From: Pelagibius sp.
Lineage (GTDB): Bacteria; Pseudomonadota; Alphaproteobacteria; Kiloniellales; Kiloniellaceae
DNA length: 52,069 nt
Direction: 5' to 3'
Assembly (NCBI RefSeq): GCF_028289705.1
Contig: NZ_JANQOI010000097.1
Coordinates: 1 to 52,069, forward strand
The notes under the pieces: generated by a model
Database searches by the model: none
What the model was told of the DNA's origin: nothing
The model's input: only the letters and a program-made list of their open reading frames with translations
Translations under genes and position numbers: made by a program
Shown: in pieces, positions 1 through 52,069 of the stretch
How positions within the stretch are numbered: the first letter of the stretch is position 1
Layout of the letters: every line of letters starts with the position of its first letter

Positions 1-181
1 GGTCGACCAGGGAGGGATCGATCTTCAGGCCGCGCAGCTCCGACTTGCCGTTCAGGGTTGCCTTGACCATGCCGGCGGCGGCCTGCCCGGACACCTCCAG
101 TTCCGCCAGTTTCTCCTGCATCTCGGCCATCTTGGCCTGCATGGCCTGCGCCTGTTTCATCATCTGGCCCAGGTTCTTCAT
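1..181 (-). CDS. ybaB: YbaB/EbfC nucleoid-associated protein (3' part cut by window edge)
   Basis: The first about 60 residues are visible, starting MKNLGQMMKQAQAMQAKMAE and continuing through a KLAELEVSG helix to a strand with MVKATLNGKSELRG. This is the normal N-terminus of the small DNA-binding YbaB/EbfC family, usually about 107 residues; the C-terminus lies outside the window. The start codon overlaps the dnaX stop as ATGA (178-181), so translation is probably coupled. The order SRP RNA, dnaX, ybaB is conserved in many bacteria and is usually followed by recR, which would lie just left of this window (inference). Confidence 0.9.
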   Translation of the reverse strand, partial: MKNLGQMMKQAQAMQAKMAEMQEKLAELEVSGQAAAGMVKATLNGKSELRGLKIDPSLVD

Positions 182-2100
182 GCGTCCTGCTCTCCTTCCT
201 TGTCGCCACGGACCTGCTGCGGCCCGCCTTGAGTCCCGCCGTCTTGAGTCTCGTCTTCCGCTTTCGGCTGCGCGCGTTCGCGGCGCGCCACCAGTTCAGC
301 CCCGGGAAAAGTCTCCAGGGCCGCTTTCACCAGCGGGTGGTCCAGCACCGCGGCGCGCTTCTCCGCCTCCTCGCGCTGCGCCACAGCGCGCAGGGTCGGC
401 GCCCCCTCCTCCTGGGAGATGGCAATGACCCAGCGGCTGCCACAAGCCTGCTCGAGGATCGCGCCGAAGCGCGGCGCCAGGTTCGCCGGGGCCGCCTCGC
501 GCACACGGATCTCGATGCGCCCCGGCTCGAAGCGCACGGGATGGACATCGTCCATCAGGTGGTTGGCCAGGATGGTCTCGCCCTGGGCGCGGACCAGCGC
601 CACCGCCTCGGCAAAGCTCTTCGGTTCACTGGCCGCGGCCAGCGCCGGGCTTGGGTCCGGTTGTGCGGCGGCCTGCACCTCCGGCAGGCCAATTTCGTCT
701 GGCCAGGGCTGGGCCAGGGCTGCCTGGGGGGCGCCGTCCGGGGCCTGCAGCGGGCGCCCGCGCCCGGCGGAGGGGTCCGCCAGCAAATCCGGCGTTTCGC
801 CCGAGGGGCCGGCCGTGCCCGGGCCAGCGTTGGCCGTGCTGGCCGTGCCGCGCGCCGGCGCCGAAGGTGCCGCACCCGGGGCGCCGGACAGGCGCTGCAC
901 CAGTTCGGCGGGGCTTGGCAGGTCGCTGGCATAGGCCAGGCGGATCAGCGCCATCTCCGCCGCCTGCAGCGGGATCGGTGCGGCCTGCACCTCGCCCAGG
1001 CCCTTCAGCAGCATCTGCCAGACCCGCGCCAGGTTGGCGAGGCTGAGGCTCTCGGCCAACTCCCGGCCCTGCCGACGCTCGGTTTCCGGCTGGCCCGGCG
1101 CCTCCAGAGTGGCGGGGACGAGCTTGGCGCGGGTCAGCAGGTGCGCCAGTTCCAGAAGGTCCTGCATGACCACGGCCGGGTCGGCGCCGGCGGCATAGAG
1201 GTCGCCCAGAATCTCCAGGCTCTCGGGCACCTTGCCGCGCACCACCGCGGCGAAGAGATCGAAGGTGCGGGCGCGGTCGGCCAGCCCCAGCATCGCCTGC
1301 ACCTGAGCGGCCTCAACCGCCTTGCCGCCGCCCAGGGCGATGGCCTGGTCCAGCAGCGAGAGGCCGTCGCGGGCCGAGCCGTCGGCGGCCCGGGCGATCA
1401 TCGCCCGCGCTTCCTCCTCCAGGCGCACGCCCTCGGTCTCGGCGATGCGCGTGAACAGTGCCGCCAGTTCCTCCTGGCCGAGGCGCCGCAGGTCGAAGCG
1501 CTGGCAGCGCGAGAGCACCGTCACCGGCACCTTGCGGATCTCGGTGGTGGCGAAGATGAAGACCACGTGCTCCGGCGGCTCTTCCAGGGTCTTCAGCAGC
1601 GCGTTGAAGGCGCTGTTGGAGAGCATGTGGACTTCGTCGATGATGTAGATCTTGTAGCGCGCCTGGACCGGGCGGTAGCGCACCCCCTCGATCAGTTCGC
1701 GGATGTCGGCGACGCCGGTGCGGCTGGCCGCGTCCATCTCGATCACGTCCACGTGGCGGTCCTGGGCGATGGCCTGACAGTGCTCGCAGACTCCACAAGG
1801 CTGCGGCGTCGGTCCGCCGTTCCCGTCGGCGCCGATGCAGTTCAGCGCGCGGGCGATGATCCGTGCCGTCGTAGTTTTGCCGACACCGCGCACGCCGGTG
1901 AGGATGAAGGCATGGGCCAGGCGGCCGGTCTCGATAGCGTTGGTGAGCGTGCGCACCAGCGCCTCCTGACCCACCAGATCGGCAAAGTTCGCGGGCCGGT
2001 ACTTGCGCGCCAGCACCCGATAGAGGCTGTTCTCGTCTCTCTCGCCCCTGGCTTGTTGGGAGGGGGCATCTTGGGAGGGGGCGCAGGGGGCGTCGCTCAT
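178..2100 (-). CDS. dnaX: DNA polymerase III subunits gamma/tau
   Basis: This is the 640-residue AAA+ clamp-loader subunit, which loads the beta clamp at replication forks. Visible motifs are a Walker A GVRGVGKT at residues 69-76, four zinc-knuckle cysteines at about 88, 102, 105 and 108, the Walker B DEVH at 155-158, and sensor 1 followed by the SRC arginine-finger motif near 197-199. After about residue 400 comes a Pro/Ala-rich linker and a divergent tau-like C-terminal region, as usual in alphaproteobacteria. The N-terminus has about 25 extra residues before the conserved YRVLARKYRP. The gene follows the SRP RNA gene on the same strand and overlaps ybaB by 4 bases. I saw no A-rich slippery heptamer of the E. 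coli type, so a frameshifted gamma form cannot be claimed. Confidence 0.97.
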   Translation of the reverse strand: MSDAPCAPSQDAPSQQARGERDENSLYRVLARKYRPANFADLVGQEALVRTLTNAIETGRLAHAFILTGVRGVGKTTTARIIARALNCIGADGNGGPTPQPCGVCEHCQAIAQDRHVDVIEMDAASRTGVADIRELIEGVRYRPVQARYKIYIIDEVHMLSNSAFNALLKTLEEPPEHVVFIFATTEIRKVPVTVLSRCQRFDLRRLGQEELAALFTRIAETEGVRLEEEARAMIARAADGSARDGLSLLDQAIALGGGKAVEAAQVQAMLGLADRARTFDLFAAVVRGKVPESLEILGDLYAAGADPAVVMQDLLELAHLLTRAKLVPATLEAPGQPETERRQGRELAESLSLANLARVWQMLLKGLGEVQAAPIPLQAAEMALIRLAYASDLPSPAELVQRLSGAPGAAPSAPARGTASTANAGPGTAGPSGETPDLLADPSAGRGRPLQAPDGAPQAALAQPWPDEIGLPEVQAAAQPDPSPALAAASEPKSFAEAVALVRAQGETILANHLMDDVHPVRFEPGRIEIRVREAAPANLAPRFGAILEQACGSRWVIAISQEEGAPTLRAVAQREEAEKRAAVLDHPLVKAALETFPGAELVARRERAQPKAEDETQDGGTQGGPQQVRGDKEGEQDA

Positions 2101-2237
2101 AAGGCTGTCCGGGGGCCGTCCGGGCTGACTGGGCGGAAAACTGTCCTGGCCGGGAATCCCGCAAAAGATCGGTTAGCGGGCTCCCGTCAGGCGGGGCCGC
2201 TTGCACCCTGGAAGACGGCGCCCGATCAAGGACTTCG

Positions 2238-2344
2238 GGTGGGAGGCTGGACAGACGACCCGCATCGGAAACTCGTTACGGCTGCTTCCTTCCGGACCTG
2301 ACCGGGTTGGCGAGCGATACGTCCGCAGCCAACCTCCCGGCACC
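2238..2344 (-). ncRNA. ffs: Signal recognition particle RNA (small 4.5S type)
   Basis: Read on the minus strand, this segment contains the universally conserved SRP domain IV core: GGTCAGGTCCGGAAGGAAG followed by CAGCC (2281-2304). It comprises the GGAA tetraloop and the asymmetric and symmetric internal loops that bind Ffh. The flanks can pair: the 5' end GGTGCCGGGAGG and the 3' end CAGCCTCCCACC form the long terminal helix. Its size, about 107 nt, fits the short 4.5S form of Gram-negative bacteria. It lies about 140 bases upstream of dnaX on the same strand, a known neighbourhood for this RNA. The exact ends are estimated from the pairing. Confidence 0.93.
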
Positions 2345-2413
2345 AATATCGGGCATCGCGGGCGGGAGAGCAAGGCCTCGAGCGGTGAGCGCGCGGCGGC
2401 CGTCGCTGCCGGT

Positions 2414-3121
2414 CTACTGCCGTTCGAGGGTGATCAGGGAGCCGTCGCGGGCGGGAAAGGTGACCTTGGCGATGCCGCAGTCGGCGTCGTACCAGACGTC
2501 GCGCTCGATCTCCCCGGTGAGGCGGAAGTGGCGGGTCTGGCGGCGCTCGCCGCCCAGCTGCAGCGGCTCTTCGCCCAGGGCCTCGGTCTTCACCAGCTTG
2601 GTGCGCCCGTCGATGGTGCCGAAGAGCACCTGGGTGAAGGGGGTGTCGCGGTGCCAGAGGCTCGCCGGAATGACGAAGCCGGAGACATCGAAACCGACGT
2701 CGTTGACCGTGCCGCGCAAGGCGCCCTCGCTGCGTTCCGAGCGTAGGCGCCAGAGCTGGCCGTCGTCGTCGGTGGCGGTGGTCAGGGCGTGCAGCCAGCC
2801 GTCCCGCCAGACTTCCTCGGCGCGGTGGGTAAAGCGGAAGAGGGTGATCCCCAGCACGTCGACGGCAATGTCGATGGCCACCTCGACGACGAAATCCGCA
2901 CCCCGGCGGGAGAAGTCGAAACGGTGCTCCCCGATCACGGTACCGTGGCGCAGCACCAGAAAGCGCCGGGCCGGCTCCCTGGGCACCAGCTCGGCAGCGG
3001 CAAGCGGGGCGGGCCGCAATGCGCCTGTGACTGCCGCCCCGCCAAGCAAAGAGCCGCCCAGCAGGGAACGGCCGATCAGGCGCAGCGCTCCGCGGCGCCC
3101 GAATGTGTCACGGTCTTCCAT
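2414..3121 (-). CDS. DUF6134 family secreted/periplasmic protein
   Basis: The 235-residue protein begins MEDRDTFGRRGALRLIGRS and continues with a glycine-rich hydrophobic stretch ending PLAAAE. That looks like a Tat-type signal (RRGALRL) for export to the periplasm. The mature part is beta-rich, with a stretch FRFTHRAEEVWRDGWLHAL and a closing segment VWYDADCGIAKVTFPARDGS. I recognise the overall pattern as DUF6134, whose function is unknown. The start at 3121 is preferred because the longer frame adds 38 low-complexity residues with no domain. It is divergent from nudC with about 120 bases between them, so both promoters should lie there. The family call is by eye. Confidence 0.75.
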   Translation of the reverse strand: MEDRDTFGRRGALRLIGRSLLGGSLLGGAAVTGALRPAPLAAAELVPREPARRFLVLRHGTVIGEHRFDFSRRGADFVVEVAIDIAVDVLGITLFRFTHRAEEVWRDGWLHALTTATDDDGQLWRLRSERSEGALRGTVNDVGFDVSGFVIPASLWHRDTPFTQVLFGTIDGRTKLVKTEALGEEPLQLGGERRQTRHFRLTGEIERDVWYDADCGIAKVTFPARDGSLITLERQ

Positions 3122-3244
3122 TGGCATCCAAGCCTGGAGTAAGGCGCAGGCCGGCGCAAGGGCCGCCCAGGGGCTCAACCCATCACGGAGTGGTGACGGA
3201 GAGAGCAATTGCCAGCGCCTGGAGGCCTGTGCCACCTTCCGGCC

Positions 3245-4177
3245 ATGTCACCACGGAAGAATCCGGCGCCGAACTTCTACGCCGGCGTCCCCCTCGACCG
3301 GGTCGACCAGCGCCGGGCCGACAGCGGTTACATCGAAACCCTGATCAACGATCCGCACTGCGTCATCGTCCCGGTGTGGCGCGCCAAACACCTGATCGGC
3401 GAGGCGGCGGAGGCAATCTGGCTGCAACGCACCCAGGCCGAGCATCTGATCACCCTGGCCCGGGAAAGTATGTTCCTGGGTCTGCGCCAGGAGGTCGCCT
3501 ATCTGGCCGTCGACCTCTCTCACCTGGAGGAACCGGAGATCGAACCGCTGGCCGAGGCCTGGGGGTCGTTCCGCGACCTGCGTGCCGTCGGGCCGGTGAT
3601 GGACCGCCGCGACAGCGCGATTCTGGCCTATGCCCGCGGCCTCGTGCACTGGCACGCGCGCCACGGCTTCTGCGGGGTCTGCGGCAGCCCCACCGTCAGC
3701 GAGAAGGCCGGCCATCAGCGGCGCTGCACCAATCCCCGCTGTGCCGCGGTTCACTTTCCACGCACCGACCCGGCGGTGATCATGCTGATCCACGACGGCG
3801 GCGAGCGCTGCGTGCTCGGGCGCCAGGCCATCTGGCCGCCGGGCATGCACTCCACCCTGGCCGGCTTCGTCGAGCCCGGGGAGAGCCTGGAAGAGGCCGT
3901 GGCGCGGGAGATCTATGAGGAGGTGGGCCTGAAGATCCCGGTGGAGGAGGTGTTCTACCACTCCTCCCAGCCCTGGCCGTTTCCCTCCTCCATCATGCTG
4001 GGCTTCTACGCCCGGGCCGAGTTCGCCGCGCTGGAGACCGCAGAGGACGAGCTGGAGAGCGCGGAATGGTTCACCCGGGAGCAGTTGCGGCGCTCCCCGG
4101 AGGACGAGACCTTCCGCCTGCCCCGGCGCGACTCCATCGCCCGCCGCCTGGTCAACGACTGGCTGGCCGAGGGTTAA
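3245..4177 (+). CDS. nudC: NAD(H) pyrophosphatase, Nudix family with zinc ribbon
   Basis: This 310-residue enzyme hydrolyses NADH or NAD+ to NMN(H) and AMP; in other bacteria the family also removes NAD caps from RNA. A zinc ribbon is seen with Cys143, Cys146, Cys161 and Cys166 (CGVC ... CTNPRC). The Nudix box spans residues 208-229, starting FVEPGESLEEA and containing REIYEEVGL. It is followed by SQPWPFPSS at 241-249, the motif that separates NudC from other Nudix enzymes. The start at 3245 (MSPRKNPAPN) is chosen over an in-frame upstream start at 3209, which adds 12 unlikely residues. The gene converges with pheA, 19 bases away; no obvious terminator hairpin lies between them. Confidence 0.95.
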   Translation: MSPRKNPAPNFYAGVPLDRVDQRRADSGYIETLINDPHCVIVPVWRAKHLIGEAAEAIWLQRTQAEHLITLARESMFLGLRQEVAYLAVDLSHLEEPEIEPLAEAWGSFRDLRAVGPVMDRRDSAILAYARGLVHWHARHGFCGVCGSPTVSEKAGHQRRCTNPRCAAVHFPRTDPAVIMLIHDGGERCVLGRQAIWPPGMHSTLAGFVEPGESLEEAVAREIYEEVGLKIPVEEVFYHSSQPWPFPSSIMLGFYARAEFAALETAEDELESAEWFTREQLRRSPEDETFRLPRRDSIARRLVNDWLAEG

Positions 4178-4196
4178 TTCGGGCCGGACTTCCAGC

Positions 4197-5072
4197 CTAT
4201 GTCGGATTGGTGTCGCTGCGGAAATCGTCGGCCGGGTAGACGCCCAGGATCTTCACCTCGCGGGAGAAGAAGCTCAGCTCCTCCAACGCCAGGCGCACCA
4301 TGCGGTCGTCGGGATGGCCCTCGATATCGGCATAGAACTGGGCCACCGTGAAGCCGCCGTCGATGATGTAGCTTTCCAGCTTGGTGATGTTGATGCCGTT
4401 GGTGGCGAAGCCACCGAGCGCCTTGTAGAGCGAGGCCGGCACCGAGCGGACGCGGAACACGAAGGTGGTGATCACCAGGCCGTTGTCCCGCGGCGGATCG
4501 ATGGGCTCCTCGGCCATGATGAGAAAGCGGGTGGTGTTGTGATCGGTGTCCTGGACGTTGCCGTCGAGGATCTGCAGGTCGTAGATCTCCGCCGCCAGTT
4601 CCGAGGCCAGGGCCGACCGGCTGGGATCGCCCAGTTCGGCGATCTCCGCCGCCGCACCGGCGGTATCGGCGTGGACCACCGGGGTCAACCCCTCGCGGCG
4701 CGCGTAATGGCGGCACTGGGAGAGGGCCTGGACGTGGCTGTGCACGGTCTCCACCTGATCGCGGCGGGCATCCTTCACCGCCAGCAGCTGGTGCTCCACC
4801 TTCTGGAAATGCTCGCCGATGATATGCAGGCCGGATTCCGGCAGCAGGTGGTGGATGTCGGCCACCCGCCCGGCGCTGGAGTTCTCGATGGGGATCATCG
4901 CGTAGAGGGCCTTGCGGTCGTGCACCGCCGCGAAGGTGTCTTCGAAGGACGCGCAGGGCAGGGTTGTCATCTCGGGAAAGACGGCCCGGCAGGCCATATC
5001 CGAATAGGCGCCGGGGACGCCCTGAAAGGCAACCGTGTCGTGTGACGCCGCCGCTGCGGGGGCCTCTGCCAT
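4197..5072 (-). CDS. pheA: Prephenate dehydratase
   Basis: The 291-residue monofunctional enzyme converts prephenate to phenylpyruvate in phenylalanine synthesis. The catalytic domain starts at about residue 14 (VAFQGVPGAYSD) and carries PIENSSAG at 61-68 and the catalytic TRF motif at residues 181-183. A C-terminal ACT domain (about 197-280) begins LVITTFVFRV and has an ESYIIDGG stretch where other PheA proteins have the phenylalanine-binding ESRP motif, so allosteric inhibition by phenylalanine is expected. No chorismate mutase domain is present. An AAGG ribosome site lies about 7 bases before the ATG. A 142-bp double-hairpin repeat lies just upstream, between this gene and kdsB on the same strand. 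Confidence 0.95.
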   Translation of the reverse strand: MAEAPAAAASHDTVAFQGVPGAYSDMACRAVFPEMTTLPCASFEDTFAAVHDRKALYAMIPIENSSAGRVADIHHLLPESGLHIIGEHFQKVEHQLLAVKDARRDQVETVHSHVQALSQCRHYARREGLTPVVHADTAGAAAEIAELGDPSRSALASELAAEIYDLQILDGNVQDTDHNTTRFLIMAEEPIDPPRDNGLVITTFVFRVRSVPASLYKALGGFATNGINITKLESYIIDGGFTVAQFYADIEGHPDDRMVRLALEELSFFSREVKILGVYPADDFRSDTNPT

Positions 5073-5130
5073 AACTTAACCTTCTCTCCGTTGATCCGGA
5101 CAGGAATACGGGGCCGCCCGACGGCGCCCG

Positions 5131-5272
5131 CTAGAGCGGATCATGTTTAGACGGAAACACCTTCGTGTTTGCGTCTAAACACGTGAATCCGCTCTATACT
5201 CAAGAATTAGAGCAGATTCACCTGGTTCGGTGGATCGCTTCCGCGATTCCACCGAACCAGGATCTGCTCTAG
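5131..5272 (+). repeat. 142-bp double-hairpin element, copy 1
   Basis: Two adjacent imperfect palindromes fill the element: hairpin A 5132-5196 and hairpin B 5208-5271, joined by an 11-base linker. Both hairpins start TAGAGC and end GCTCTA, so the whole element has ends CTAGAGCGGATC and GATCTGCTCTAG (11 of 12 complementary). A second copy of exactly the same length lies in opposite orientation at 43871-44012. It occupies most of the gap between the kdsB stop and the pheA start. It codes for nothing, resembles a MITE or structured intergenic repeat, and if transcribed would form two strong stem-loops between the two genes. Confidence 0.85.
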
Positions 5273-5291
5273 GCCGGAATTGCGCGGGACT

Positions 5292-6146
5292 TCAGCCTTC
5301 TCGGGGCGCCAGAAGCCTGCGCGCCCGGGCCAAATCGGCGGGAGTATCGACGCCGAGGGGCAGGGTGTCAACGCGCGCCACATCCAGGCGCAGCCCCGCT
5401 TCCAGCGCCCGCAGTTGCTCCAGGCGCTCGCGGGTTTCCAGGGGCGAGGGCGGCAGTTTGACGAAGCGCTCCAGGGCGGCGCGCCGGTAGCTGTAAATTC
5501 CGATGTGATGATAGAGCGGCCGGGCCGGCCCCTCCTCGCCGCCGGGATGACCATGGTCGCCGGGGTCCCAGGGCACCGCCGCGCGGCTGAAATAGAGCGC
5601 GCGGGCCACCGTCCGGCCCTCGGGAAAGCAGACCGCCGCTTTCACCACATTGGGGTTGCGCCGCTCCTCCGGGTCGCTGATCTCCACCACCAGGCTGCCG
5701 ATGTCGACGGCCGCTTCGTCCAGGGGCTGCAACACAGCCTTGATCAACGCCCCTTCCAGGGTCGGCAGATCGCCCTGCAGATTGACCACCGCGTCGTGGC
5801 GTCCCTCGGGGTCGATGGTCTCCAGCGCCTCGAAGATCCGGTCGGAACCCGTAGTGTGATCCGGCCGCGTCAGCACCGCTTCGCCGCCCGCCGCGCGCAC
5901 GGCCTCGGCAATCGCCTCCTCGGCACAGGCCACCACCACTGGGCCGATGTCGGCCTCCACCGCCCGGCGCCAGACATGGACGATCATCGGCTCGCCGTGG
6001 ATGTCGGCCAGCGGCTTATCCGGCAGCCGCGTCGAGGCCATACGGGCCGGAATCAGGACAACGGGATTGGCCGGCGTCCCGGCCGGGGGATTGGCCGGTC
6101 GATCACTTGGGGGGGAGGGCTGCGTGGGAGAAGAGTCTGCAGGCAT
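5292..6146 (-). CDS. kdsB: 3-deoxy-manno-octulosonate cytidylyltransferase
   Basis: The 284-residue enzyme makes CMP-Kdo from CTP and Kdo, the activating step for lipid A-core assembly in the cytoplasm. The nucleotide-binding start [15 protein letters not shown] (31-45) is clear. [11 protein letters not shown] (94-104) and NLQGDLP (122-128) follow; the QGDLP form replaces the enterobacterial QGDEP. About 27 Pro/Ser-rich residues precede the conserved core, so the true start may be slightly later, although no better ATG is visible. It lies on the same strand as pheA with 219 bases between them, mostly filled by the hairpin element, and is divergent from cycM. Confidence 0.93.
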
Positions 6147-6302
6147 GGCGTGAGAGGGTTCTGTCGGGCGAATCGGGCTGGCGTGGCCGAGGGATAGGAG
6201 TCAGGCGCGAACGACTTGCCCGGAAATGCCGGATTTGTCGAGATCCGGGGAACCGAAAGCGGTGAATTTCCCAGATTCCGGTGCATTGGCGCCCGGGGGC
6301 TA

Positions 6303-6331
6303 TTGAACCCCCGAAATCGCACCGCTATTGT
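6303..6331 (+). promoter_or_regulatory. Candidate sigma70-type promoter for cycM-hisN
   Basis: TTGAAC (6303-6308) and TATTGT (6326-6331) are separated by 17 bases. They match the -35 consensus at 5 of 6 and the -10 consensus at 4 of 6. A transcript would start near 6338, about 30 bases before the cycM ATG. It sits in the divergent region between kdsB and cycM. This is prediction by eye only. Confidence 0.4.
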
Positions 6332-6366
6332 CCCGCGCGTCATCTAGGGAATGCAAGGGTTTGCAC

Positions 6367-6915
6367 ATGGCTTCGTCGTTGGAAGGAAACAAGATCGCCG
6401 CCGCCGTTCTGACAGCGGGCGTCATCGCCATGTTTTCCGGTTTCGCCGCCGAATTGCTCTACCATCCCAAGGCGTTGGAGCAGAATGTCTACGTGGTCGC
6501 CGCAGCCGACGCGGCGGATGCCGGCGGCACCGAAGTGGCGGCCGCCCCGGCGCTGGAACCCATCGGCCCGATGCTGGCCGCGGCCGATCCCGCCAACGGC
6601 GAGAAGGTGGCCAAGAAATGCACGGCCTGCCACACCTTCGAGGCCGGCGGCGCCAACAAGGTCGGCCCCAACCTCTACGACATCGTCAACGCGGCGATCG
6701 CCGGCGGTGACGGTTTTTCCTATTCGCCGGCCCTGACGGAGAAGGCGGACAGCACCTGGGACTACGAGAGCCTGAACGCCTTCCTCCACAAGCCGAAGGA
6801 CTGGGCGCCCGGGACCAAGATGTCCTTTGCCGGGCTGCGGAAAGCGGGCGACCGCGCCGACATCATCGCCTACATGCGCGGCCTCAGCGACAACCCGGCA
6901 CCGCTGCCGGAGTAG
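6367..6915 (+). CDS. cycM: Membrane-anchored class I cytochrome c (CycM type)
   Basis: The 182-residue protein carries electrons between the bc1 complex and terminal oxidases in alphaproteobacteria (family knowledge). An uncleaved N-terminal anchor is seen at about residues 9-30, followed by an Ala/Pro-rich linker to residue 70. The haem c site is CTACH (85-89) with KVGPNL downstream, and the axial Met is Met152 in GTKMSFAG. The start at 6367 gives MASSLEGNKIAAAVLTAG, the normal CycM beginning; an earlier in-frame start at 6328 adds 13 residues with no support. It is followed by hisN after 26 bases, probably on one transcript. Confidence 0.92.
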   Translation: MASSLEGNKIAAAVLTAGVIAMFSGFAAELLYHPKALEQNVYVVAAADAADAGGTEVAAAPALEPIGPMLAAADPANGEKVAKKCTACHTFEAGGANKVGPNLYDIVNAAIAGGDGFSYSPALTEKADSTWDYESLNAFLHKPKDWAPGTKMSFAGLRKAGDRADIIAYMRGLSDNPAPLPE

Positions 6916-6941
6916 GGCCTGACCGCCGGTTCGCAGGAGCG

Positions 6942-7745
6942 ATGAGCGGCACCGAGACCCTCCTGCCCGAAGCTTCGGTCGAGCTGGCGGAACGCTTGGC
7001 CGATGCGGCCGGCGCCGTGGCCCGCCAATATTTCCGCCAGGGCCTCGCCATCGAGGACAAGGCCGACGAAAGCCCCGTCACCCGGGCCGACCGGGAGGCC
7101 GAGGCGGCGATGCGGGCCCTCATCGCCGAAGCCTTCCCGGAGCACGGCATCTTCGGGGAAGAGCACGGCATCGAGAACCCGGACGCCGACTACCTCTGGG
7201 TGCTCGATCCCATCGACGGCACCAAGCGCTTCATCACCGGCAACCCGCTGTTCGGCTGCCTGATCGCCCTGTTGCACAAGAAAACGCCGATCCTCGGCGT
7301 CATCGACATGCCGATCCTGGAAGAGCGCTGGCTGGGGGTCGCCGGGCGGCCCACGACCTTCAGCGACAAGAACGGTCGCCGCGAGGCCCGGGTGCGACCC
7401 TGCCCCGACCTCGCCCAGGCAACCATCCTCTCGACGGCACCGGAGATGTTCCAGGGCGCCAACGGAACCGCCTTCGAGGCGCTGCGCTCCGCGGCCAAGC
7501 TGACCCTCTACGGCGGCGACTGTTTCAACTACGGACTGCTGGCCAGCGGCTTTGCCGATCTGGTGATCGAGGCCGACCTGGCGCCCTACGACTACCTGGC
7601 CCACGCGCCGGTCATCCTCGGCGCCGGCGGCGCCATGACCGACTGGCAGGGCGCGCCCCTGACCCTGGAATCCGACGGCCGGGTGATCTGCGCCGGCGAC
7701 CAGGCCTGTCACCGGGCGGCGGTTTCCCTGCTCGGCGGCGCCTGA
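6942..7745 (+). CDS. hisN: Histidinol-phosphatase, inositol monophosphatase family
   Basis: This 267-residue Mg2+-dependent phosphatase is of the type that removes phosphate from histidinol phosphate in histidine synthesis. Metal and substrate residues are visible: GEEHG at 72-76, DPIDGTKRF at 89-97 and a C-terminal EADLAPYDYLA near 206-216. The DYLA form instead of the WD motif of true inositol monophosphatases fits the HisN subgroup. Its close position behind cycM (26 bases) is a common alphaproteobacterial arrangement. The exact substrate is inferred from family resemblance. Confidence 0.85.
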   Translation: MSGTETLLPEASVELAERLADAAGAVARQYFRQGLAIEDKADESPVTRADREAEAAMRALIAEAFPEHGIFGEEHGIENPDADYLWVLDPIDGTKRFITGNPLFGCLIALLHKKTPILGVIDMPILEERWLGVAGRPTTFSDKNGRREARVRPCPDLAQATILSTAPEMFQGANGTAFEALRSAAKLTLYGGDCFNYGLLASGFADLVIEADLAPYDYLAHAPVILGAGGAMTDWQGAPLTLESDGRVICAGDQACHRAAVSLLGGA

Positions 7746-8038
7746 GATCCACATTTTCTTGCCGCTGGCGCGTTAAATCGCCGTAACATTAGGGCGAGCA
7801 TGCTTGTTTGGTGCGGATTCGGCGCCAAATTGGGTCTAGAATCCCGGGCGGAGAGAGACTGTCGGACTCTGCGAGACGTTGCTTCGAGACACTTCCATAG
7901 CCAGTCGGCGCGCGCCGCACCGCGGCCGCCACGACTGGAACGAAGGCCGTAGCATGCGCAGTCAACCGGCAGATCGGTGAAACAAGGGGCAAAGACAAAC
8001 GCGCACGGGCGGCCCGTGACGCGGAAAGGGACTTGCGA
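7746..8038. other. Intergenic region upstream of the yej operon
   Basis: About 290 bases without a credible reading frame. It must hold the hisN 3' end and the promoter and leader of the yej operon. TTGCCG followed after 19 bases by TAACAT near 7760-7790 is the best promoter-like pair but is weak. No convincing terminator or riboswitch was seen. Confidence 0.4.
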
Positions 8039-9877
8039 ATGACTGGACGATTCAGCCTCTCCGGCCACACTGCAGCAGCGGCTCTGGCCTTCACGCTGCT
8101 GACGCCCCTGGCGGCCTCCGCCGAAGACGGGATCACCAAGACCTGGGCCATCGCTGAGTTCGGTGAGCCGCTCTACGGCGAAGACCTGGAGCACTGGCCC
8201 TACGCCAACCCCGACGCGCCGAAAGGCGGCAAGATCACCCTGGGGGCTTTCGGGTCCTTCGACACCCTCAATCCCTACATCCTGAAGGGTGAGTTCCCCG
8301 GCTCCATCGGCCTGATCTACGACAGCCTCATGGAAGGCTCCGGCGACGAGCTGGTCAGCCACTACGGGCTCATCGCGGAGAGCGTGGAGTATCCCGACGA
8401 CAAGAGCTGGGCGATCTTCAACATCCGGCCCGAGGCGCGCTTCCACGACGGCGTGCCGATCACCGCCGCCGACTTCAAGTTCACCTTCGACACGATCCGC
8501 GAGCATGGGCGCCCCTTCCTGAAGTCCTTCTATGACGATGTGGAAAGCGCCGAGGTTCTCTCCGAGCGCCGGATCAAGTTCAGCTTCCGTACCCGCAACT
8601 CGATGAAGCCGCTGACCATCGTCGCCAGCACAGCGCCGCAGCCGCGCCACTACTGGGAAACGCGCGACATCTCCAAGACCACTCTTGAGCCGCCGCTCGG
8701 CTCCGGGCCCTACCGCATGAAGAGCCTGGAGGCGGGCCGCAACATCGTTTACGAGCGGGTCGAGGACTACTGGGCCGCCGATCTTCCGATCAACCGGGGC
8801 CGGCACAACTTCGATGAAATCCGCTACGACTACTACCGCGACGCCACGGTGCAGTTCGAGGCTTTCAAGGCCGGCAAGATCGACTACCGGGGCGAGGGCG
8901 ACGTCAAGCGCTGGTTTACCGGTTACGACATTCCGCAGGTGGACAACGGTCAGATCCTCAAGGTGGAAAAGCCCAACAACAACCCGCGGGGCATCGGCGC
9001 CTTCTTCATCAACAATCGCCGCGACAAGTTCAAGGACCAGCGGGTCCGCGAGGCGATCCTGCATCTCTATGACTTCGAGGCGATCCAGCGCACCCTGCTG
9101 TTCGGCCAGTACCAGCGCATCAAGAGCTACTTCCCCAATTCGGACTTCGGGGTATCCGGCCCGCCGACGCCGGAGGAGATCGCCATTCTCGAGCCCTTCC
9201 GCGATCAATTGCCGCCGGAAGTGCTGTCCGCGACCTGGGAGCCGCCGAAGAGCGACGGCAGCGGGCGCAACCGCAAGAACCTGCGCCAGGCCCTGGCGCT
9301 ATTCAAGGAAGCCGGCTGGGAACTGCGCGACAAGAAGCTGGTGAACGCCGAGACGGGTGAGCAGTTCCAACTGCAGATCATCACCGCCTCGCCGCCGACC
9401 CTGCGCATGGCCGAGCCCTTTGTCCAGTCCATGCAGCGCGCCGGGATCGACGCCTCCATCCGCCTGGTCGACCCTTCCCAATGGCGGGTCATCGGCGATG
9501 ACTTCGACTTCGACTTGAGCACCGGACGCCTGAATTTCTTCCCGCCGCCGGGCACCGAGCTGCGCTCCTACTTCGGTTCGGCCGCCGCCGATGTGCGCGG
9601 CTCCGCCAACTCCATGGGCATCAAGAACCCGGTCGCCGACGCGTTGATCGAACAGATCATCACGGCCGAGGATCTGGACACCCTGAAGGCGACGACCCGG
9701 GCTCTGGACCGCGTGCTGCTGTGGAATCACTACCTGGTGCCGGTCTACTACCCTGACAAAACCTGGTTCGCCCATTGGGACAAGTTCGGCATGCCGGAGA
9801 AGTCCGCACGCTACAGCGGCGGCTTCTCCACCACCTGGTGGTACGATGAAGAACGCGCGGCCCGGCTCACGAACTGA
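8039..9877 (+). CDS. yejA: Peptide/microcin C ABC importer, periplasmic binding protein
   Basis: The roughly 612-residue family 5 extracellular solute-binding protein has a Sec signal peptide (MTGRFSLSGHTAAAALAFT through LAASA, cleavage expected before Glu-Asp). YejA-type landmarks are WPYANPDAPKGGKITLGAFG, the DTLNPYILKGEFPGS segment, and a C-terminal TWFAHWDKF. In enterobacteria YejA delivers peptides and the peptide-nucleotide antibiotic microcin C. The ATG at 8039 is preferred over a TTG two codons upstream because AAGGGA lies 7 bases before it. It is the first gene of yejABEF, followed by permease genes with short gaps. Confidence 0.94.
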   Translation: MTGRFSLSGHTAAAALAFTLLTPLAASAEDGITKTWAIAEFGEPLYGEDLEHWPYANPDAPKGGKITLGAFGSFDTLNPYILKGEFPGSIGLIYDSLMEGSGDELVSHYGLIAESVEYPDDKSWAIFNIRPEARFHDGVPITAADFKFTFDTIREHGRPFLKSFYDDVESAEVLSERRIKFSFRTRNSMKPLTIVASTAPQPRHYWETRDISKTTLEPPLGSGPYRMKSLEAGRNIVYERVEDYWAADLPINRGRHNFDEIRYDYYRDATVQFEAFKAGKIDYRGEGDVKRWFTGYDIPQVDNGQILKVEKPNNNPRGIGAFFINNRRDKFKDQRVREAILHLYDFEAIQRTLLFGQYQRIKSYFPNSDFGVSGPPTPEEIAILEPFRDQLPPEVLSATWEPPKSDGSGRNRKNLRQALALFKEAGWELRDKKLVNAETGEQFQLQIITASPPTLRMAEPFVQSMQRAGIDASIRLVDPSQWRVIGDDFDFDLSTGRLNFFPPPGTELRSYFGSAAADVRGSANSMGIKNPVADALIEQIITAEDLDTLKATTRALDRVLLWNHYLVPVYYPDKTWFAHWDKFGMPEKSARYSGGFSTTWWYDEERAARLTN

Positions 9878-9921
9878 CGGACAGGGGCCGGTGCACGTCC
9901 TTCTGAAACTCTGAAGCGCCC

Positions 9922-11028
9922 ATGCTCGCCTATATCGTCCGGCGCCTCTTTCTGATCATCCCGACCCTGCTTGGGATCATGATCATCAATTTCGTGATCG
10001 TGCAGTTGGCGCCCGGCGGCCCGGTCGAGCAGTTGATCGCCGAACTCAGCGGCGAGGCCGTCGGCGCGACGGAACGCTTTTCCGGCAGCGGCGCCGACGT
10101 CAACCAGCAGGTTCAGGAACGCGGCGGCGAGGGCGGCTCCAACACCACCTACCGGGGCGCCCAGGGCCTCGATCCCGAGGTGATCAAGGAAATCGAGCGC
10201 ATGTTCGGCTTCGACAAGCCGATGCACGAGCGCTTCCTCTTAATGATGGGCAACTACCTGCGGTTCGATTTCGGCGAGAGCTATTTCCGCGACCGCCGGG
10301 TTGTCGAACTGGTGCTCGAAAAGATGCCGGTCTCCATCTCCCTCGGGCTCTGGACCACGCTGATCGTCTATCTGGTCTGCATCCCGCTGGGGATCGCCAA
10401 GGCGACCCGCGACGGCAGCCGCTTCGACATCTGGACCAGCGGCGTGGTGGTGGTCGGCTATGCCGTGCCCTCCTTCATCTTCGCGGTGCTCCTGATCGTC
10501 GTCTTCTCCGGCGGGCGTTATCTCGATTGGTTCCCCCTGCGCGGCCTGGTCTCCGAGGACTTCGACAGCCTGGGGCCCGTCGAACAGGTGCTCGACTATC
10601 TCTGGCACATCACGCTGCCGGTCCTGGCGCTGGTGATCGGCGGCTTCGCCACCCTGACCATGCTGACCAAGAACTCCTTCCTCGATCAGATCGGCCAGCA
10701 GTACGTGCTGACGGCACGCTCCAAGGGCCTGACCGAGGGCCAGGTGCTTTACGGCCACGTCTTCCGCAACGCCATGCTGATCGTCATCGCCGGCTTCCCC
10801 AGCGCCTTCGTCGGCATTCTCTTCACCGGGTCTCTGCTGATCGAGGTCATCTTCTCCCTCGACGGCCTCGGCCTGCTGGGCTTCGAGGCGGCCCTCAGCC
10901 GCGACTATCCGGTGATGTTCGCCACGCTCTATTTCTTCACCCTGCTGGGCCTGATCATGCAGTTGATCGGCGACATCACCTACACCATCGTCGATCCGCG
11001 GATCGACTTCGAGAGCCGGGAGACCTGA
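9922..11028 (+). CDS. yejB: Peptide/microcin C ABC importer permease YejB
   Basis: The 368-residue inner-membrane permease has a DppB-like topology. It starts [18 protein letters not shown], has a charged periplasmic loop of about 80 residues after TM1, and then five more hydrophobic segments. The cytoplasmic EAA-like coupling loop is seen as [21 protein letters not shown], which contacts the ATPase. It ends VDPRID, the usual C-terminus of this family. It starts 44 bases after yejA and ends 1 base before the yejE start. Confidence 0.94.
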
Positions 11029-11029
11029 G

Positions 11030-12192
11030 ATGACGGCCTCCGCGGCACCGGTGACGGAATCGACGGGCACGGGCGACAGCCGCTTCCTGTGGTTTCGGAT
11101 CTCGCCCATCGACCGCCGGCGCCTCGGCAACTTCCGCGCCAACAAGCGCGGCTTCTGGGCCACCATCATCTTCGTGCCCATCTTCGTGCTTTCGCTTTTC
11201 GCCGAGTTCATTGCCAACGATAAACCGCTGTTCATCTGGTACGACGGCAAACCGCACGTACCGGTCGTCTTCACCTATGCGGAGACCGTCTTCGGCGGCG
11301 AATTCGAACTGGAGGCGGACTACACCGACCCCTTCGTCATCGAGCTGATCGAAGAGAAGGGCTGGATTCTCTATCCGCTGATTCGCTTCTCCTACGACAC
11401 CATCGACTTCGACCTGACCGAGCCCGCGCCCTCGGCGCCGGACAGCCGGCACTGGCTGGGCACCGACGACCAGGCCCGCGACGTGGTGGCGCGGGTGATC
11501 TACGGCTTTCGCGTGTCGATGCTCTTCGGCCTCACGCTCACCATCATCTCCTCGATCATCGGGGTGATGGCCGGCGCCGTGCAGGGCTATTTCGGCGGCT
11601 GGACCGACCTGCTGTTCCAGCGCTTCATCGAGATCTGGTCGGGCCTGCCGATCCTCTATCTTCTGATCATCATGGCCAGCGTCATCACCCCGGGCTTCTT
11701 CCCGCTGCTGGGGCTGATGCTGCTGTTTTCCTGGATGGGGCTGGTGGGCGTGGTGCGGGCGGAGTTCCTGCGCGCCCGCAACTTCGACTACGTGCGCGCG
11801 GCGCGGGCGCTGGGCGCCACCAATGCCGTCATCATGTACCGCCACGTCCTGCCCAACGCCATGGTCGCCACCTTTACCTTCATGCCGTTCATCCTCTCCG
11901 GCTCGGTGACGCTCCTGACCTCTCTCGACTTCCTCGGCTTCGGCCTGCCGCCCGGCTCGGCCTCGCTCGGGGAACTCCTGGCCCAGGGCAAGGCGAACCT
12001 CCAGGCGCCCTGGCTGGCGCTCACCGGCTTCGTGGTCATCGCGGTGATGCTGAGCCTGCTGGTCTTCATCGGCGAGGCGGTGCGCGATGCCTTCGACCCG
12101 CGCAAGCTCTTCGTCGGCGCGCCGGCGGCCGAAGACGCCCTGGCCGAAGCGGCCGCGGAACCGGCACCGGCCAGCGGACGGGGAGACGACTG

Positions 12193-12193
<1 letters not shown>
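11030..12193 (+). CDS. yejE: Peptide/microcin C ABC importer permease YejE
   Basis: The 387-residue DppC-like permease has TM1 at about residues 43-60, followed by an external loop of about 75 residues containing ADYTDPFVIELIEEKGW. It then has the family motif HWLGTDDQARDVVARVIYG and five further membrane segments. An EAA loop ARALGATNAVIMYRHVLPNA is present. A variable Ala/Glu-rich cytoplasmic tail ends the protein. Its stop overlaps the yejF start (TGATG, 12191-12195), a sign of coupled translation. YejE-type permeases normally have the enlarged first loop. Confidence 0.94.
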
Positions 12194-13818
<1,625 letters not shown>

Positions 13819-13852
13819 GCCAAGTCCTTCCCTTCCACTTTCTGGTTCTTCC

Positions 13853-14782
13853 GTGGCACTCCTCATCAAGACCGACATCGACCGCGGCAATGCCTGGACC
13901 GAAGCCCTGGCCGCCGCCTATCCCGAACTGACCACCCACACCTGGCCCTACGACGGCGACCCGGCGGCCATCGACTACGCCCTGGTCTGGCAACCGCCGG
14001 AGGGCGAGTTGAAGCGCTATCCGAACTTGAAGGCGATCTTCTCCGTCGGCGCCGGCATCGACCATCTGGCGAGCGACCCGGACCTGCCCGAGGGCGTGCC
14101 GGTGGTGCGCATGGTGGAGCCGGGGCTGACCGCCGGCATGTCGGAGTACGTGACCCTGGCGGTGCTGAGCCACCACCGCTTCCTGCACGACTATGCCGTC
14201 CAGCGCCGCGACAAGCTCTGGAAGGAGATCCCCCAGATCGCCGCGGCGGCGCGCCAGGTTGGCATGCTGGGGCTCGGCGTTCTGGGGCGCGACGCCCTGG
14301 AGAAGCTGGCGCCCTTCGGCTTCAAGCTGGCGGGCTGGAGCCGCACGCCCAAGAGCATCACCGGTATCTCCTGCTATCACGGCGAGGAGGGCCTGCGTGA
14401 GTTCCTGGCGGGCACCGACATCCTGGTCTGCCTGCTGCCGCTGACACCGGCGACCGAGGGCATCCTCTGCCGCGAGACCTTCGATCAGCTCCCCCGCGGT
14501 GCCGCAGTGATCAGTGTCGGCCGCGGCGGGCATCTGGTGGAAGAGGACCTTCTGGCGGCGCTCGACAGCGGCCGGCTCAGCGGTGCCACCCTGGACGTCT
14601 TCCGCGAGGAACCGCTGCCGAAGTCCCATCCCTTCTGGGACCACCCGCGCATCTTCATGACCCCCCACGTGGCCAGCATGACCATCCCCGAGAGCGCCTG
14701 CCAGGCGGTGGTCGCCAACATCCACCGCCTGGAAGCCGGCGAACCCCTGCGCCACGTCGTCGACATGGCACGCGGGTATTAG
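13853..14782 (+). CDS. ghrA: Glyoxylate/hydroxypyruvate reductase A-like D-2-hydroxyacid dehydrogenase
   Basis: The roughly 309-residue NAD(P)H-dependent cytoplasmic reductase has the GhrA pattern. It shows a short N-terminal catalytic half, a nucleotide-binding loop VGMLGLGVLGRDAL, an arginine motif VGRGGHLVEEDLL, an aspartate/glutamate region TLDVFREEPLP and the catalytic histidine in MTPHVASMT. The proposed start is GTG 13853 (ALLIKTDI next), which matches the family start. An in-frame ATG at 13781 would overlap the end of yejF by 38 bases and add 24 residues; no clear ribosome site decides between them. It could be cotranscribed with yejABEF; the physiological substrate is inferred. Confidence 0.85.
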   Translation: MALLIKTDIDRGNAWTEALAAAYPELTTHTWPYDGDPAAIDYALVWQPPEGELKRYPNLKAIFSVGAGIDHLASDPDLPEGVPVVRMVEPGLTAGMSEYVTLAVLSHHRFLHDYAVQRRDKLWKEIPQIAAAARQVGMLGLGVLGRDALEKLAPFGFKLAGWSRTPKSITGISCYHGEEGLREFLAGTDILVCLLPLTPATEGILCRETFDQLPRGAAVISVGRGGHLVEEDLLAALDSGRLSGATLDVFREEPLPKSHPFWDHPRIFMTPHVASMTIPESACQAVVANIHRLEAGEPLRHVVDMARGY

Positions 14783-14790
14783 CCAACACC

Positions 14791-14911
14791 GTCATGCTCG
14801 AGCCCGCCTGCGAAGCCCCAGCGGGCGGCGCGATGGACCCTCGGGACAAGCCCGAGGGTGACGGGATTAAACCTCAATTGTCATGCTCGGGCTTGTCCCG
14901 AGCATCCATGG
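14791..14911. repeat. REP-like palindrome cluster upstream of the GIY-YIG ORF
   Basis: Three palindromic units lie head to tail. Unit 14833-14863 has the stem CCCTCGGG and CCCGAGGG around ACAAG. Unit 14880-14911 is an inverted copy with arms TGCTCGGG and CCCGAGCA, so the sequence differs but pairing is kept. A more divergent hairpin (GCCCGC ... GCGGGC) lies at 14799-14826 and begins with the same GTCATGCTCG. The conserved asymmetric flanks ATGGA and TGACG give each unit a direction. The same family recurs at 15221, 49995 and 50048. Confidence 0.85.
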
Positions 14912-14929
14912 TGGTGACACGCTCGAGCC

Positions 14930-15712
14930 TTGGCTTACTACGTCTACATCCTCGCGAGCCACAGGAACGGTACCCTCTACATCGGCGTGACCAATGATTT
15001 GTTGCGGCGCGTTCACGAACATCGGGAAGGGTTCGTCGCCGGATTCACCAAGCGTCATGGAGTGAAAAGGCTCATCTACTTCGAGACCTACGATCAAGTC
15101 GAACCGGCGATCCAGCGAGAGAAGACGATGAAGCGCTGGCCTCGCGGATGGAAAATCAACCAGATCGAACGCGAGAACCCAAATTGGGAGGATCTCTACG
15201 AAGGCTTGAGCGGCTCAGAAATGGACCCTCGGGACAAGCCCGAGGGTGACGCGATGGGAGGTCGTGGGGCCTTTGCCCCCTATGCGTGGTTGAGAGCCCT
15301 ACTACCCCTCCAGCGTGCGGGCGGCTTCGGCGGCGAGGTCGGCGAACTCGCGCAGGAAGACCGAGCCTTTCACGGTGCGCTGAACCAGGACCGAGCGGCG
15401 GTCGGCCTCGTCGGTCTTGCGGCGCAGGAATTCCAGCGCCTCCAGGCGGTCCAGAGCGCGGGTGACCGCGGGCTTGGAGATGTTCAGCAGCGCCGCCAGC
15501 CCGCGCACGGTGTGGGGCGGGGCGGCCTGATAGACATGCAGCAGCAGGGCGAACTGCCGCGCCGTCAGATCCGGCAGGGCGCGGTTCAGCGAGGTGACCA
15601 TGACGCTGTGCCAAAGGGCCAGCGCCTGGCCCGGCGTCAGAAGCGGCGGGGCGGCCATCGGTCAGACCGGTTGTCGTTACAGGTGCGAAACAAATTCTGC
15701 CGATTTGCTTAG
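14930..15712 (+). CDS. GIY-YIG endonuclease-domain protein, C-terminus read through a REP palindrome
   Basis: Residues 1-95 form a compact single-domain GIY-YIG nuclease of the YhbQ/UPF0213-like group: AYYVYILAS (the GIY strand), TLYIGVTNDLLRRVHEH (the YIG strand with conserved Arg) and AIQREKTMKRW (candidate metal-binding Glu). Such proteins normally stop at about 95-100 residues. Here no stop follows: the frame runs into a REP-like unit, read as MDPRDKPEGD at 98-107, and continues 150 residues opposite marR. The tail is almost certainly not a domain. The start is TTG 14930, because an in-frame stop at 14915-14917 excludes any earlier start. Flanking palindromes on both sides suggest a link between nuclease and repeats. 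Molecular role unknown. Confidence 0.65.
   Translation: MAYYVYILASHRNGTLYIGVTNDLLRRVHEHREGFVAGFTKRHGVKRLIYFETYDQVEPAIQREKTMKRWPRGWKINQIERENPNWEDLYEGLSGSEMDPRDKPEGDAMGGRGAFAPYAWLRALLPLQRAGGFGGEVGELAQEDRAFHGALNQDRAAVGLVGLAAQEFQRLQAVQSAGDRGLGDVQQRRQPAHGVGRGGLIDMQQQGELPRRQIRQGAVQRGDHDAVPKGQRLARRQKRRGGHRSDRLSLQVRNKFCRFA
15221..15251 (+). repeat. REP-like palindromic unit
   Basis: A single unit in plus orientation: ATGGA, stem CCCTCGGG / CCCGAGGG around ACAAG, then TGACG. It is identical over 31 bases to the unit at 14833-14863. It lies in frame at codons 98-108 of the GIY-YIG reading frame and replaces the expected stop region of that gene. Confidence 0.85.
15302..15658 (-). CDS. MarR-family transcriptional regulator (short)
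   Basis: The 118-residue protein has a winged-helix DNA-binding domain. The pattern is TARQFALLLHVYQ, then the recognition region TVRGLAALLNISKPAVTRALDRLEAL, then the wing LRRKTDEADRRSVLVQRT. This is the MarR layout, but the chain is shorter than the usual 140-150 residues, with a reduced N-terminal dimerisation helix. The ligand and targets are unknown. It lies about 100 bases downstream of the aminopeptidase gene on the same strand and may share its transcript. It is entirely opposed by the read-through tail of the GIY-YIG frame. Confidence 0.85.
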   Translation of the reverse strand: MAAPPLLTPGQALALWHSVMVTSLNRALPDLTARQFALLLHVYQAAPPHTVRGLAALLNISKPAVTRALDRLEALEFLRRKTDEADRRSVLVQRTVKGSVFLREFADLAAEAARTLEG

Positions 15713-15759
15713 CCGAGCGCAAGGATAGCGACCGCCGGGAACGCACAAAGGGCAGCCGG

Positions 15760-17151
15760 TCAGCGTTTGCCGGCGGCGTTGCGCCGCGAGAACTCGGCGA
15801 TGGCCGCGTAGACGGCGCGCAGGCCCATGGCCTCGCCCCCTTCGGGACGGCCCGGGCGACCGGCGGGGTTCCAGGCCATGATGTCGAAGTGCGCCCAGCG
15901 GGTCGCTGGGCTGACGAAGTTCTCCAGGAACAGCGCCGCGACGATCGCCCCGCCGTAGGGGCTGTTGGAGATGTTGTTGAGGTCGGCCACCTTGCTGTCC
16001 AGGCCCTGGCGATAGGGCTTGTGGAGCGGCATCCGCCAGACCGGGTCGTGCTCCGCCGCGCCCTGACGCAACACTGCGCCGGCCAGCTTGTCGTCGTTGC
16101 AGAAGAAGGCCGGCAGGTCGGTGCCCAGCGCCACCCGCGCCGCCCCGGTCAGGGTGGCGAAGTCGATCATCAGATCCGGGCTCTCGCTGTCCCCCTCGGC
16201 CAGCGCGTCGCAGAGAATGAGCCGGCCTTCGGCGTCGGTGTTGCCGATCTCCACCGTGAGCCCCTTGCGGGTCTGCAGCACGTCGAGCGGGCGGAAGGCG
16301 TTGCCGGAGACCGCGTTCTCCACCGCCGGCACCAGCACGCGCAGGCGGACCTGCAGCTTCTGCGCCATAATCAGGGAGGCCAGCCCCAGGACATGGGCCG
16401 CGCCGCCCATGTCCTTTTTCATCAGCTTCATGCCGGCCGCCGGCTTCAGGTCCAGGCCGCCGGAATCGAAGCAGACGCCCTTGCCCACAAGCGTGACCTT
16501 GGGGCCGCGCGTGCCCCAGCGCAGGTCGATGAGGCGCGGCTCGTCGGTGCTGGCCCGGCCCACCGCGTGAACCGCCGGATAGTTCTTGCGCAACAGCGCG
16601 TCGCCGACGATGACGCTGCACTTGGCGCGATGGCGCCGGGCCAGCGCCTTGGCGGCATCGGCCAGCTCCGCCGGCCCCATGTCGTTGGCCGGCGTGTTGA
16701 TCAGGTCGCGGGTGAGAAAGATTGCCTCGGCGGTATGGGCGACCAGGTCCTGATCCGCCGCCTTGGGCCAGACCAGGCGCGCAAACTCGCGGTTGTTCTC
16801 CTTGTAGCGGCTGAAGGCATAGGTGCCGAGCCACCAGCCGAGGGCAGCGCGCGTCGCCGCCGCGGGCCGCAGCGCCGGTGCCAGATGGTATGTCCCCGGG
16901 GGCAGCGTGCCGGGCAGGGCCGCGAAGGACCAGATCGGCTCCTCCTCGTCCAGGATCAGCAGCACCTCCTCCAGCCCGCCTTCGGCGGAAGGCAGCAGGC
17001 AGGTCTCCCCCGGCCTGGCCTTGAAACCGCTCTGCGCGACCCAGGCGCGGCGCGGTGCGCTCTGCGCCTTCAGCCAGGATTCATAGGCGTCGCGGGCCAG
17101 GGCGGTGATCGCTTTGGCCGCCGGGTCGTCTGAAACGAGAGGGGAAGTCAT
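15760..17151 (-). CDS. Leucyl aminopeptidase family (M17) protein
   Basis: The 463-residue two-metal aminopeptidase is probably cytoplasmic and acts on peptide N-termini. The M17 catalytic domain is evident: VGKGVCFDSGGLDLKP, MKKDMGGAAHVLGL and the signature NTDAEGRLILCDAL. The N-terminal half is shorter and more divergent than PepA, as in the second M17 group common in alphaproteobacteria (PepB-like). The start at 17151 (MTSPLVSDD) is preferred over 17253, which adds 34 unsupported residues. It is divergent from the glutathione transferase gene, with 157 bases between them. Confidence 0.9.
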   Translation of the reverse strand: MTSPLVSDDPAAKAITALARDAYESWLKAQSAPRRAWVAQSGFKARPGETCLLPSAEGGLEEVLLILDEEEPIWSFAALPGTLPPGTYHLAPALRPAAATRAALGWWLGTYAFSRYKENNREFARLVWPKAADQDLVAHTAEAIFLTRDLINTPANDMGPAELADAAKALARRHRAKCSVIVGDALLRKNYPAVHAVGRASTDEPRLIDLRWGTRGPKVTLVGKGVCFDSGGLDLKPAAGMKLMKKDMGGAAHVLGLASLIMAQKLQVRLRVLVPAVENAVSGNAFRPLDVLQTRKGLTVEIGNTDAEGRLILCDALAEGDSESPDLMIDFATLTGAARVALGTDLPAFFCNDDKLAGAVLRQGAAEHDPVWRMPLHKPYRQGLDSKVADLNNISNSPYGGAIVAALFLENFVSPATRWAHFDIMAWNPAGRPGRPEGGEAMGLRAVYAAIAEFSRRNAAGKR

Positions 17152-17308
17152 CGCCAAGGCAGAAAGCTCCGGAAAAAAAGTCTGGAATGAAACGCGGCGG
17201 GATCGCGCGTCGGAATGATGAGGCCGCACAGACGGGCCACGACCGACTTGCACAGCGCCGGCATCTTTGCGCTAAATCTCCGCCCTGTCGACCCGGAGGT
17301 GAGACCCC

Positions 17309-17968
17309 ATGCCAAACTACACGATGATCCTCGGCAACAAGAGCTACTCCTCCTGGGCCTTGCGCGGCTGGTTGATCGCAAAGCTGGCGGGCATCGACTT
17401 CGAGGAAGAGGTCATCTTGCTGCGCAAGCCTGACATGAAGGCGAAAGTCCTCCGCCACAGTCCAGCGGGCTTGGTGCCGGTCCTGATCGAGGACGGCGAG
17501 GCAATCTGGGACAGCCTGGCCATCGGCGAACATCTCGCCGAGCGCTACCCCGAACGCCAGCTCTGGCCGGTTGACCCGGCGGCGCGCTCGCTGGCGCGCT
17601 GCGTGGTGGCGGAGATGCACTCCGGATTTCGCGCGCTGCGCATGGCCCTGCCGATGGACCTGCGCCGGCGCTACCCCGACCACCCCCTGACCCCGGAGGT
17701 CGCGGCCGAGGTCGCGCGCATCCAGGCGATCTGGCGCGACTGCCGCGAACGCTTTGGCGATGTTGGTGGGGGCGGGGGCGGATTCCTGTTCGGCGAACCC
17801 ACCATCGCCGATGCCTTCTACGCGCCGGTGGTGACGCGCTTTCGCAGCTTCGAAGTGACGCTGGAGGATGCGGCAGAGGAATACTGCGCCACCATCATGG
17901 CCTGGCCCGCCATGCAGGAGTGGGTGGCCGCTGCCGCCGAAGAGACCGAGGTCATCGAGTTCCTCTGA
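17309..17968 (+). CDS. Glutathione S-transferase family protein
   Basis: The 219-residue protein has an N-terminal thioredoxin-like domain (YTMILGNKSYSSWALRGWL) with a serine-rich active-site loop at residues 12-15. This is followed by a GLVPVLIEDG cis-proline region and IWDSLAIGEHLAERYP, the glutathione-contacting Asp-Ser. A helical C-terminal domain runs from about residue 90 to 219. Its SYSSW opening is typical of a bacterial GST subgroup with unknown substrate. An unusually strong intrinsic terminator lies about 115 bases downstream at 18081. Confidence 0.9.
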   Translation: MPNYTMILGNKSYSSWALRGWLIAKLAGIDFEEEVILLRKPDMKAKVLRHSPAGLVPVLIEDGEAIWDSLAIGEHLAERYPERQLWPVDPAARSLARCVVAEMHSGFRALRMALPMDLRRRYPDHPLTPEVAAEVARIQAIWRDCRERFGDVGGGGGGFLFGEPTIADAFYAPVVTRFRSFEVTLEDAAEEYCATIMAWPAMQEWVAAAAEETEVIEFL

Positions 17969-17984
17969 ATTCCGGACCCCTTCG

Positions 17985-18014
17985 CCCCAAGCCGGAGCAG
18001 GCTGGTGCCCACTG
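17985..18014 (+). repeat. 30-bp imperfect direct repeat, left copy
   Basis: CCCCAAGCCG, then a variable stretch, then GGCTGGTGCCC. It matches 18221-18250 at 24 of 30 positions by hand count. The two copies bracket the GC-rich palindrome pair between gst and the TAXI gene. This could be a duplicated insertion target or another small repeat family. Confidence 0.55.
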
Positions 18015-18068
18015 ATGTCCGATTAAGCGAGGCGGTGCGCAAACAGGTAGCCATCGTGCGTGTTTCTC

Positions 18069-18176
18069 ACCCCCTCCCGACCTCCCCCCATCAAGGGGGG
18101 AGGAGTTTTTTTTTGAGCCGCTTCAATACCTTCCCCCTCCCCCTTCGATGGGGGAGGGTCGGGGTGGGGGTGACAA
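18069..18176. repeat. Inverted pair of GC-rich palindromes (REP-doublet-like)
   Basis: Hairpin 1 (18081-18103) has a 9-bp stem CCTCCCCCC / GGGGGGAGG. Hairpin 2 (18135-18158) has a 9-bp stem CCCTCCCCC / GGGGGAGGG. Outside them, CACCCCCTCCCGACC (from 18069) faces a near-complementary GGTCGGGGTGGGGGTG (to about 18172), so the whole block could also fold as one large cruciform. The outer motif CACCCCCTCCCG recurs in the palindrome at 24502-24566. Confidence 0.7.
18081..18114 (+). terminator. Strong intrinsic terminator downstream of gst
   Basis: A perfect 9-bp G+C stem (CCTCCCCCC / GGGGGGAGG) with a 5-base loop ATCAA is followed after two bases by nine T residues (18106-18114). This is a textbook Rho-independent terminator for plus-strand transcripts. 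It is also one half of the inverted palindrome pair, so the repeat appears to serve as a terminator here. Confidence 0.75.
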
Positions 18177-18220
18177 TCTCTCTGCTGCAAGCCGTTCGCC
18201 GTTGAGCCCTCACTGCCCTG

Positions 18221-18250
18221 CCCCAAGCCGAGGCGGGCTGGTGCCCGTTA
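18221..18250 (+). repeat. 30-bp imperfect direct repeat, right copy
   Basis: CCCCAAGCCG followed by GGGCTGGTGCCC. It pairs with 17985-18014. Its last three bases form the stop codon of the TAXI gene on the minus strand. Confidence 0.55.
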
Positions 18251-19291
18251 AGGCCCTGGCTGCAGCGCGCCGGTTTCCTGGTAGTAGCGTTCGGCGCCCG
18301 GATGCAGCGGCACGCCGAGGCCTTCCAGAGCCTGTTCGATGACGATCTGCTGGCCCTTGGGGTGCCCCTTGTCCAGCAACTGGCGGGTGCTCGGGTGCCA
18401 GAGCGAGCGGGTGATCTGATAGACGATCTCCTCCGGCACGCTTTCCGACACCAGCCACTGGGCACCGACGGAGATGGTCTCCGTCTCGCCGATCCCCGGA
18501 TAGGTCCCGGCGGCCAGCACATGCTTCGCGAAGAACGGATAGTCGGCCAGCAGCCGCTCGGCCCCATCGCCGCCGATGGGCACCAGCTCGACGAGCGCTT
18601 CCTCGGCCAGCTCCTGAACCGCGACCGCCGGAGTGCCGGCGACGAAGAAGAAACCGTCGATCTCCGCTTCGCGCAGGGCATCGGCCGCCGCGCCGGAGCC
18701 CAGCGCTTCGACCTGAAGATCGTCCTCGGAGATCCCGAAGGCCTTCAGCACCAGCAGGGCGTCGACCCGGGTGCCGGAGCCCTTGCGGTCCAGCGAGATG
18801 CGCTTGCCCTTGATGTCGCCGATGGATTTGATGCCGGAGTCGAAGCGGACCACCAGGTGAAGGGTCTCCGGATAGAGATTGGCGATGGCCCGCAGTCCGG
18901 TCATCGCGCCCTCCTCTTCGAAGAGGGCCTGGCCGTTGAAGGCCCAAAAGGCGACGTCGGACTGGCTGAAGCCGGACTCCAGGCTGCCGTCGCGGATCTG
19001 GCGCACGTTGTCCACCGATCCCCGGGTCGACTGGGCCACGGCCACCAGGCCCGGCACCCCGCAACTGCCCCCGCGCTCGCAGTCGCGGCTGCCCGGCGGC
19101 GAGGAGATGGCGCTGGCGATGATGCCGCCCACCGGGAAATAGGTCCCCGCCGTGGAGCCGGTGCCGATACGGAAAAAGCGAATATCCTGGGCCGCCACCA
19201 GGCTGACAGAGAGAACGAGCAGGAGCGACAGGCCGGCAAGAATTGCGAACAGCCTGCGGCCCGCCGAAGGGGCCGGCGTGCGGCGAAGCAT
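18248..19291 (-). CDS. TAXI-type TRAP transporter solute-binding protein
   Basis: The roughly 347-residue protein has a signal peptide (hydrophobic run LLLVLSVSLVAAQ, then DIRFFRIG). It shows the TAXI pattern FRIGTGSTAGTYFPVGG and IIASAISSPPGS near the start, a cysteine pair CERGGSCGVPGLVAVAQST, and SVDNVRQI. TAXI proteins feed TRAP importers for organic acids such as glutamate or oxoglutarate, but no DctQM membrane gene lies nearby, so it is an orphan. ATG 19291 is chosen over GTG 19297 because GAGGTG sits just upstream of it. Confidence 0.9.
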   Translation of the reverse strand: MLRRTPAPSAGRRLFAILAGLSLLLVLSVSLVAAQDIRFFRIGTGSTAGTYFPVGGIIASAISSPPGSRDCERGGSCGVPGLVAVAQSTRGSVDNVRQIRDGSLESGFSQSDVAFWAFNGQALFEEEGAMTGLRAIANLYPETLHLVVRFDSGIKSIGDIKGKRISLDRKGSGTRVDALLVLKAFGISEDDLQVEALGSGAAADALREAEIDGFFFVAGTPAVAVQELAEEALVELVPIGGDGAERLLADYPFFAKHVLAAGTYPGIGETETISVGAQWLVSESVPEEIVYQITRSLWHPSTRQLLDKGHPKGQQIVIEQALEGLGVPLHPGAERYYQETGALQPGP

Positions 19292-19402
19292 GGGCACCTC
19301 ATAGTTTGAGGCCGGAGGAATGCCCGGCCGTTGCAGCGCCCAAAGATATCAAGCCGGCCGGACGGGCGCCAGAGCGACGCCGCCTCCAGACGGGTATTGG
19401 GA

Positions 19403-20167
19403 TCAGCTTTGCGCCCGGCGGGCCTTGATGCGCTTGTAGGCAACCGGTAGCAGCGACAGCAGGGAGAGGCCGACGAGCCCGGCAATCACCTCCGGCGTCA
19501 GCACCGAACCCGCCGTGAACTGACCGCCCTGGTCGAAGACCGAGCCGAGGCCGGCGCCGGCGAGAATGAACACCAGGGTGCCGGGGATGATCCCGAAGAA
19601 GGTACCGAGCACGTAGATGCGTAAGGAGACGCCCAGGAAGGCCGGGACCAGATTGACAACGAAGAAGGGGAACAGCGGGATCAAGCGCAGCACCAGGAGA
19701 TAGCTGAGGGCGTTCTCGCGGAAGCCCGCCTCCATGCGCTTCAAGAAGGGCCCCGCGCGCTCCTGCAGGAAGGAACCGAGGGCCGAACGGGCGATCAGAA
19801 AAACCGCGGTGGCGCCGAGTGTCGCCGCGACGACCACATAGAGCGTGCCGAGGGTGACCCCGAAGAGAAATCCGCCGGCGACGGTGAGCACCACCCCGCC
19901 GGGCAGCGACAGCGCCGTCGAGAGGGCGTAGACCGTAACGAAGGCCACGGCGGCCAGCAGGGCGTTCTCGGCCACGAAGCCGTTCAGGAAGGCACGGTGC
20001 TCGCGCAGGGTCTCGATGGAGAGATGCTCGTGCAGGCCCAGGGAAAAGGCCGCCGCGATGGCGGCCGCAAGCACTGCCAGAGGCAGAAGGCGTTTGATCA
20101 GAGAGCCCTTGCGGGGACTTTCCCCCGGCTGCGGCGCGGGGACAGGCGTCGATGCATGGTCGGTCAT
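19403..20167 (-). CDS. TVP38/TMEM64 (DedA-like) inner-membrane protein
   Basis: The 254-residue protein has a short charged N-terminus and about six hydrophobic segments. The VTT-domain landmarks are ALSLPGGVVLTVAGGFLFG, the re-entrant-like FLKRMEAGFRENALSYLLVLR with the conserved LRLIPLFPFFVVNLVPAF, and GTFFGIIPGTLVFILAGAGL. Family members are proposed lipid scramblases or membrane-stress proteins; the function here is unknown. The start at 20167 (MTDHASTP) is chosen because the longer frame runs into the preceding gene. It lies directly downstream of a Lpd/MerA-like flavoprotein gene, a recurrent pairing for this family. Confidence 0.88.
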   Translation of the reverse strand: MTDHASTPVPAPQPGESPRKGSLIKRLLPLAVLAAAIAAAFSLGLHEHLSIETLREHRAFLNGFVAENALLAAVAFVTVYALSTALSLPGGVVLTVAGGFLFGVTLGTLYVVVAATLGATAVFLIARSALGSFLQERAGPFLKRMEAGFRENALSYLLVLRLIPLFPFFVVNLVPAFLGVSLRIYVLGTFFGIIPGTLVFILAGAGLGSVFDQGGQFTAGSVLTPEVIAGLVGLSLLSLLPVAYKRIKARRAQS

Positions 20168-20270
20168 GACAAACTCCGGACTGTCCGCCCCGCAGGCGCG
20201 CAAGGGCGGTCGGTTGCTGATCTCGAACTTTCGTTGTCGGACGGGCGCCAGCCGGCAGCCGCCTACTACC

Positions 20271-21695
20271 TTAAAAGCGCTGCAAGAAGCGGACGATCTT
20301 GCGCGTGCGCTCGCTGAACAGGCTGGGGGTGTAGTAACTCCCCGCGGCCCGCTTGTTGACTTCACCGAGGGTCGGATAGGGCGCGATGATGTTGGCCATG
20401 GCGCCGATCTTCAGCCCCTGGCTGATGGCCAGTACCCAGGGCTGGATGAGTTCGCCCGCGTGGGCGCCGGCGATGGAGGCGCCGAGGATCTTGCCGCGCG
20501 CACCGACCACCACCTTCACCAGGCCCTCGGTCACCCGCTCCGCCTGGGCGCGGTCGTTCTCCTCGAAAGACCACTTGAGGGCGCGGACCTTGTCGCCGAA
20601 CTGCTTACGCGCCTCGGCTTCGGTCAGGCCGACATGGGCGACCTCGGGGTCGGTGAAGGTGACCCAGGGCACGGCCTTGTAGTTCACCTTGGCTGGCAGC
20701 TTGAAGAGGATGTTGCGGATCACGATACCGGCGTGATAGCCGGCCATGTGGGTGAACTGATAGCCGCCGGCGACGTCGCCGATGGCGAAGATCTTCTTGT
20801 TGCTGCTACGCAGGCGCTCATCCACCTGGATGCCCTTGGGCGAATAGGCAACGCCCGCCGCCTCCAGGTTCAGGCCGTCGACATTGGCCTTGCGGCCAGC
20901 GGCCACCAACAGGTGCGAGCCGACGATGCGCCGCTCCTGGCCGTTTTCCTCGATCACCGCGGCAATGCCGTTGCCGTCCTGGCTGATCTCCTTGATGGCA
21001 ATGCCCTCGTGGATGTCGATGCCGTCCTCGACCAGGCGCCTGCGCGCGAAGGCCGTGACATCGGGATCGTCCTTGCCGAGCACCGTGAACATCTCAAGCA
21101 GCGAGACCTTGGCGCCGAGACGGCGCTGCGCCTGGGCCAGTTCCGAGCCGATGGGCCCGCCGCCGATGACGATGAGATGCTCCGGCTGCTCGGCCAGGTC
21201 GAAGACCGTCTCGTTGGTCAGAAAGGGAACCTGGTCGAGGCCGGGGATGGGCGGCACCGCCGCCGAGGAGCCGGTGGCGATGACAAAGCGCTTGGCCTTG
21301 ATCCGCGTGTCGCCGGCGATCACCTCGTCCGGGCCCGTAAAGCTACCCTCCGCCTGGATGACCGTGACGCCCAGGCCTTCGAAGCGCTCCACGGAATCGT
21401 GCGGTTCGATGGCGGCGATAACCCCGCGCACATGATCGCGCACGCCCGGGAAGTCGACCTCCGGCTCGTGGCCGTTGACCCCGAATCTGCCGGCATGGCG
21501 GATGGTGTCTGCGGCATGGCCGGCGGCGATCAAGGCTTTGGAGGGAACGCAGCCGTAGTTGAGGCAGTCGCCCCCCATCTTGCCTTTCTCCAGCAAGACG
21601 ACCTCGGCGCCCATTTGCGAGGCCCCGGCCGCGACCGAGAGGCCGCCCGAACCGGCACCGATGACGCAGATATCCGCAGTGATGGTCTTGGCCAT
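20271..21695 (-). CDS. Dihydrolipoyl dehydrogenase/mercuric reductase-like flavoprotein
   Basis: The roughly 474-residue pyridine nucleotide-disulfide oxidoreductase has an FAD-binding GAGSGGLSVAAGA, a redox disulfide in GGDCLNYGCVPSKA (Cys44 and Cys49) and a second dinucleotide loop VIGGGPIGSELA. It also has the FAD motif FAIGDVAGG and a dimerisation domain. The C-terminal active-site HPT of true Lpd reads APYPTLGE, so the catalytic histidine is replaced by tyrosine. It lacks the MerA C-terminal cysteine pair and N-terminal HMA domain, so it is neither a standard E3 subunit nor MerA. AAGG lies 9 bases before ATG 21695. It sits between the cupredoxin-like and TVP38 genes, probably one operon. 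Confidence 0.9.
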   Translation of the reverse strand: MAKTITADICVIGAGSGGLSVAAGASQMGAEVVLLEKGKMGGDCLNYGCVPSKALIAAGHAADTIRHAGRFGVNGHEPEVDFPGVRDHVRGVIAAIEPHDSVERFEGLGVTVIQAEGSFTGPDEVIAGDTRIKAKRFVIATGSSAAVPPIPGLDQVPFLTNETVFDLAEQPEHLIVIGGGPIGSELAQAQRRLGAKVSLLEMFTVLGKDDPDVTAFARRRLVEDGIDIHEGIAIKEISQDGNGIAAVIEENGQERRIVGSHLLVAAGRKANVDGLNLEAAGVAYSPKGIQVDERLRSSNKKIFAIGDVAGGYQFTHMAGYHAGIVIRNILFKLPAKVNYKAVPWVTFTDPEVAHVGLTEAEARKQFGDKVRALKWSFEENDRAQAERVTEGLVKVVVGARGKILGASIAGAHAGELIQPWVLAISQGLKIGAMANIIAPYPTLGEVNKRAAGSYYTPSLFSERTRKIVRFLQRF

Positions 21696-21746
21696 CTCAC
21701 CCATCCTTGTTTCAGGTCTTTCCGTTCAGGAGAAGGGCCCGGAAAC

Positions 21747-22229
21747 TCACCCTTCGACGACGATCCTGTAGTTCGGCGTCGGATTCAGCGGGCAGCTATA
21801 GATGTATTCGCCCGCCTCCAGCGTGACTTCGTAGTCCTTGGTCGTTCCGGTCTTCAGGCCGCCGCCGGAGACCGAAGTCTTGGTCAGCTTGTGCAGCGGA
21901 TTGCGGAAGTCGTAGTCGTGCTCGCGGACCCAGAAGCCGAGATCGTAGGGGACGTTCTTGTTGGTGACGCGGAACACGTACTTGCCCGGCTTGAGGCTCA
22001 GCACCTTGGCGCTGGCTAGGCGCTGATCGCCTGTTTTGGCGTTGATCGCATCGCAATCCGCCTTGCTGTTGGAGGTGTAGCCGTGATCGCCGCCCTCCTC
22101 GACCTCGACGAACTGGCAGGCCGTCTGGGTCAACTCGATGACCTCCGCCTCCTCGGCATTGGCCGAGGCGATGCCGAAGGCCAGAGCCCCGGCGGCAAGG
22201 GAAGCAGTGCGCAAAAGAACCGTCTTCAT
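21747..22229 (-). CDS. Secreted cupredoxin-like protein without clear copper ligands
   Basis: The 160-residue protein has a signal peptide (MKTVLLRTASLAAGALAFG to ASANA). The mature part is a beta-sandwich of plastocyanin type: KVLSLKPGKYVFRVTNKNVPYDLGFWV, then YEVTLEAGEYIYSCPLNPTPNYRIVVEG. A blue-copper site needs His, Cys, His and Met. Here the Cys is present (YSCPLNPTP), but the first His position reads PYDLGF and no His follows the Cys. Two other cysteines (QTACQF, KADCDA) may form a disulfide. AGAAGG precedes the ATG. It heads the set with the flavoprotein and TVP38 genes. Function unknown; a role in periplasmic redox or membrane stress is only inference. Confidence 0.75.
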   Translation of the reverse strand: MKTVLLRTASLAAGALAFGIASANAEEAEVIELTQTACQFVEVEEGGDHGYTSNSKADCDAINAKTGDQRLASAKVLSLKPGKYVFRVTNKNVPYDLGFWVREHDYDFRNPLHKLTKTSVSGGGLKTGTTKDYEVTLEAGEYIYSCPLNPTPNYRIVVEG

Positions 22230-22694
22230 GGTGCCTTCTCCGTATCGCTGGTGCGGGGTCGCAAGCTGTTTCTTTGGTCCCCCGACCTGAGTTTGGGCCG
22301 CCCGGTCAACTCCCCCGACCCCCGGCGCCTCGTCTGCAGGTCAAATAGGAAGGCCAAATGCCGCCAAAAGGCCTCTCACAGTGATGTGACACGTCGTTAC
22401 GGGCGCAAAACCCGGCCTTTCGATGCCGATCCCGGCCTATTGGGGCCCAATGCCGGTGCTTAATCAAGGGACCAGCGCATGACAAAGCCCCCCGGTTGCT
22501 TGTGATCCCATGAAATTAGCCGCCCCTTCCTGCGATCACTGCCCTCTCATAGTCCTTGTTTCAGATAAACGATTGCTAAAGAGCTGTTTTGGTTACTTGG
22601 AAAGCGCAGCGGCCCTCCCCCCATTTCCGCCTTGACGCCGGGATCGCTTCTTGCCCGACTGCCCGCCGAGCGAACCACGCGCCGCGAGATCCCG
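22230..22694. other. Divergent intergenic region between the cupredoxin-like gene and the SLC13 gene
   Basis: About 465 bases with no supported gene. It must contain both divergent promoters. The clearest structure is an interrupted dyad at 22432-22456 with ATTGGG and CCCAAT around a central G and CCGG at both ends, a possible regulator site. An AT-richer stretch at 22555-22595 just upstream of the carrier gene may hold its promoter, but no good -35/-10 pair was found. Confidence 0.4.
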
Positions 22695-24470
22695 ATGACC
22701 GAGTCCCAGGTTCTGATCTTTGCCATCCTTGCAGGGCTCTTCGTGCTCCTGGTCTGGGGCCGCTGGCGCTACGACGTGGTCGCCTTCGCATGCCTCATGG
22801 TCTGCGTCGTTGCGGGGCTGGTCCCGGCCGGCCAGGCCTTCGCCGGCTTCGGCCATCCGGCCACCATCACCGTGGCGGCGGTGCTGATTCTCAGCCGCGT
22901 GCTTTCCGGGTCCGGCGCCATCGATCTGCTGGCGCGGCTCATCCGGCCGGCCATGGGCTCGGCGACGGGCCACGTGGGCATCCTCGCCGCTCTGGGCGCG
23001 GCCATGTCGACGGTGATGAACAACGTCGGCGCCCTGGGCATTCTGCTGCCCATGGCGATGCAGTCGGCGCGCAAGGCGGCGCGATCGCCGGCAAAGCTGC
23101 TGATGCCGCTTTCCTTCGGCTCCATCCTCGGCGGCCTGGTCACCCTGATCGGCACACCGCCCAACATCATCGTCGCCACCTATCGCGGCGAGCGCACAGG
23201 CGAAGCCTTCGCCATGTTCGACTATGCGCCGGTCGGCCTGGCCATCGCCGTCGCCGGCCTCGCCTACATCGCGCTGATCGGCTGGCGTCTGGTTCCGCAG
23301 CGCGATGCCGGCCGCGCCGGCGGCGACCTCTTCGACATCGAGAACTACATCACCGAGGTGCGGGTGCCGGACGACAATCCGCACATCGGCAAGACCCTGC
23401 ACGAGATCGACGAGCTGACCGCAGATATCGACGCGGTGATCATGGACCAGATCCGCCATGACCGCGTCTATCCCGCCGCGACTCGCAAGCAGCTTCAGGC
23501 CGGCGACGTGCTGAAGATCGAGGCGGCTCCGGAGGAGATCGACAAGTTCGTCACCAAGCTCGGCCTGGAAATCAGCGCGACCGACGAGGCCGGGGACAAG
23601 CCGAAGGCGCCGGAAGACGCGACCCTGATGGAGGTGGTGGTGGCGCCGGGTTCGCGCCTCGACGGGCGGCTGATCGGGTCGCTCCGGCTGTTCGCGCGGC
23701 GCGGCATCACCATTCTGGCCGTCTCGCGCCAGGGCAAACCCTTCCGCGGGCGCCTGCGGTCGTTCCGCGTGCGCCCCGGCGACGTGGTGCTGCTGCACGG
23801 GGAGACCGAGCAGCTTGCGCATCTGGTGCCGGCGCTGGGCTGCCTGCCGCTGGCCGAACGCGAGATCCACTTCGGCAAGCGCAAGCAGGGACCTGCGGTA
23901 ATCGCCATCTTCGCCGCCGCCATTGCAGCGGCCAGCCTGGGGCTGGTGCCGATCCAGATCGCCTTCGGCATCGCCGTCGCCCTGCTGGTGGTTACCGGCC
24001 TCTTGCAGGTGCGCGAACTCTACGACGGCATCGACTGGCCGGTGATCGTGCTCCTCGGCTCGCTCATTCCGGTCGGCGGCGCGCTGCAGACCACCGGGGC
24101 GACGGACCTCATCGCCGACGGCCTGCTCATCGTCACCGCGGGGCTCTCGGCCAGCATCGTCCTGGTCATCCTGATGGTGGTGACCATGACCCTCTCCGAC
24201 ATCCTGAACAACGCCGCCACCGCCGTCGTCATGGCGCCCATTGCCGCGACCATCGCCGAGCGCCTGGGCGTCAGCCCCGACCCGTTCCTGATGGCGACCG
24301 CCGTGGCGGCCTCCTGCGCCTTCCTGACGCCCATCGGCCATCAGAACAACGCCCTGATCCTGGGGCCGGGCGGCTATCGCTTCGGCGACTACTGGCGGAT
24401 GGGCCTGCCGTTGGAGGCCCTGGTGATCCTGGTGGCCGTCCCGGTCATCCTGCTGGTCTGGCCGCTTTAG
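22695..24470 (+). CDS. SLC13 (divalent anion:Na+ symporter) family permease with two TrkA-C domains
   Basis: The 591-residue inner-membrane carrier has an N-terminal membrane half with VMNNVGALGILLPMAM and GTPPNIIVATYRGER, the family substrate/sodium motif. A cytoplasmic insert of two RCK_C/TrkA-C domains follows (about residues 210-375; VPDDNPHIGKTLHEIDELT and VAPGSRLDGRLIGSL). The second membrane half has DILNNAATAVVMAPI and FLTPIGHQNNALI. Such carriers transport sulfate, dicarboxylates or similar anions; the substrate cannot be told. The start at 22695 (MTESQVLIF) places TM1 at the N-terminus; an upstream ATG at 22632 adds 21 non-hydrophobic residues. It converges with the histidine kinase gene across a long palindrome. 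Confidence 0.92.
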   Translation: MTESQVLIFAILAGLFVLLVWGRWRYDVVAFACLMVCVVAGLVPAGQAFAGFGHPATITVAAVLILSRVLSGSGAIDLLARLIRPAMGSATGHVGILAALGAAMSTVMNNVGALGILLPMAMQSARKAARSPAKLLMPLSFGSILGGLVTLIGTPPNIIVATYRGERTGEAFAMFDYAPVGLAIAVAGLAYIALIGWRLVPQRDAGRAGGDLFDIENYITEVRVPDDNPHIGKTLHEIDELTADIDAVIMDQIRHDRVYPAATRKQLQAGDVLKIEAAPEEIDKFVTKLGLEISATDEAGDKPKAPEDATLMEVVVAPGSRLDGRLIGSLRLFARRGITILAVSRQGKPFRGRLRSFRVRPGDVVLLHGETEQLAHLVPALGCLPLAEREIHFGKRKQGPAVIAIFAAAIAAASLGLVPIQIAFGIAVALLVVTGLLQVRELYDGIDWPVIVLLGSLIPVGGALQTTGATDLIADGLLIVTAGLSASIVLVILMVVTMTLSDILNNAATAVVMAPIAATIAERLGVSPDPFLMATAVAASCAFLTPIGHQNNALILGPGGYRFGDYWRMGLPLEALVILVAVPVILLVWPL

Positions 24471-24501
24471 CGCGTTTGCGACTTACGTCGATTCGGTTCC
24501 A

Positions 24502-24566
24502 GCCCGCACCCCCTCCCGGCCACCCACTAGGATAATCGTATTGGGTGGCCGGGAGGGGGTGCGGGC
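24502..24566. terminator. Perfect 25-bp palindrome between convergent genes, likely two-way terminator
   Basis: The arms at 24502-24526 and 24542-24566 are perfectly complementary over 25 bases, with a 15-base AT-rich loop. The arms contain CACCCCCTCCCGGCC, shared with the palindromes near 18069. It lies 31 bases after the SLC13 stop and 50 before the end of the kinase gene on the other strand, so it can terminate both. No T-run follows either arm, so termination is inferred from position and stem strength. Confidence 0.6.
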
Positions 24567-24616
24567 CGGTGCCGTCAAAACACGAAAGACTTTCGGCCCG
24601 TTAGGGCCGACGCCGC

Positions 24617-26638
<2,022 letters not shown>

Positions 26639-26922
26639 GGACCGAAACCCTCTCGTGAAATTTAAAGACAGGGTTAAAGTTCATCAGACAAGCGTTAAAA
26701 GACGTTGAAGATTCTCCCCCAAAGTCCCGAGGGATAGAGCCATTCGGGGGCCTTACGGGCCGCAGCGATCCGTCACCAAAGTGACCCACAAGCGACATCC
26801 CCCGGCAAAGTCTGGGCGCTATCGAAACTGTTAACCATAAGACAGTCACCCCAACGACGGCTCAGAGGGCCGGCGCCCGCGCCCCGGGTCCCCAAACAGC
26901 CGCGCAACCCAAGGAGAAGATC
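26639..26922. other. Divergent intergenic region between the histidine kinase and phoD genes
   Basis: About 284 bases without a gene, expected to hold both promoters. A partial dyad ACTGT ... ACAGT lies around 26827-26846 and contains GTTAACCATAAGAC. It faintly recalls half of a Pho box, but the required direct 7-base repeats are not there. AAGGAG at 26911-26916 is the phoD ribosome site. Confidence 0.4.
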
Positions 26923-28509
26923 ATGCCGTCCGCGCGTTTCCCCCGATCGTCCGCTCTCTATTCCCGGCGCAAGGTGCTGCGCGGCGGTGCCGCCGGTGCC
27001 GGCCTTGTAGGCGCCGGCCTGCTCGGCTTTCCCGCCATCGCCCAGGCCAACCGGCCCGTCTTCACCCATGGCGTTCAGTCCGGCGATGTGACCACCAACA
27101 GCGGCATCATCTGGGCCCGCGCCGACCGCCCCTCGCGGCTGCTGGTGGAGGTCGCGACCAGCGATTCCTTTGCCAATGCGCAACGCCTGCGCGGCCCCGC
27201 GGCCATTGCCGCCAGCGATTTCACCGCCAAGATGGACCTGACCGACCTGCCGGCCGGGCAGGACATCTTCTACCGCCTACGCTGGCAGGACCTGGCCGAC
27301 GTCAACCTGGTCAGCGAGCCCACGGTCGGGCGCTTCCGCACCGGGCCCGGCGACAAGCGGGACATCACCTTCGTCTGGACCGGCGACACCTGCGGCCAGG
27401 GCTGGGGCATCGATCTGGATTGGGGCGGCATGCGCTGCTACGAGACCATGCGCAACAACCGGCCGGACTTCTTCATCCATTCCGGCGATACGATCTACGC
27501 CGACAATCCCCTGGAAGCGGAGAAGACGAAGCCCGACGGCTCGGTCTGGAAGAACCTCCTGATCGAGGAGAAGACCAAGGTCGCCGAGACCCTGGCCGAG
27601 TTCCGCGGCAACTATAAGTACAATCTGATGGACGAGAACGTGAAGCGCTTCAACGCCGAGGTGCCGATGCTCGCCCAGTGGGACGACCACGAGGTGGTCA
27701 ACAACTGGTATCCCGGTGAGATGCTGATTTCCGACGACCGCTACAAGGTGAAGAGCGCCTCCCTGCTGGCCAGCCGGGCCAACCGCGCGTTCCTGGAGTA
27801 CATGCCGATCCGCGAGCACGCCAGCGACCGCGAGCGCATCTACCGCAAGGTCTCCTACGGGCCGATGCTGGACATCTTCTTCCTAGACCTGCGCAGCTAC
27901 CGCGGCCCCAACGGCCCCAACAACCAGCCGACCCGCAGCCGCGACACCGACTTCCTGGGCCCGCAGCAGCTCATGTGGCTGAAGCGCGAACTGCTGGCCT
28001 CCAAGGCGACCTGGAAGGTGATCGCCAGCGACATGCCGCTGGGCCTGATCGTCTATGACAACTGGCGTGAGAAGAACACCTTCGAGAACAGCGCCAACGG
28101 CGACGGCCCGGTACTGGGCCGCGAGCAGGACATCGCCGACCTGCTGCGCTTCATCAAGCACAACAACATCACCCAGACGGTCTTCTTCACCGCCGACGTG
28201 CACTACACCGCGGCCCACTACTACGATCCCAGCAAGGCGCAGTTCCGCGACTTCAATCCCTTCTGGGAGTTCGTCTCCGGCCCGGTCCACGCCGGCTCCT
28301 TCGGGCCCGGGGAGATGGACAACACCTTCGGCCCGCAGGTTGTCTACTCCAAGCATCCCGGCGGCAAGCCCAACCTGCCGCCGAGCGACGAGCTGCAGTT
28401 CTTCGGCCACGTGAAGATCGACGGCGAGACCGAGGCCATGACCGTGACCCTGAAGGACCTGAACGACAAGGCGCTCTACACCGTGACCCTGGAAGCCGCC
28501 AGCGCCTGA
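26923..28509 (+). CDS. phoD: PhoD-family alkaline phosphatase/phosphodiesterase, Tat-exported
   Basis: The 528-residue protein has a twin-arginine signal: SRRKVLRGG at residues 14-22, then a Gly/Ala-rich hydrophobic region ending AIAQA. The PhoD_N beta domain (FTHGVQSGDVTTNSGIIWAR) is followed by the metallophosphatase domain with VWTGDTCGQG, HSGDTIYADNP, QWDDHEVVNNW and a late TADVHYTAAHYYDP. These carry the Asp, Asn and His ligands for the Fe/Ca centre. It releases phosphate from phosphomono- and diesters in the periplasm. AAGGAG lies 6 bases before the ATG. A hairpin terminator at 28534 separates it from the convergent oxyR gene. Confidence 0.94.
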   Translation: MPSARFPRSSALYSRRKVLRGGAAGAGLVGAGLLGFPAIAQANRPVFTHGVQSGDVTTNSGIIWARADRPSRLLVEVATSDSFANAQRLRGPAAIAASDFTAKMDLTDLPAGQDIFYRLRWQDLADVNLVSEPTVGRFRTGPGDKRDITFVWTGDTCGQGWGIDLDWGGMRCYETMRNNRPDFFIHSGDTIYADNPLEAEKTKPDGSVWKNLLIEEKTKVAETLAEFRGNYKYNLMDENVKRFNAEVPMLAQWDDHEVVNNWYPGEMLISDDRYKVKSASLLASRANRAFLEYMPIREHASDRERIYRKVSYGPMLDIFFLDLRSYRGPNGPNNQPTRSRDTDFLGPQQLMWLKRELLASKATWKVIASDMPLGLIVYDNWREKNTFENSANGDGPVLGREQDIADLLRFIKHNNITQTVFFTADVHYTAAHYYDPSKAQFRDFNPFWEFVSGPVHAGSFGPGEMDNTFGPQVVYSKHPGGKPNLPPSDELQFFGHVKIDGETEAMTVTLKDLNDKALYTVTLEAASA

Positions 28510-28533
28510 CCACGGGGCGGTTACTTCGACAAA

Positions 28534-28568
28534 AGGGGGCGCCCGCCGGCACCGGCGCGGCGCCCTCT
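28534..28568. terminator. Hairpin terminator between convergent phoD and oxyR
   Basis: The stem AGGGGGCGCC (28534-28543) pairs with GGCGCCCTCT (28559-28568) with one mismatch, and an inner CGCCG ... CGGCG helix extends it. AAAA precedes it and CTGTGTTT follows, so it can act in both directions. It lies 25 bases after the phoD stop and about 18 before the oxyR stop. Confidence 0.65.
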
Positions 28569-28585
28569 CTGTGTTTGCCCGGCGC

Positions 28586-29512
28586 CTAACTCGAGGGGCG
28601 CACCGTGTTGGGCAGCTTGGCCATGACGACCTCGGCCAGTGCCGCGATCTTCTCCGGCTGAGGAAAGCTGCGCCGATGCCAGAGGGCCACGGGCCGCGCC
28701 GCGGTGGCCAGGGCCAGGGGCCGGGCGATGATGCCCATGTCGGTCATCCAGGGGCCGCGCACGGCGAGGGCCGGAATCAGGGTGCAGCCGAAGCCGGCGG
28801 CGACCATGTTGAGGAGTGTGTCCAGGCTGGCGGCGCGCAGATCCCCCAGCGCGCTGCTGTTCCTGCCTTTCCGTTCACCCGGTTGGGCGCAGACCTTCAA
28901 TACCTGGTCGCGCAGGCAGTGCCCATCGGTGAGCAGCAGCAGATCGACGCCCGCCAGGTCGGCCTCGGTGATCTCCTCCAACGCCGCCAGGGGATGGTCG
29001 CGCGGATGGGCGACCCAGAAGGGCTCCTCGAACAGCGGCAGGCTGGTCAATTCGGCAAGCCCGGGATCGGTGGCCAGCAGCGCCGCGTCGATCTCATGGC
29101 CGGCCAGGCGTTCCAACAAGCGGCCGGTGGTCTCCTCGAAGAGCACCGGTGTCAGGCGGGGATGGCGCTCGGTAAGGCTGCGCAGCACCAGCGGCATCAG
29201 ATAGGGCGCGATGGTGGGGATGACCCCGAGGCGCAGGGGGCCGCTCATGGGGTCGCGCTGGGCACGGGCGATGCCCTCGATCAGCTCCGCCTGTTCCACC
29301 GCCAGGCGGGCGTGCCGGGCAATGGTCTCCCCCACCGGGGTGGTGACCACCGAACGGTTGGTGCGCTCGAAGAGGGTCACGCCCAGGTAGTCCTCCAGCT
29401 TGCGGATCTGGCCGCTGAGGGTCGGCTGACTGACGTGGCAGCGTTCCGCCGCGCGGCCGAAGTGGCGCTCCTCCGCCACCGCGAGGATGTAGCGCAGGTC
29501 CCGCAGGTTCAT
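28586..29512 (-). CDS. oxyR: Hydrogen peroxide-sensing LysR-type activator OxyR
   Basis: The 308-residue LysR regulator has a helix-turn-helix at about residues 1-60 (ERHFGRAAERCHVSQPTLSGQ). The effector domain carries GHCLRDQVLKVCAQ, whose cysteines fall at positions 199 and 208, the same numbering as the redox disulfide of E. coli OxyR. This makes a peroxide-sensing role very likely rather than a generic LysR call. It is divergent from the catalase gene with a 37-base OxyR-like operator between them, so it probably controls catalase and itself. Confidence 0.94.
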   Translation of the reverse strand: MNLRDLRYILAVAEERHFGRAAERCHVSQPTLSGQIRKLEDYLGVTLFERTNRSVVTTPVGETIARHARLAVEQAELIEGIARAQRDPMSGPLRLGVIPTIAPYLMPLVLRSLTERHPRLTPVLFEETTGRLLERLAGHEIDAALLATDPGLAELTSLPLFEEPFWVAHPRDHPLAALEEITEADLAGVDLLLLTDGHCLRDQVLKVCAQPGERKGRNSSALGDLRAASLDTLLNMVAAGFGCTLIPALAVRGPWMTDMGIIARPLALATAARPVALWHRRSFPQPEKIAALAEVVMAKLPNTVRPSS

Positions 29513-29548
29513 GGCACCGGCTCCGTTTCTGATGGCAGATTCAGAGCG

Positions 29549-29585
29549 ATAGGCTATACCGATTGTTATTATTGAAACAATCGAT
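29549..29585. promoter_or_regulatory. Candidate OxyR operator between oxyR and katA
   Basis: Four tetranucleotides lie at exact 7-base spacing: ATAG (29549-29552), CGAT (29560-29563), ATTG (29571-29574) and CGAT (29582-29585). The E. coli OxyR consensus is ATAG, CTAT, ATAG, CTAT at the same spacing, so 13 of 16 positions match. Inside it CGATTGTT and AACAATCG form a perfect 8-bp inverted repeat around 8 bases. It is 37 bases from the oxyR start and 96 from the catalase start. Confidence 0.7.
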
Positions 29586-29680
29586 TTTCCTTATTGTCGG
29601 GTCGGCGGCATCCTTCCCTGGTCGCTGGCTGGCGACAGGACCCGGCGCGGGGCGCAGGTAGGGCAGGAGGACGATCTCAG

Positions 29681-31204
29681 ATGACAGAGCACAGCAAGAC
29701 CAAGGGCAGACCCACCATGACCACCACGGCTGGGGCGCCGGTCTCCGACAACCAGAATTCCCTGACCGCCGGGGCGCGCGGCCCGATCCTGATGCAGGAT
29801 TATCATTTGATCGAAAAGCTGGCGCACCAGAACCGCGAACGCATCCCTGAGCGCGTGGTCCACGCCAAGGGCTGGGGCGCCTTTGGCAGCTTCACCGTCA
29901 CCCACGACATCACCCCGTACACCCGGGCCAAGATCTTTTCCGAGGTCGGCAAGAAGACCGAACTCTTGGCCCGCTTCTCCACCGTCGCCGGCGAGTTGGG
30001 CGCCGCCGATGCGGAGCGCGACGTGCGCGGCTTCTCGGTGAAGTTCTATACCGAGGAAGGCAACTGGGATCTGGTGGGCAACAACACGCCGATCTTTTTC
30101 ATCCGCGATCCGCTGAAGTTCCCGGATTTCATCCACACGCAGAAGCGCCATCCCAGGACCAACCTGCGCTCGGCCACGGCGATGTGGGACTTCTGGTCGC
30201 AGTCGCCGGAGTCCCTGCACCAGATCACCATCCTGATGTCCGACCGCGGCATCCCGGTGAGCCCGCGCTTCATGAACGGCTACGGCTCCCACACCTTCTC
30301 CTTCATCAACGCCTCGGGCGAGCGCTTCTGGGTCAAGTTCCACTTCAAGACCCGCCAGGGCCACAGCCACCTGACGAACGAGGAGGCGGCCCGGGTGATC
30401 GGCGCGAGCCGGGAGAGCTATCAAGAAGATCTTTACGGCGCCATCGACGGCGGCGCCTTCCCGCAGTGGGAAGTCAAGGTGCAGATCATGCCGGAGGCCG
30501 ACGCCGAAAAGACGCCCTTCAACCCCTTCGATCTGACCAAGGTCTGGCCCCATGCCGACTATCCGCTGATCGACGTCGGCGTGATGGAGCTGAACCGCAA
30601 CCCGGACAACTACTTCGCCGAGATCGAGCAGGCCGCCTTCTCGCCTTCCAACATCGTGCCGGGCATCGGCTTCTCGCCGGACAAGATGCTGCAGGCGCGC
30701 ATCTTCTCCTATGCCGATGCGCACCGCTATCGCCTGGGCACCCACTACGAGGCGCTGCCGGTGAACGCGCCCAAGTGCCCCGTGCACCACTACCACAAGG
30801 ACGGCGCCTTGCGGTTCTTCCGCAACGATACCGGCAATCCGGATGCCTACTACGAGCCGAACTCCTTCAATGGCCCCGCCCAGGCGCCGGACTATGCCGA
30901 GCCGCCCCTGAAGATCTCCGGCGACGCCGGGCGCTACGACCACCGCGCAGGCAACGACGACTACAGCCAGGCCGGCGCCCTCTTTCGCCTGTTCGACGAC
31001 GCGCAGAAGGAAAGGCTGTTCAACGCCATCGCCGGGGCCATGGCCGGGGTGCCGGATTTCATTGTGCAGAAACAGTTGGCCCACTTCCACGCCGCCGATC
31101 CGGCCTACGGCGCCGGCGTGGCCAAGGCCCTGGGCGTCGCCTACACCCCCGAGGCGGCGGAGCCGCTTCCCTGCAACCGCGATTTAGTATCGGAGCTCAT
31201 GTAA
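29681..31204 (+). CDS. katA: Haem catalase (monofunctional, small-subunit type)
   Basis: The 507-residue enzyme dismutates H2O2. The catalytic His61 is seen in [12 protein letters not shown], the catalytic Asn in GNNTPIFF (near 134), and the proximal haem ligand Tyr344 in [14 protein letters not shown]. The length fits the small-subunit clade without the extra C-terminal flavodoxin-like domain. The start at 29681 ([10 protein letters not shown]) has AGGAGG 10 bases upstream; a longer frame from 29594 only adds unsupported residues. Divergent oxyR and the operator between them indicate peroxide induction. Confidence 0.96.
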
Positions 31205-31378
31205 CAGCGCTTTTGTAACCCTGGGCCTGCCCGCGCCATCCAAGCCTGGGCCAATCTCGGGCGGGTCCACCCAAGTCTCCTGCCGGTCTTCCGGACCCCG
31301 CTCCCTTTCTGATCTCTGGGAGACCGGAGCACCTCGGCCGGAGAGGCCGGTCGCCGCTTTCCCCTCCTCCGTCGCGGC

Positions 31379-31395
31379 GGCCGGTTTCTCCGGCC
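31379..31395. terminator. Small perfect hairpin after katA
   Basis: GGCCGG (31379-31384) and CCGGCC (31390-31395) enclose TTTCT and are followed by ACTCTTCTT. It is a weak terminator candidate placed just before the promoter at 31403, so it could insulate the next operon from catalase read-through. Another CGGCC/GGCCG stem-loop lies about 40 bases earlier. Confidence 0.35.
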
Positions 31396-31402
31396 ACTCT
31401 TC

Positions 31403-31432
31403 TTGACGCGGTGGGCGCGGGAGCGGAATAAT
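31403..31432 (+). promoter_or_regulatory. Candidate sigma70 promoter of the DUF2817-sulfatase-ABC operon
   Basis: TTGACG (31403-31408) and AATAAT (31427-31432) each match the consensus at 5 of 6, with an 18-base spacer. They lie in the 413-base gene-free gap 31205-31617. An A/T-rich leader with an eight-A run and a six-T run follows (31453-31500). The leader to the first gene would be about 180 bases, long enough for extra control, but I recognise no riboswitch in it. Confidence 0.5.
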
Positions 31433-31617
31433 ATGCGGTAATGTGTTTGCCAAAAAAAAGAATTTGAAATTATATCTCTTCTACCCGTAGTTTTTTCGTT
31501 CTGGTGCTTGGGTGCCGCCCTCTTTCAGTTCGCCGCCGGCTGCCCTGATCATCTCGCGGTCGGTTGAGTTTTCCCGGCTTCGCGGGGTCCTGCGCCGGGC
31601 CGGAGAAACGCCGCTCG

Positions 31618-32700
31618 ATGATCGACGAATACTATTCGGCAACCTACAGCGACGCCCGCGCGCGCTTCCTGTCGGCTTGCCTGGATGCCGGCGTCAAGGT
31701 GACGAGCTACCCGAACCCGGAGAAGGGCCCGCAGGGCGAAGCGCTGTTCATGGACGTGGCCCGGATCGGGCCGGAGACCGCCCGCGGGGTCGTGGTCGTG
31801 ACCTCGGCGACCCATGGCGCGGAGGGCTTCGCCGGCTCGGGCATCCAGGTGGGGCTGCTGCGCGACGCGGCCGCGCCGCGACCGGGCGGCGACACCGCCC
31901 TGCTGCTCGTTCACGCCGTCAACCCCTACGGCTTTGCCTGGATCCGGCGGGTCAACGAAGACAACGTGGACCTCAACCGCAACTTCGTCGACCACGAGAA
32001 CGGCCTCTACCCGGAAAACGATCTCTTCGAGGAGCTGGCCGCCCACACCATTCCGCGCAACTGGGACGAAGCCTCCCTCGCCGCCTGCGCGGACGCGATT
32101 GCCAGGGCCGAAGACGTCCACGGCGAGGTCGCGGTGCGCAAGGCGATCGGCAAGGGGCAATACCGCCATCCCGACAACGTCCACTACGGCGGCGACAAGG
32201 CGACCTGGTCGAACCGCATACTGACGGAGGTCTGTGGCACCTTCCTGAAAGCGGCCGAACGGGCGGTGCTGATCGACGTGCACACGGGGCTGGGGCCCTA
32301 CGGCTACGGCGAGCTCATGACCCCGAGCAAGCCGGGCGAGGCGGTCTACGACCTGCTGTTCGACTGGTACGGCGAGCAGGTCCACAGCACCGGGGCGGAG
32401 GGGTCCGCCTATTCCGGGTCCAAAGGCAGTATCCTCAACGGCTTCCGGCCGCCGCTCCAGGGCCTGGACTGGGCCTCCGTCGGCCTCGAATACGGCACCC
32501 GCGAGCGCGCGAAGGTGCGCCTGGCCGTGCGGGCCGACACCTGGTTGCACGCCCATGGCGCGCTGGACAGCGACCTCGGCCGCCAGATCAAGCGGGACCT
32601 GAAAGACAGCTTCTATCCCGAAGAGCGGGCATGGATGGAAAAGGTCTGGGAGCGGGGCAAGGACGTCGTCGGCATCGCGTTAAAGAGGATCGAGGGGTAA
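31618..32700 (+). CDS. DUF2817 / M14-like zinc carboxypeptidase-type protein
   Basis: The 360-residue cytoplasmic protein has no signal peptide. It carries a probable zinc site like that of M14 carboxypeptidases and succinylglutamate desuccinylase/aspartoacylase: ATHGAEGF (His66, Glu69) and LIDVHTGLGP (His222). DLNRNF lies at 118-123 and a late GLEYGTRE could supply the catalytic Glu. This combination is what I know as DUF2817. It likely cleaves an amide or peptide bond. ATG 31618 is chosen; the frame from 31564 adds 18 odd residues. The sulfatase gene starts 3 bases after its stop, so the two are coupled, and an importer follows. Confidence 0.85.
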   Translation: MIDEYYSATYSDARARFLSACLDAGVKVTSYPNPEKGPQGEALFMDVARIGPETARGVVVVTSATHGAEGFAGSGIQVGLLRDAAAPRPGGDTALLLVHAVNPYGFAWIRRVNEDNVDLNRNFVDHENGLYPENDLFEELAAHTIPRNWDEASLAACADAIARAEDVHGEVAVRKAIGKGQYRHPDNVHYGGDKATWSNRILTEVCGTFLKAAERAVLIDVHTGLGPYGYGELMTPSKPGEAVYDLLFDWYGEQVHSTGAEGSAYSGSKGSILNGFRPPLQGLDWASVGLEYGTRERAKVRLAVRADTWLHAHGALDSDLGRQIKRDLKDSFYPEERAWMEKVWERGKDVVGIALKRIEG

Positions 32701-32703
32701 ACC

Positions 32704-34203
32704 ATGGAGGAGCGGCCGAACATCCTCTGGTACTGCACGGATGCTCAGCGCTACGACACCATCGCCGCCCTCGGCAACCCGCACATCCGCACGCCCGCCA
32801 TGGACCGGCTCTGCGCCGAGGGCATCAGCTTCACCCGCACCTACGCCCAGAGCACCGTCTGCACGCCGAGCCGGGCCAGCTTCGTCACCGGGCGCTACTG
32901 CGCCGCGCACGGCGTCTACCGAAACGGCGCCTCCCACTTTCCCGGCGAAGAGGTTCTGGTGACCAGGCTGCTGGCCGACGGCGGATACGACTGCGGTCTG
33001 GTGGGCAAGCTGCACATCGCCAGCTCCGAGTTCGGCGAGACGCGCTATGACGACGGCTACCGGGTGTTCCACGCCTCCAACCTGCCCTATACCGGCGAGG
33101 GCGCCGACGATACCAACGCCTATCTGGCCTGGCTGCGGGACGAGAAGGGGCTCGACCCCCAGGCGGTGGTGCCGCGCTACACCATCCGCGATCCCGGGCG
33201 CTCCAAGGTCAGCCAGGGCGACGTGATCCGGCCGGGGCCCGACGAGGCCCTGCGCCAGACCAAATGGGCCAACGAGATGGCGCTGCGCTTCGTCGACGAA
33301 AAGCGCGAGGGGCCCTGGCTGCTCAGCATCAACCCCTACGACCCGCATCCGCCCTACCTGCCGCCGGAGGATTTCCTGGCGCATTACGATCCGGCCACCA
33401 TGGCACCACCGCTGTTCCGCGACGCGGACCTGGAGCGCCAGACGCGCTTCGCCAACATCCGCGCCCAGAACACCATCGCGCGCAATCCGCTCAGCACCGC
33501 CATTCCCGATCCCGACGGCCCGGCGCCGGCGGACGACGGCGCCTTCAACGGGCGGCTGCTGAAGTGCGGCTACTACGCCATGATCGAGATGGTCGACCGT
33601 CACCTCGGCGAGTTGCTGGACGCCCTGGAGGAGCGGGGCGTGCTGGACAACACCATCGTCGTCTTCCAGAGCGACCACGGCGACCTGCTGGGCGACCATG
33701 GCCTGGTCTTCAAGGGCGCGCGCTTCTTCGACGGGGTGGTGCGGGTGCCGCTGATCGTGCGCTGGCCGAAGGCCTTTCCCGGGGGGCGCAGCATCGCCGC
33801 GCTGGCCGAGCTGATCGACGTCGCGCCGACGCTGCTCGACAGCGCCGGGCTGGAGATTCCCGAGGCCATGCAGGGCCGCTCGCTGCTGCCCGTGCTGCGT
33901 GGCCAGACGGAGGATACCGGCAAGCGGGCCGTGGTCTCGGAGTTTTTGGACTCCTGCAACTTCAGCGAAGGCACCAACGACCGCACCCGGGCGGTGATGA
34001 GCTTCGACGGGCGCTATAAGATGGTCACCTTTCGCGGCCACGACCTGGGCGAGCTCTACGACCTGGAGGAGGATCCCGGCGAGTTCGAGGACTTGTGGGA
34101 CAGGGCCGACAGCCGCGACATCAAGCTTGCGGCGCTGGAGCGTCATGTCGATGCGCTGATGGGGGCGATCGGCTCGGGGCCCCAGCGATCGACCCGCTAC
34201 TAG
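32704..34203 (+). CDS. Type I sulfatase-family hydrolase (cytoplasmic)
   Basis: This 499-residue member of the alkaline phosphatase superfamily carries the formylglycine signature CTPSR at 53-57, where Cys53 would be oxidised to the catalytic formylglycine. Other motifs are an N-terminal metal site ILWYCTDAQRYDTIAALG (Asp13) and the distal metal motif QSDHGDLLGDHG (Asp324, His325). No signal peptide is seen, so the substrate is handled inside the cell after import. It could be a sulfate ester or phosphonate/phosphodiester hydrolase; the family members are hard to tell apart by eye. It lies 3 bases after the peptidase gene and 99 before the binding-protein gene. Confidence 0.88.
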   Translation: MEERPNILWYCTDAQRYDTIAALGNPHIRTPAMDRLCAEGISFTRTYAQSTVCTPSRASFVTGRYCAAHGVYRNGASHFPGEEVLVTRLLADGGYDCGLVGKLHIASSEFGETRYDDGYRVFHASNLPYTGEGADDTNAYLAWLRDEKGLDPQAVVPRYTIRDPGRSKVSQGDVIRPGPDEALRQTKWANEMALRFVDEKREGPWLLSINPYDPHPPYLPPEDFLAHYDPATMAPPLFRDADLERQTRFANIRAQNTIARNPLSTAIPDPDGPAPADDGAFNGRLLKCGYYAMIEMVDRHLGELLDALEERGVLDNTIVVFQSDHGDLLGDHGLVFKGARFFDGVVRVPLIVRWPKAFPGGRSIAALAELIDVAPTLLDSAGLEIPEAMQGRSLLPVLRGQTEDTGKRAVVSEFLDSCNFSEGTNDRTRAVMSFDGRYKMVTFRGHDLGELYDLEEDPGEFEDLWDRADSRDIKLAALERHVDALMGAIGSGPQRSTRY

Positions 34204-34302
34204 GGCCGTCCGCCCTGCAGGCGCGTGCGGCCCCAACCCCCAGGCGGGGGAACCGGAAGAGGAACTGAGGTCCGACAAGCCGACGACGGAGGGAGAACGA
34301 CA

Positions 34303-35853
34303 ATGAAAAAAACGATGCGTCTTGGGACGGCGATGTTGGTTGCCGCATTCATGGCGGGGCCGGCACTTGCGGAGGACTTGATAATCGGCGTGGCGACCGC
34401 GCCGACCTCGCTCGATCCGCACTATCAGGCGCTGGGATCGAACCACGAGCTGGCGATGCACGCCTTCGATACCCTGTTGACCACCAGCCCGCAGATGGAA
34501 CCGGGCCCCGGCCTCGCCGAATCCTGGCGGGCGACCGAGGACCCGCTGGTCTGGGAGTTCAAGCTGAGAAACGACGTCAAGTTCCACAACGGGGAGCCCT
34601 TCACAGCCCACGACCTGGTCTTCAGCTATGAGCGGGTGCCCAACGTGCCCAACGCGCCTTCGACCTACAAGCGGCGCACGGTCAAGGTCGACAAGGCGGT
34701 GGCCGTCGACGACTATACCCTGCAGGTTCACACCAAGACGCCCTATCCGCTGCTGCCCCGCGCCCTCATGGGCGTGCCCGTCGTGAGCCGCAGCATCGGC
34801 ATGGACACCCAGCCCACCGAGTTCAACGACGGCAGCAAGACCCACGGCACCGGGCCCTACAAGTTCGTCGAATTCGTGGCCGGCGACCGCACCACCTATG
34901 TCGCCAATGCGGACTACTGGGCGGGCAAGCCGAAGTGGGACAAGGTGACGATCCGCGAGATCAAGAGCAACCCGGCGCGGGTCGCCGCGCTGCTGTCGGG
35001 CGACGTCGACGTCATCGCCTCGGTGCCGACCACCGACATCGACCGGCTGGAAGAGAACCCCGACATCACCGTGTCCTGCACCGCCTCGACGCGCGTGCTC
35101 TACTGGTCCCTCGACGTCCACCGGGAGCAGGCCGAGCACATCACCGCCAAGGACGGCAGCCCGATCAAGAATCCGCTGAGCGACCTCCGGGTGCGGCAGG
35201 CCTTCAACCTGGCCATCGACCGCAACGCCATCGTCGACGACGTGATGATGGGGCTGGCGGTGCCGGCCAATCAGATCGTCGGCGAGGGCTTCGGCGGGCA
35301 CAACTCCGACATCCCCATGCCCGAGCCGGATCTGGAAAAGGCCCGGCAACTGATGGCGGAGGCCGGCTACGGCGATGGCTTCAGGCTCGCCATCCACGCC
35401 ACCAACAACCGCTACATCAACGATGCCAAGCTGGCCCAGGCGGTGGCGCAGATGCTGTCGCGCATCGGTGTGGAAGTCCAGGTCGAGACCATGCCCGTGG
35501 CCGTATACTTCGGCAAGGCGCGGAAGAACGAGTTCACCATGGCCCAGATCGGCTTCGCCACGGCGACCGGGGAATCCTCGGCGATCCTGCTGCCGGCGCT
35601 CGGCGAGGGGCAGCGCAACAACTACGGACGTTGGGAGCATGGCGAGTTCAACGAGCTCTTGACCGGTGCCCTGAGCACGGTGGACGGCGAGACCTACGAG
35701 TCCCTGCTGAAGCAGGCGACGGCCGTGGCCATCGCCGACGTGCCGATCATCCCGACCCACTATCAGGTCGCCTGCTGGGCGGCCCGCAAGGGGCTGCGGG
35801 TGATTCCGCGCGCCGACGAAGCCAGCCTTGCCGAGTCCGTGGTGCGTGAATAA
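34303..35853 (+). CDS. ABC importer periplasmic binding protein, family 5 (peptide/nickel type)
   Basis: The 516-residue exported protein has a signal peptide MKKTMRLGTAMLVAAFMAG ending ALA before Glu-Asp. The mature chain starts LIIGVATAPTSLDPHY and has the family signature WEFKLRNDVKFHNGEPFTA, then DYWAGKPKWDKVTIREI. GGAGGGAGA precedes the ATG 6 bases upstream. It is the third gene of the peptidase-sulfatase-importer group. The ligand is unknown; because of its neighbours it may bind an amide- or sulfate-containing small molecule rather than plain peptides (inference). Confidence 0.92.
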   Translation: MKKTMRLGTAMLVAAFMAGPALAEDLIIGVATAPTSLDPHYQALGSNHELAMHAFDTLLTTSPQMEPGPGLAESWRATEDPLVWEFKLRNDVKFHNGEPFTAHDLVFSYERVPNVPNAPSTYKRRTVKVDKAVAVDDYTLQVHTKTPYPLLPRALMGVPVVSRSIGMDTQPTEFNDGSKTHGTGPYKFVEFVAGDRTTYVANADYWAGKPKWDKVTIREIKSNPARVAALLSGDVDVIASVPTTDIDRLEENPDITVSCTASTRVLYWSLDVHREQAEHITAKDGSPIKNPLSDLRVRQAFNLAIDRNAIVDDVMMGLAVPANQIVGEGFGGHNSDIPMPEPDLEKARQLMAEAGYGDGFRLAIHATNNRYINDAKLAQAVAQMLSRIGVEVQVETMPVAVYFGKARKNEFTMAQIGFATATGESSAILLPALGEGQRNNYGRWEHGEFNELLTGALSTVDGETYESLLKQATAVAIADVPIIPTHYQVACWAARKGLRVIPRADEASLAESVVRE

Positions 35854-35940
35854 TGCTGTGCGGGCACGCGGGGCCACGCCGGCTTCGCGTGCCCGGCGTT
35901 CCGGCCGGATCGTAACGCCGCGGAGGAGTGCGCCCGGCCC

Positions 35941-36924
35941 ATGACCACCTACATCATTCGCCGCCTGCTGCAGAGCGCAGTCGTCGTGGCCGTGCTCTCG
36001 GCACTGGTTTTCCTCGGCGTCTACGTCATCGGCAATCCGGTCGACGTGCTGGTCTCCACCGAGGCGGATCAGGAAGAGTTCGACCGCATGGTGCGGATTC
36101 TCGGGCTCGACCGGCCGCTGTGGGAGCAGTTCCTGGTCTTCCTCGGCAACCTGGTGCAAGGCGATCTCGGGCGCTCCTTCGCCTTCAGCGAACCGGCCCT
36201 GAAGCTGGTGCTGCAACGCATGCCGGCGACCCTGGAGCTCGTCCTGGTCGCCATGGTGATGGCCCTGGCGGCGGCCATTCCGCTGGGCATGTATACCGGG
36301 CTCAACCCGCACACCAAGACCGCGCGTTTCATCATGGGCACCTCCATCATCGGGGTCAGCATCCCCAACTTCTGGCAGGGCCTGATGCTGATCTTCGTGC
36401 TCGCCGTCAGCCTGACGTTGCTGCCGTCCGGCGGCCGCGGCGAGGTGGACACGGTGCTCGGCATCACCTCCAGCCTGTGGACGCTGGACGGCTGGCGCCA
36501 CGTGCTGCTGCCGGCGGCCAATCTCGCCCTTTTCCAATGCGCCCTGGTGATCCGCCTGATGCGCGCCAACGTGCGCGAGATCGTCATGCTGGACTACATC
36601 AAGTTCGCCCGCGCCAAGGGCCTGAGCCGCCGGCGCATCGTCTATGTGCACATCTTCAAGAACACGCTGGTGGTGCTGATCACCGTCGTCGGGCTGCAGC
36701 TCGGCGGGCTCATCGCCTACTCGGTGGTCACCGAGACCGTCTTCTCCTGGCCCGGCATGGGCAAGCTGATCATCGACAGCGTCTACATCCTCGACCGGCC
36801 GGTGATTGTCGCCTACCTCATCGTCATCGTGCTGCTGTTTATCACCGTCAATCTCATCGTCGATATCCTCTATTCCGTGGTCGACCCGCGTATCCGGCTG
36901 GGCCACGACCGCTCGGGTCCCTGA
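35941..36924 (+). CDS. ABC importer permease, DppB type
   Basis: The 327-residue inner-membrane permease starts MTTYIIRRLLQSAVVVAVLS. It has the usual DppB layout: a periplasmic loop with VRILGLDRPLWEQF, six hydrophobic segments, the coupling loop FARAKGLSRRRIVYVHIFKNT, and a C-terminal VVDPRIRLG. GGAGGAG lies 13 bases before the ATG. It forms a heterodimer with the next gene product. The partner gene starts 3 bases after its stop. Confidence 0.93.
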   Translation: MTTYIIRRLLQSAVVVAVLSALVFLGVYVIGNPVDVLVSTEADQEEFDRMVRILGLDRPLWEQFLVFLGNLVQGDLGRSFAFSEPALKLVLQRMPATLELVLVAMVMALAAAIPLGMYTGLNPHTKTARFIMGTSIIGVSIPNFWQGLMLIFVLAVSLTLLPSGGRGEVDTVLGITSSLWTLDGWRHVLLPAANLALFQCALVIRLMRANVREIVMLDYIKFARAKGLSRRRIVYVHIFKNTLVVLITVVGLQLGGLIAYSVVTETVFSWPGMGKLIIDSVYILDRPVIVAYLIVIVLLFITVNLIVDILYSVVDPRIRLGHDRSGP

Positions 36925-36927
36925 GCC

Positions 36928-38229
36928 GTGACCGCCGAAGCCGAAGCGGGCGATCTGCCCCGGGCTCAGAGCGAAGCGACGGGCTTCCGCCGCGTCGCCC
37001 GCGACTACGCCGAGAACCGCATCGCGGTGGCGGCCCTGGTGGTGCTGGTGGTGATCGTCCTGATCGCCGCCTTCGCACCGGTGATCTCGCCGCAGAATCC
37101 CTACGACCTGCTGGACATCGACCTGGAGGACGGCCGCCTGCTGCCGGGCTCGCCCAAGCTGTCGAAGGAGGCGGAGATCGCAGTGCGGGCCAGCGTCGGG
37201 GGCCTGGGTGGCGAGGCCGCAGCAACGCTCGACCTCACCGCGGTGGGGCGCAGCGGCGACGCGCCGCTCACCGCCCTGGGCATCGCGCTGACGCCGCAAC
37301 CGGGGGCGCCGCAGTCCTACGCCCTCGGGATCACCGCGACGGCCGGCGGGCCGCTCGATCCGCTCACCGAAGTGCAGATCAGGCGCTTGCCGCGCGGCAG
37401 CACGCTCTCAGCCGGAGAGAAGAGCGCGTTCCGCAACGTCTGGAAGCTCGCCCCGGCGGACCTGGCGGGACTGGTGCTGACCCTGCCCGCCTCGGCGGGT
37501 GAGACGTTTCGCTTCGAGGTCACGGCCTCCGGCGGCGAACGCCGCCATCTCATGACCTACTGGCTGGGCACCGACGACCAGGGCCGCGACATGATGAGCG
37601 CGATCTTCTACGGCCTGCGCATCAGCCTCATCGTCGCCGTCACCAGCGTGCTGATCGCGCTGACCATCGGCACGCTGGTGGGTCTCTATGCCGCCTACTA
37701 CGGCGGCCGGGTCGATGCCCTGATCATGCGGCTGGTCGACCTGCAGCTCAGCTTTCCGACCATCCTGGTGGCGCTGATCCTGCTCGCGCTGCTGGGCAAG
37801 GGCGTGTTCAACGTGCTGCTCGCCCTGGTCATCGTGCAGTGGGCGCTCTACGCGCGGGTGGCCCGCGGTGTGGCACTGGCCGAGCGCAACAAGGAGTATG
37901 TCGAGGCGGCGCAGTGCCTGGGCCTGAGCAGCACGCGGGTGATCCTGTTCCACATCCTGCCGAACTGCCTGCCTTCCCTGATCGTCATCGCCACCCTGGA
38001 GGTCGCCCACGCCATCTCCCTGGAGGCCACCCTGAGTTTCCTCGGCGTCGGCCTGCCGGTCACCGAGCCCTCCCTCGGCCTGCTGATCTCCAACGGCTTC
38101 GACTACCTGCTGTCGGGCTATCCCTGGATCAGCGTGCTGCCCGGCGTCGCCCTACTGATCACGGTGACCAGCATCAACCTGGTGGGCGACGAACTGCGCG
38201 ACGTGATGAACCCCCGACTGCAACGCTGA
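36928..38229 (+). CDS. ABC importer permease, DppC type with large external insert
   Basis: The 433-residue permease starts with GTG 36928. TM1 is at about residues 33-53 (VAALVVLVVIVLIAAFAPVI). The family motif YWLGTDDQGRDMMSAIFYG does not come until residue 212, against about 90 in usual DppC proteins, so about 120 extra residues sit outside the membrane (about 75-200). They read as beta-rich: AAATLDLTAVGRSGDAPLTAL, then SYALGITATAGGPLDPLTEV and FRFEVTASGGERRHLMTY. Five more TM segments and the coupling loop AAQCLGLSSTRVILFHILPNC follow. No ATPase gene comes after it. The insert may touch the binding protein (inference). Confidence 0.92.
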   Translation: MTAEAEAGDLPRAQSEATGFRRVARDYAENRIAVAALVVLVVIVLIAAFAPVISPQNPYDLLDIDLEDGRLLPGSPKLSKEAEIAVRASVGGLGGEAAATLDLTAVGRSGDAPLTALGIALTPQPGAPQSYALGITATAGGPLDPLTEVQIRRLPRGSTLSAGEKSAFRNVWKLAPADLAGLVLTLPASAGETFRFEVTASGGERRHLMTYWLGTDDQGRDMMSAIFYGLRISLIVAVTSVLIALTIGTLVGLYAAYYGGRVDALIMRLVDLQLSFPTILVALILLALLGKGVFNVLLALVIVQWALYARVARGVALAERNKEYVEAAQCLGLSSTRVILFHILPNCLPSLIVIATLEVAHAISLEATLSFLGVGLPVTEPSLGLLISNGFDYLLSGYPWISVLPGVALLITVTSINLVGDELRDVMNPRLQR

Positions 38230-38467
38230 TCCGCAAGACGGCGCAGAAAGCCGCGCCCTGCACCGAAGCCTACGAACTCCAGCGTTTTCTTCTTCTGGCC
38301 CAAGAACGAATGCCGGTTGGCGGGGACAGTGAAAGCAGCAGCATAAGCTGAAAGTCCGTTTTGCGGCATTCGGCCTACTCCGCAATCGTTGACCAACAGC
38401 CTTTACATGACATTTCAGGTCGTGGAATGCTCACACCCTGCGCGTCTTCCGCGCGGGCATTCGAGAC

Positions 38468-40618
38468 GTGCCGATGAGCGAGGGGCAACAAAGCGGCGGC
38501 TCGGCCGCGGTGGTGAACGAAATCGCCGCTTGGTGCGAGGACCGCGCGAAGGAGCTGGGAACGGAGGCGTCCCGGCAATTCAGGCTCATTGTCGTCATCG
38601 TGGTGATCGGCCTGATTCTGCTGCTCGTTTTGCCGCCGCTGATCGGTCAAATCGACTTTTTGACGACAAGGCTATTCGGCGGAGCGCCGCCGATGCAATC
38701 GCTGGAGAACGCCGAGGGAGCCGTTCGTCGGCTTGGCGATCAGGTGGCTGAGTCACAGGCGCGCTTTGAGGACCTCGACGGTGAACTGAGTTCGATTAGA
38801 GAAGGCCTGCAGAACCATGCCGACCGGCGCAACCGGCTGCTGGGTCAGGCTGATTCCCTGATGAGTGCCCCTCTGGCCCTCTGGCAACCCCAGGAGCCCG
38901 CCGGACCGTTCGGGAGGTGGGCCGATGTCATGGTGGCCCCGGATGGCAGCCTGCTCACTGCAGGACTGGAGGGTGACAGCACCAACGCAGAGATTCTTAT
39001 ACTGCGATCCGACGACGGGCAAAGCTGGTCATCCCTTCGTCCTATCGAGACCTCGGGGGCGCGGCTCAAAGGGTGGGTCAACGCGTTCGCGACGGCCTCG
39101 GACAATACCCTCCTCGCTGCCGGCTTTGAGGGCGCAATCAACAGTCCAAAAGTCCTGATCCTGCGTTCCGGCAACGGGCTGAACTGGTTGCCGATACGTC
39201 CATTGAACACCGAGGGCGAACGGCTTCAGGGATGGTTGAGCAGCTTCGCTGTGGCCACGGACAACACCCTGTTTGCAGCCGGCTCCGAAAACCGGATTCT
39301 TGAAGAGACCGTCGATGAGTTTCATCTGATTCTCCGCTCCGAGAACGGAGAGAACTGGTCAGCCATCCATCCGAAGGACGACCAGGGCGAGAGGCTCAGG
39401 GGACGATTGAACAGCCTGACTGCGACGACCGATGGTCTTCTGCTCGCCACAGGGTATGAAGGTGACTTCCGCAAAGCAGAAGTGGTCATTCTCAGTTCCG
39501 TAGATGGCCAGACATGGTCTGCGGTCCGTCCAACGACGACTCAGGGTGAACGACTCAGGGGTGACCTAAGCGCCTTGCTGTTTGCCCCAGACGGCAGCCG
39601 TATTGCCGTAGGGACCGAAGTTGGCACCGGCAGGCCACAGGACGGGACTGGGGCAGAGGCAAGTGGTGCATATACCCTGATCCTGCGTTCTGTGAACGGG
39701 CAGAGCTGGTTGCCGATCCGTCCGCAGAATCCTGAAGGCGGGCGGTTGAAAGGCGGGCTCACAGGAATCTTCGCGACACCCAGTGGCGCCCTGCTTGCGG
39801 CAGGTTACGAGGGTGACTTTGGCGACCCGAGGTTTCTGCTCTTGCGCTCGGAAGACGGACTGAGTTGGTCGCCAATACGCGCCGAGAACGTCGCCGGGGA
39901 ACGACTGGCAGGTTGGATAACCGCGCTGGAAGTAGGCCCGGACGGCTACCTTTTCGGAGCGGGAAGCCAGGTTTGGAGGAGCTCGGTGACGGGAGAGGCA
40001 AATGAGGCGTTGCGCAACCTGCCGCGCGACGGCTCGTGGCAGGAGAACCCTGAGCGCGTCACGCAGGCACTCAATGGTTTGTTGTCGATCATCTCACAGC
40101 ACGGTAGCGGCTATCCGGAAGGCACCGCCAAGCTGCGAGACTCGGCAAGAGAAACGATCTCAGCTTGGGACCGCGATCGAGAATCGGAAGCTCGGGTGGT
40201 CACATTGCACAGCGATGCTGTTGTTGCTCTGAAGCAGCAAGAAGACACGCTGATGAATGTGCAGGAAGGCACCGAACTCCTGGCCCGCGCCTTAACCGAT
40301 GCCGACGAGCTGCGCCGGGCGAGCCGCATCGCCACGCGTATCGCGGTGGTCGCCCTTCTGATCTATCTCGTCCAGATCGTCGTCAACCGCTATCGCTACC
40401 TTCAGCGCATGGAAGGCTTCTATCGCGCCCGGGCCCAGGCGCTAAGGTTGATGGCTGCGGCGCCGCAAGCCGAGGCGGCTCTGAAGGACATCACGATCAC
40501 CGACCTCATGCTGGCGCTGTCGCCGGATGGCATCGGGTTCGACAAATCTGCCGATCCGCCGACCCAGAACATGATGAACATCTTCCGTGAGGCGCTGCGC
40601 AGGGAGAAGACGCCGTAA
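38468..40618 (+). CDS. Unrecognised membrane protein: seven-bladed Asp-box propeller between two TM helices
   Basis: The chain of about 716 residues has TM1 at about 39-60, a coiled coil at about 80-130, a repeat region at 150-510, a second coiled-coil-like helix at about 530-620, TM2 at 622-640, and a cytoplasmic tail of about 75 residues. Six Asp-box (BNR) motifs of the S-x-(D/N)-G-x-x-W type sit near 181, 234, 291, 344, 408 and 461, spaced 53-64, with a seventh incomplete blade. Each blade repeats DG-LLAAG-EGD, LILRS, W-IRP and GERL-G. Cys23 precedes TM1. Both ends should be cytoplasmic and the propeller periplasmic. The start is GTG 38468 or ATG 38474. GC is visibly lower than in its neighbours. 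I do not recognise the family. Confidence 0.82.
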   Translation: MPMSEGQQSGGSAAVVNEIAAWCEDRAKELGTEASRQFRLIVVIVVIGLILLLVLPPLIGQIDFLTTRLFGGAPPMQSLENAEGAVRRLGDQVAESQARFEDLDGELSSIREGLQNHADRRNRLLGQADSLMSAPLALWQPQEPAGPFGRWADVMVAPDGSLLTAGLEGDSTNAEILILRSDDGQSWSSLRPIETSGARLKGWVNAFATASDNTLLAAGFEGAINSPKVLILRSGNGLNWLPIRPLNTEGERLQGWLSSFAVATDNTLFAAGSENRILEETVDEFHLILRSENGENWSAIHPKDDQGERLRGRLNSLTATTDGLLLATGYEGDFRKAEVVILSSVDGQTWSAVRPTTTQGERLRGDLSALLFAPDGSRIAVGTEVGTGRPQDGTGAEASGAYTLILRSVNGQSWLPIRPQNPEGGRLKGGLTGIFATPSGALLAAGYEGDFGDPRFLLLRSEDGLSWSPIRAENVAGERLAGWITALEVGPDGYLFGAGSQVWRSSVTGEANEALRNLPRDGSWQENPERVTQALNGLLSIISQHGSGYPEGTAKLRDSARETISAWDRDRESEARVVTLHSDAVVALKQQEDTLMNVQEGTELLARALTDADELRRASRIATRIAVVALLIYLVQIVVNRYRYLQRMEGFYRARAQALRLMAAAPQAEAALKDITITDLMLALSPDGIGFDKSADPPTQNMMNIFREALRREKTP

Positions 40619-40626
40619 GGCTCCGA

Positions 40627-40645
40627 TGGGCGGGTGACCCGCCCA
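40627..40645. terminator. Hairpin between the propeller gene and adenine deaminase
   Basis: TGGGCGGG (40627-40634) and CCCGCCCA (40638-40645) pair perfectly over 8 bases around TGA. On the plus strand CCTTATTCCTCTT follows. It lies 8 bases after the propeller gene stop and 12 before the end of the convergent deaminase gene, so it can serve both. Confidence 0.55.
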
Positions 40646-40657
40646 CCTTATTCCTCT

Positions 40658-41662
40658 TCACCCGGCATTCACGTAGGCATCCACGGCGGCGAGGTGGGCG
40701 GCCTTGGTCTCGGAGTCGAGGAAAGAGGCCTCGAAGGAGTTGCGGGCGATCCGCGCCAGCTCGGCGTCGCTCAGCCCCAGCGCGTCCTGCACGGCGCGGT
40801 AGTTGTCGTTGACGTAGCCGCCGAAGTAGGCCGGATCGTCGGAGTTCACGGTGACGCAGAGGCCCTGGTCCATCATGGTCTTCAGCGGATGCTCGGCCAT
40901 GGTCTTGACGCCGCCCAAGCGCAGGTTGGAGAGCGGGCAGACGGTGAGCGGCATGCGCCGCTGGGCCAGCTCGCGCACCAGCGCCGGGTCTTCCAGCGCC
41001 CGGTTGCCGTGGTCGATGCGGTCCACCGCCAGCGCGCGCAAAGCCCCCCAGACATAGGCCGGCGGGCCCTCCTCGCCGGCATGGGCCACGGCCCGGAAGC
41101 CGGCGGCCCGCGCACGCTCGAAGACGCCGACGAACTTCTCCGGCGGATGGCCGTTCTCGGTGGAATCGAGGCCGACGCCGACGATGGCGCCGCGGTAGTC
41201 CATCGCCTCCTCCAGGGTCGCCATGGCGTCCTCGGCCGAGAGATGGCGCAGGAAGCAGAGGATCAGCTTGGAGCTGACGCCCAGCTCATGCTCACCGTCC
41301 CGCAAGGCGCGGTGAATGCCCTGGAAGACCGTATCGAAGGCGACGCCGCGGCCGGTGTGGCCCTGGGGGTCGAAGAAGATCTCCGCATGGCGCACACCGT
41401 CCGCGGCGGCCCGGCGCAGATAGGCCAGGGTGAGGTCGTAGAAGTCCTCCTCCCTCAACAGCACCGACATACCCTGGTAGTAGAGGTCGAGGAAGTCCTG
41501 TAGGTTGCCGAAGCGGTAGGCGGCGCGCAGCGCCTCCACCGAGTCGTAAGGCAGCGTGATGGCATTGCGCTGCGCCAGGGCAAACATCATCTCCGGCTCC
41601 AGCGAGCCCTCGATGTGGAGATGCAATTCGGCCTTCGGTAGGCCGGATACGAAGTCACTCAC
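40658..41662 (-). CDS. Adenine deaminase (adenosine deaminase family, type 2)
   Basis: The 334-residue zinc hydrolase probably converts adenine to hypoxanthine in purine salvage. The zinc and catalytic motifs are LPKAELHLHIEGSLEPE near the start, VAHAGEEGPP, DRIDHGNRALEDP, LTVCPLSNLRL and VTVNSDDPAYFGGYVNDNY. EGSLEPE and DPAYFGGYVN are features I associate with the adenine-specific branch rather than adenosine deaminase proper, so I prefer that call, though adenosine remains possible. The proposed start is GTG 41662 (SDFVSGLPKAE next) with AAAGGA 11 bases upstream; no in-frame ATG lies near. It is divergent from the phospholipase D-like gene. Confidence 0.88.
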   Translation of the reverse strand: MSDFVSGLPKAELHLHIEGSLEPEMMFALAQRNAITLPYDSVEALRAAYRFGNLQDFLDLYYQGMSVLLREEDFYDLTLAYLRRAAADGVRHAEIFFDPQGHTGRGVAFDTVFQGIHRALRDGEHELGVSSKLILCFLRHLSAEDAMATLEEAMDYRGAIVGVGLDSTENGHPPEKFVGVFERARAAGFRAVAHAGEEGPPAYVWGALRALAVDRIDHGNRALEDPALVRELAQRRMPLTVCPLSNLRLGGVKTMAEHPLKTMMDQGLCVTVNSDDPAYFGGYVNDNYRAVQDALGLSDAELARIARNSFEASFLDSETKAAHLAAVDAYVNAG

Positions 41663-41915
41663 GCGATGGTCGGTCCTTTCGCCCGATGGATTCCATTGGG
41701 CGGCGAATTTGGGTTGCAGGGTTATAGCGAAGTCGGGGCCCCCGCGTCGACCGGGAAGGCGGCCCGGTTCGGGCCAGAAATTCCCACGCCACCCCCTTTG
41801 CGCAGCGGGCCCCACCCCTTCTGCGCGGAAACAGCTCCGAGATCGTCTTTGGGCTGTAACCCGGAAGAAGTTAAATTGGTGGTATCGCACGACGGTCACA
41901 GCGGGGGTTGCGACC

Positions 41916-43001
41916 ATGCCGTTCAATCTGAACGACCGCATCGAATTCCACATGGGGCCGAGCGCCATCGGCGCGCCGGACGACCTGGAGGCGGCCATCG
42001 TCGACTTCATCGACCGGGCCCGCGATTCCCTGGATGTCGCCATACAGGAAGTCGAATCCCGCGCCATCACCGAGGCCTTCGTGCGCGCCAGGCAGCGCGG
42101 CGTCCGGGTGCGCATCGTGCTGGAGCAGGACTACCTGCGTGCCGGCAATCCGCCGGCCGATCCCTTCGCGGAGGGTGGCGCCGAGGACGAGGAGAACCGC
42201 GCCCTCTTCGCCGCCATGCTGCGTGCCAACATCGACGCCCGGGCCGACTACAACCCGGAGATCTTCCATCAGAAGTTCATCGTGCGCGACAGCGGCAAGA
42301 GCCGCCGCGCCCTGCTGGCCGGCTCCACCAATTTCACCCCCACCGGCGTGGGCCGCAACCTGAACCACGTGGTGATCCTGCACGACCAGCGGGTCTGCAA
42401 CGAATATGACCTGGAATTCGAGGAGATCTGGACCGGCACCTTCGGGCGCAAGCGCAACCGCCATGACCCCTCGCCGCGCAACAACCGGGTGGCGGGCCTG
42501 CGGGTGCGCGCACTCTTCGCCCCCGACCACGCGCCGGAAATGGAGATCATGAAGCAGATCCTGAAGGCGCGCGAGCGGATCGACTTCGCCATCTTCACGT
42601 TCTCCCAGTCCTCCGGCATCGACGACGCGCTGGTGGCGATGTCCCAGGCCGGCCTGACTGTCCGCGGCATCTTCGATTCCGGGCAGGGCAACCGCGACTG
42701 GGCGGCGACCCGGCTGGTCGCCAATGCCGGCGGCGAGGCCTTTCTGGCCTCACGCAAGAACGGACTGGGCAAGTTACACCACAAGTTGATGGTGATCGAT
42801 TCGTCGCTGGTCATCGCCGGCAGCTTCAACTACACCGGCCCGGCCAACCGGCTGAACGACGAGAACATTCTATTGATCGGCGACCTCGACGAAGACGATC
42901 CGGACGCACAAGCCGATCAGGAAGCCCTCGCCGCCTTCGCCCTTGAGGAAATCGAGCGCATGATCGCCGCCCACGGCGTCGCCGTTCCCGCGGCGCCCTA
43001 G
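41916..43001 (+). CDS. Phospholipase D-like protein with two HKD motifs
   Basis: The 361-residue PLD-superfamily protein has two catalytic halves. The first HKD is FHQKFIVRD (His118, Lys120, Asp125) followed by AGSTNFTPTG. The second is LHHKLMVID (His288, Lys290, Asp295) followed by AGSFNYTGPANRLNDEN. This layout is shared by bacterial phospholipases, cardiolipin-synthase relatives and Nuc-type nucleases; no TM or signal peptide is seen, so a cytosolic phosphodiesterase is likely. The start at 41916 (MPFNLNDRIEFH) is chosen over a long upstream frame running opposite the deaminase. Its TAG overlaps the stop of the convergent DUF1194 gene as the palindrome CTAG (42998-43001). Confidence 0.88.
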   Translation: MPFNLNDRIEFHMGPSAIGAPDDLEAAIVDFIDRARDSLDVAIQEVESRAITEAFVRARQRGVRVRIVLEQDYLRAGNPPADPFAEGGAEDEENRALFAAMLRANIDARADYNPEIFHQKFIVRDSGKSRRALLAGSTNFTPTGVGRNLNHVVILHDQRVCNEYDLEFEEIWTGTFGRKRNRHDPSPRNNRVAGLRVRALFAPDHAPEMEIMKQILKARERIDFAIFTFSQSSGIDDALVAMSQAGLTVRGIFDSGQGNRDWAATRLVANAGGEAFLASRKNGLGKLHHKLMVIDSSLVIAGSFNYTGPANRLNDENILLIGDLDEDDPDAQADQEALAAFALEEIERMIAAHGVAVPAAP

Positions 43002-43768
43002 TTGGCACCCCGGGCGGCGGCAAGGCGCAGGCGGAAGGTCTGCTCGTCCGGCACGCCGGCCACCTCCAGCAGCAGCTTGCGGCGCACTGCGCTGGCAAAG
43101 CTCTCCTCGCCGTCGGCCGTCACCACGAAAGAGGCGGGGCCGGCGATGATCTCGCGCTCGAAGGCCGCCTCGAGATCGTAGGAAACCGGACGGCCGGTGG
43201 CGCAGACCCGGCAGAGGATGGCCAAGCCGTTGATGGAGACATCAGAGGCCAGGGCCGCCTGGCGGGCCACTTCGATGGGAATGCCGCCCCAGTTGTTGGC
43301 GCTGTCGCCGGAGAAGTCGATGATCTTGCGGTCGCCTTCGATGTCGTTGCCCTCGATCAGGGCGAGACCGGCGGCGATGGCCGCGCCGATGGCGTTGCGT
43401 CCGAAGGCCAGCCGCGGCACCTCCAGAAGCTGCTTGGCGAAGGCGGCGGCGGAGGCTTCGCCGTCGATGATGGTCCAGGGCACAACGACTTCCTGGGAGG
43501 TGGCATCACCCCATTCGACGTAGGTGACCGCGATCTTGCCGTCCTGGCCCAGGCCGATGGCCGCCAGGATGTCAGGATCGGTGATCGCTTCGGCGTAACC
43601 CTGGCGCTGGAAAAAGATCTCGCTGTCGTCGATGGAGCCGGAGGCATCGGCCAGCAGCACCAGTTCGAGGTCGACCCGTTCGGCGGCCCGCGACGGGCTC
43701 ACCGACGCCAGCACAGCCAGAACCACGCAAACGCCAATTGCCCGCAAAGGCCGTCCAGGACATTTCAT
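42998..43768 (-). CDS. DUF1194 protein with von Willebrand factor A fold, exported
   Basis: The 256-residue protein has a signal peptide (hydrophobic AIGVCVVLAVLASVS, then SRAAE). The metal-ion-dependent adhesion site is DASGS at 41-45, in LELVLLADASGSIDD. KIIDFSGDSANNWG supplies the second VWA motif and ILCRVC a probable disulfide. DUF1194 proteins are periplasmic VWA proteins of unknown role, common in alphaproteobacteria. The start at 43768 (MKCPGRPLRA) is preferred over 43864, which adds 32 residues before the signal. A 142-bp double-hairpin repeat lies upstream, in the divergent gap to the GFA gene. Confidence 0.9.
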   Translation of the reverse strand: MKCPGRPLRAIGVCVVLAVLASVSPSRAAERVDLELVLLADASGSIDDSEIFFQRQGYAEAITDPDILAAIGLGQDGKIAVTYVEWGDATSQEVVVPWTIIDGEASAAAFAKQLLEVPRLAFGRNAIGAAIAAGLALIEGNDIEGDRKIIDFSGDSANNWGGIPIEVARQAALASDVSINGLAILCRVCATGRPVSYDLEAAFEREIIAGPASFVVTADGEESFASAVRRKLLLEVAGVPDEQTFRLRLAAARGAN

Positions 43769-43870
43769 GATCGATCTCCGTCGTTCGCTCCTTCGACCGG
43801 CGTGCCCCTGCGCCACAGTGCCCGGGGGCAGTCTAGCCGGTTGCCGGCGCTGCGGATACGGCACATCCGC

Positions 43871-44012
43871 CTAGAGCAGATCCTGGTTCGATGGAATCGC
43901 CGGAGCGATCCATCGAACCAGGTGAATCTGCTCTAATTCTCAAGTGTAGAGCGGATTCACATGTTTAGACGCAAACACGAAGGTGTTTGCGTCTAAACAT
44001 GATCCGCTCTAG
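43871..44012 (-). repeat. 142-bp double-hairpin element, copy 2 (inverted)
   Basis: Same length and design as 5131-5272 but in opposite orientation. On the plus strand hairpin B comes first (43872-43935), then an 11-base linker, then hairpin A (43947-44011). By hand alignment the copies differ at few positions. In hairpin B the pair G-C in copy 1 (TTCGGTGG / CCACCGAA) is A-T here (TTCGATGG / CCATCGAA), a compensatory change. It lies in the divergent region between the DUF1194 and GFA genes (43769-44072). Confidence 0.85.
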
Positions 44013-44072
44013 GCCGCGGCTGACTCCCCTTCGGCGGTTAGATAAGCTGTTCCTTGAACAAAGGAGATGGCG

Positions 44073-44471
44073 ATGGAAATGAAGCGCGGACGGTGCCTCT
44101 GCGGCGCGGTGTCCTACGAGTACGAAGGCCCGGAGAACTGGCGCGGCCACTGCCACTGCGCCTCCTGCCGGCGCAACACGGCCGCGCCCTTCACCACCTT
44201 TATGGGGGTCGCCAAGTCGGCCTACCGCTTCACCGGCGAGACACCCGCCGTTTATCATTCCTCGCCCGGGGTACGGCGCTATTTCTGCGCCACCTGCGGC
44301 ACCCCCATCGCCTATGAGAGCGACCGCTGGCCGGACGAAACCCATTTCTACGCGGCGGGCCTGGAGACGCCGGAGGACTTCGTCCCGGACTTCCATGTCC
44401 ACTGGGCCGAACGGCTGCCCTGGGTCCACCTGGACGACGATCTGCCGAAGTACGAGAAGACCGGCAGCTAA
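44073..44471 (+). CDS. GFA/CENP-V family zinc-binding protein
   Basis: The 132-residue protein has the GFA fold's cysteine ladder: RCLCGAVSYEYEG (Cys8, Cys10), HCHCASCRRNTAAPF, and YFCATCGTPIAYES. These hold one or two zinc ions. Members are called glutathione-dependent formaldehyde-activating enzymes or centromere protein V-like, but most have no proven reaction. The start at ATG 44073 is chosen because AAGGAG (44061-44066) lies 6 bases before it but directly touches the earlier ATG 44067. An MFS gene follows after 53 bases on the same strand. Confidence 0.9.
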   Translation: MEMKRGRCLCGAVSYEYEGPENWRGHCHCASCRRNTAAPFTTFMGVAKSAYRFTGETPAVYHSSPGVRRYFCATCGTPIAYESDRWPDETHFYAAGLETPEDFVPDFHVHWAERLPWVHLDDDLPKYEKTGS

Positions 44472-44524
44472 AGAGACAATTTCTCTGTCCTTTCCGCCGA
44501 CCCGGGATCGGCGTAGAAGGGCCG

Positions 44525-45772
44525 ATGCTTCCGCTTTCCCTCCTGCGCGCCCACGGCCGGCTGATCGCTTTCGGCTTTTTCATGTGCTTCTGCTCGAGCC
44601 TTGGGCAGACCTTCTTCATCGCACTCTTCGGCGGCGAGATCCGCCGGGCCTTCGATCTCAGCGACGGGGACTTCGGCAGCATCTACTCCATGGGAACCCT
44701 GATCAGCGCCGCCGTGCTCGTCTGGCTCGGCCGGCTGATCGACCGCGTGCCCCTGGCGGCCTTCGCTGCGGCGACCCTGGTGGGCCTGTCCGCCATGTGC
44801 CTGCTCATGGGACTGGCCGGAACCCTGGAGCTCCAATGGGGCGCGGTCCTCCTTCTGCCGGCGATCTTCGGGCTGCGTCTCTTCGGCCAGGGTCTTGCCA
44901 GCCACAGCGCCATCGTCGCCATGGGGCGCTACTTCTCCGCAGAGCGCGGGCGCGCCGTCTCCCTGGCGTCCCTCGGCCATACCCTCGGCGATGCGTTTCT
45001 GCCGGGCCTTGTGGTCGCCGCCCTGGCGGTTGCCGCCTGGCAGGCCATCTGGGCCGGCGCCGGGCTGACACTGCTGGCCCTGTCGCCCCTGGTCTTCGTC
45101 CTGCTGAAGGGTCAGCGCGCACGCGACGCCGCCCTGCAAGCACGGCGTCTTGCGGGCTTCGCCGGTGACGCGGCGGCGGATTGGGCCCTGGCCGCCGTCC
45201 TGCGGGACAGCGGCCTCTGGCTGCGGCTGCCGGCTCTGCTGGCCCCTTCGTTCATCTTCACCGGGCTCATCTTCCACCAGGTCCATCTGGCCGAGACCAA
45301 AGGCTGGCCGCTTGCCCTCCTGGCCGGCTCCTACCTCGTGTTCGCCGCCGCTTCGGTCACGACCCTGATCGTTGGCGGGCTGCTGGTCGACCGCTTCACC
45401 GCCCGGCGCCTGGTCACCCTGTTTCTGGCACCACTCGCTATGGCCTGTCTCGTCCTGGCCTCCAGCGATGCGGCCTTTGCGGCGCCGGTTTTCATGGGCC
45501 TTCTGGGCGTCAGCGCCGGCATCACCGGCGTGCTGCTCGGCGCACTTTGGGCGGAGCTCTACGGCACTTCCCACCTGGGTGCGATTCGCGCTTTCGGCCA
45601 GGCCGCGATGGTCTTTTCCTCCGGCCTCGCCCCGGCCTTCATGGGCGTACTGATCGACCTGGGCTTTGCGGTCGAGCGGATCGCCGCCGGCGCCGCGCTC
45701 TACTGCCTGCTCGCCGCGGCCTTGGCACGCCTGGCGGAGCGGCCGAGGAAGGTGCGGCCCCAGCCCGGTTGA
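44525..45772 (+). CDS. Major facilitator superfamily transporter
   Basis: The 415-residue carrier has twelve predicted hydrophobic segments. The first membrane half has the loop 2-3-like LVWLGRLIDRVPLAAF; the sixth helix and central loop carry LLKGQRARDAALQARR at about 195. The second half begins LRLPALLAPSFIFTGLIFHQVHL. It has the general layout of drug/metabolite MFS proteins, and the substrate cannot be read from the sequence. The cyanophycin synthetase gene starts about 90 bases after its stop, on the same strand. Confidence 0.88.
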   Translation: MLPLSLLRAHGRLIAFGFFMCFCSSLGQTFFIALFGGEIRRAFDLSDGDFGSIYSMGTLISAAVLVWLGRLIDRVPLAAFAAATLVGLSAMCLLMGLAGTLELQWGAVLLLPAIFGLRLFGQGLASHSAIVAMGRYFSAERGRAVSLASLGHTLGDAFLPGLVVAALAVAAWQAIWAGAGLTLLALSPLVFVLLKGQRARDAALQARRLAGFAGDAAADWALAAVLRDSGLWLRLPALLAPSFIFTGLIFHQVHLAETKGWPLALLAGSYLVFAAASVTTLIVGGLLVDRFTARRLVTLFLAPLAMACLVLASSDAAFAAPVFMGLLGVSAGITGVLLGALWAELYGTSHLGAIRAFGQAAMVFSSGLAPAFMGVLIDLGFAVERIAAGAALYCLLAAALARLAERPRKVRPQPG

Positions 45773-45860
45773 CAGGCCAGGCGAAGTCCTTGGCGCTTGG
45801 ACGTCATTGCAGGCAACCGCTATGCTGCGCGGCGGTGGGAGCAGCTCGGTCCAGGCTTAC

Positions 45861-48554
45861 ATGATCATCCAAAAGGCGCGCGCCTACCTTGGGCCCAACC
45901 TGCTTGCGGCGGAGCCGCTGGCCCACATCGCCGTGCGGGTCGAAGGGCCGGCCTACTGGCCCAACAGCCAGGCCGGCGCGGAGGCGGCCGAGGCGCTGCT
46001 CAAGCTGCTGCCGGGCCTGGCCGAGCATCCCGGGCGGGACAACCAGGCCGCGGGTTTCGCAACAGAGCTGCGCTCATTCCCACAGCTTCCCCTGGGCTAC
46101 GTGGCCGCGCGCATCGCCGTCGAGCTGCAGCGCAGCCTGGGCGAAGCGGTCATGCTGGCCGGCACCAGACGCAAGGGCCAGGGCAAGGTCCAGGACATCT
46201 TCTACCGCTACCACGACCCGGACATCGCCCTGCTGGCCGGCCACCTGGCCATCAACCTGGTGCTGGCCCTGCTGCCGCCGGACGCACGGCCCCAACATCG
46301 CCTGCCCAAGACCTTCGAGCCCGAGACGGCGCTGGCCGCCTTCCGGCGCCGCGCCGGCGCGATGGCCCTCGACCAGACCGCCAGGTCACTCGTCGAAGAG
46401 GCCGAGCGGCGCGACATCCCCTGGTTCATCCTCAACCGCAACCAGCGCATCGTCCAATTCGGCCAGGGCCGCCACCTGCGGCGCATCCGCGAGTCGGTCA
46501 CCGACCGGACCTCGGCCATCGCGACCTGGATCCAGAGGGACAAGGCGGCGACCAGCCAGGTTCTGGGCGAGGCCCACTTCCCCGTTGCCGCGCAGATCAG
46601 CGTACTCAATGCCGAGGCCGCGGTGCGGGCGGCCCGGCAGATCGGCTATCCGGTGGTGGTGAAGCCGCAGGACTCCAAGAAGGGCCTGGGCATCTCGCTG
46701 AACCTGGGCGACGACGAGGCGGTGGGCGCGGCCTTTGACCAAGCCCGCCGCCACAGCGCCCAGGTGCTGGTGGAAAAGCACATTCCCGGGGACGACCACC
46801 GGGTGCTGGTGGTGGACGGCCGGATGATCGCCGCGGCCAGGCGCATCCCCGCCGCGGTCACCGGCGACGGGCAAAGCAGCATCGCCGAACTGTTGGCAAC
46901 GCTGAACGCGGACCCTCGGCGCGGCGAAGGCTTCAGCAAGCTGATGAACCGGGTCGAGTTGGACGAACAGGCCGAGGGTCTGCTGAAGGAGCGCGGCTAC
47001 ACCTCCGACAGCGTTCCGCCCGCCGGCGAGGTCGTCTCTCTGCGCCGGACCGCCAACATCTCAACCGGCGGCACCGCCGTCGACGTGACCGACAATGTGC
47101 ACCCGGAGAACCGCTGGATGCTGGAGCGGGCGGCACGGGTGGTCGGGCTGGACGTGGTGGGAATCGACTTTCTGACCCCGGACATCGGCCGCTCCTACCG
47201 GGAGGTGGGAGGCGCGATCTGCGAGGTCAACATCTCGCCGGGGCTGCGCCCGCATCAGATTGCCGAGGGCCCGCCGCGCGATGTGGTGGGGCCGATCGTC
47301 GACCTGCTGTTCCCCGACCGGCACAACGGGCGCATTCCCATCGCCGCGGTGACGGGGACCAACGGCAAGACGACGACCTCGCGCATGCTGGCCCATATCC
47401 TGCGCCGCGCCGGCACGGAGATCGGCGCCGAGGTCATCGGCCTGGTCACCACCGCAGGCGTCCATATCAACGGCAGGATGGCCGTCAAGGGTGACTTCGC
47501 CGGCGGCACCGGCGCGCGCGTGCTGCTGCGCCACCCCACGGTGGAGGCGGCGGTATTGGAAAGCGCCAGGGGCGGCCTGCTCCAGGGCGGCCTGGCGGTG
47601 GACTGGTGCGATGTCGGGGCGGTCATCAACGTGGCCTCGGACCACGTCGGCCTCAACGGCATCGACAGCCTGGACGAGATGGCCGCCCTCAAGGGCCGGG
47701 TCGCCGAAGCCGCCCGCAAGCTGGCGGTGCTCAACGCCGACGATCCGCGCTGTCTCGCCCTGGCACGGCACAAGGAGGTGCATCAGGTCTGCCTCGTCTC
47801 CGCAGGAACTCTCAGCCCGCTGTTGCGCGAACACCTGGACCAAGGCGGCCTGGCCGTCACCCTGGAAGCGGTGGACCGGGACCCGACGATCACCCTGCAC
47901 AGCCGGGAGACGCACGAGGCCGTCCTGCCGGTCAAGGCGGTCCCGGCCACCCTGGGCGGGGCAGCCAGGCACAACGTGCAGAATGCGATGTTCGCCGTCG
48001 GCCTGGCCCACGGCCTCGGCCTGTCGAATGAGGGCATCGCTGCGGCGCTCGCCACCTTCGGTACCGACCCGGCGGACAATCCGGGCCGATTCAACGTCTT
48101 CGATGGGCACCCCTTCACCGCGGTCCTGGACTATGCCCACAACCCGGAAGGTCTGGCGATGATCTGCGGGACGGTGCGTGAGATGAAGGCCGAGGGGCGA
48201 CGCATCTGCGTGCTGGCCAGCACGGGCCATCGCCATGGCGACCACATTCCGCAGATCGCAGAGATCGTCGCCGGCCAGTTCGACGTCTTCATCTGCTCGC
48301 GCAACGTCAGACGCAGCGACGATCTGGAATCCGTCCGCGGCTTTCCTTCCGAGGAAATCCCCAAACGCCTCGCCCAGGCGCTGCTGGCAAGAGACATCGC
48401 GGCGGAGAACATCCTCACCATCGATTCCGACCGGGCCGCCATCGACAAAGGACTCGAGATCGCCGAAGCGGGCGATCTGCTCCTGATATGTACGGGGCTG
48501 TTGGACTGGGGCTGGCAACGGATCGTAGACTACGGCGGCAAGGCCGCTGGTTAG
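45861..48554 (+). CDS. cphA: Cyanophycin synthetase
   Basis: The 897-residue enzyme polymerises aspartate and arginine into the nitrogen-storage polymer cyanophycin, using ATP. It has the CphA order: an N-terminal primer-binding domain (1-160); an ATP-grasp domain at about 200-480 (VVVKPQDSKKGLGISLNLG, EKHIPGDDHRVLVVDG, AICEVNISPGLRPH); and a Mur ligase-like domain from about 490 with an intact P-loop VTGTNGKTTTSRM and LESARGGLLQGGLAV. Both catalytic units look complete, unlike CphA2. The start at 45861 (MIIQKARAYLGPN) fits the family; an ATG at 45822 adds 13 residues. No cyanophycinase or isoaspartyl dipeptidase gene is nearby. It converges with the aminotransferase gene, 20 bases apart. Confidence 0.93.
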   Translation: MIIQKARAYLGPNLLAAEPLAHIAVRVEGPAYWPNSQAGAEAAEALLKLLPGLAEHPGRDNQAAGFATELRSFPQLPLGYVAARIAVELQRSLGEAVMLAGTRRKGQGKVQDIFYRYHDPDIALLAGHLAINLVLALLPPDARPQHRLPKTFEPETALAAFRRRAGAMALDQTARSLVEEAERRDIPWFILNRNQRIVQFGQGRHLRRIRESVTDRTSAIATWIQRDKAATSQVLGEAHFPVAAQISVLNAEAAVRAARQIGYPVVVKPQDSKKGLGISLNLGDDEAVGAAFDQARRHSAQVLVEKHIPGDDHRVLVVDGRMIAAARRIPAAVTGDGQSSIAELLATLNADPRRGEGFSKLMNRVELDEQAEGLLKERGYTSDSVPPAGEVVSLRRTANISTGGTAVDVTDNVHPENRWMLERAARVVGLDVVGIDFLTPDIGRSYREVGGAICEVNISPGLRPHQIAEGPPRDVVGPIVDLLFPDRHNGRIPIAAVTGTNGKTTTSRMLAHILRRAGTEIGAEVIGLVTTAGVHINGRMAVKGDFAGGTGARVLLRHPTVEAAVLESARGGLLQGGLAVDWCDVGAVINVASDHVGLNGIDSLDEMAALKGRVAEAARKLAVLNADDPRCLALARHKEVHQVCLVSAGTLSPLLREHLDQGGLAVTLEAVDRDPTITLHSRETHEAVLPVKAVPATLGGAARHNVQNAMFAVGLAHGLGLSNEGIAAALATFGTDPADNPGRFNVFDGHPFTAVLDYAHNPEGLAMICGTVREMKAEGRRICVLASTGHRHGDHIPQIAEIVAGQFDVFICSRNVRRSDDLESVRGFPSEEIPKRLAQALLARDIAAENILTIDSDRAAIDKGLEIAEAGDLLLICTGLLDWGWQRIVDYGGKAAG

Positions 48555-48574
48555 ACGCGCCGCTCGTCCAGACT

Positions 48575-49819
48575 CTATTCTCCCGGCGCGGCAGCCCGCG
48601 GCGTACCGAGCCCACCGGCCCCGCCGGCGACCTCAGCCGCGGGTGCGGCTTCCGCCAGCCAGTCGACAGCGGCCTGAACGCCGCCCTTGCCATGGGGAAT
48701 GCCGAGGGCGGAAAGGCTGGTCTCCACCACCCCCAGGGTGCCCAGGATCATCGGCGCGTTCACATGGCCCATATGGGCGATACGGAAGGCCTTGCCGGTG
48801 AGGTCGCCGATGCCGATGCCCAGGACCACCCCGCAAACCTTGTCGGCGTAGGTCAGGAACGCCGCCGGATCGTGGCCGTCGAGCAACACGGTCGTCACCG
48901 AGTTGGCGCGGGCTTCCGCTTCGACGACGTTGAAGGAAAGTGCTCCGCCCTCGGCCCAGACGGCAACCGCCCGCCGCGTCGCCTCGGCCAGGATGCGGTG
49001 GCGCTCGAAGACCGCCGGCAGGCCCTCCTCGAAGAGCATGTCCATGGCCTTGCGCAGCCCGAACAGAAGGTGCTCCGGCGGCGTGCCGCAGTATTTCTGG
49101 TAGTGCCTTGGGCCCTCGCGCTGGGTCCAGTCCCAATAGAAGGTGCGCAGGTCGGCGGTCTCGTGGGCCGCCAGCGCGCGCTTGCCGGCGGCGACGAAGC
49201 TGAGCCCCGGCGGCGTCATCAGGCCCTTCTGCGAGCCGGTGACCGCCAGATCGATGCCCCAGGCATCCATCTCGAAAGGCATGGTGCCCAGGGAGGCGAT
49301 GGCGTCGACCATGTAGAGCGCGGGATGGCCCGCGGCGTCGATGGCCCGGCGGATCGCCGGGATATCGTTGACGACGCTGGAGGCGGTGTCGACCTGGACC
49401 ACCAGGACCGCCTTGATTTCGCCCGCGGTGTCCGCGCGCAGCCGTGCCTCCACCGCCGCCGGGTCCACCGCGTGGCGGTAGCTGGCGGGCAGTTCCTCGA
49501 CCACAAGGCCCTGGGAGGCCGCCATCTCCCCCCAGGCCGGCGCGAAGAGGCCGGAGCCCAGGGTCAGCACCTTGTCGCCGCGCGACAGGGTGTTGCTGAG
49601 GGCGGCTTCCCAGGCACCGTGCCCGTTGGCGGCGTAGATGTAGGTGCGGCCCTCGGTCCTGAAGATCCGCCGCAGGTCGTCCAGACAGCTCGTGGTGACA
49701 TCCAGCAGCGCCCCGGCATAGATCTCGATGGCCGGGCGATGCATGGCCTGAAGCACTTCGTCGGGCACCGTCGTGGGCCCCGGAATGGCAAGGAATTCCC
49801 GTCCGTTACGCAGAGTCAT
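48575..49819 (-). CDS. Class V aminotransferase (alanine/serine-glyoxylate type)
   Basis: The roughly 414-residue PLP enzyme opens LAIPGPTTVPDEVLQAM, the usual start of the alanine-glyoxylate/serine-pyruvate group. YAANGHGAWEAAL follows. The cofactor Asp172 lies in MVDAIASLGTM and the Schiff-base Lys198 in VTGSQKGLMTPPGLSF. It transfers amino groups to glyoxylate or pyruvate; the exact donor is not readable. The start at 49819 (MTLRNGREF) is preferred; longer frames add MLDCA or more. The C-terminus has an Ala/Gly-rich tail of about 20 residues. Confidence 0.9.
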   Translation of the reverse strand: MTLRNGREFLAIPGPTTVPDEVLQAMHRPAIEIYAGALLDVTTSCLDDLRRIFRTEGRTYIYAANGHGAWEAALSNTLSRGDKVLTLGSGLFAPAWGEMAASQGLVVEELPASYRHAVDPAAVEARLRADTAGEIKAVLVVQVDTASSVVNDIPAIRRAIDAAGHPALYMVDAIASLGTMPFEMDAWGIDLAVTGSQKGLMTPPGLSFVAAGKRALAAHETADLRTFYWDWTQREGPRHYQKYCGTPPEHLLFGLRKAMDMLFEEGLPAVFERHRILAEATRRAVAVWAEGGALSFNVVEAEARANSVTTVLLDGHDPAAFLTYADKVCGVVLGIGIGDLTGKAFRIAHMGHVNAPMILGTLGVVETSLSALGIPHGKGGVQAAVDWLAEAAPAAEVAGGAGGLGTPRAAAPGE

Positions 49820-49994
49820 CGCGCAATCCAGCATGTCATTGGCAGCGGCCAAAGGAGCCTATGCGCGCCCGCTCTCCGGGGCAAGCCCGGCACACGACGA
49901 GGGGGCTGCGATTTCGGTGAGAATCGTTCTTGGTGTCTGGTTCGAATTGAATGATTTGATTTCAATGGCTTGCCAAGACCTTTCCCACCCACAT

Positions 49995-50081
49995 CGTCAC
50001 CCTCGGGCTTGTCCCGAGGGTCCATGGAAAGACCGAGACTCGGACCGCCATGGATTGCCGGAACAAGCCCGGCAATGACGG
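49995..50081. repeat. Inverted pair of REP-like palindromes
   Basis: Unit 49995-50027 is in minus orientation with arms CCCTCGGG / CCCGAGGG. Unit 50048-50081 is in plus orientation with arms ATTGCCGG / CCGGCAAT around AACAAG. The two share the flanks CCATGGA and TGACG and face each other across 20 bases, as in REP doublets. The stems differ in sequence but keep pairing. They fill much of the 357-base gap 49820-50176 between the aminotransferase (upstream side) and the DUF427 gene end; I see no gene there. Confidence 0.85.
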
Positions 50082-50176
50082 TTTGGTAGGTGGAAGGGCC
50101 GTGACCCGTTGACGGACAAGGCTTCGTATTAGGTCAGGCTCCTGCAAAAAAGCGAGACCAGAAATCGCGAAAAATT

Positions 50177-51034
50177 CTAATCCTTGTGGCCGTGGTAGTT
50201 GTAGCCGTGGGAGAAGGCGGTGACCGGTTTGGGCTGCTCGATGCCGTCGACCAGGATGTGGTCGACGAACTCGTCGGCGAAACAGACCAGCCCCTTGATC
50301 CGCGCCGCTTCGGGCACCGGGTTGCGATAGCACCAGACGATGCCGTCGCGGGCTTCCTCCGCGACCTTGATGCGGTGATAGCTGGCCTCGCCCTTGTAGG
50401 GGCAGCGGGTCGACATGTCGCTGGGCAGCAGCAAGTCCGCGCGCAGGTCCTCCAGCGGCAGGTAGTAGCGGGTCGGCAGCCCAGTCTCGAAGAGAAAGAC
50501 ACCGCGGCGGGAATCAGCCACCTGCTCGCCGTCGAAAAAGACCTGGACCCGGCGGCTCGACGGCAGGCAGTCGACCCGCCGGAAAGGATCGCGGGCGTGG
50601 ACGAAGACCTCCTCGTCCTCCTCGTACCAGTGATCGACCTCGTGCCAGTAGAAGGACACATAGCCGCCGATGGGCGGACAGGCGGGCAGCGGCTGGGCAT
50701 AGCGCCAGAGGATATCGTCGTAGGCGTCGCCCTGTCCCTTCAGGGAGTAATGCGCGGCCTCGCCCTTGAAGGGACACCTGGTGCGCCGTTCGCTACGCTC
50801 GAAGAGGTCCATGCGCACGTCGCCGACGGGGAAATAGTAGATCGGCAGGTGGTCGGACTCGAAGAGGATGAGGCCCTCGACGGTATCGGCGAGGAGGGTG
50901 CCGCCGGCCTCCACCCGTAGGCGCTTGGGCGCCGGCATGGTGAAGACCACATAGCCCGGCTCGAAGTCGTACTGGACGACCCGGTCGAGCACCGGCAGGT
51001 GGGGACCACGGCCCAGGAGATGAGGTTTACGCAT
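50177..51034 (-). CDS. Tandem DUF427 protein
   Basis: The 285-residue protein is made of two similar halves. Half one (about 15-125) has PKRLRVEAGGTLLADTVEG, YYFPVGDVRMDLFE and TRCPFKGEAAHYSL. Half two (about 155-270) has SSRRVQVFFDGEQVADSR, YYLPLEDLRADLLLP and TRCPYKGEASYHRI. The CP(F/Y)KGEA motif twice is the DUF427 hallmark. The molecular function is unknown. ATG 51034 overlaps the last 8 bases of the upstream ABC ATPase gene (stop at 51027-51029), so its translation is probably coupled to it. The longer frame from 51235 only reads through the ATPase. Confidence 0.9.
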   Translation of the reverse strand: MRKPHLLGRGPHLPVLDRVVQYDFEPGYVVFTMPAPKRLRVEAGGTLLADTVEGLILFESDHLPIYYFPVGDVRMDLFERSERRTRCPFKGEAAHYSLKGQGDAYDDILWRYAQPLPACPPIGGYVSFYWHEVDHWYEEDEEVFVHARDPFRRVDCLPSSRRVQVFFDGEQVADSRRGVFLFETGLPTRYYLPLEDLRADLLLPSDMSTRCPYKGEASYHRIKVAEEARDGIVWCYRNPVPEAARIKGLVCFADEFVDHILVDGIEQPKPVTAFSHGYNYHGHKD

Positions 51035-52069
51035 CGATCGAGGCCTCCGTCTCGGGAAAGCTGGCAAGCGGGGGCGGCGTCGCCAGGGCCGCCGGTTCGT
51101 GATGGCAGAGGATCTGATGATCACCCTGCCCGAGGGCGCGGCGCGGCGGCGCCTGCTCGACGCAGCGCGCGCCGATGCGCCGGTGACAGCGCGGCGCGAA
51201 GGGACAGCCCGCCAGAGGCGGCGCTTGTTCGGCACCCTCCTCCGGTGCCGCGAGCACCATCGGGCGGTGATCCGGGTCGGGCGGGTGCACCGCGGCGAGC
51301 AGGGATTCGGTGTAGGGGTGGCTCGGCGCGGCGAAGACCGCCTCGACGGGGCCGGACTCCATCACCTGGCCGCGGTAGAGCACTACCACCCGGTCCGCCA
51401 CATGGCGCACCAGGGCCAGGTCGTGGCTGATGAACAGGATCGCGGTGCGCGCGCTGTCCTGCACATCCGCCAGCAGGTTGACGATGGCCGCCTGCACCGA
51501 AACGTCGAGGGCCGAGACCGGTTCGTCGGCGATGATCAGCTCCGGCTCTCCGGCAAAGGCCCGGGCGATGGCGACCCGCTGGCGCTGACCGCCGGAGAGT
51601 TCGTGGGGATAGCGCCCGGCGGCCTCCGGCGGCAGGCGGACGAGGCGCAGCAGTTCGGCCACCCACGCGCTGACCGCGTGGCGGTCGCGCAGCCCCAGGC
51701 GGCGGACGACGCGGGCCAGGATGCGGTAGACCCGGTGCGCGGGATTGAGGGTGCCGTCGGGGTTCTGAAAGACGATCTGCAGGGCGCGGATCAGCGCCTC
51801 CGGCCGGCGCCGGGCGGGCAGGCGGGCGATGTCCCGGCCGTCGTAGAGCGCCCGCCCCGCCGTCGCGCCGTCCAGGCCGATGAGAATGCGGGCCAGGGTC
51901 GACTTGCCGGAGCCGGATTCGCCCACTAGCGCCACGGTCTCGCCGCGGCCGATCCCGAAGCTCACGCCGTCGGCGGCGCGCAGCACCTGCTCCCGCGCCA
52001 AACCGAGGCGGTGCCACAGCGTCCCGCCGCCGAAGACGCGGGTGACGGCGTCGAGGCTGAGACGGGCTT
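51027..52069 (-). CDS. Peptide-type ABC transporter ATPase (5' end cut by window edge)
   Basis: The frame stays open to the window edge and reads RLSLDAVTRVFGGGTLWHR before the TTG at 52001, so this is a 5'-truncated gene rather than one starting there. Walker A is VALVGESGSGKST, the signature [12 protein letters not shown], Walker B LIIADEPVSALD, and the H-loop FISHDL. The C-terminal peptide-transporter extension shows HPYTESLLAAV and a cysteine cluster GCPFAPRCHRRIGARC. It resembles DppF/OppF. Partner permease genes are expected outside the window to the right, and DUF427 follows with an 8-base overlap. Confidence 0.93.
   Translation of the reverse strand, partial: ARLSLDAVTRVFGGGTLWHRLGLAREQVLRAADGVSFGIGRGETVALVGESGSGKSTLARILIGLDGATAGRALYDGRDIARLPARRRPEALIRALQIVFQNPDGTLNPAHRVYRILARVVRRLGLRDRHAVSAWVAELLRLVRLPPEAAGRYPHELSGGQRQRVAIARAFAGEPELIIADEPVSALDVSVQAAIVNLLADVQDSARTAILFISHDLALVRHVADRVVVLYRGQVMESGPVEAVFAAPSHPYTESLLAAVHPPDPDHRPMVLAAPEEGAEQAPPLAGCPFAPRCHRRIGARCVEQAPPRRALGQGDHQILCHHEPAALATPPPLASFPETEASIDA

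Follow-up and report, generated by a model that had tools for sequence, protein, structure and literature searches.

A small GIY-YIG nuclease gene bracketed by CGTC-type REPs in Alphaproteobacteria as a candidate driver of the repeats

Analyzing a 52,069-nucleotide stretch of the Pelagibius sp. genome (contig NZ_JANQOI010000097.1; hereafter the window) together with several sets of other bacterial genomes, we found that a small GIY-YIG nuclease gene lies between two inverted REPs with their tags pointing outward, and that this REP-nuclease-REP unit of about 370 bp recurs throughout samples of Alphaproteobacteria and in other proteobacterial classes. The association of nuclease and REPs is as good as certain to be real and general. 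The finding is made stronger by the fit of the repeats to a published family, the CGTC REPs, which were recorded in 2013 in five phyla with no dedicated enzyme, as far as the accessible part of that survey goes (Di Nocera et al. 2013, BMC Genomics 14:522, PMC3733652). We regard the nuclease as the strongest candidate to date for an enzyme that disperses CGTC REPs.

Results

The nuclease unit in the window

The proposed mobile unit occupies 373 nt on the forward strand (14879-15251), its limits being those of the homology with a sister copy on contig C45 of the same genome. Its left REP (14879-14909, forward), recognized by sequence, by our REP detector, and by covariance model R2, which places it at 14879-14908 with 49.8 bits, carries a TGTC tag, a 9-bp stem, the 5-nt loop CTTGT, and the tail CCAT. 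The nuclease gene follows at 14930-15211 (forward) with a TTG start and a conserved part of 94 residues, identified by a PF01541 match of 55.2 bits and by its invariant residues. The right REP (15221-15251, reverse), supported by sequence, alignment, and detector, has its tag outward and in frame makes up codons 98-108 of the extended ORF. An earlier note, made from the letters of this DNA, had described a small nuclease ORF between REP-like palindromes and a 31-nt unit repeated in frame at codon 98. Both descriptions are borne out: the flanking REPs are inverted, and 15221-15251 is an exact copy of 14833-14863 within the ORF that starts at TTG 14930, the alignment of the two covering 35 nt at 97% with position 32 as the sole mismatch.

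The same note counted three palindromic units upstream of the nuclease. Two are intact (14833-14863 and 14880-14909), mutually inverted, and 87% complementary in alignment, but the first (14790-14832) contains no full palindrome. Alignment and genome-wide pattern matches make 14833-14863 (reverse) a REP of the same type. It is probably the half that stayed intact in a degraded REP pair, whose left half and spacer are probably represented by 14790-14832 (forward). When aligned to the spacer of a long REP pair next to the C45 sister, the latter agrees in 24 of 29 columns, a score reached by none of 1000 shuffles; six of these columns are REP bases, and without REP bases 13 of 2000 shuffles reach the score. 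Thus, 14790-14863 as a whole is probably a degraded REP pair upstream of the unit.

The C45 sister has two stops directly after the nuclease domain. The window copy lacks them, and its frame reads through the right REP to 15712; therefore, it may either make a longer protein or be a gene in decay. This extension (15212-15712) amounts to about 165 further codons, with the REP-encoded peptide MDPRDKPEGD in frame. From their ORF translations, we take the upstream neighbor (13781-14782) to be a D-2-hydroxyacid-dehydrogenase-like gene and the downstream neighbor (15302-15658, reverse) to be MarR-like. The genome itself (5.41 Mb in 193 contigs, 96.9% complete) holds four GIY-YIG genes, namely two of the REP-flanked type (on C90 and C45), one distant gene, and one that is UvrC-like by length.

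The repeats as CGTC REPs

The 29-base REP core has three exact matches in the window and none in 100 shuffles. Genome-wide, 84 forward and 84 reverse matches (168 in all, at most three mismatches) stand against 0 and 1 for a reversed-pattern control. Among 100 REP places listed in the genome, 62 belong to 31 pairs in which the two starts are separated by 56 nt, and every pair combines a CCCTCGG-type with a TTGCCGG-type REP or a close variant. One of these pairs is the 84-nt, stand-alone, head-to-head, REPIN-like pair at 49995-50080, with the CCCTCGG type at 49996-50023 and the TTGCCGG type at 50052-50079 (the pair 49996/50052), and it is the inverted pair of the same repeat family that the earlier note had reported there. 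REPs usually form dispersed pairs; regular tandem arrays with periods of about 134 and 267 nt occur at G000:C166:32895-33191 in this genome and at G002:C3:41491-42054.

As described in the accessible part of the 2013 survey, CGTC REPs have a terminal CGTC or TGTC tag, a stem of 8-9 bp, a loop of 4-5 nt, and a CCA tail, form head-to-head dimers and heterodimers, and reside mostly in Alphaproteobacteria (PMC3733652). The window palindromes fit this family in tag, stem, loop, tail, and head-to-head pairing: the unpaired end tags are TGTC at 14879, CGTC ending at 15251 (reverse), and CGTC at 49995, the stem has 9 bp, the loop 5 nt, and the tail is CCA, and high copy number and dimers are evident from the 168 matches and the 31 pairs among 100 listed places. 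Statistics on stem pairing are partly circular, the alignment rows having been picked by pairing. They differ from the published description in one respect. CGTC REPs, in the words of the survey, "apparently lack a dedicated transposase", but here a GIY-YIG nuclease is associated with them. The survey, in the portion accessible, monitored transposase genes and left hypothetical ORFs shorter than 120 residues out of its intragenic set, and the term "GIY-YIG" occurs nowhere in PMC3733652.

The nuclease is flanked by REPs across genome samples

Our detector accepts any base followed by GTC with an 8-bp stem of at most one mismatch and 3-8 nt between its arms, or a perfect stem with 9-25 nt between them, lying within 300 nt of the nuclease (250 nt for plasmid loci) with the tag outward on both sides. 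It was designed after viewing the two copies of the Pelagibius genome and the named-genome loci and was afterwards applied unchanged across samples. In 58 related genomes, 65 listed GIY-YIG places gave 63 entries after two split matches were merged; nucleases of at least 79 bits have REPs upstream in 27 of 33 cases, downstream in 27 of 33, and on both sides in 25 of 33, versus 0 of 349 background pairs. The 30 lower-scoring entries have an upstream REP in 3 cases, a downstream REP in 6, and both in 2, one of the latter being plainly and the other probably a fragment of the same nuclease type. Named genomes (64 loci, three dropped for short flanks) have REPs on both sides in 28 of 46 element-type loci, many of them orthologous and non-independent Bradyrhizobium loci, versus 0 of 15 loci of other GIY-YIG subfamilies and a background of 4 of 1096.

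A class-wide sample of Alphaproteobacteria, including the C45 copy again, matched in 73 of 240 genomes, and 110 of 134 listed places were used, two being dropped for short flanks. REPs lie upstream of 47, downstream of 55, and on both sides of 40 of the 108 nucleases, with background values of 18, 16, and 0 of 319; a motif-free test finds flanking inverted repeats (score at least 14) at 58 of 108 nucleases versus 1 of 173. Counting against a mobile unit, 46 of these 108 nucleases have no detector REP. Many of the 46 loci show divergent GTC palindromes by eye, CGTCATTGCGAG types included, and at some (among them L274, L317, and L323) no GTC palindrome is visible by eye. The phylum sample matched in 81 of 299 genomes and gave 27 new loci. 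REPs flank those outside the class, ten of which come from one family (f174), upstream in 13, downstream in 14, and on both sides in 11 of 16, with background values of 5, 7, and 0 of 70; the 11 same-class loci, with 4 upstream, 6 downstream, and 3 on both sides, also count against a mobile unit. The expectation of the earlier note that such nuclease genes lie beside the repeats more often than by chance is thus confirmed in four samples (25 of 33, 28 of 46, 40 of 108, and 11 of 16).

Plasmid-collection loci have REPs on both sides in 8 of 14 cases. Variant GTCAT or CCTCAT palindromes are seen by eye in Sinorhizobium, Planktothrix (Cyanobacteriota), and Spirosoma (Bacteroidota), the last two being, together with a detector match in Winogradskyella, scattered examples beyond the proteobacterial classes. 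A Planktothrix agardhii plasmid (L208:2175-3091) carries the nuclease and GTCATTCTGAG palindromes with an MmeI-type restriction gene on one side and the DISARM gene drmA on the other.

Since CGTC REPs are predominantly intergenic, according to the accessible part of PMC3733652, any small mobile gene might land beside them by chance or at a hot spot. We find this explanation hardly credible: it is contradicted by the background pairs given above, REPs do not bracket the other GIY-YIG genes found in the same genomes, and in the related genomes the orientation is fixed and the spacing often constant (22-30 nt before and 13-17 nt after the nuclease domain).

REPs accompany the nuclease, not Y1 transposases

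Covariance model R2, built from 28 REPs and run on the 58 related genomes with per-genome counts saturating at 127, detects REPs in 17 of 17 nuclease-positive genomes (median 78) and in 12 of the 41 that are nuclease-negative (median 0; p = 5.3e-7), in keeping with the proposal of the earlier note. Within genera, 63 of 5000 permutations of the nuclease-REP labels are as extreme. Matches are weak in two nuclease-positive genomes, G054 and G056 (best E 6e-4 and 8e-4), and scoring both as REP-less gives 15 of 17 versus 12 of 41 (p = 4e-5). Counting against a mobile unit, 12 nuclease-negative genomes do have REPs, and in two genera a nuclease-negative genome is REP-richer than positive ones (G035 versus G050; G040 versus G047 and G053). 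REPs in nuclease-negative genomes would fit loss of the gene with persistence of its repeats, because 8 of these 12 genomes have a nuclease-positive congener.

A second explanation has the REPs mobilized by Y1/HUH transposases (RAYTs) or by another insertion sequence, with the nuclease as a passenger. Some Y1_Tnp gene is indeed present in 29 of the 58 related genomes, but it shows no association with REPs, which occur in 17 of 29 genomes with it and 12 of 29 without (p = 0.29; 1996 of 5000 permutations within genera). The Pelagibius genome, at 96.9% completeness, has no match to Y1_Tnp (PF01797), and REPs are present both there and in its congeners G002, G005, and G006, all without Y1_Tnp. Four Y1_Tnp loci (L049-L052) have no REP detector match, and a 14-kb stretch with four more copies (L179) has three formal matches, none to the REP types of its genome, so that none of these eight copies in relatives adjoins a REP of its genome's types. 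Consistent with this, no tyrosine transposase gene flanked by CGTC units is reported in the accessible part of PMC3733652. We therefore judge mobilization by Y1/HUH transposases extremely improbable. The earlier observation that no RAYT accompanies the nuclease locus extends to the whole genome, no RAYT that could explain the repeats was found there, and Y1_Tnp genes do not predict REPs in the 58 genomes; the suggestion that a GIY-YIG nuclease holds the position of a RAYT in this REP system gains support from this and from the cross-genome association.

REP type follows the nuclease clade

The 12 nuclease-negative genomes with REPs also speak for a third explanation, in which a free-standing homing-like endonuclease cuts REP pairs and has lodged between two REPs that spread by other means. 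Such a rider is further favored by weak matches to GIY-YIG homing families (PHROG 5123, E 4e-4; TIGR01453, 16-20 bits, well below its cut-off of 56), and by single genomic sites that can hold units with differing nuclease sequences in either orientation. Against it, 29 of 41 nuclease-negative genomes have no REPs, and a rider predicts REPs that track the host, but the REPs observed track the nuclease clade. We consider it unlikely.

Mapped on a tree of 92 nucleases bracketed by REPs (93 columns, many forks unresolved), REP hairpin type changes 16 times compared with a shuffled mean of 45.9, and none of 200 shuffles is as low; near-copies at Bradyrhizobium loci add to this agreement. Both flanking REPs are of one type in 85 of the 92 nucleases. 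In comparisons between genomes, nucleases less than 0.65 identical have REPs of about 0.60 identity and those more than 0.75 identical have REPs of about 0.91 identity, and in 26 of 37 comparisons, which share rows, the REP resembles that of the closest nuclease from a different genome more than that of the neighboring paralogue (Wilcoxon p = 2e-4); the other 11 disfavor the nuclease relative and count against a mobile unit.

The GTCGTCCCGG REP type provides an example. It flanks one well-supported nuclease clade (support 98), present in G003, G004, and G007, and has 14, 58, and 27 copies in these genomes and none in 12 of 13 other genomes searched (Fisher p = 0.007, kinship ignored). The Pelagibius genome counts against a mobile unit here, with 12 GTCGTCCCGG-type copies in the absence of that nuclease clade. 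These copies lie on G000:C41, G000:C112, and G000:C119, and since some are at the very start of C41, the cognate nuclease is possibly missing from the draft assembly.

The nuclease protein

The profile match, the residues, and the predicted fold place the protein in the GIY-YIG superfamily. Y6, Y17, R27, H31, E64, N83, and W86 are among the residues invariant across 30 diverse aligned members, and we take Y6, Y17, R27, and E64 to be the catalytic Tyr, Tyr, Arg, and Glu. The AlphaFold2 model has a mean pLDDT of 87.1 and a pTM of 0.79, and Foldseek finds the UPF0213 protein 1zg2 nearest to the predicted fold (E 1.3e-4), followed by Slx1 chains (6seh and 7cq3; probability 1.00, E 0.009 and above). 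Because Slx1 is a branched-DNA nuclease, a palindrome extruded as a hairpin or cruciform would be a natural substrate for the candidate enzyme. Such genes carry the annotation labels "GIY-YIG nuclease family protein" and "excinuclease ABC subunit C". PADLOC gives no match that would make it a defense-system gene, and a tblastn search of 50,697 phage records at E 1e-5 has no match that would indicate phage origin.

These nearest folds, UPF0213 and then Slx1-Slx4, lend something to a fourth explanation, a housekeeping or policing role in which an Slx1-like structure-specific nuclease resolves REP cruciforms and is kept nearby, with the REPs spreading by another route. We deem it very unlikely, as it leaves unexplained the multi-copy gene, the limits of the unit at the REP tags, the deleted derivatives, and the absence of the nuclease from 41 of the 58 relatives. 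The UPF0213-like genes present in these genomes do not have REPs on both sides, and the conserved NPxWxDL tail of the REP-flanked clade is not seen in their aligned parts.

Unit boundaries and signs of mobility

The window unit and its C45 sister share 83.1% identity over 373 nt, from the first base of the TGTC tag to the last base of GACG, and their flanks are unrelated. In G007, the unit shared by two copies likewise starts and ends at the tags. Across 25 copy pairs at unrelated sites (five within a genome, with members shared and some right ends measured to a second REP), the left end lies at most 3 nt from the tag in 13 pairs, the right end in 8 pairs. Counting against a mobile unit, one G004 copy pair has a repeated unit reaching 48-57 nt past the tags. 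The nuclease gene is multi-copy, with up to 10 matches in one genome of the class-wide sample.

The window unit is absent from the orthologous sites in G001 and G005, where the flanking matches are 222 and 68 nt apart, respectively, versus about 526-530 nt in the Pelagibius genome, and G001 has no unit at the counterpart of a G005 nuclease locus either. The flanks of these empty sites are too diverged or carry other repeats for the junctions to be read. G001, which has no nuclease, carries another repeat, of the CCCTCCCC...GGGGAGGG type, at two sites where relatives hold a nuclease unit, L327 (G001:C63 near 38000) and L351.

At one Bradyrhizobium locus, 23 genomes were searched and 26 loci read, 21 of which have both anchors and represent 15 distinct sites. 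Most of them carry the nuclease unit or what is left of it. An intact or near-intact unit occupies some; G307 and G312, and G295 in shortened form, have a reversed unit whose nuclease sequence is a different one; internal-deletion derivatives keep both ends (G316 and second copies in L093 and L098); G298 has a degraded REP pair with no gene, and G313 unrelated sequence. In G297 (B. manausense; L367, orthologous to L096), the place of the nuclease unit seems by eye to be taken by a GTAG-type palindrome pair, as if two unrelated REP systems used one landing site. In Azospirillum lipoferum the unit lies between sufB and sufC (L210:2355-2975), and the nuclease is at the same place in two more genomes with matching flanks (L222 and L281), so that some insertions, such as this position shared by three genomes, look old.

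Filled and empty sites thus differ, with junctions blurred by divergence or by other repeats: the orthologous sites, syntenic stretches, and larger loci compared yielded neither a clean junction nor a target duplication, and no excision product, which counts against a mobile unit. The syntenic stretches G001/G005 and G003/G007 have no clean target duplication, the larger loci scanned gave 52 HSPs with two candidates, both ambiguous, and six Rhizobium phaseoli/etli plasmid stretches have neither convincing REPs nor a clean target duplication. As in insertion sequences and MITEs, terminal inverted repeats bound the gene and internal-deletion derivatives keep both ends. The comparisons strongly suggest that the unit moves and that it loses its gene by internal deletion, leaving REP pairs.

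Discussion

Evidence from the neighborhood alone cannot tell a mover from a passenger. Taking all lines together, we think that CGTC REPs probably belong to a small mobile unit with the GIY-YIG nuclease as its sole gene, forming both its ends and its non-autonomous derivatives, and that the nuclease likely moves the repeats. The REP-nuclease-REP unit would be autonomous, and the scattered REP pairs would be its deletion derivatives. The nuclease would recognize the REP hairpin, either single-stranded or as a cruciform, and may cut at the GTC tag; host replication and repair may then copy the DNA so freed or broken to another place or join it there. Host functions would be needed for joining because GIY-YIG enzymes hydrolyze DNA, and to our knowledge they do not join strands. 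On balance we lean slightly toward a broader view, in which bacteria harbor a large class of mobile elements with no enzyme other than a small GIY-YIG nuclease that acts on CGTC-tagged hairpins, and many GTCAT-type palindromes of proteobacteria, and perhaps of other phyla, derive from this class.

The system resembles RAYT/REPIN systems, in which GTAG REPs accompany a Y1 HUH transposase and REP type is matched to enzyme type: here, too, a small gene is flanked by REPs, non-autonomous REP pairs are scattered over the genome, and REP type is matched to the enzyme. In contrast to those systems, the enzyme is of the GIY-YIG and not the HUH kind, the tag is CGTC and not GTAG, and the genome has no Y1_Tnp. 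The nuclease unit is not a member of the RAYT class, because a REP-flanked Y1 HUH transposase and a GTAG tag were both looked for and neither characterizes it. With free-standing GIY-YIG homing endonucleases (I-TevI-like), which are selfish nuclease genes, it shares the catalytic residues and the apparent selfishness, but it has 94 residues and no long DNA-binding extension, is flanked by its own palindromes, and occurs in several copies at unrelated sites, accompanied by deleted derivatives. Its nearest solved folds are those of UPF0213 (1zg2) and Slx1 (6seh and 7cq3). Among the open-access matches listed, judged by title and start of abstract and with preprints excluded, no paper links GIY-YIG nucleases to REPs. 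We know of no REP system or bacterial transposon with this kind of enzyme, and the system therefore seems new in kind.

A gene that is bracketed by the REPs, matches their type, and predicts their presence offers a testable answer to the question of which enzyme serves CGTC REPs. If the nuclease moves them, this would be a mobile element driven by a hydrolytic GIY-YIG enzyme and not by a transposase, raising the question of how cutting without joining yields new copies. The small genes now labeled as GIY-YIG nuclease family proteins or excinuclease ABC subunit C would then also acquire a meaning, and a common class of intergenic palindromes could be traced on this basis.
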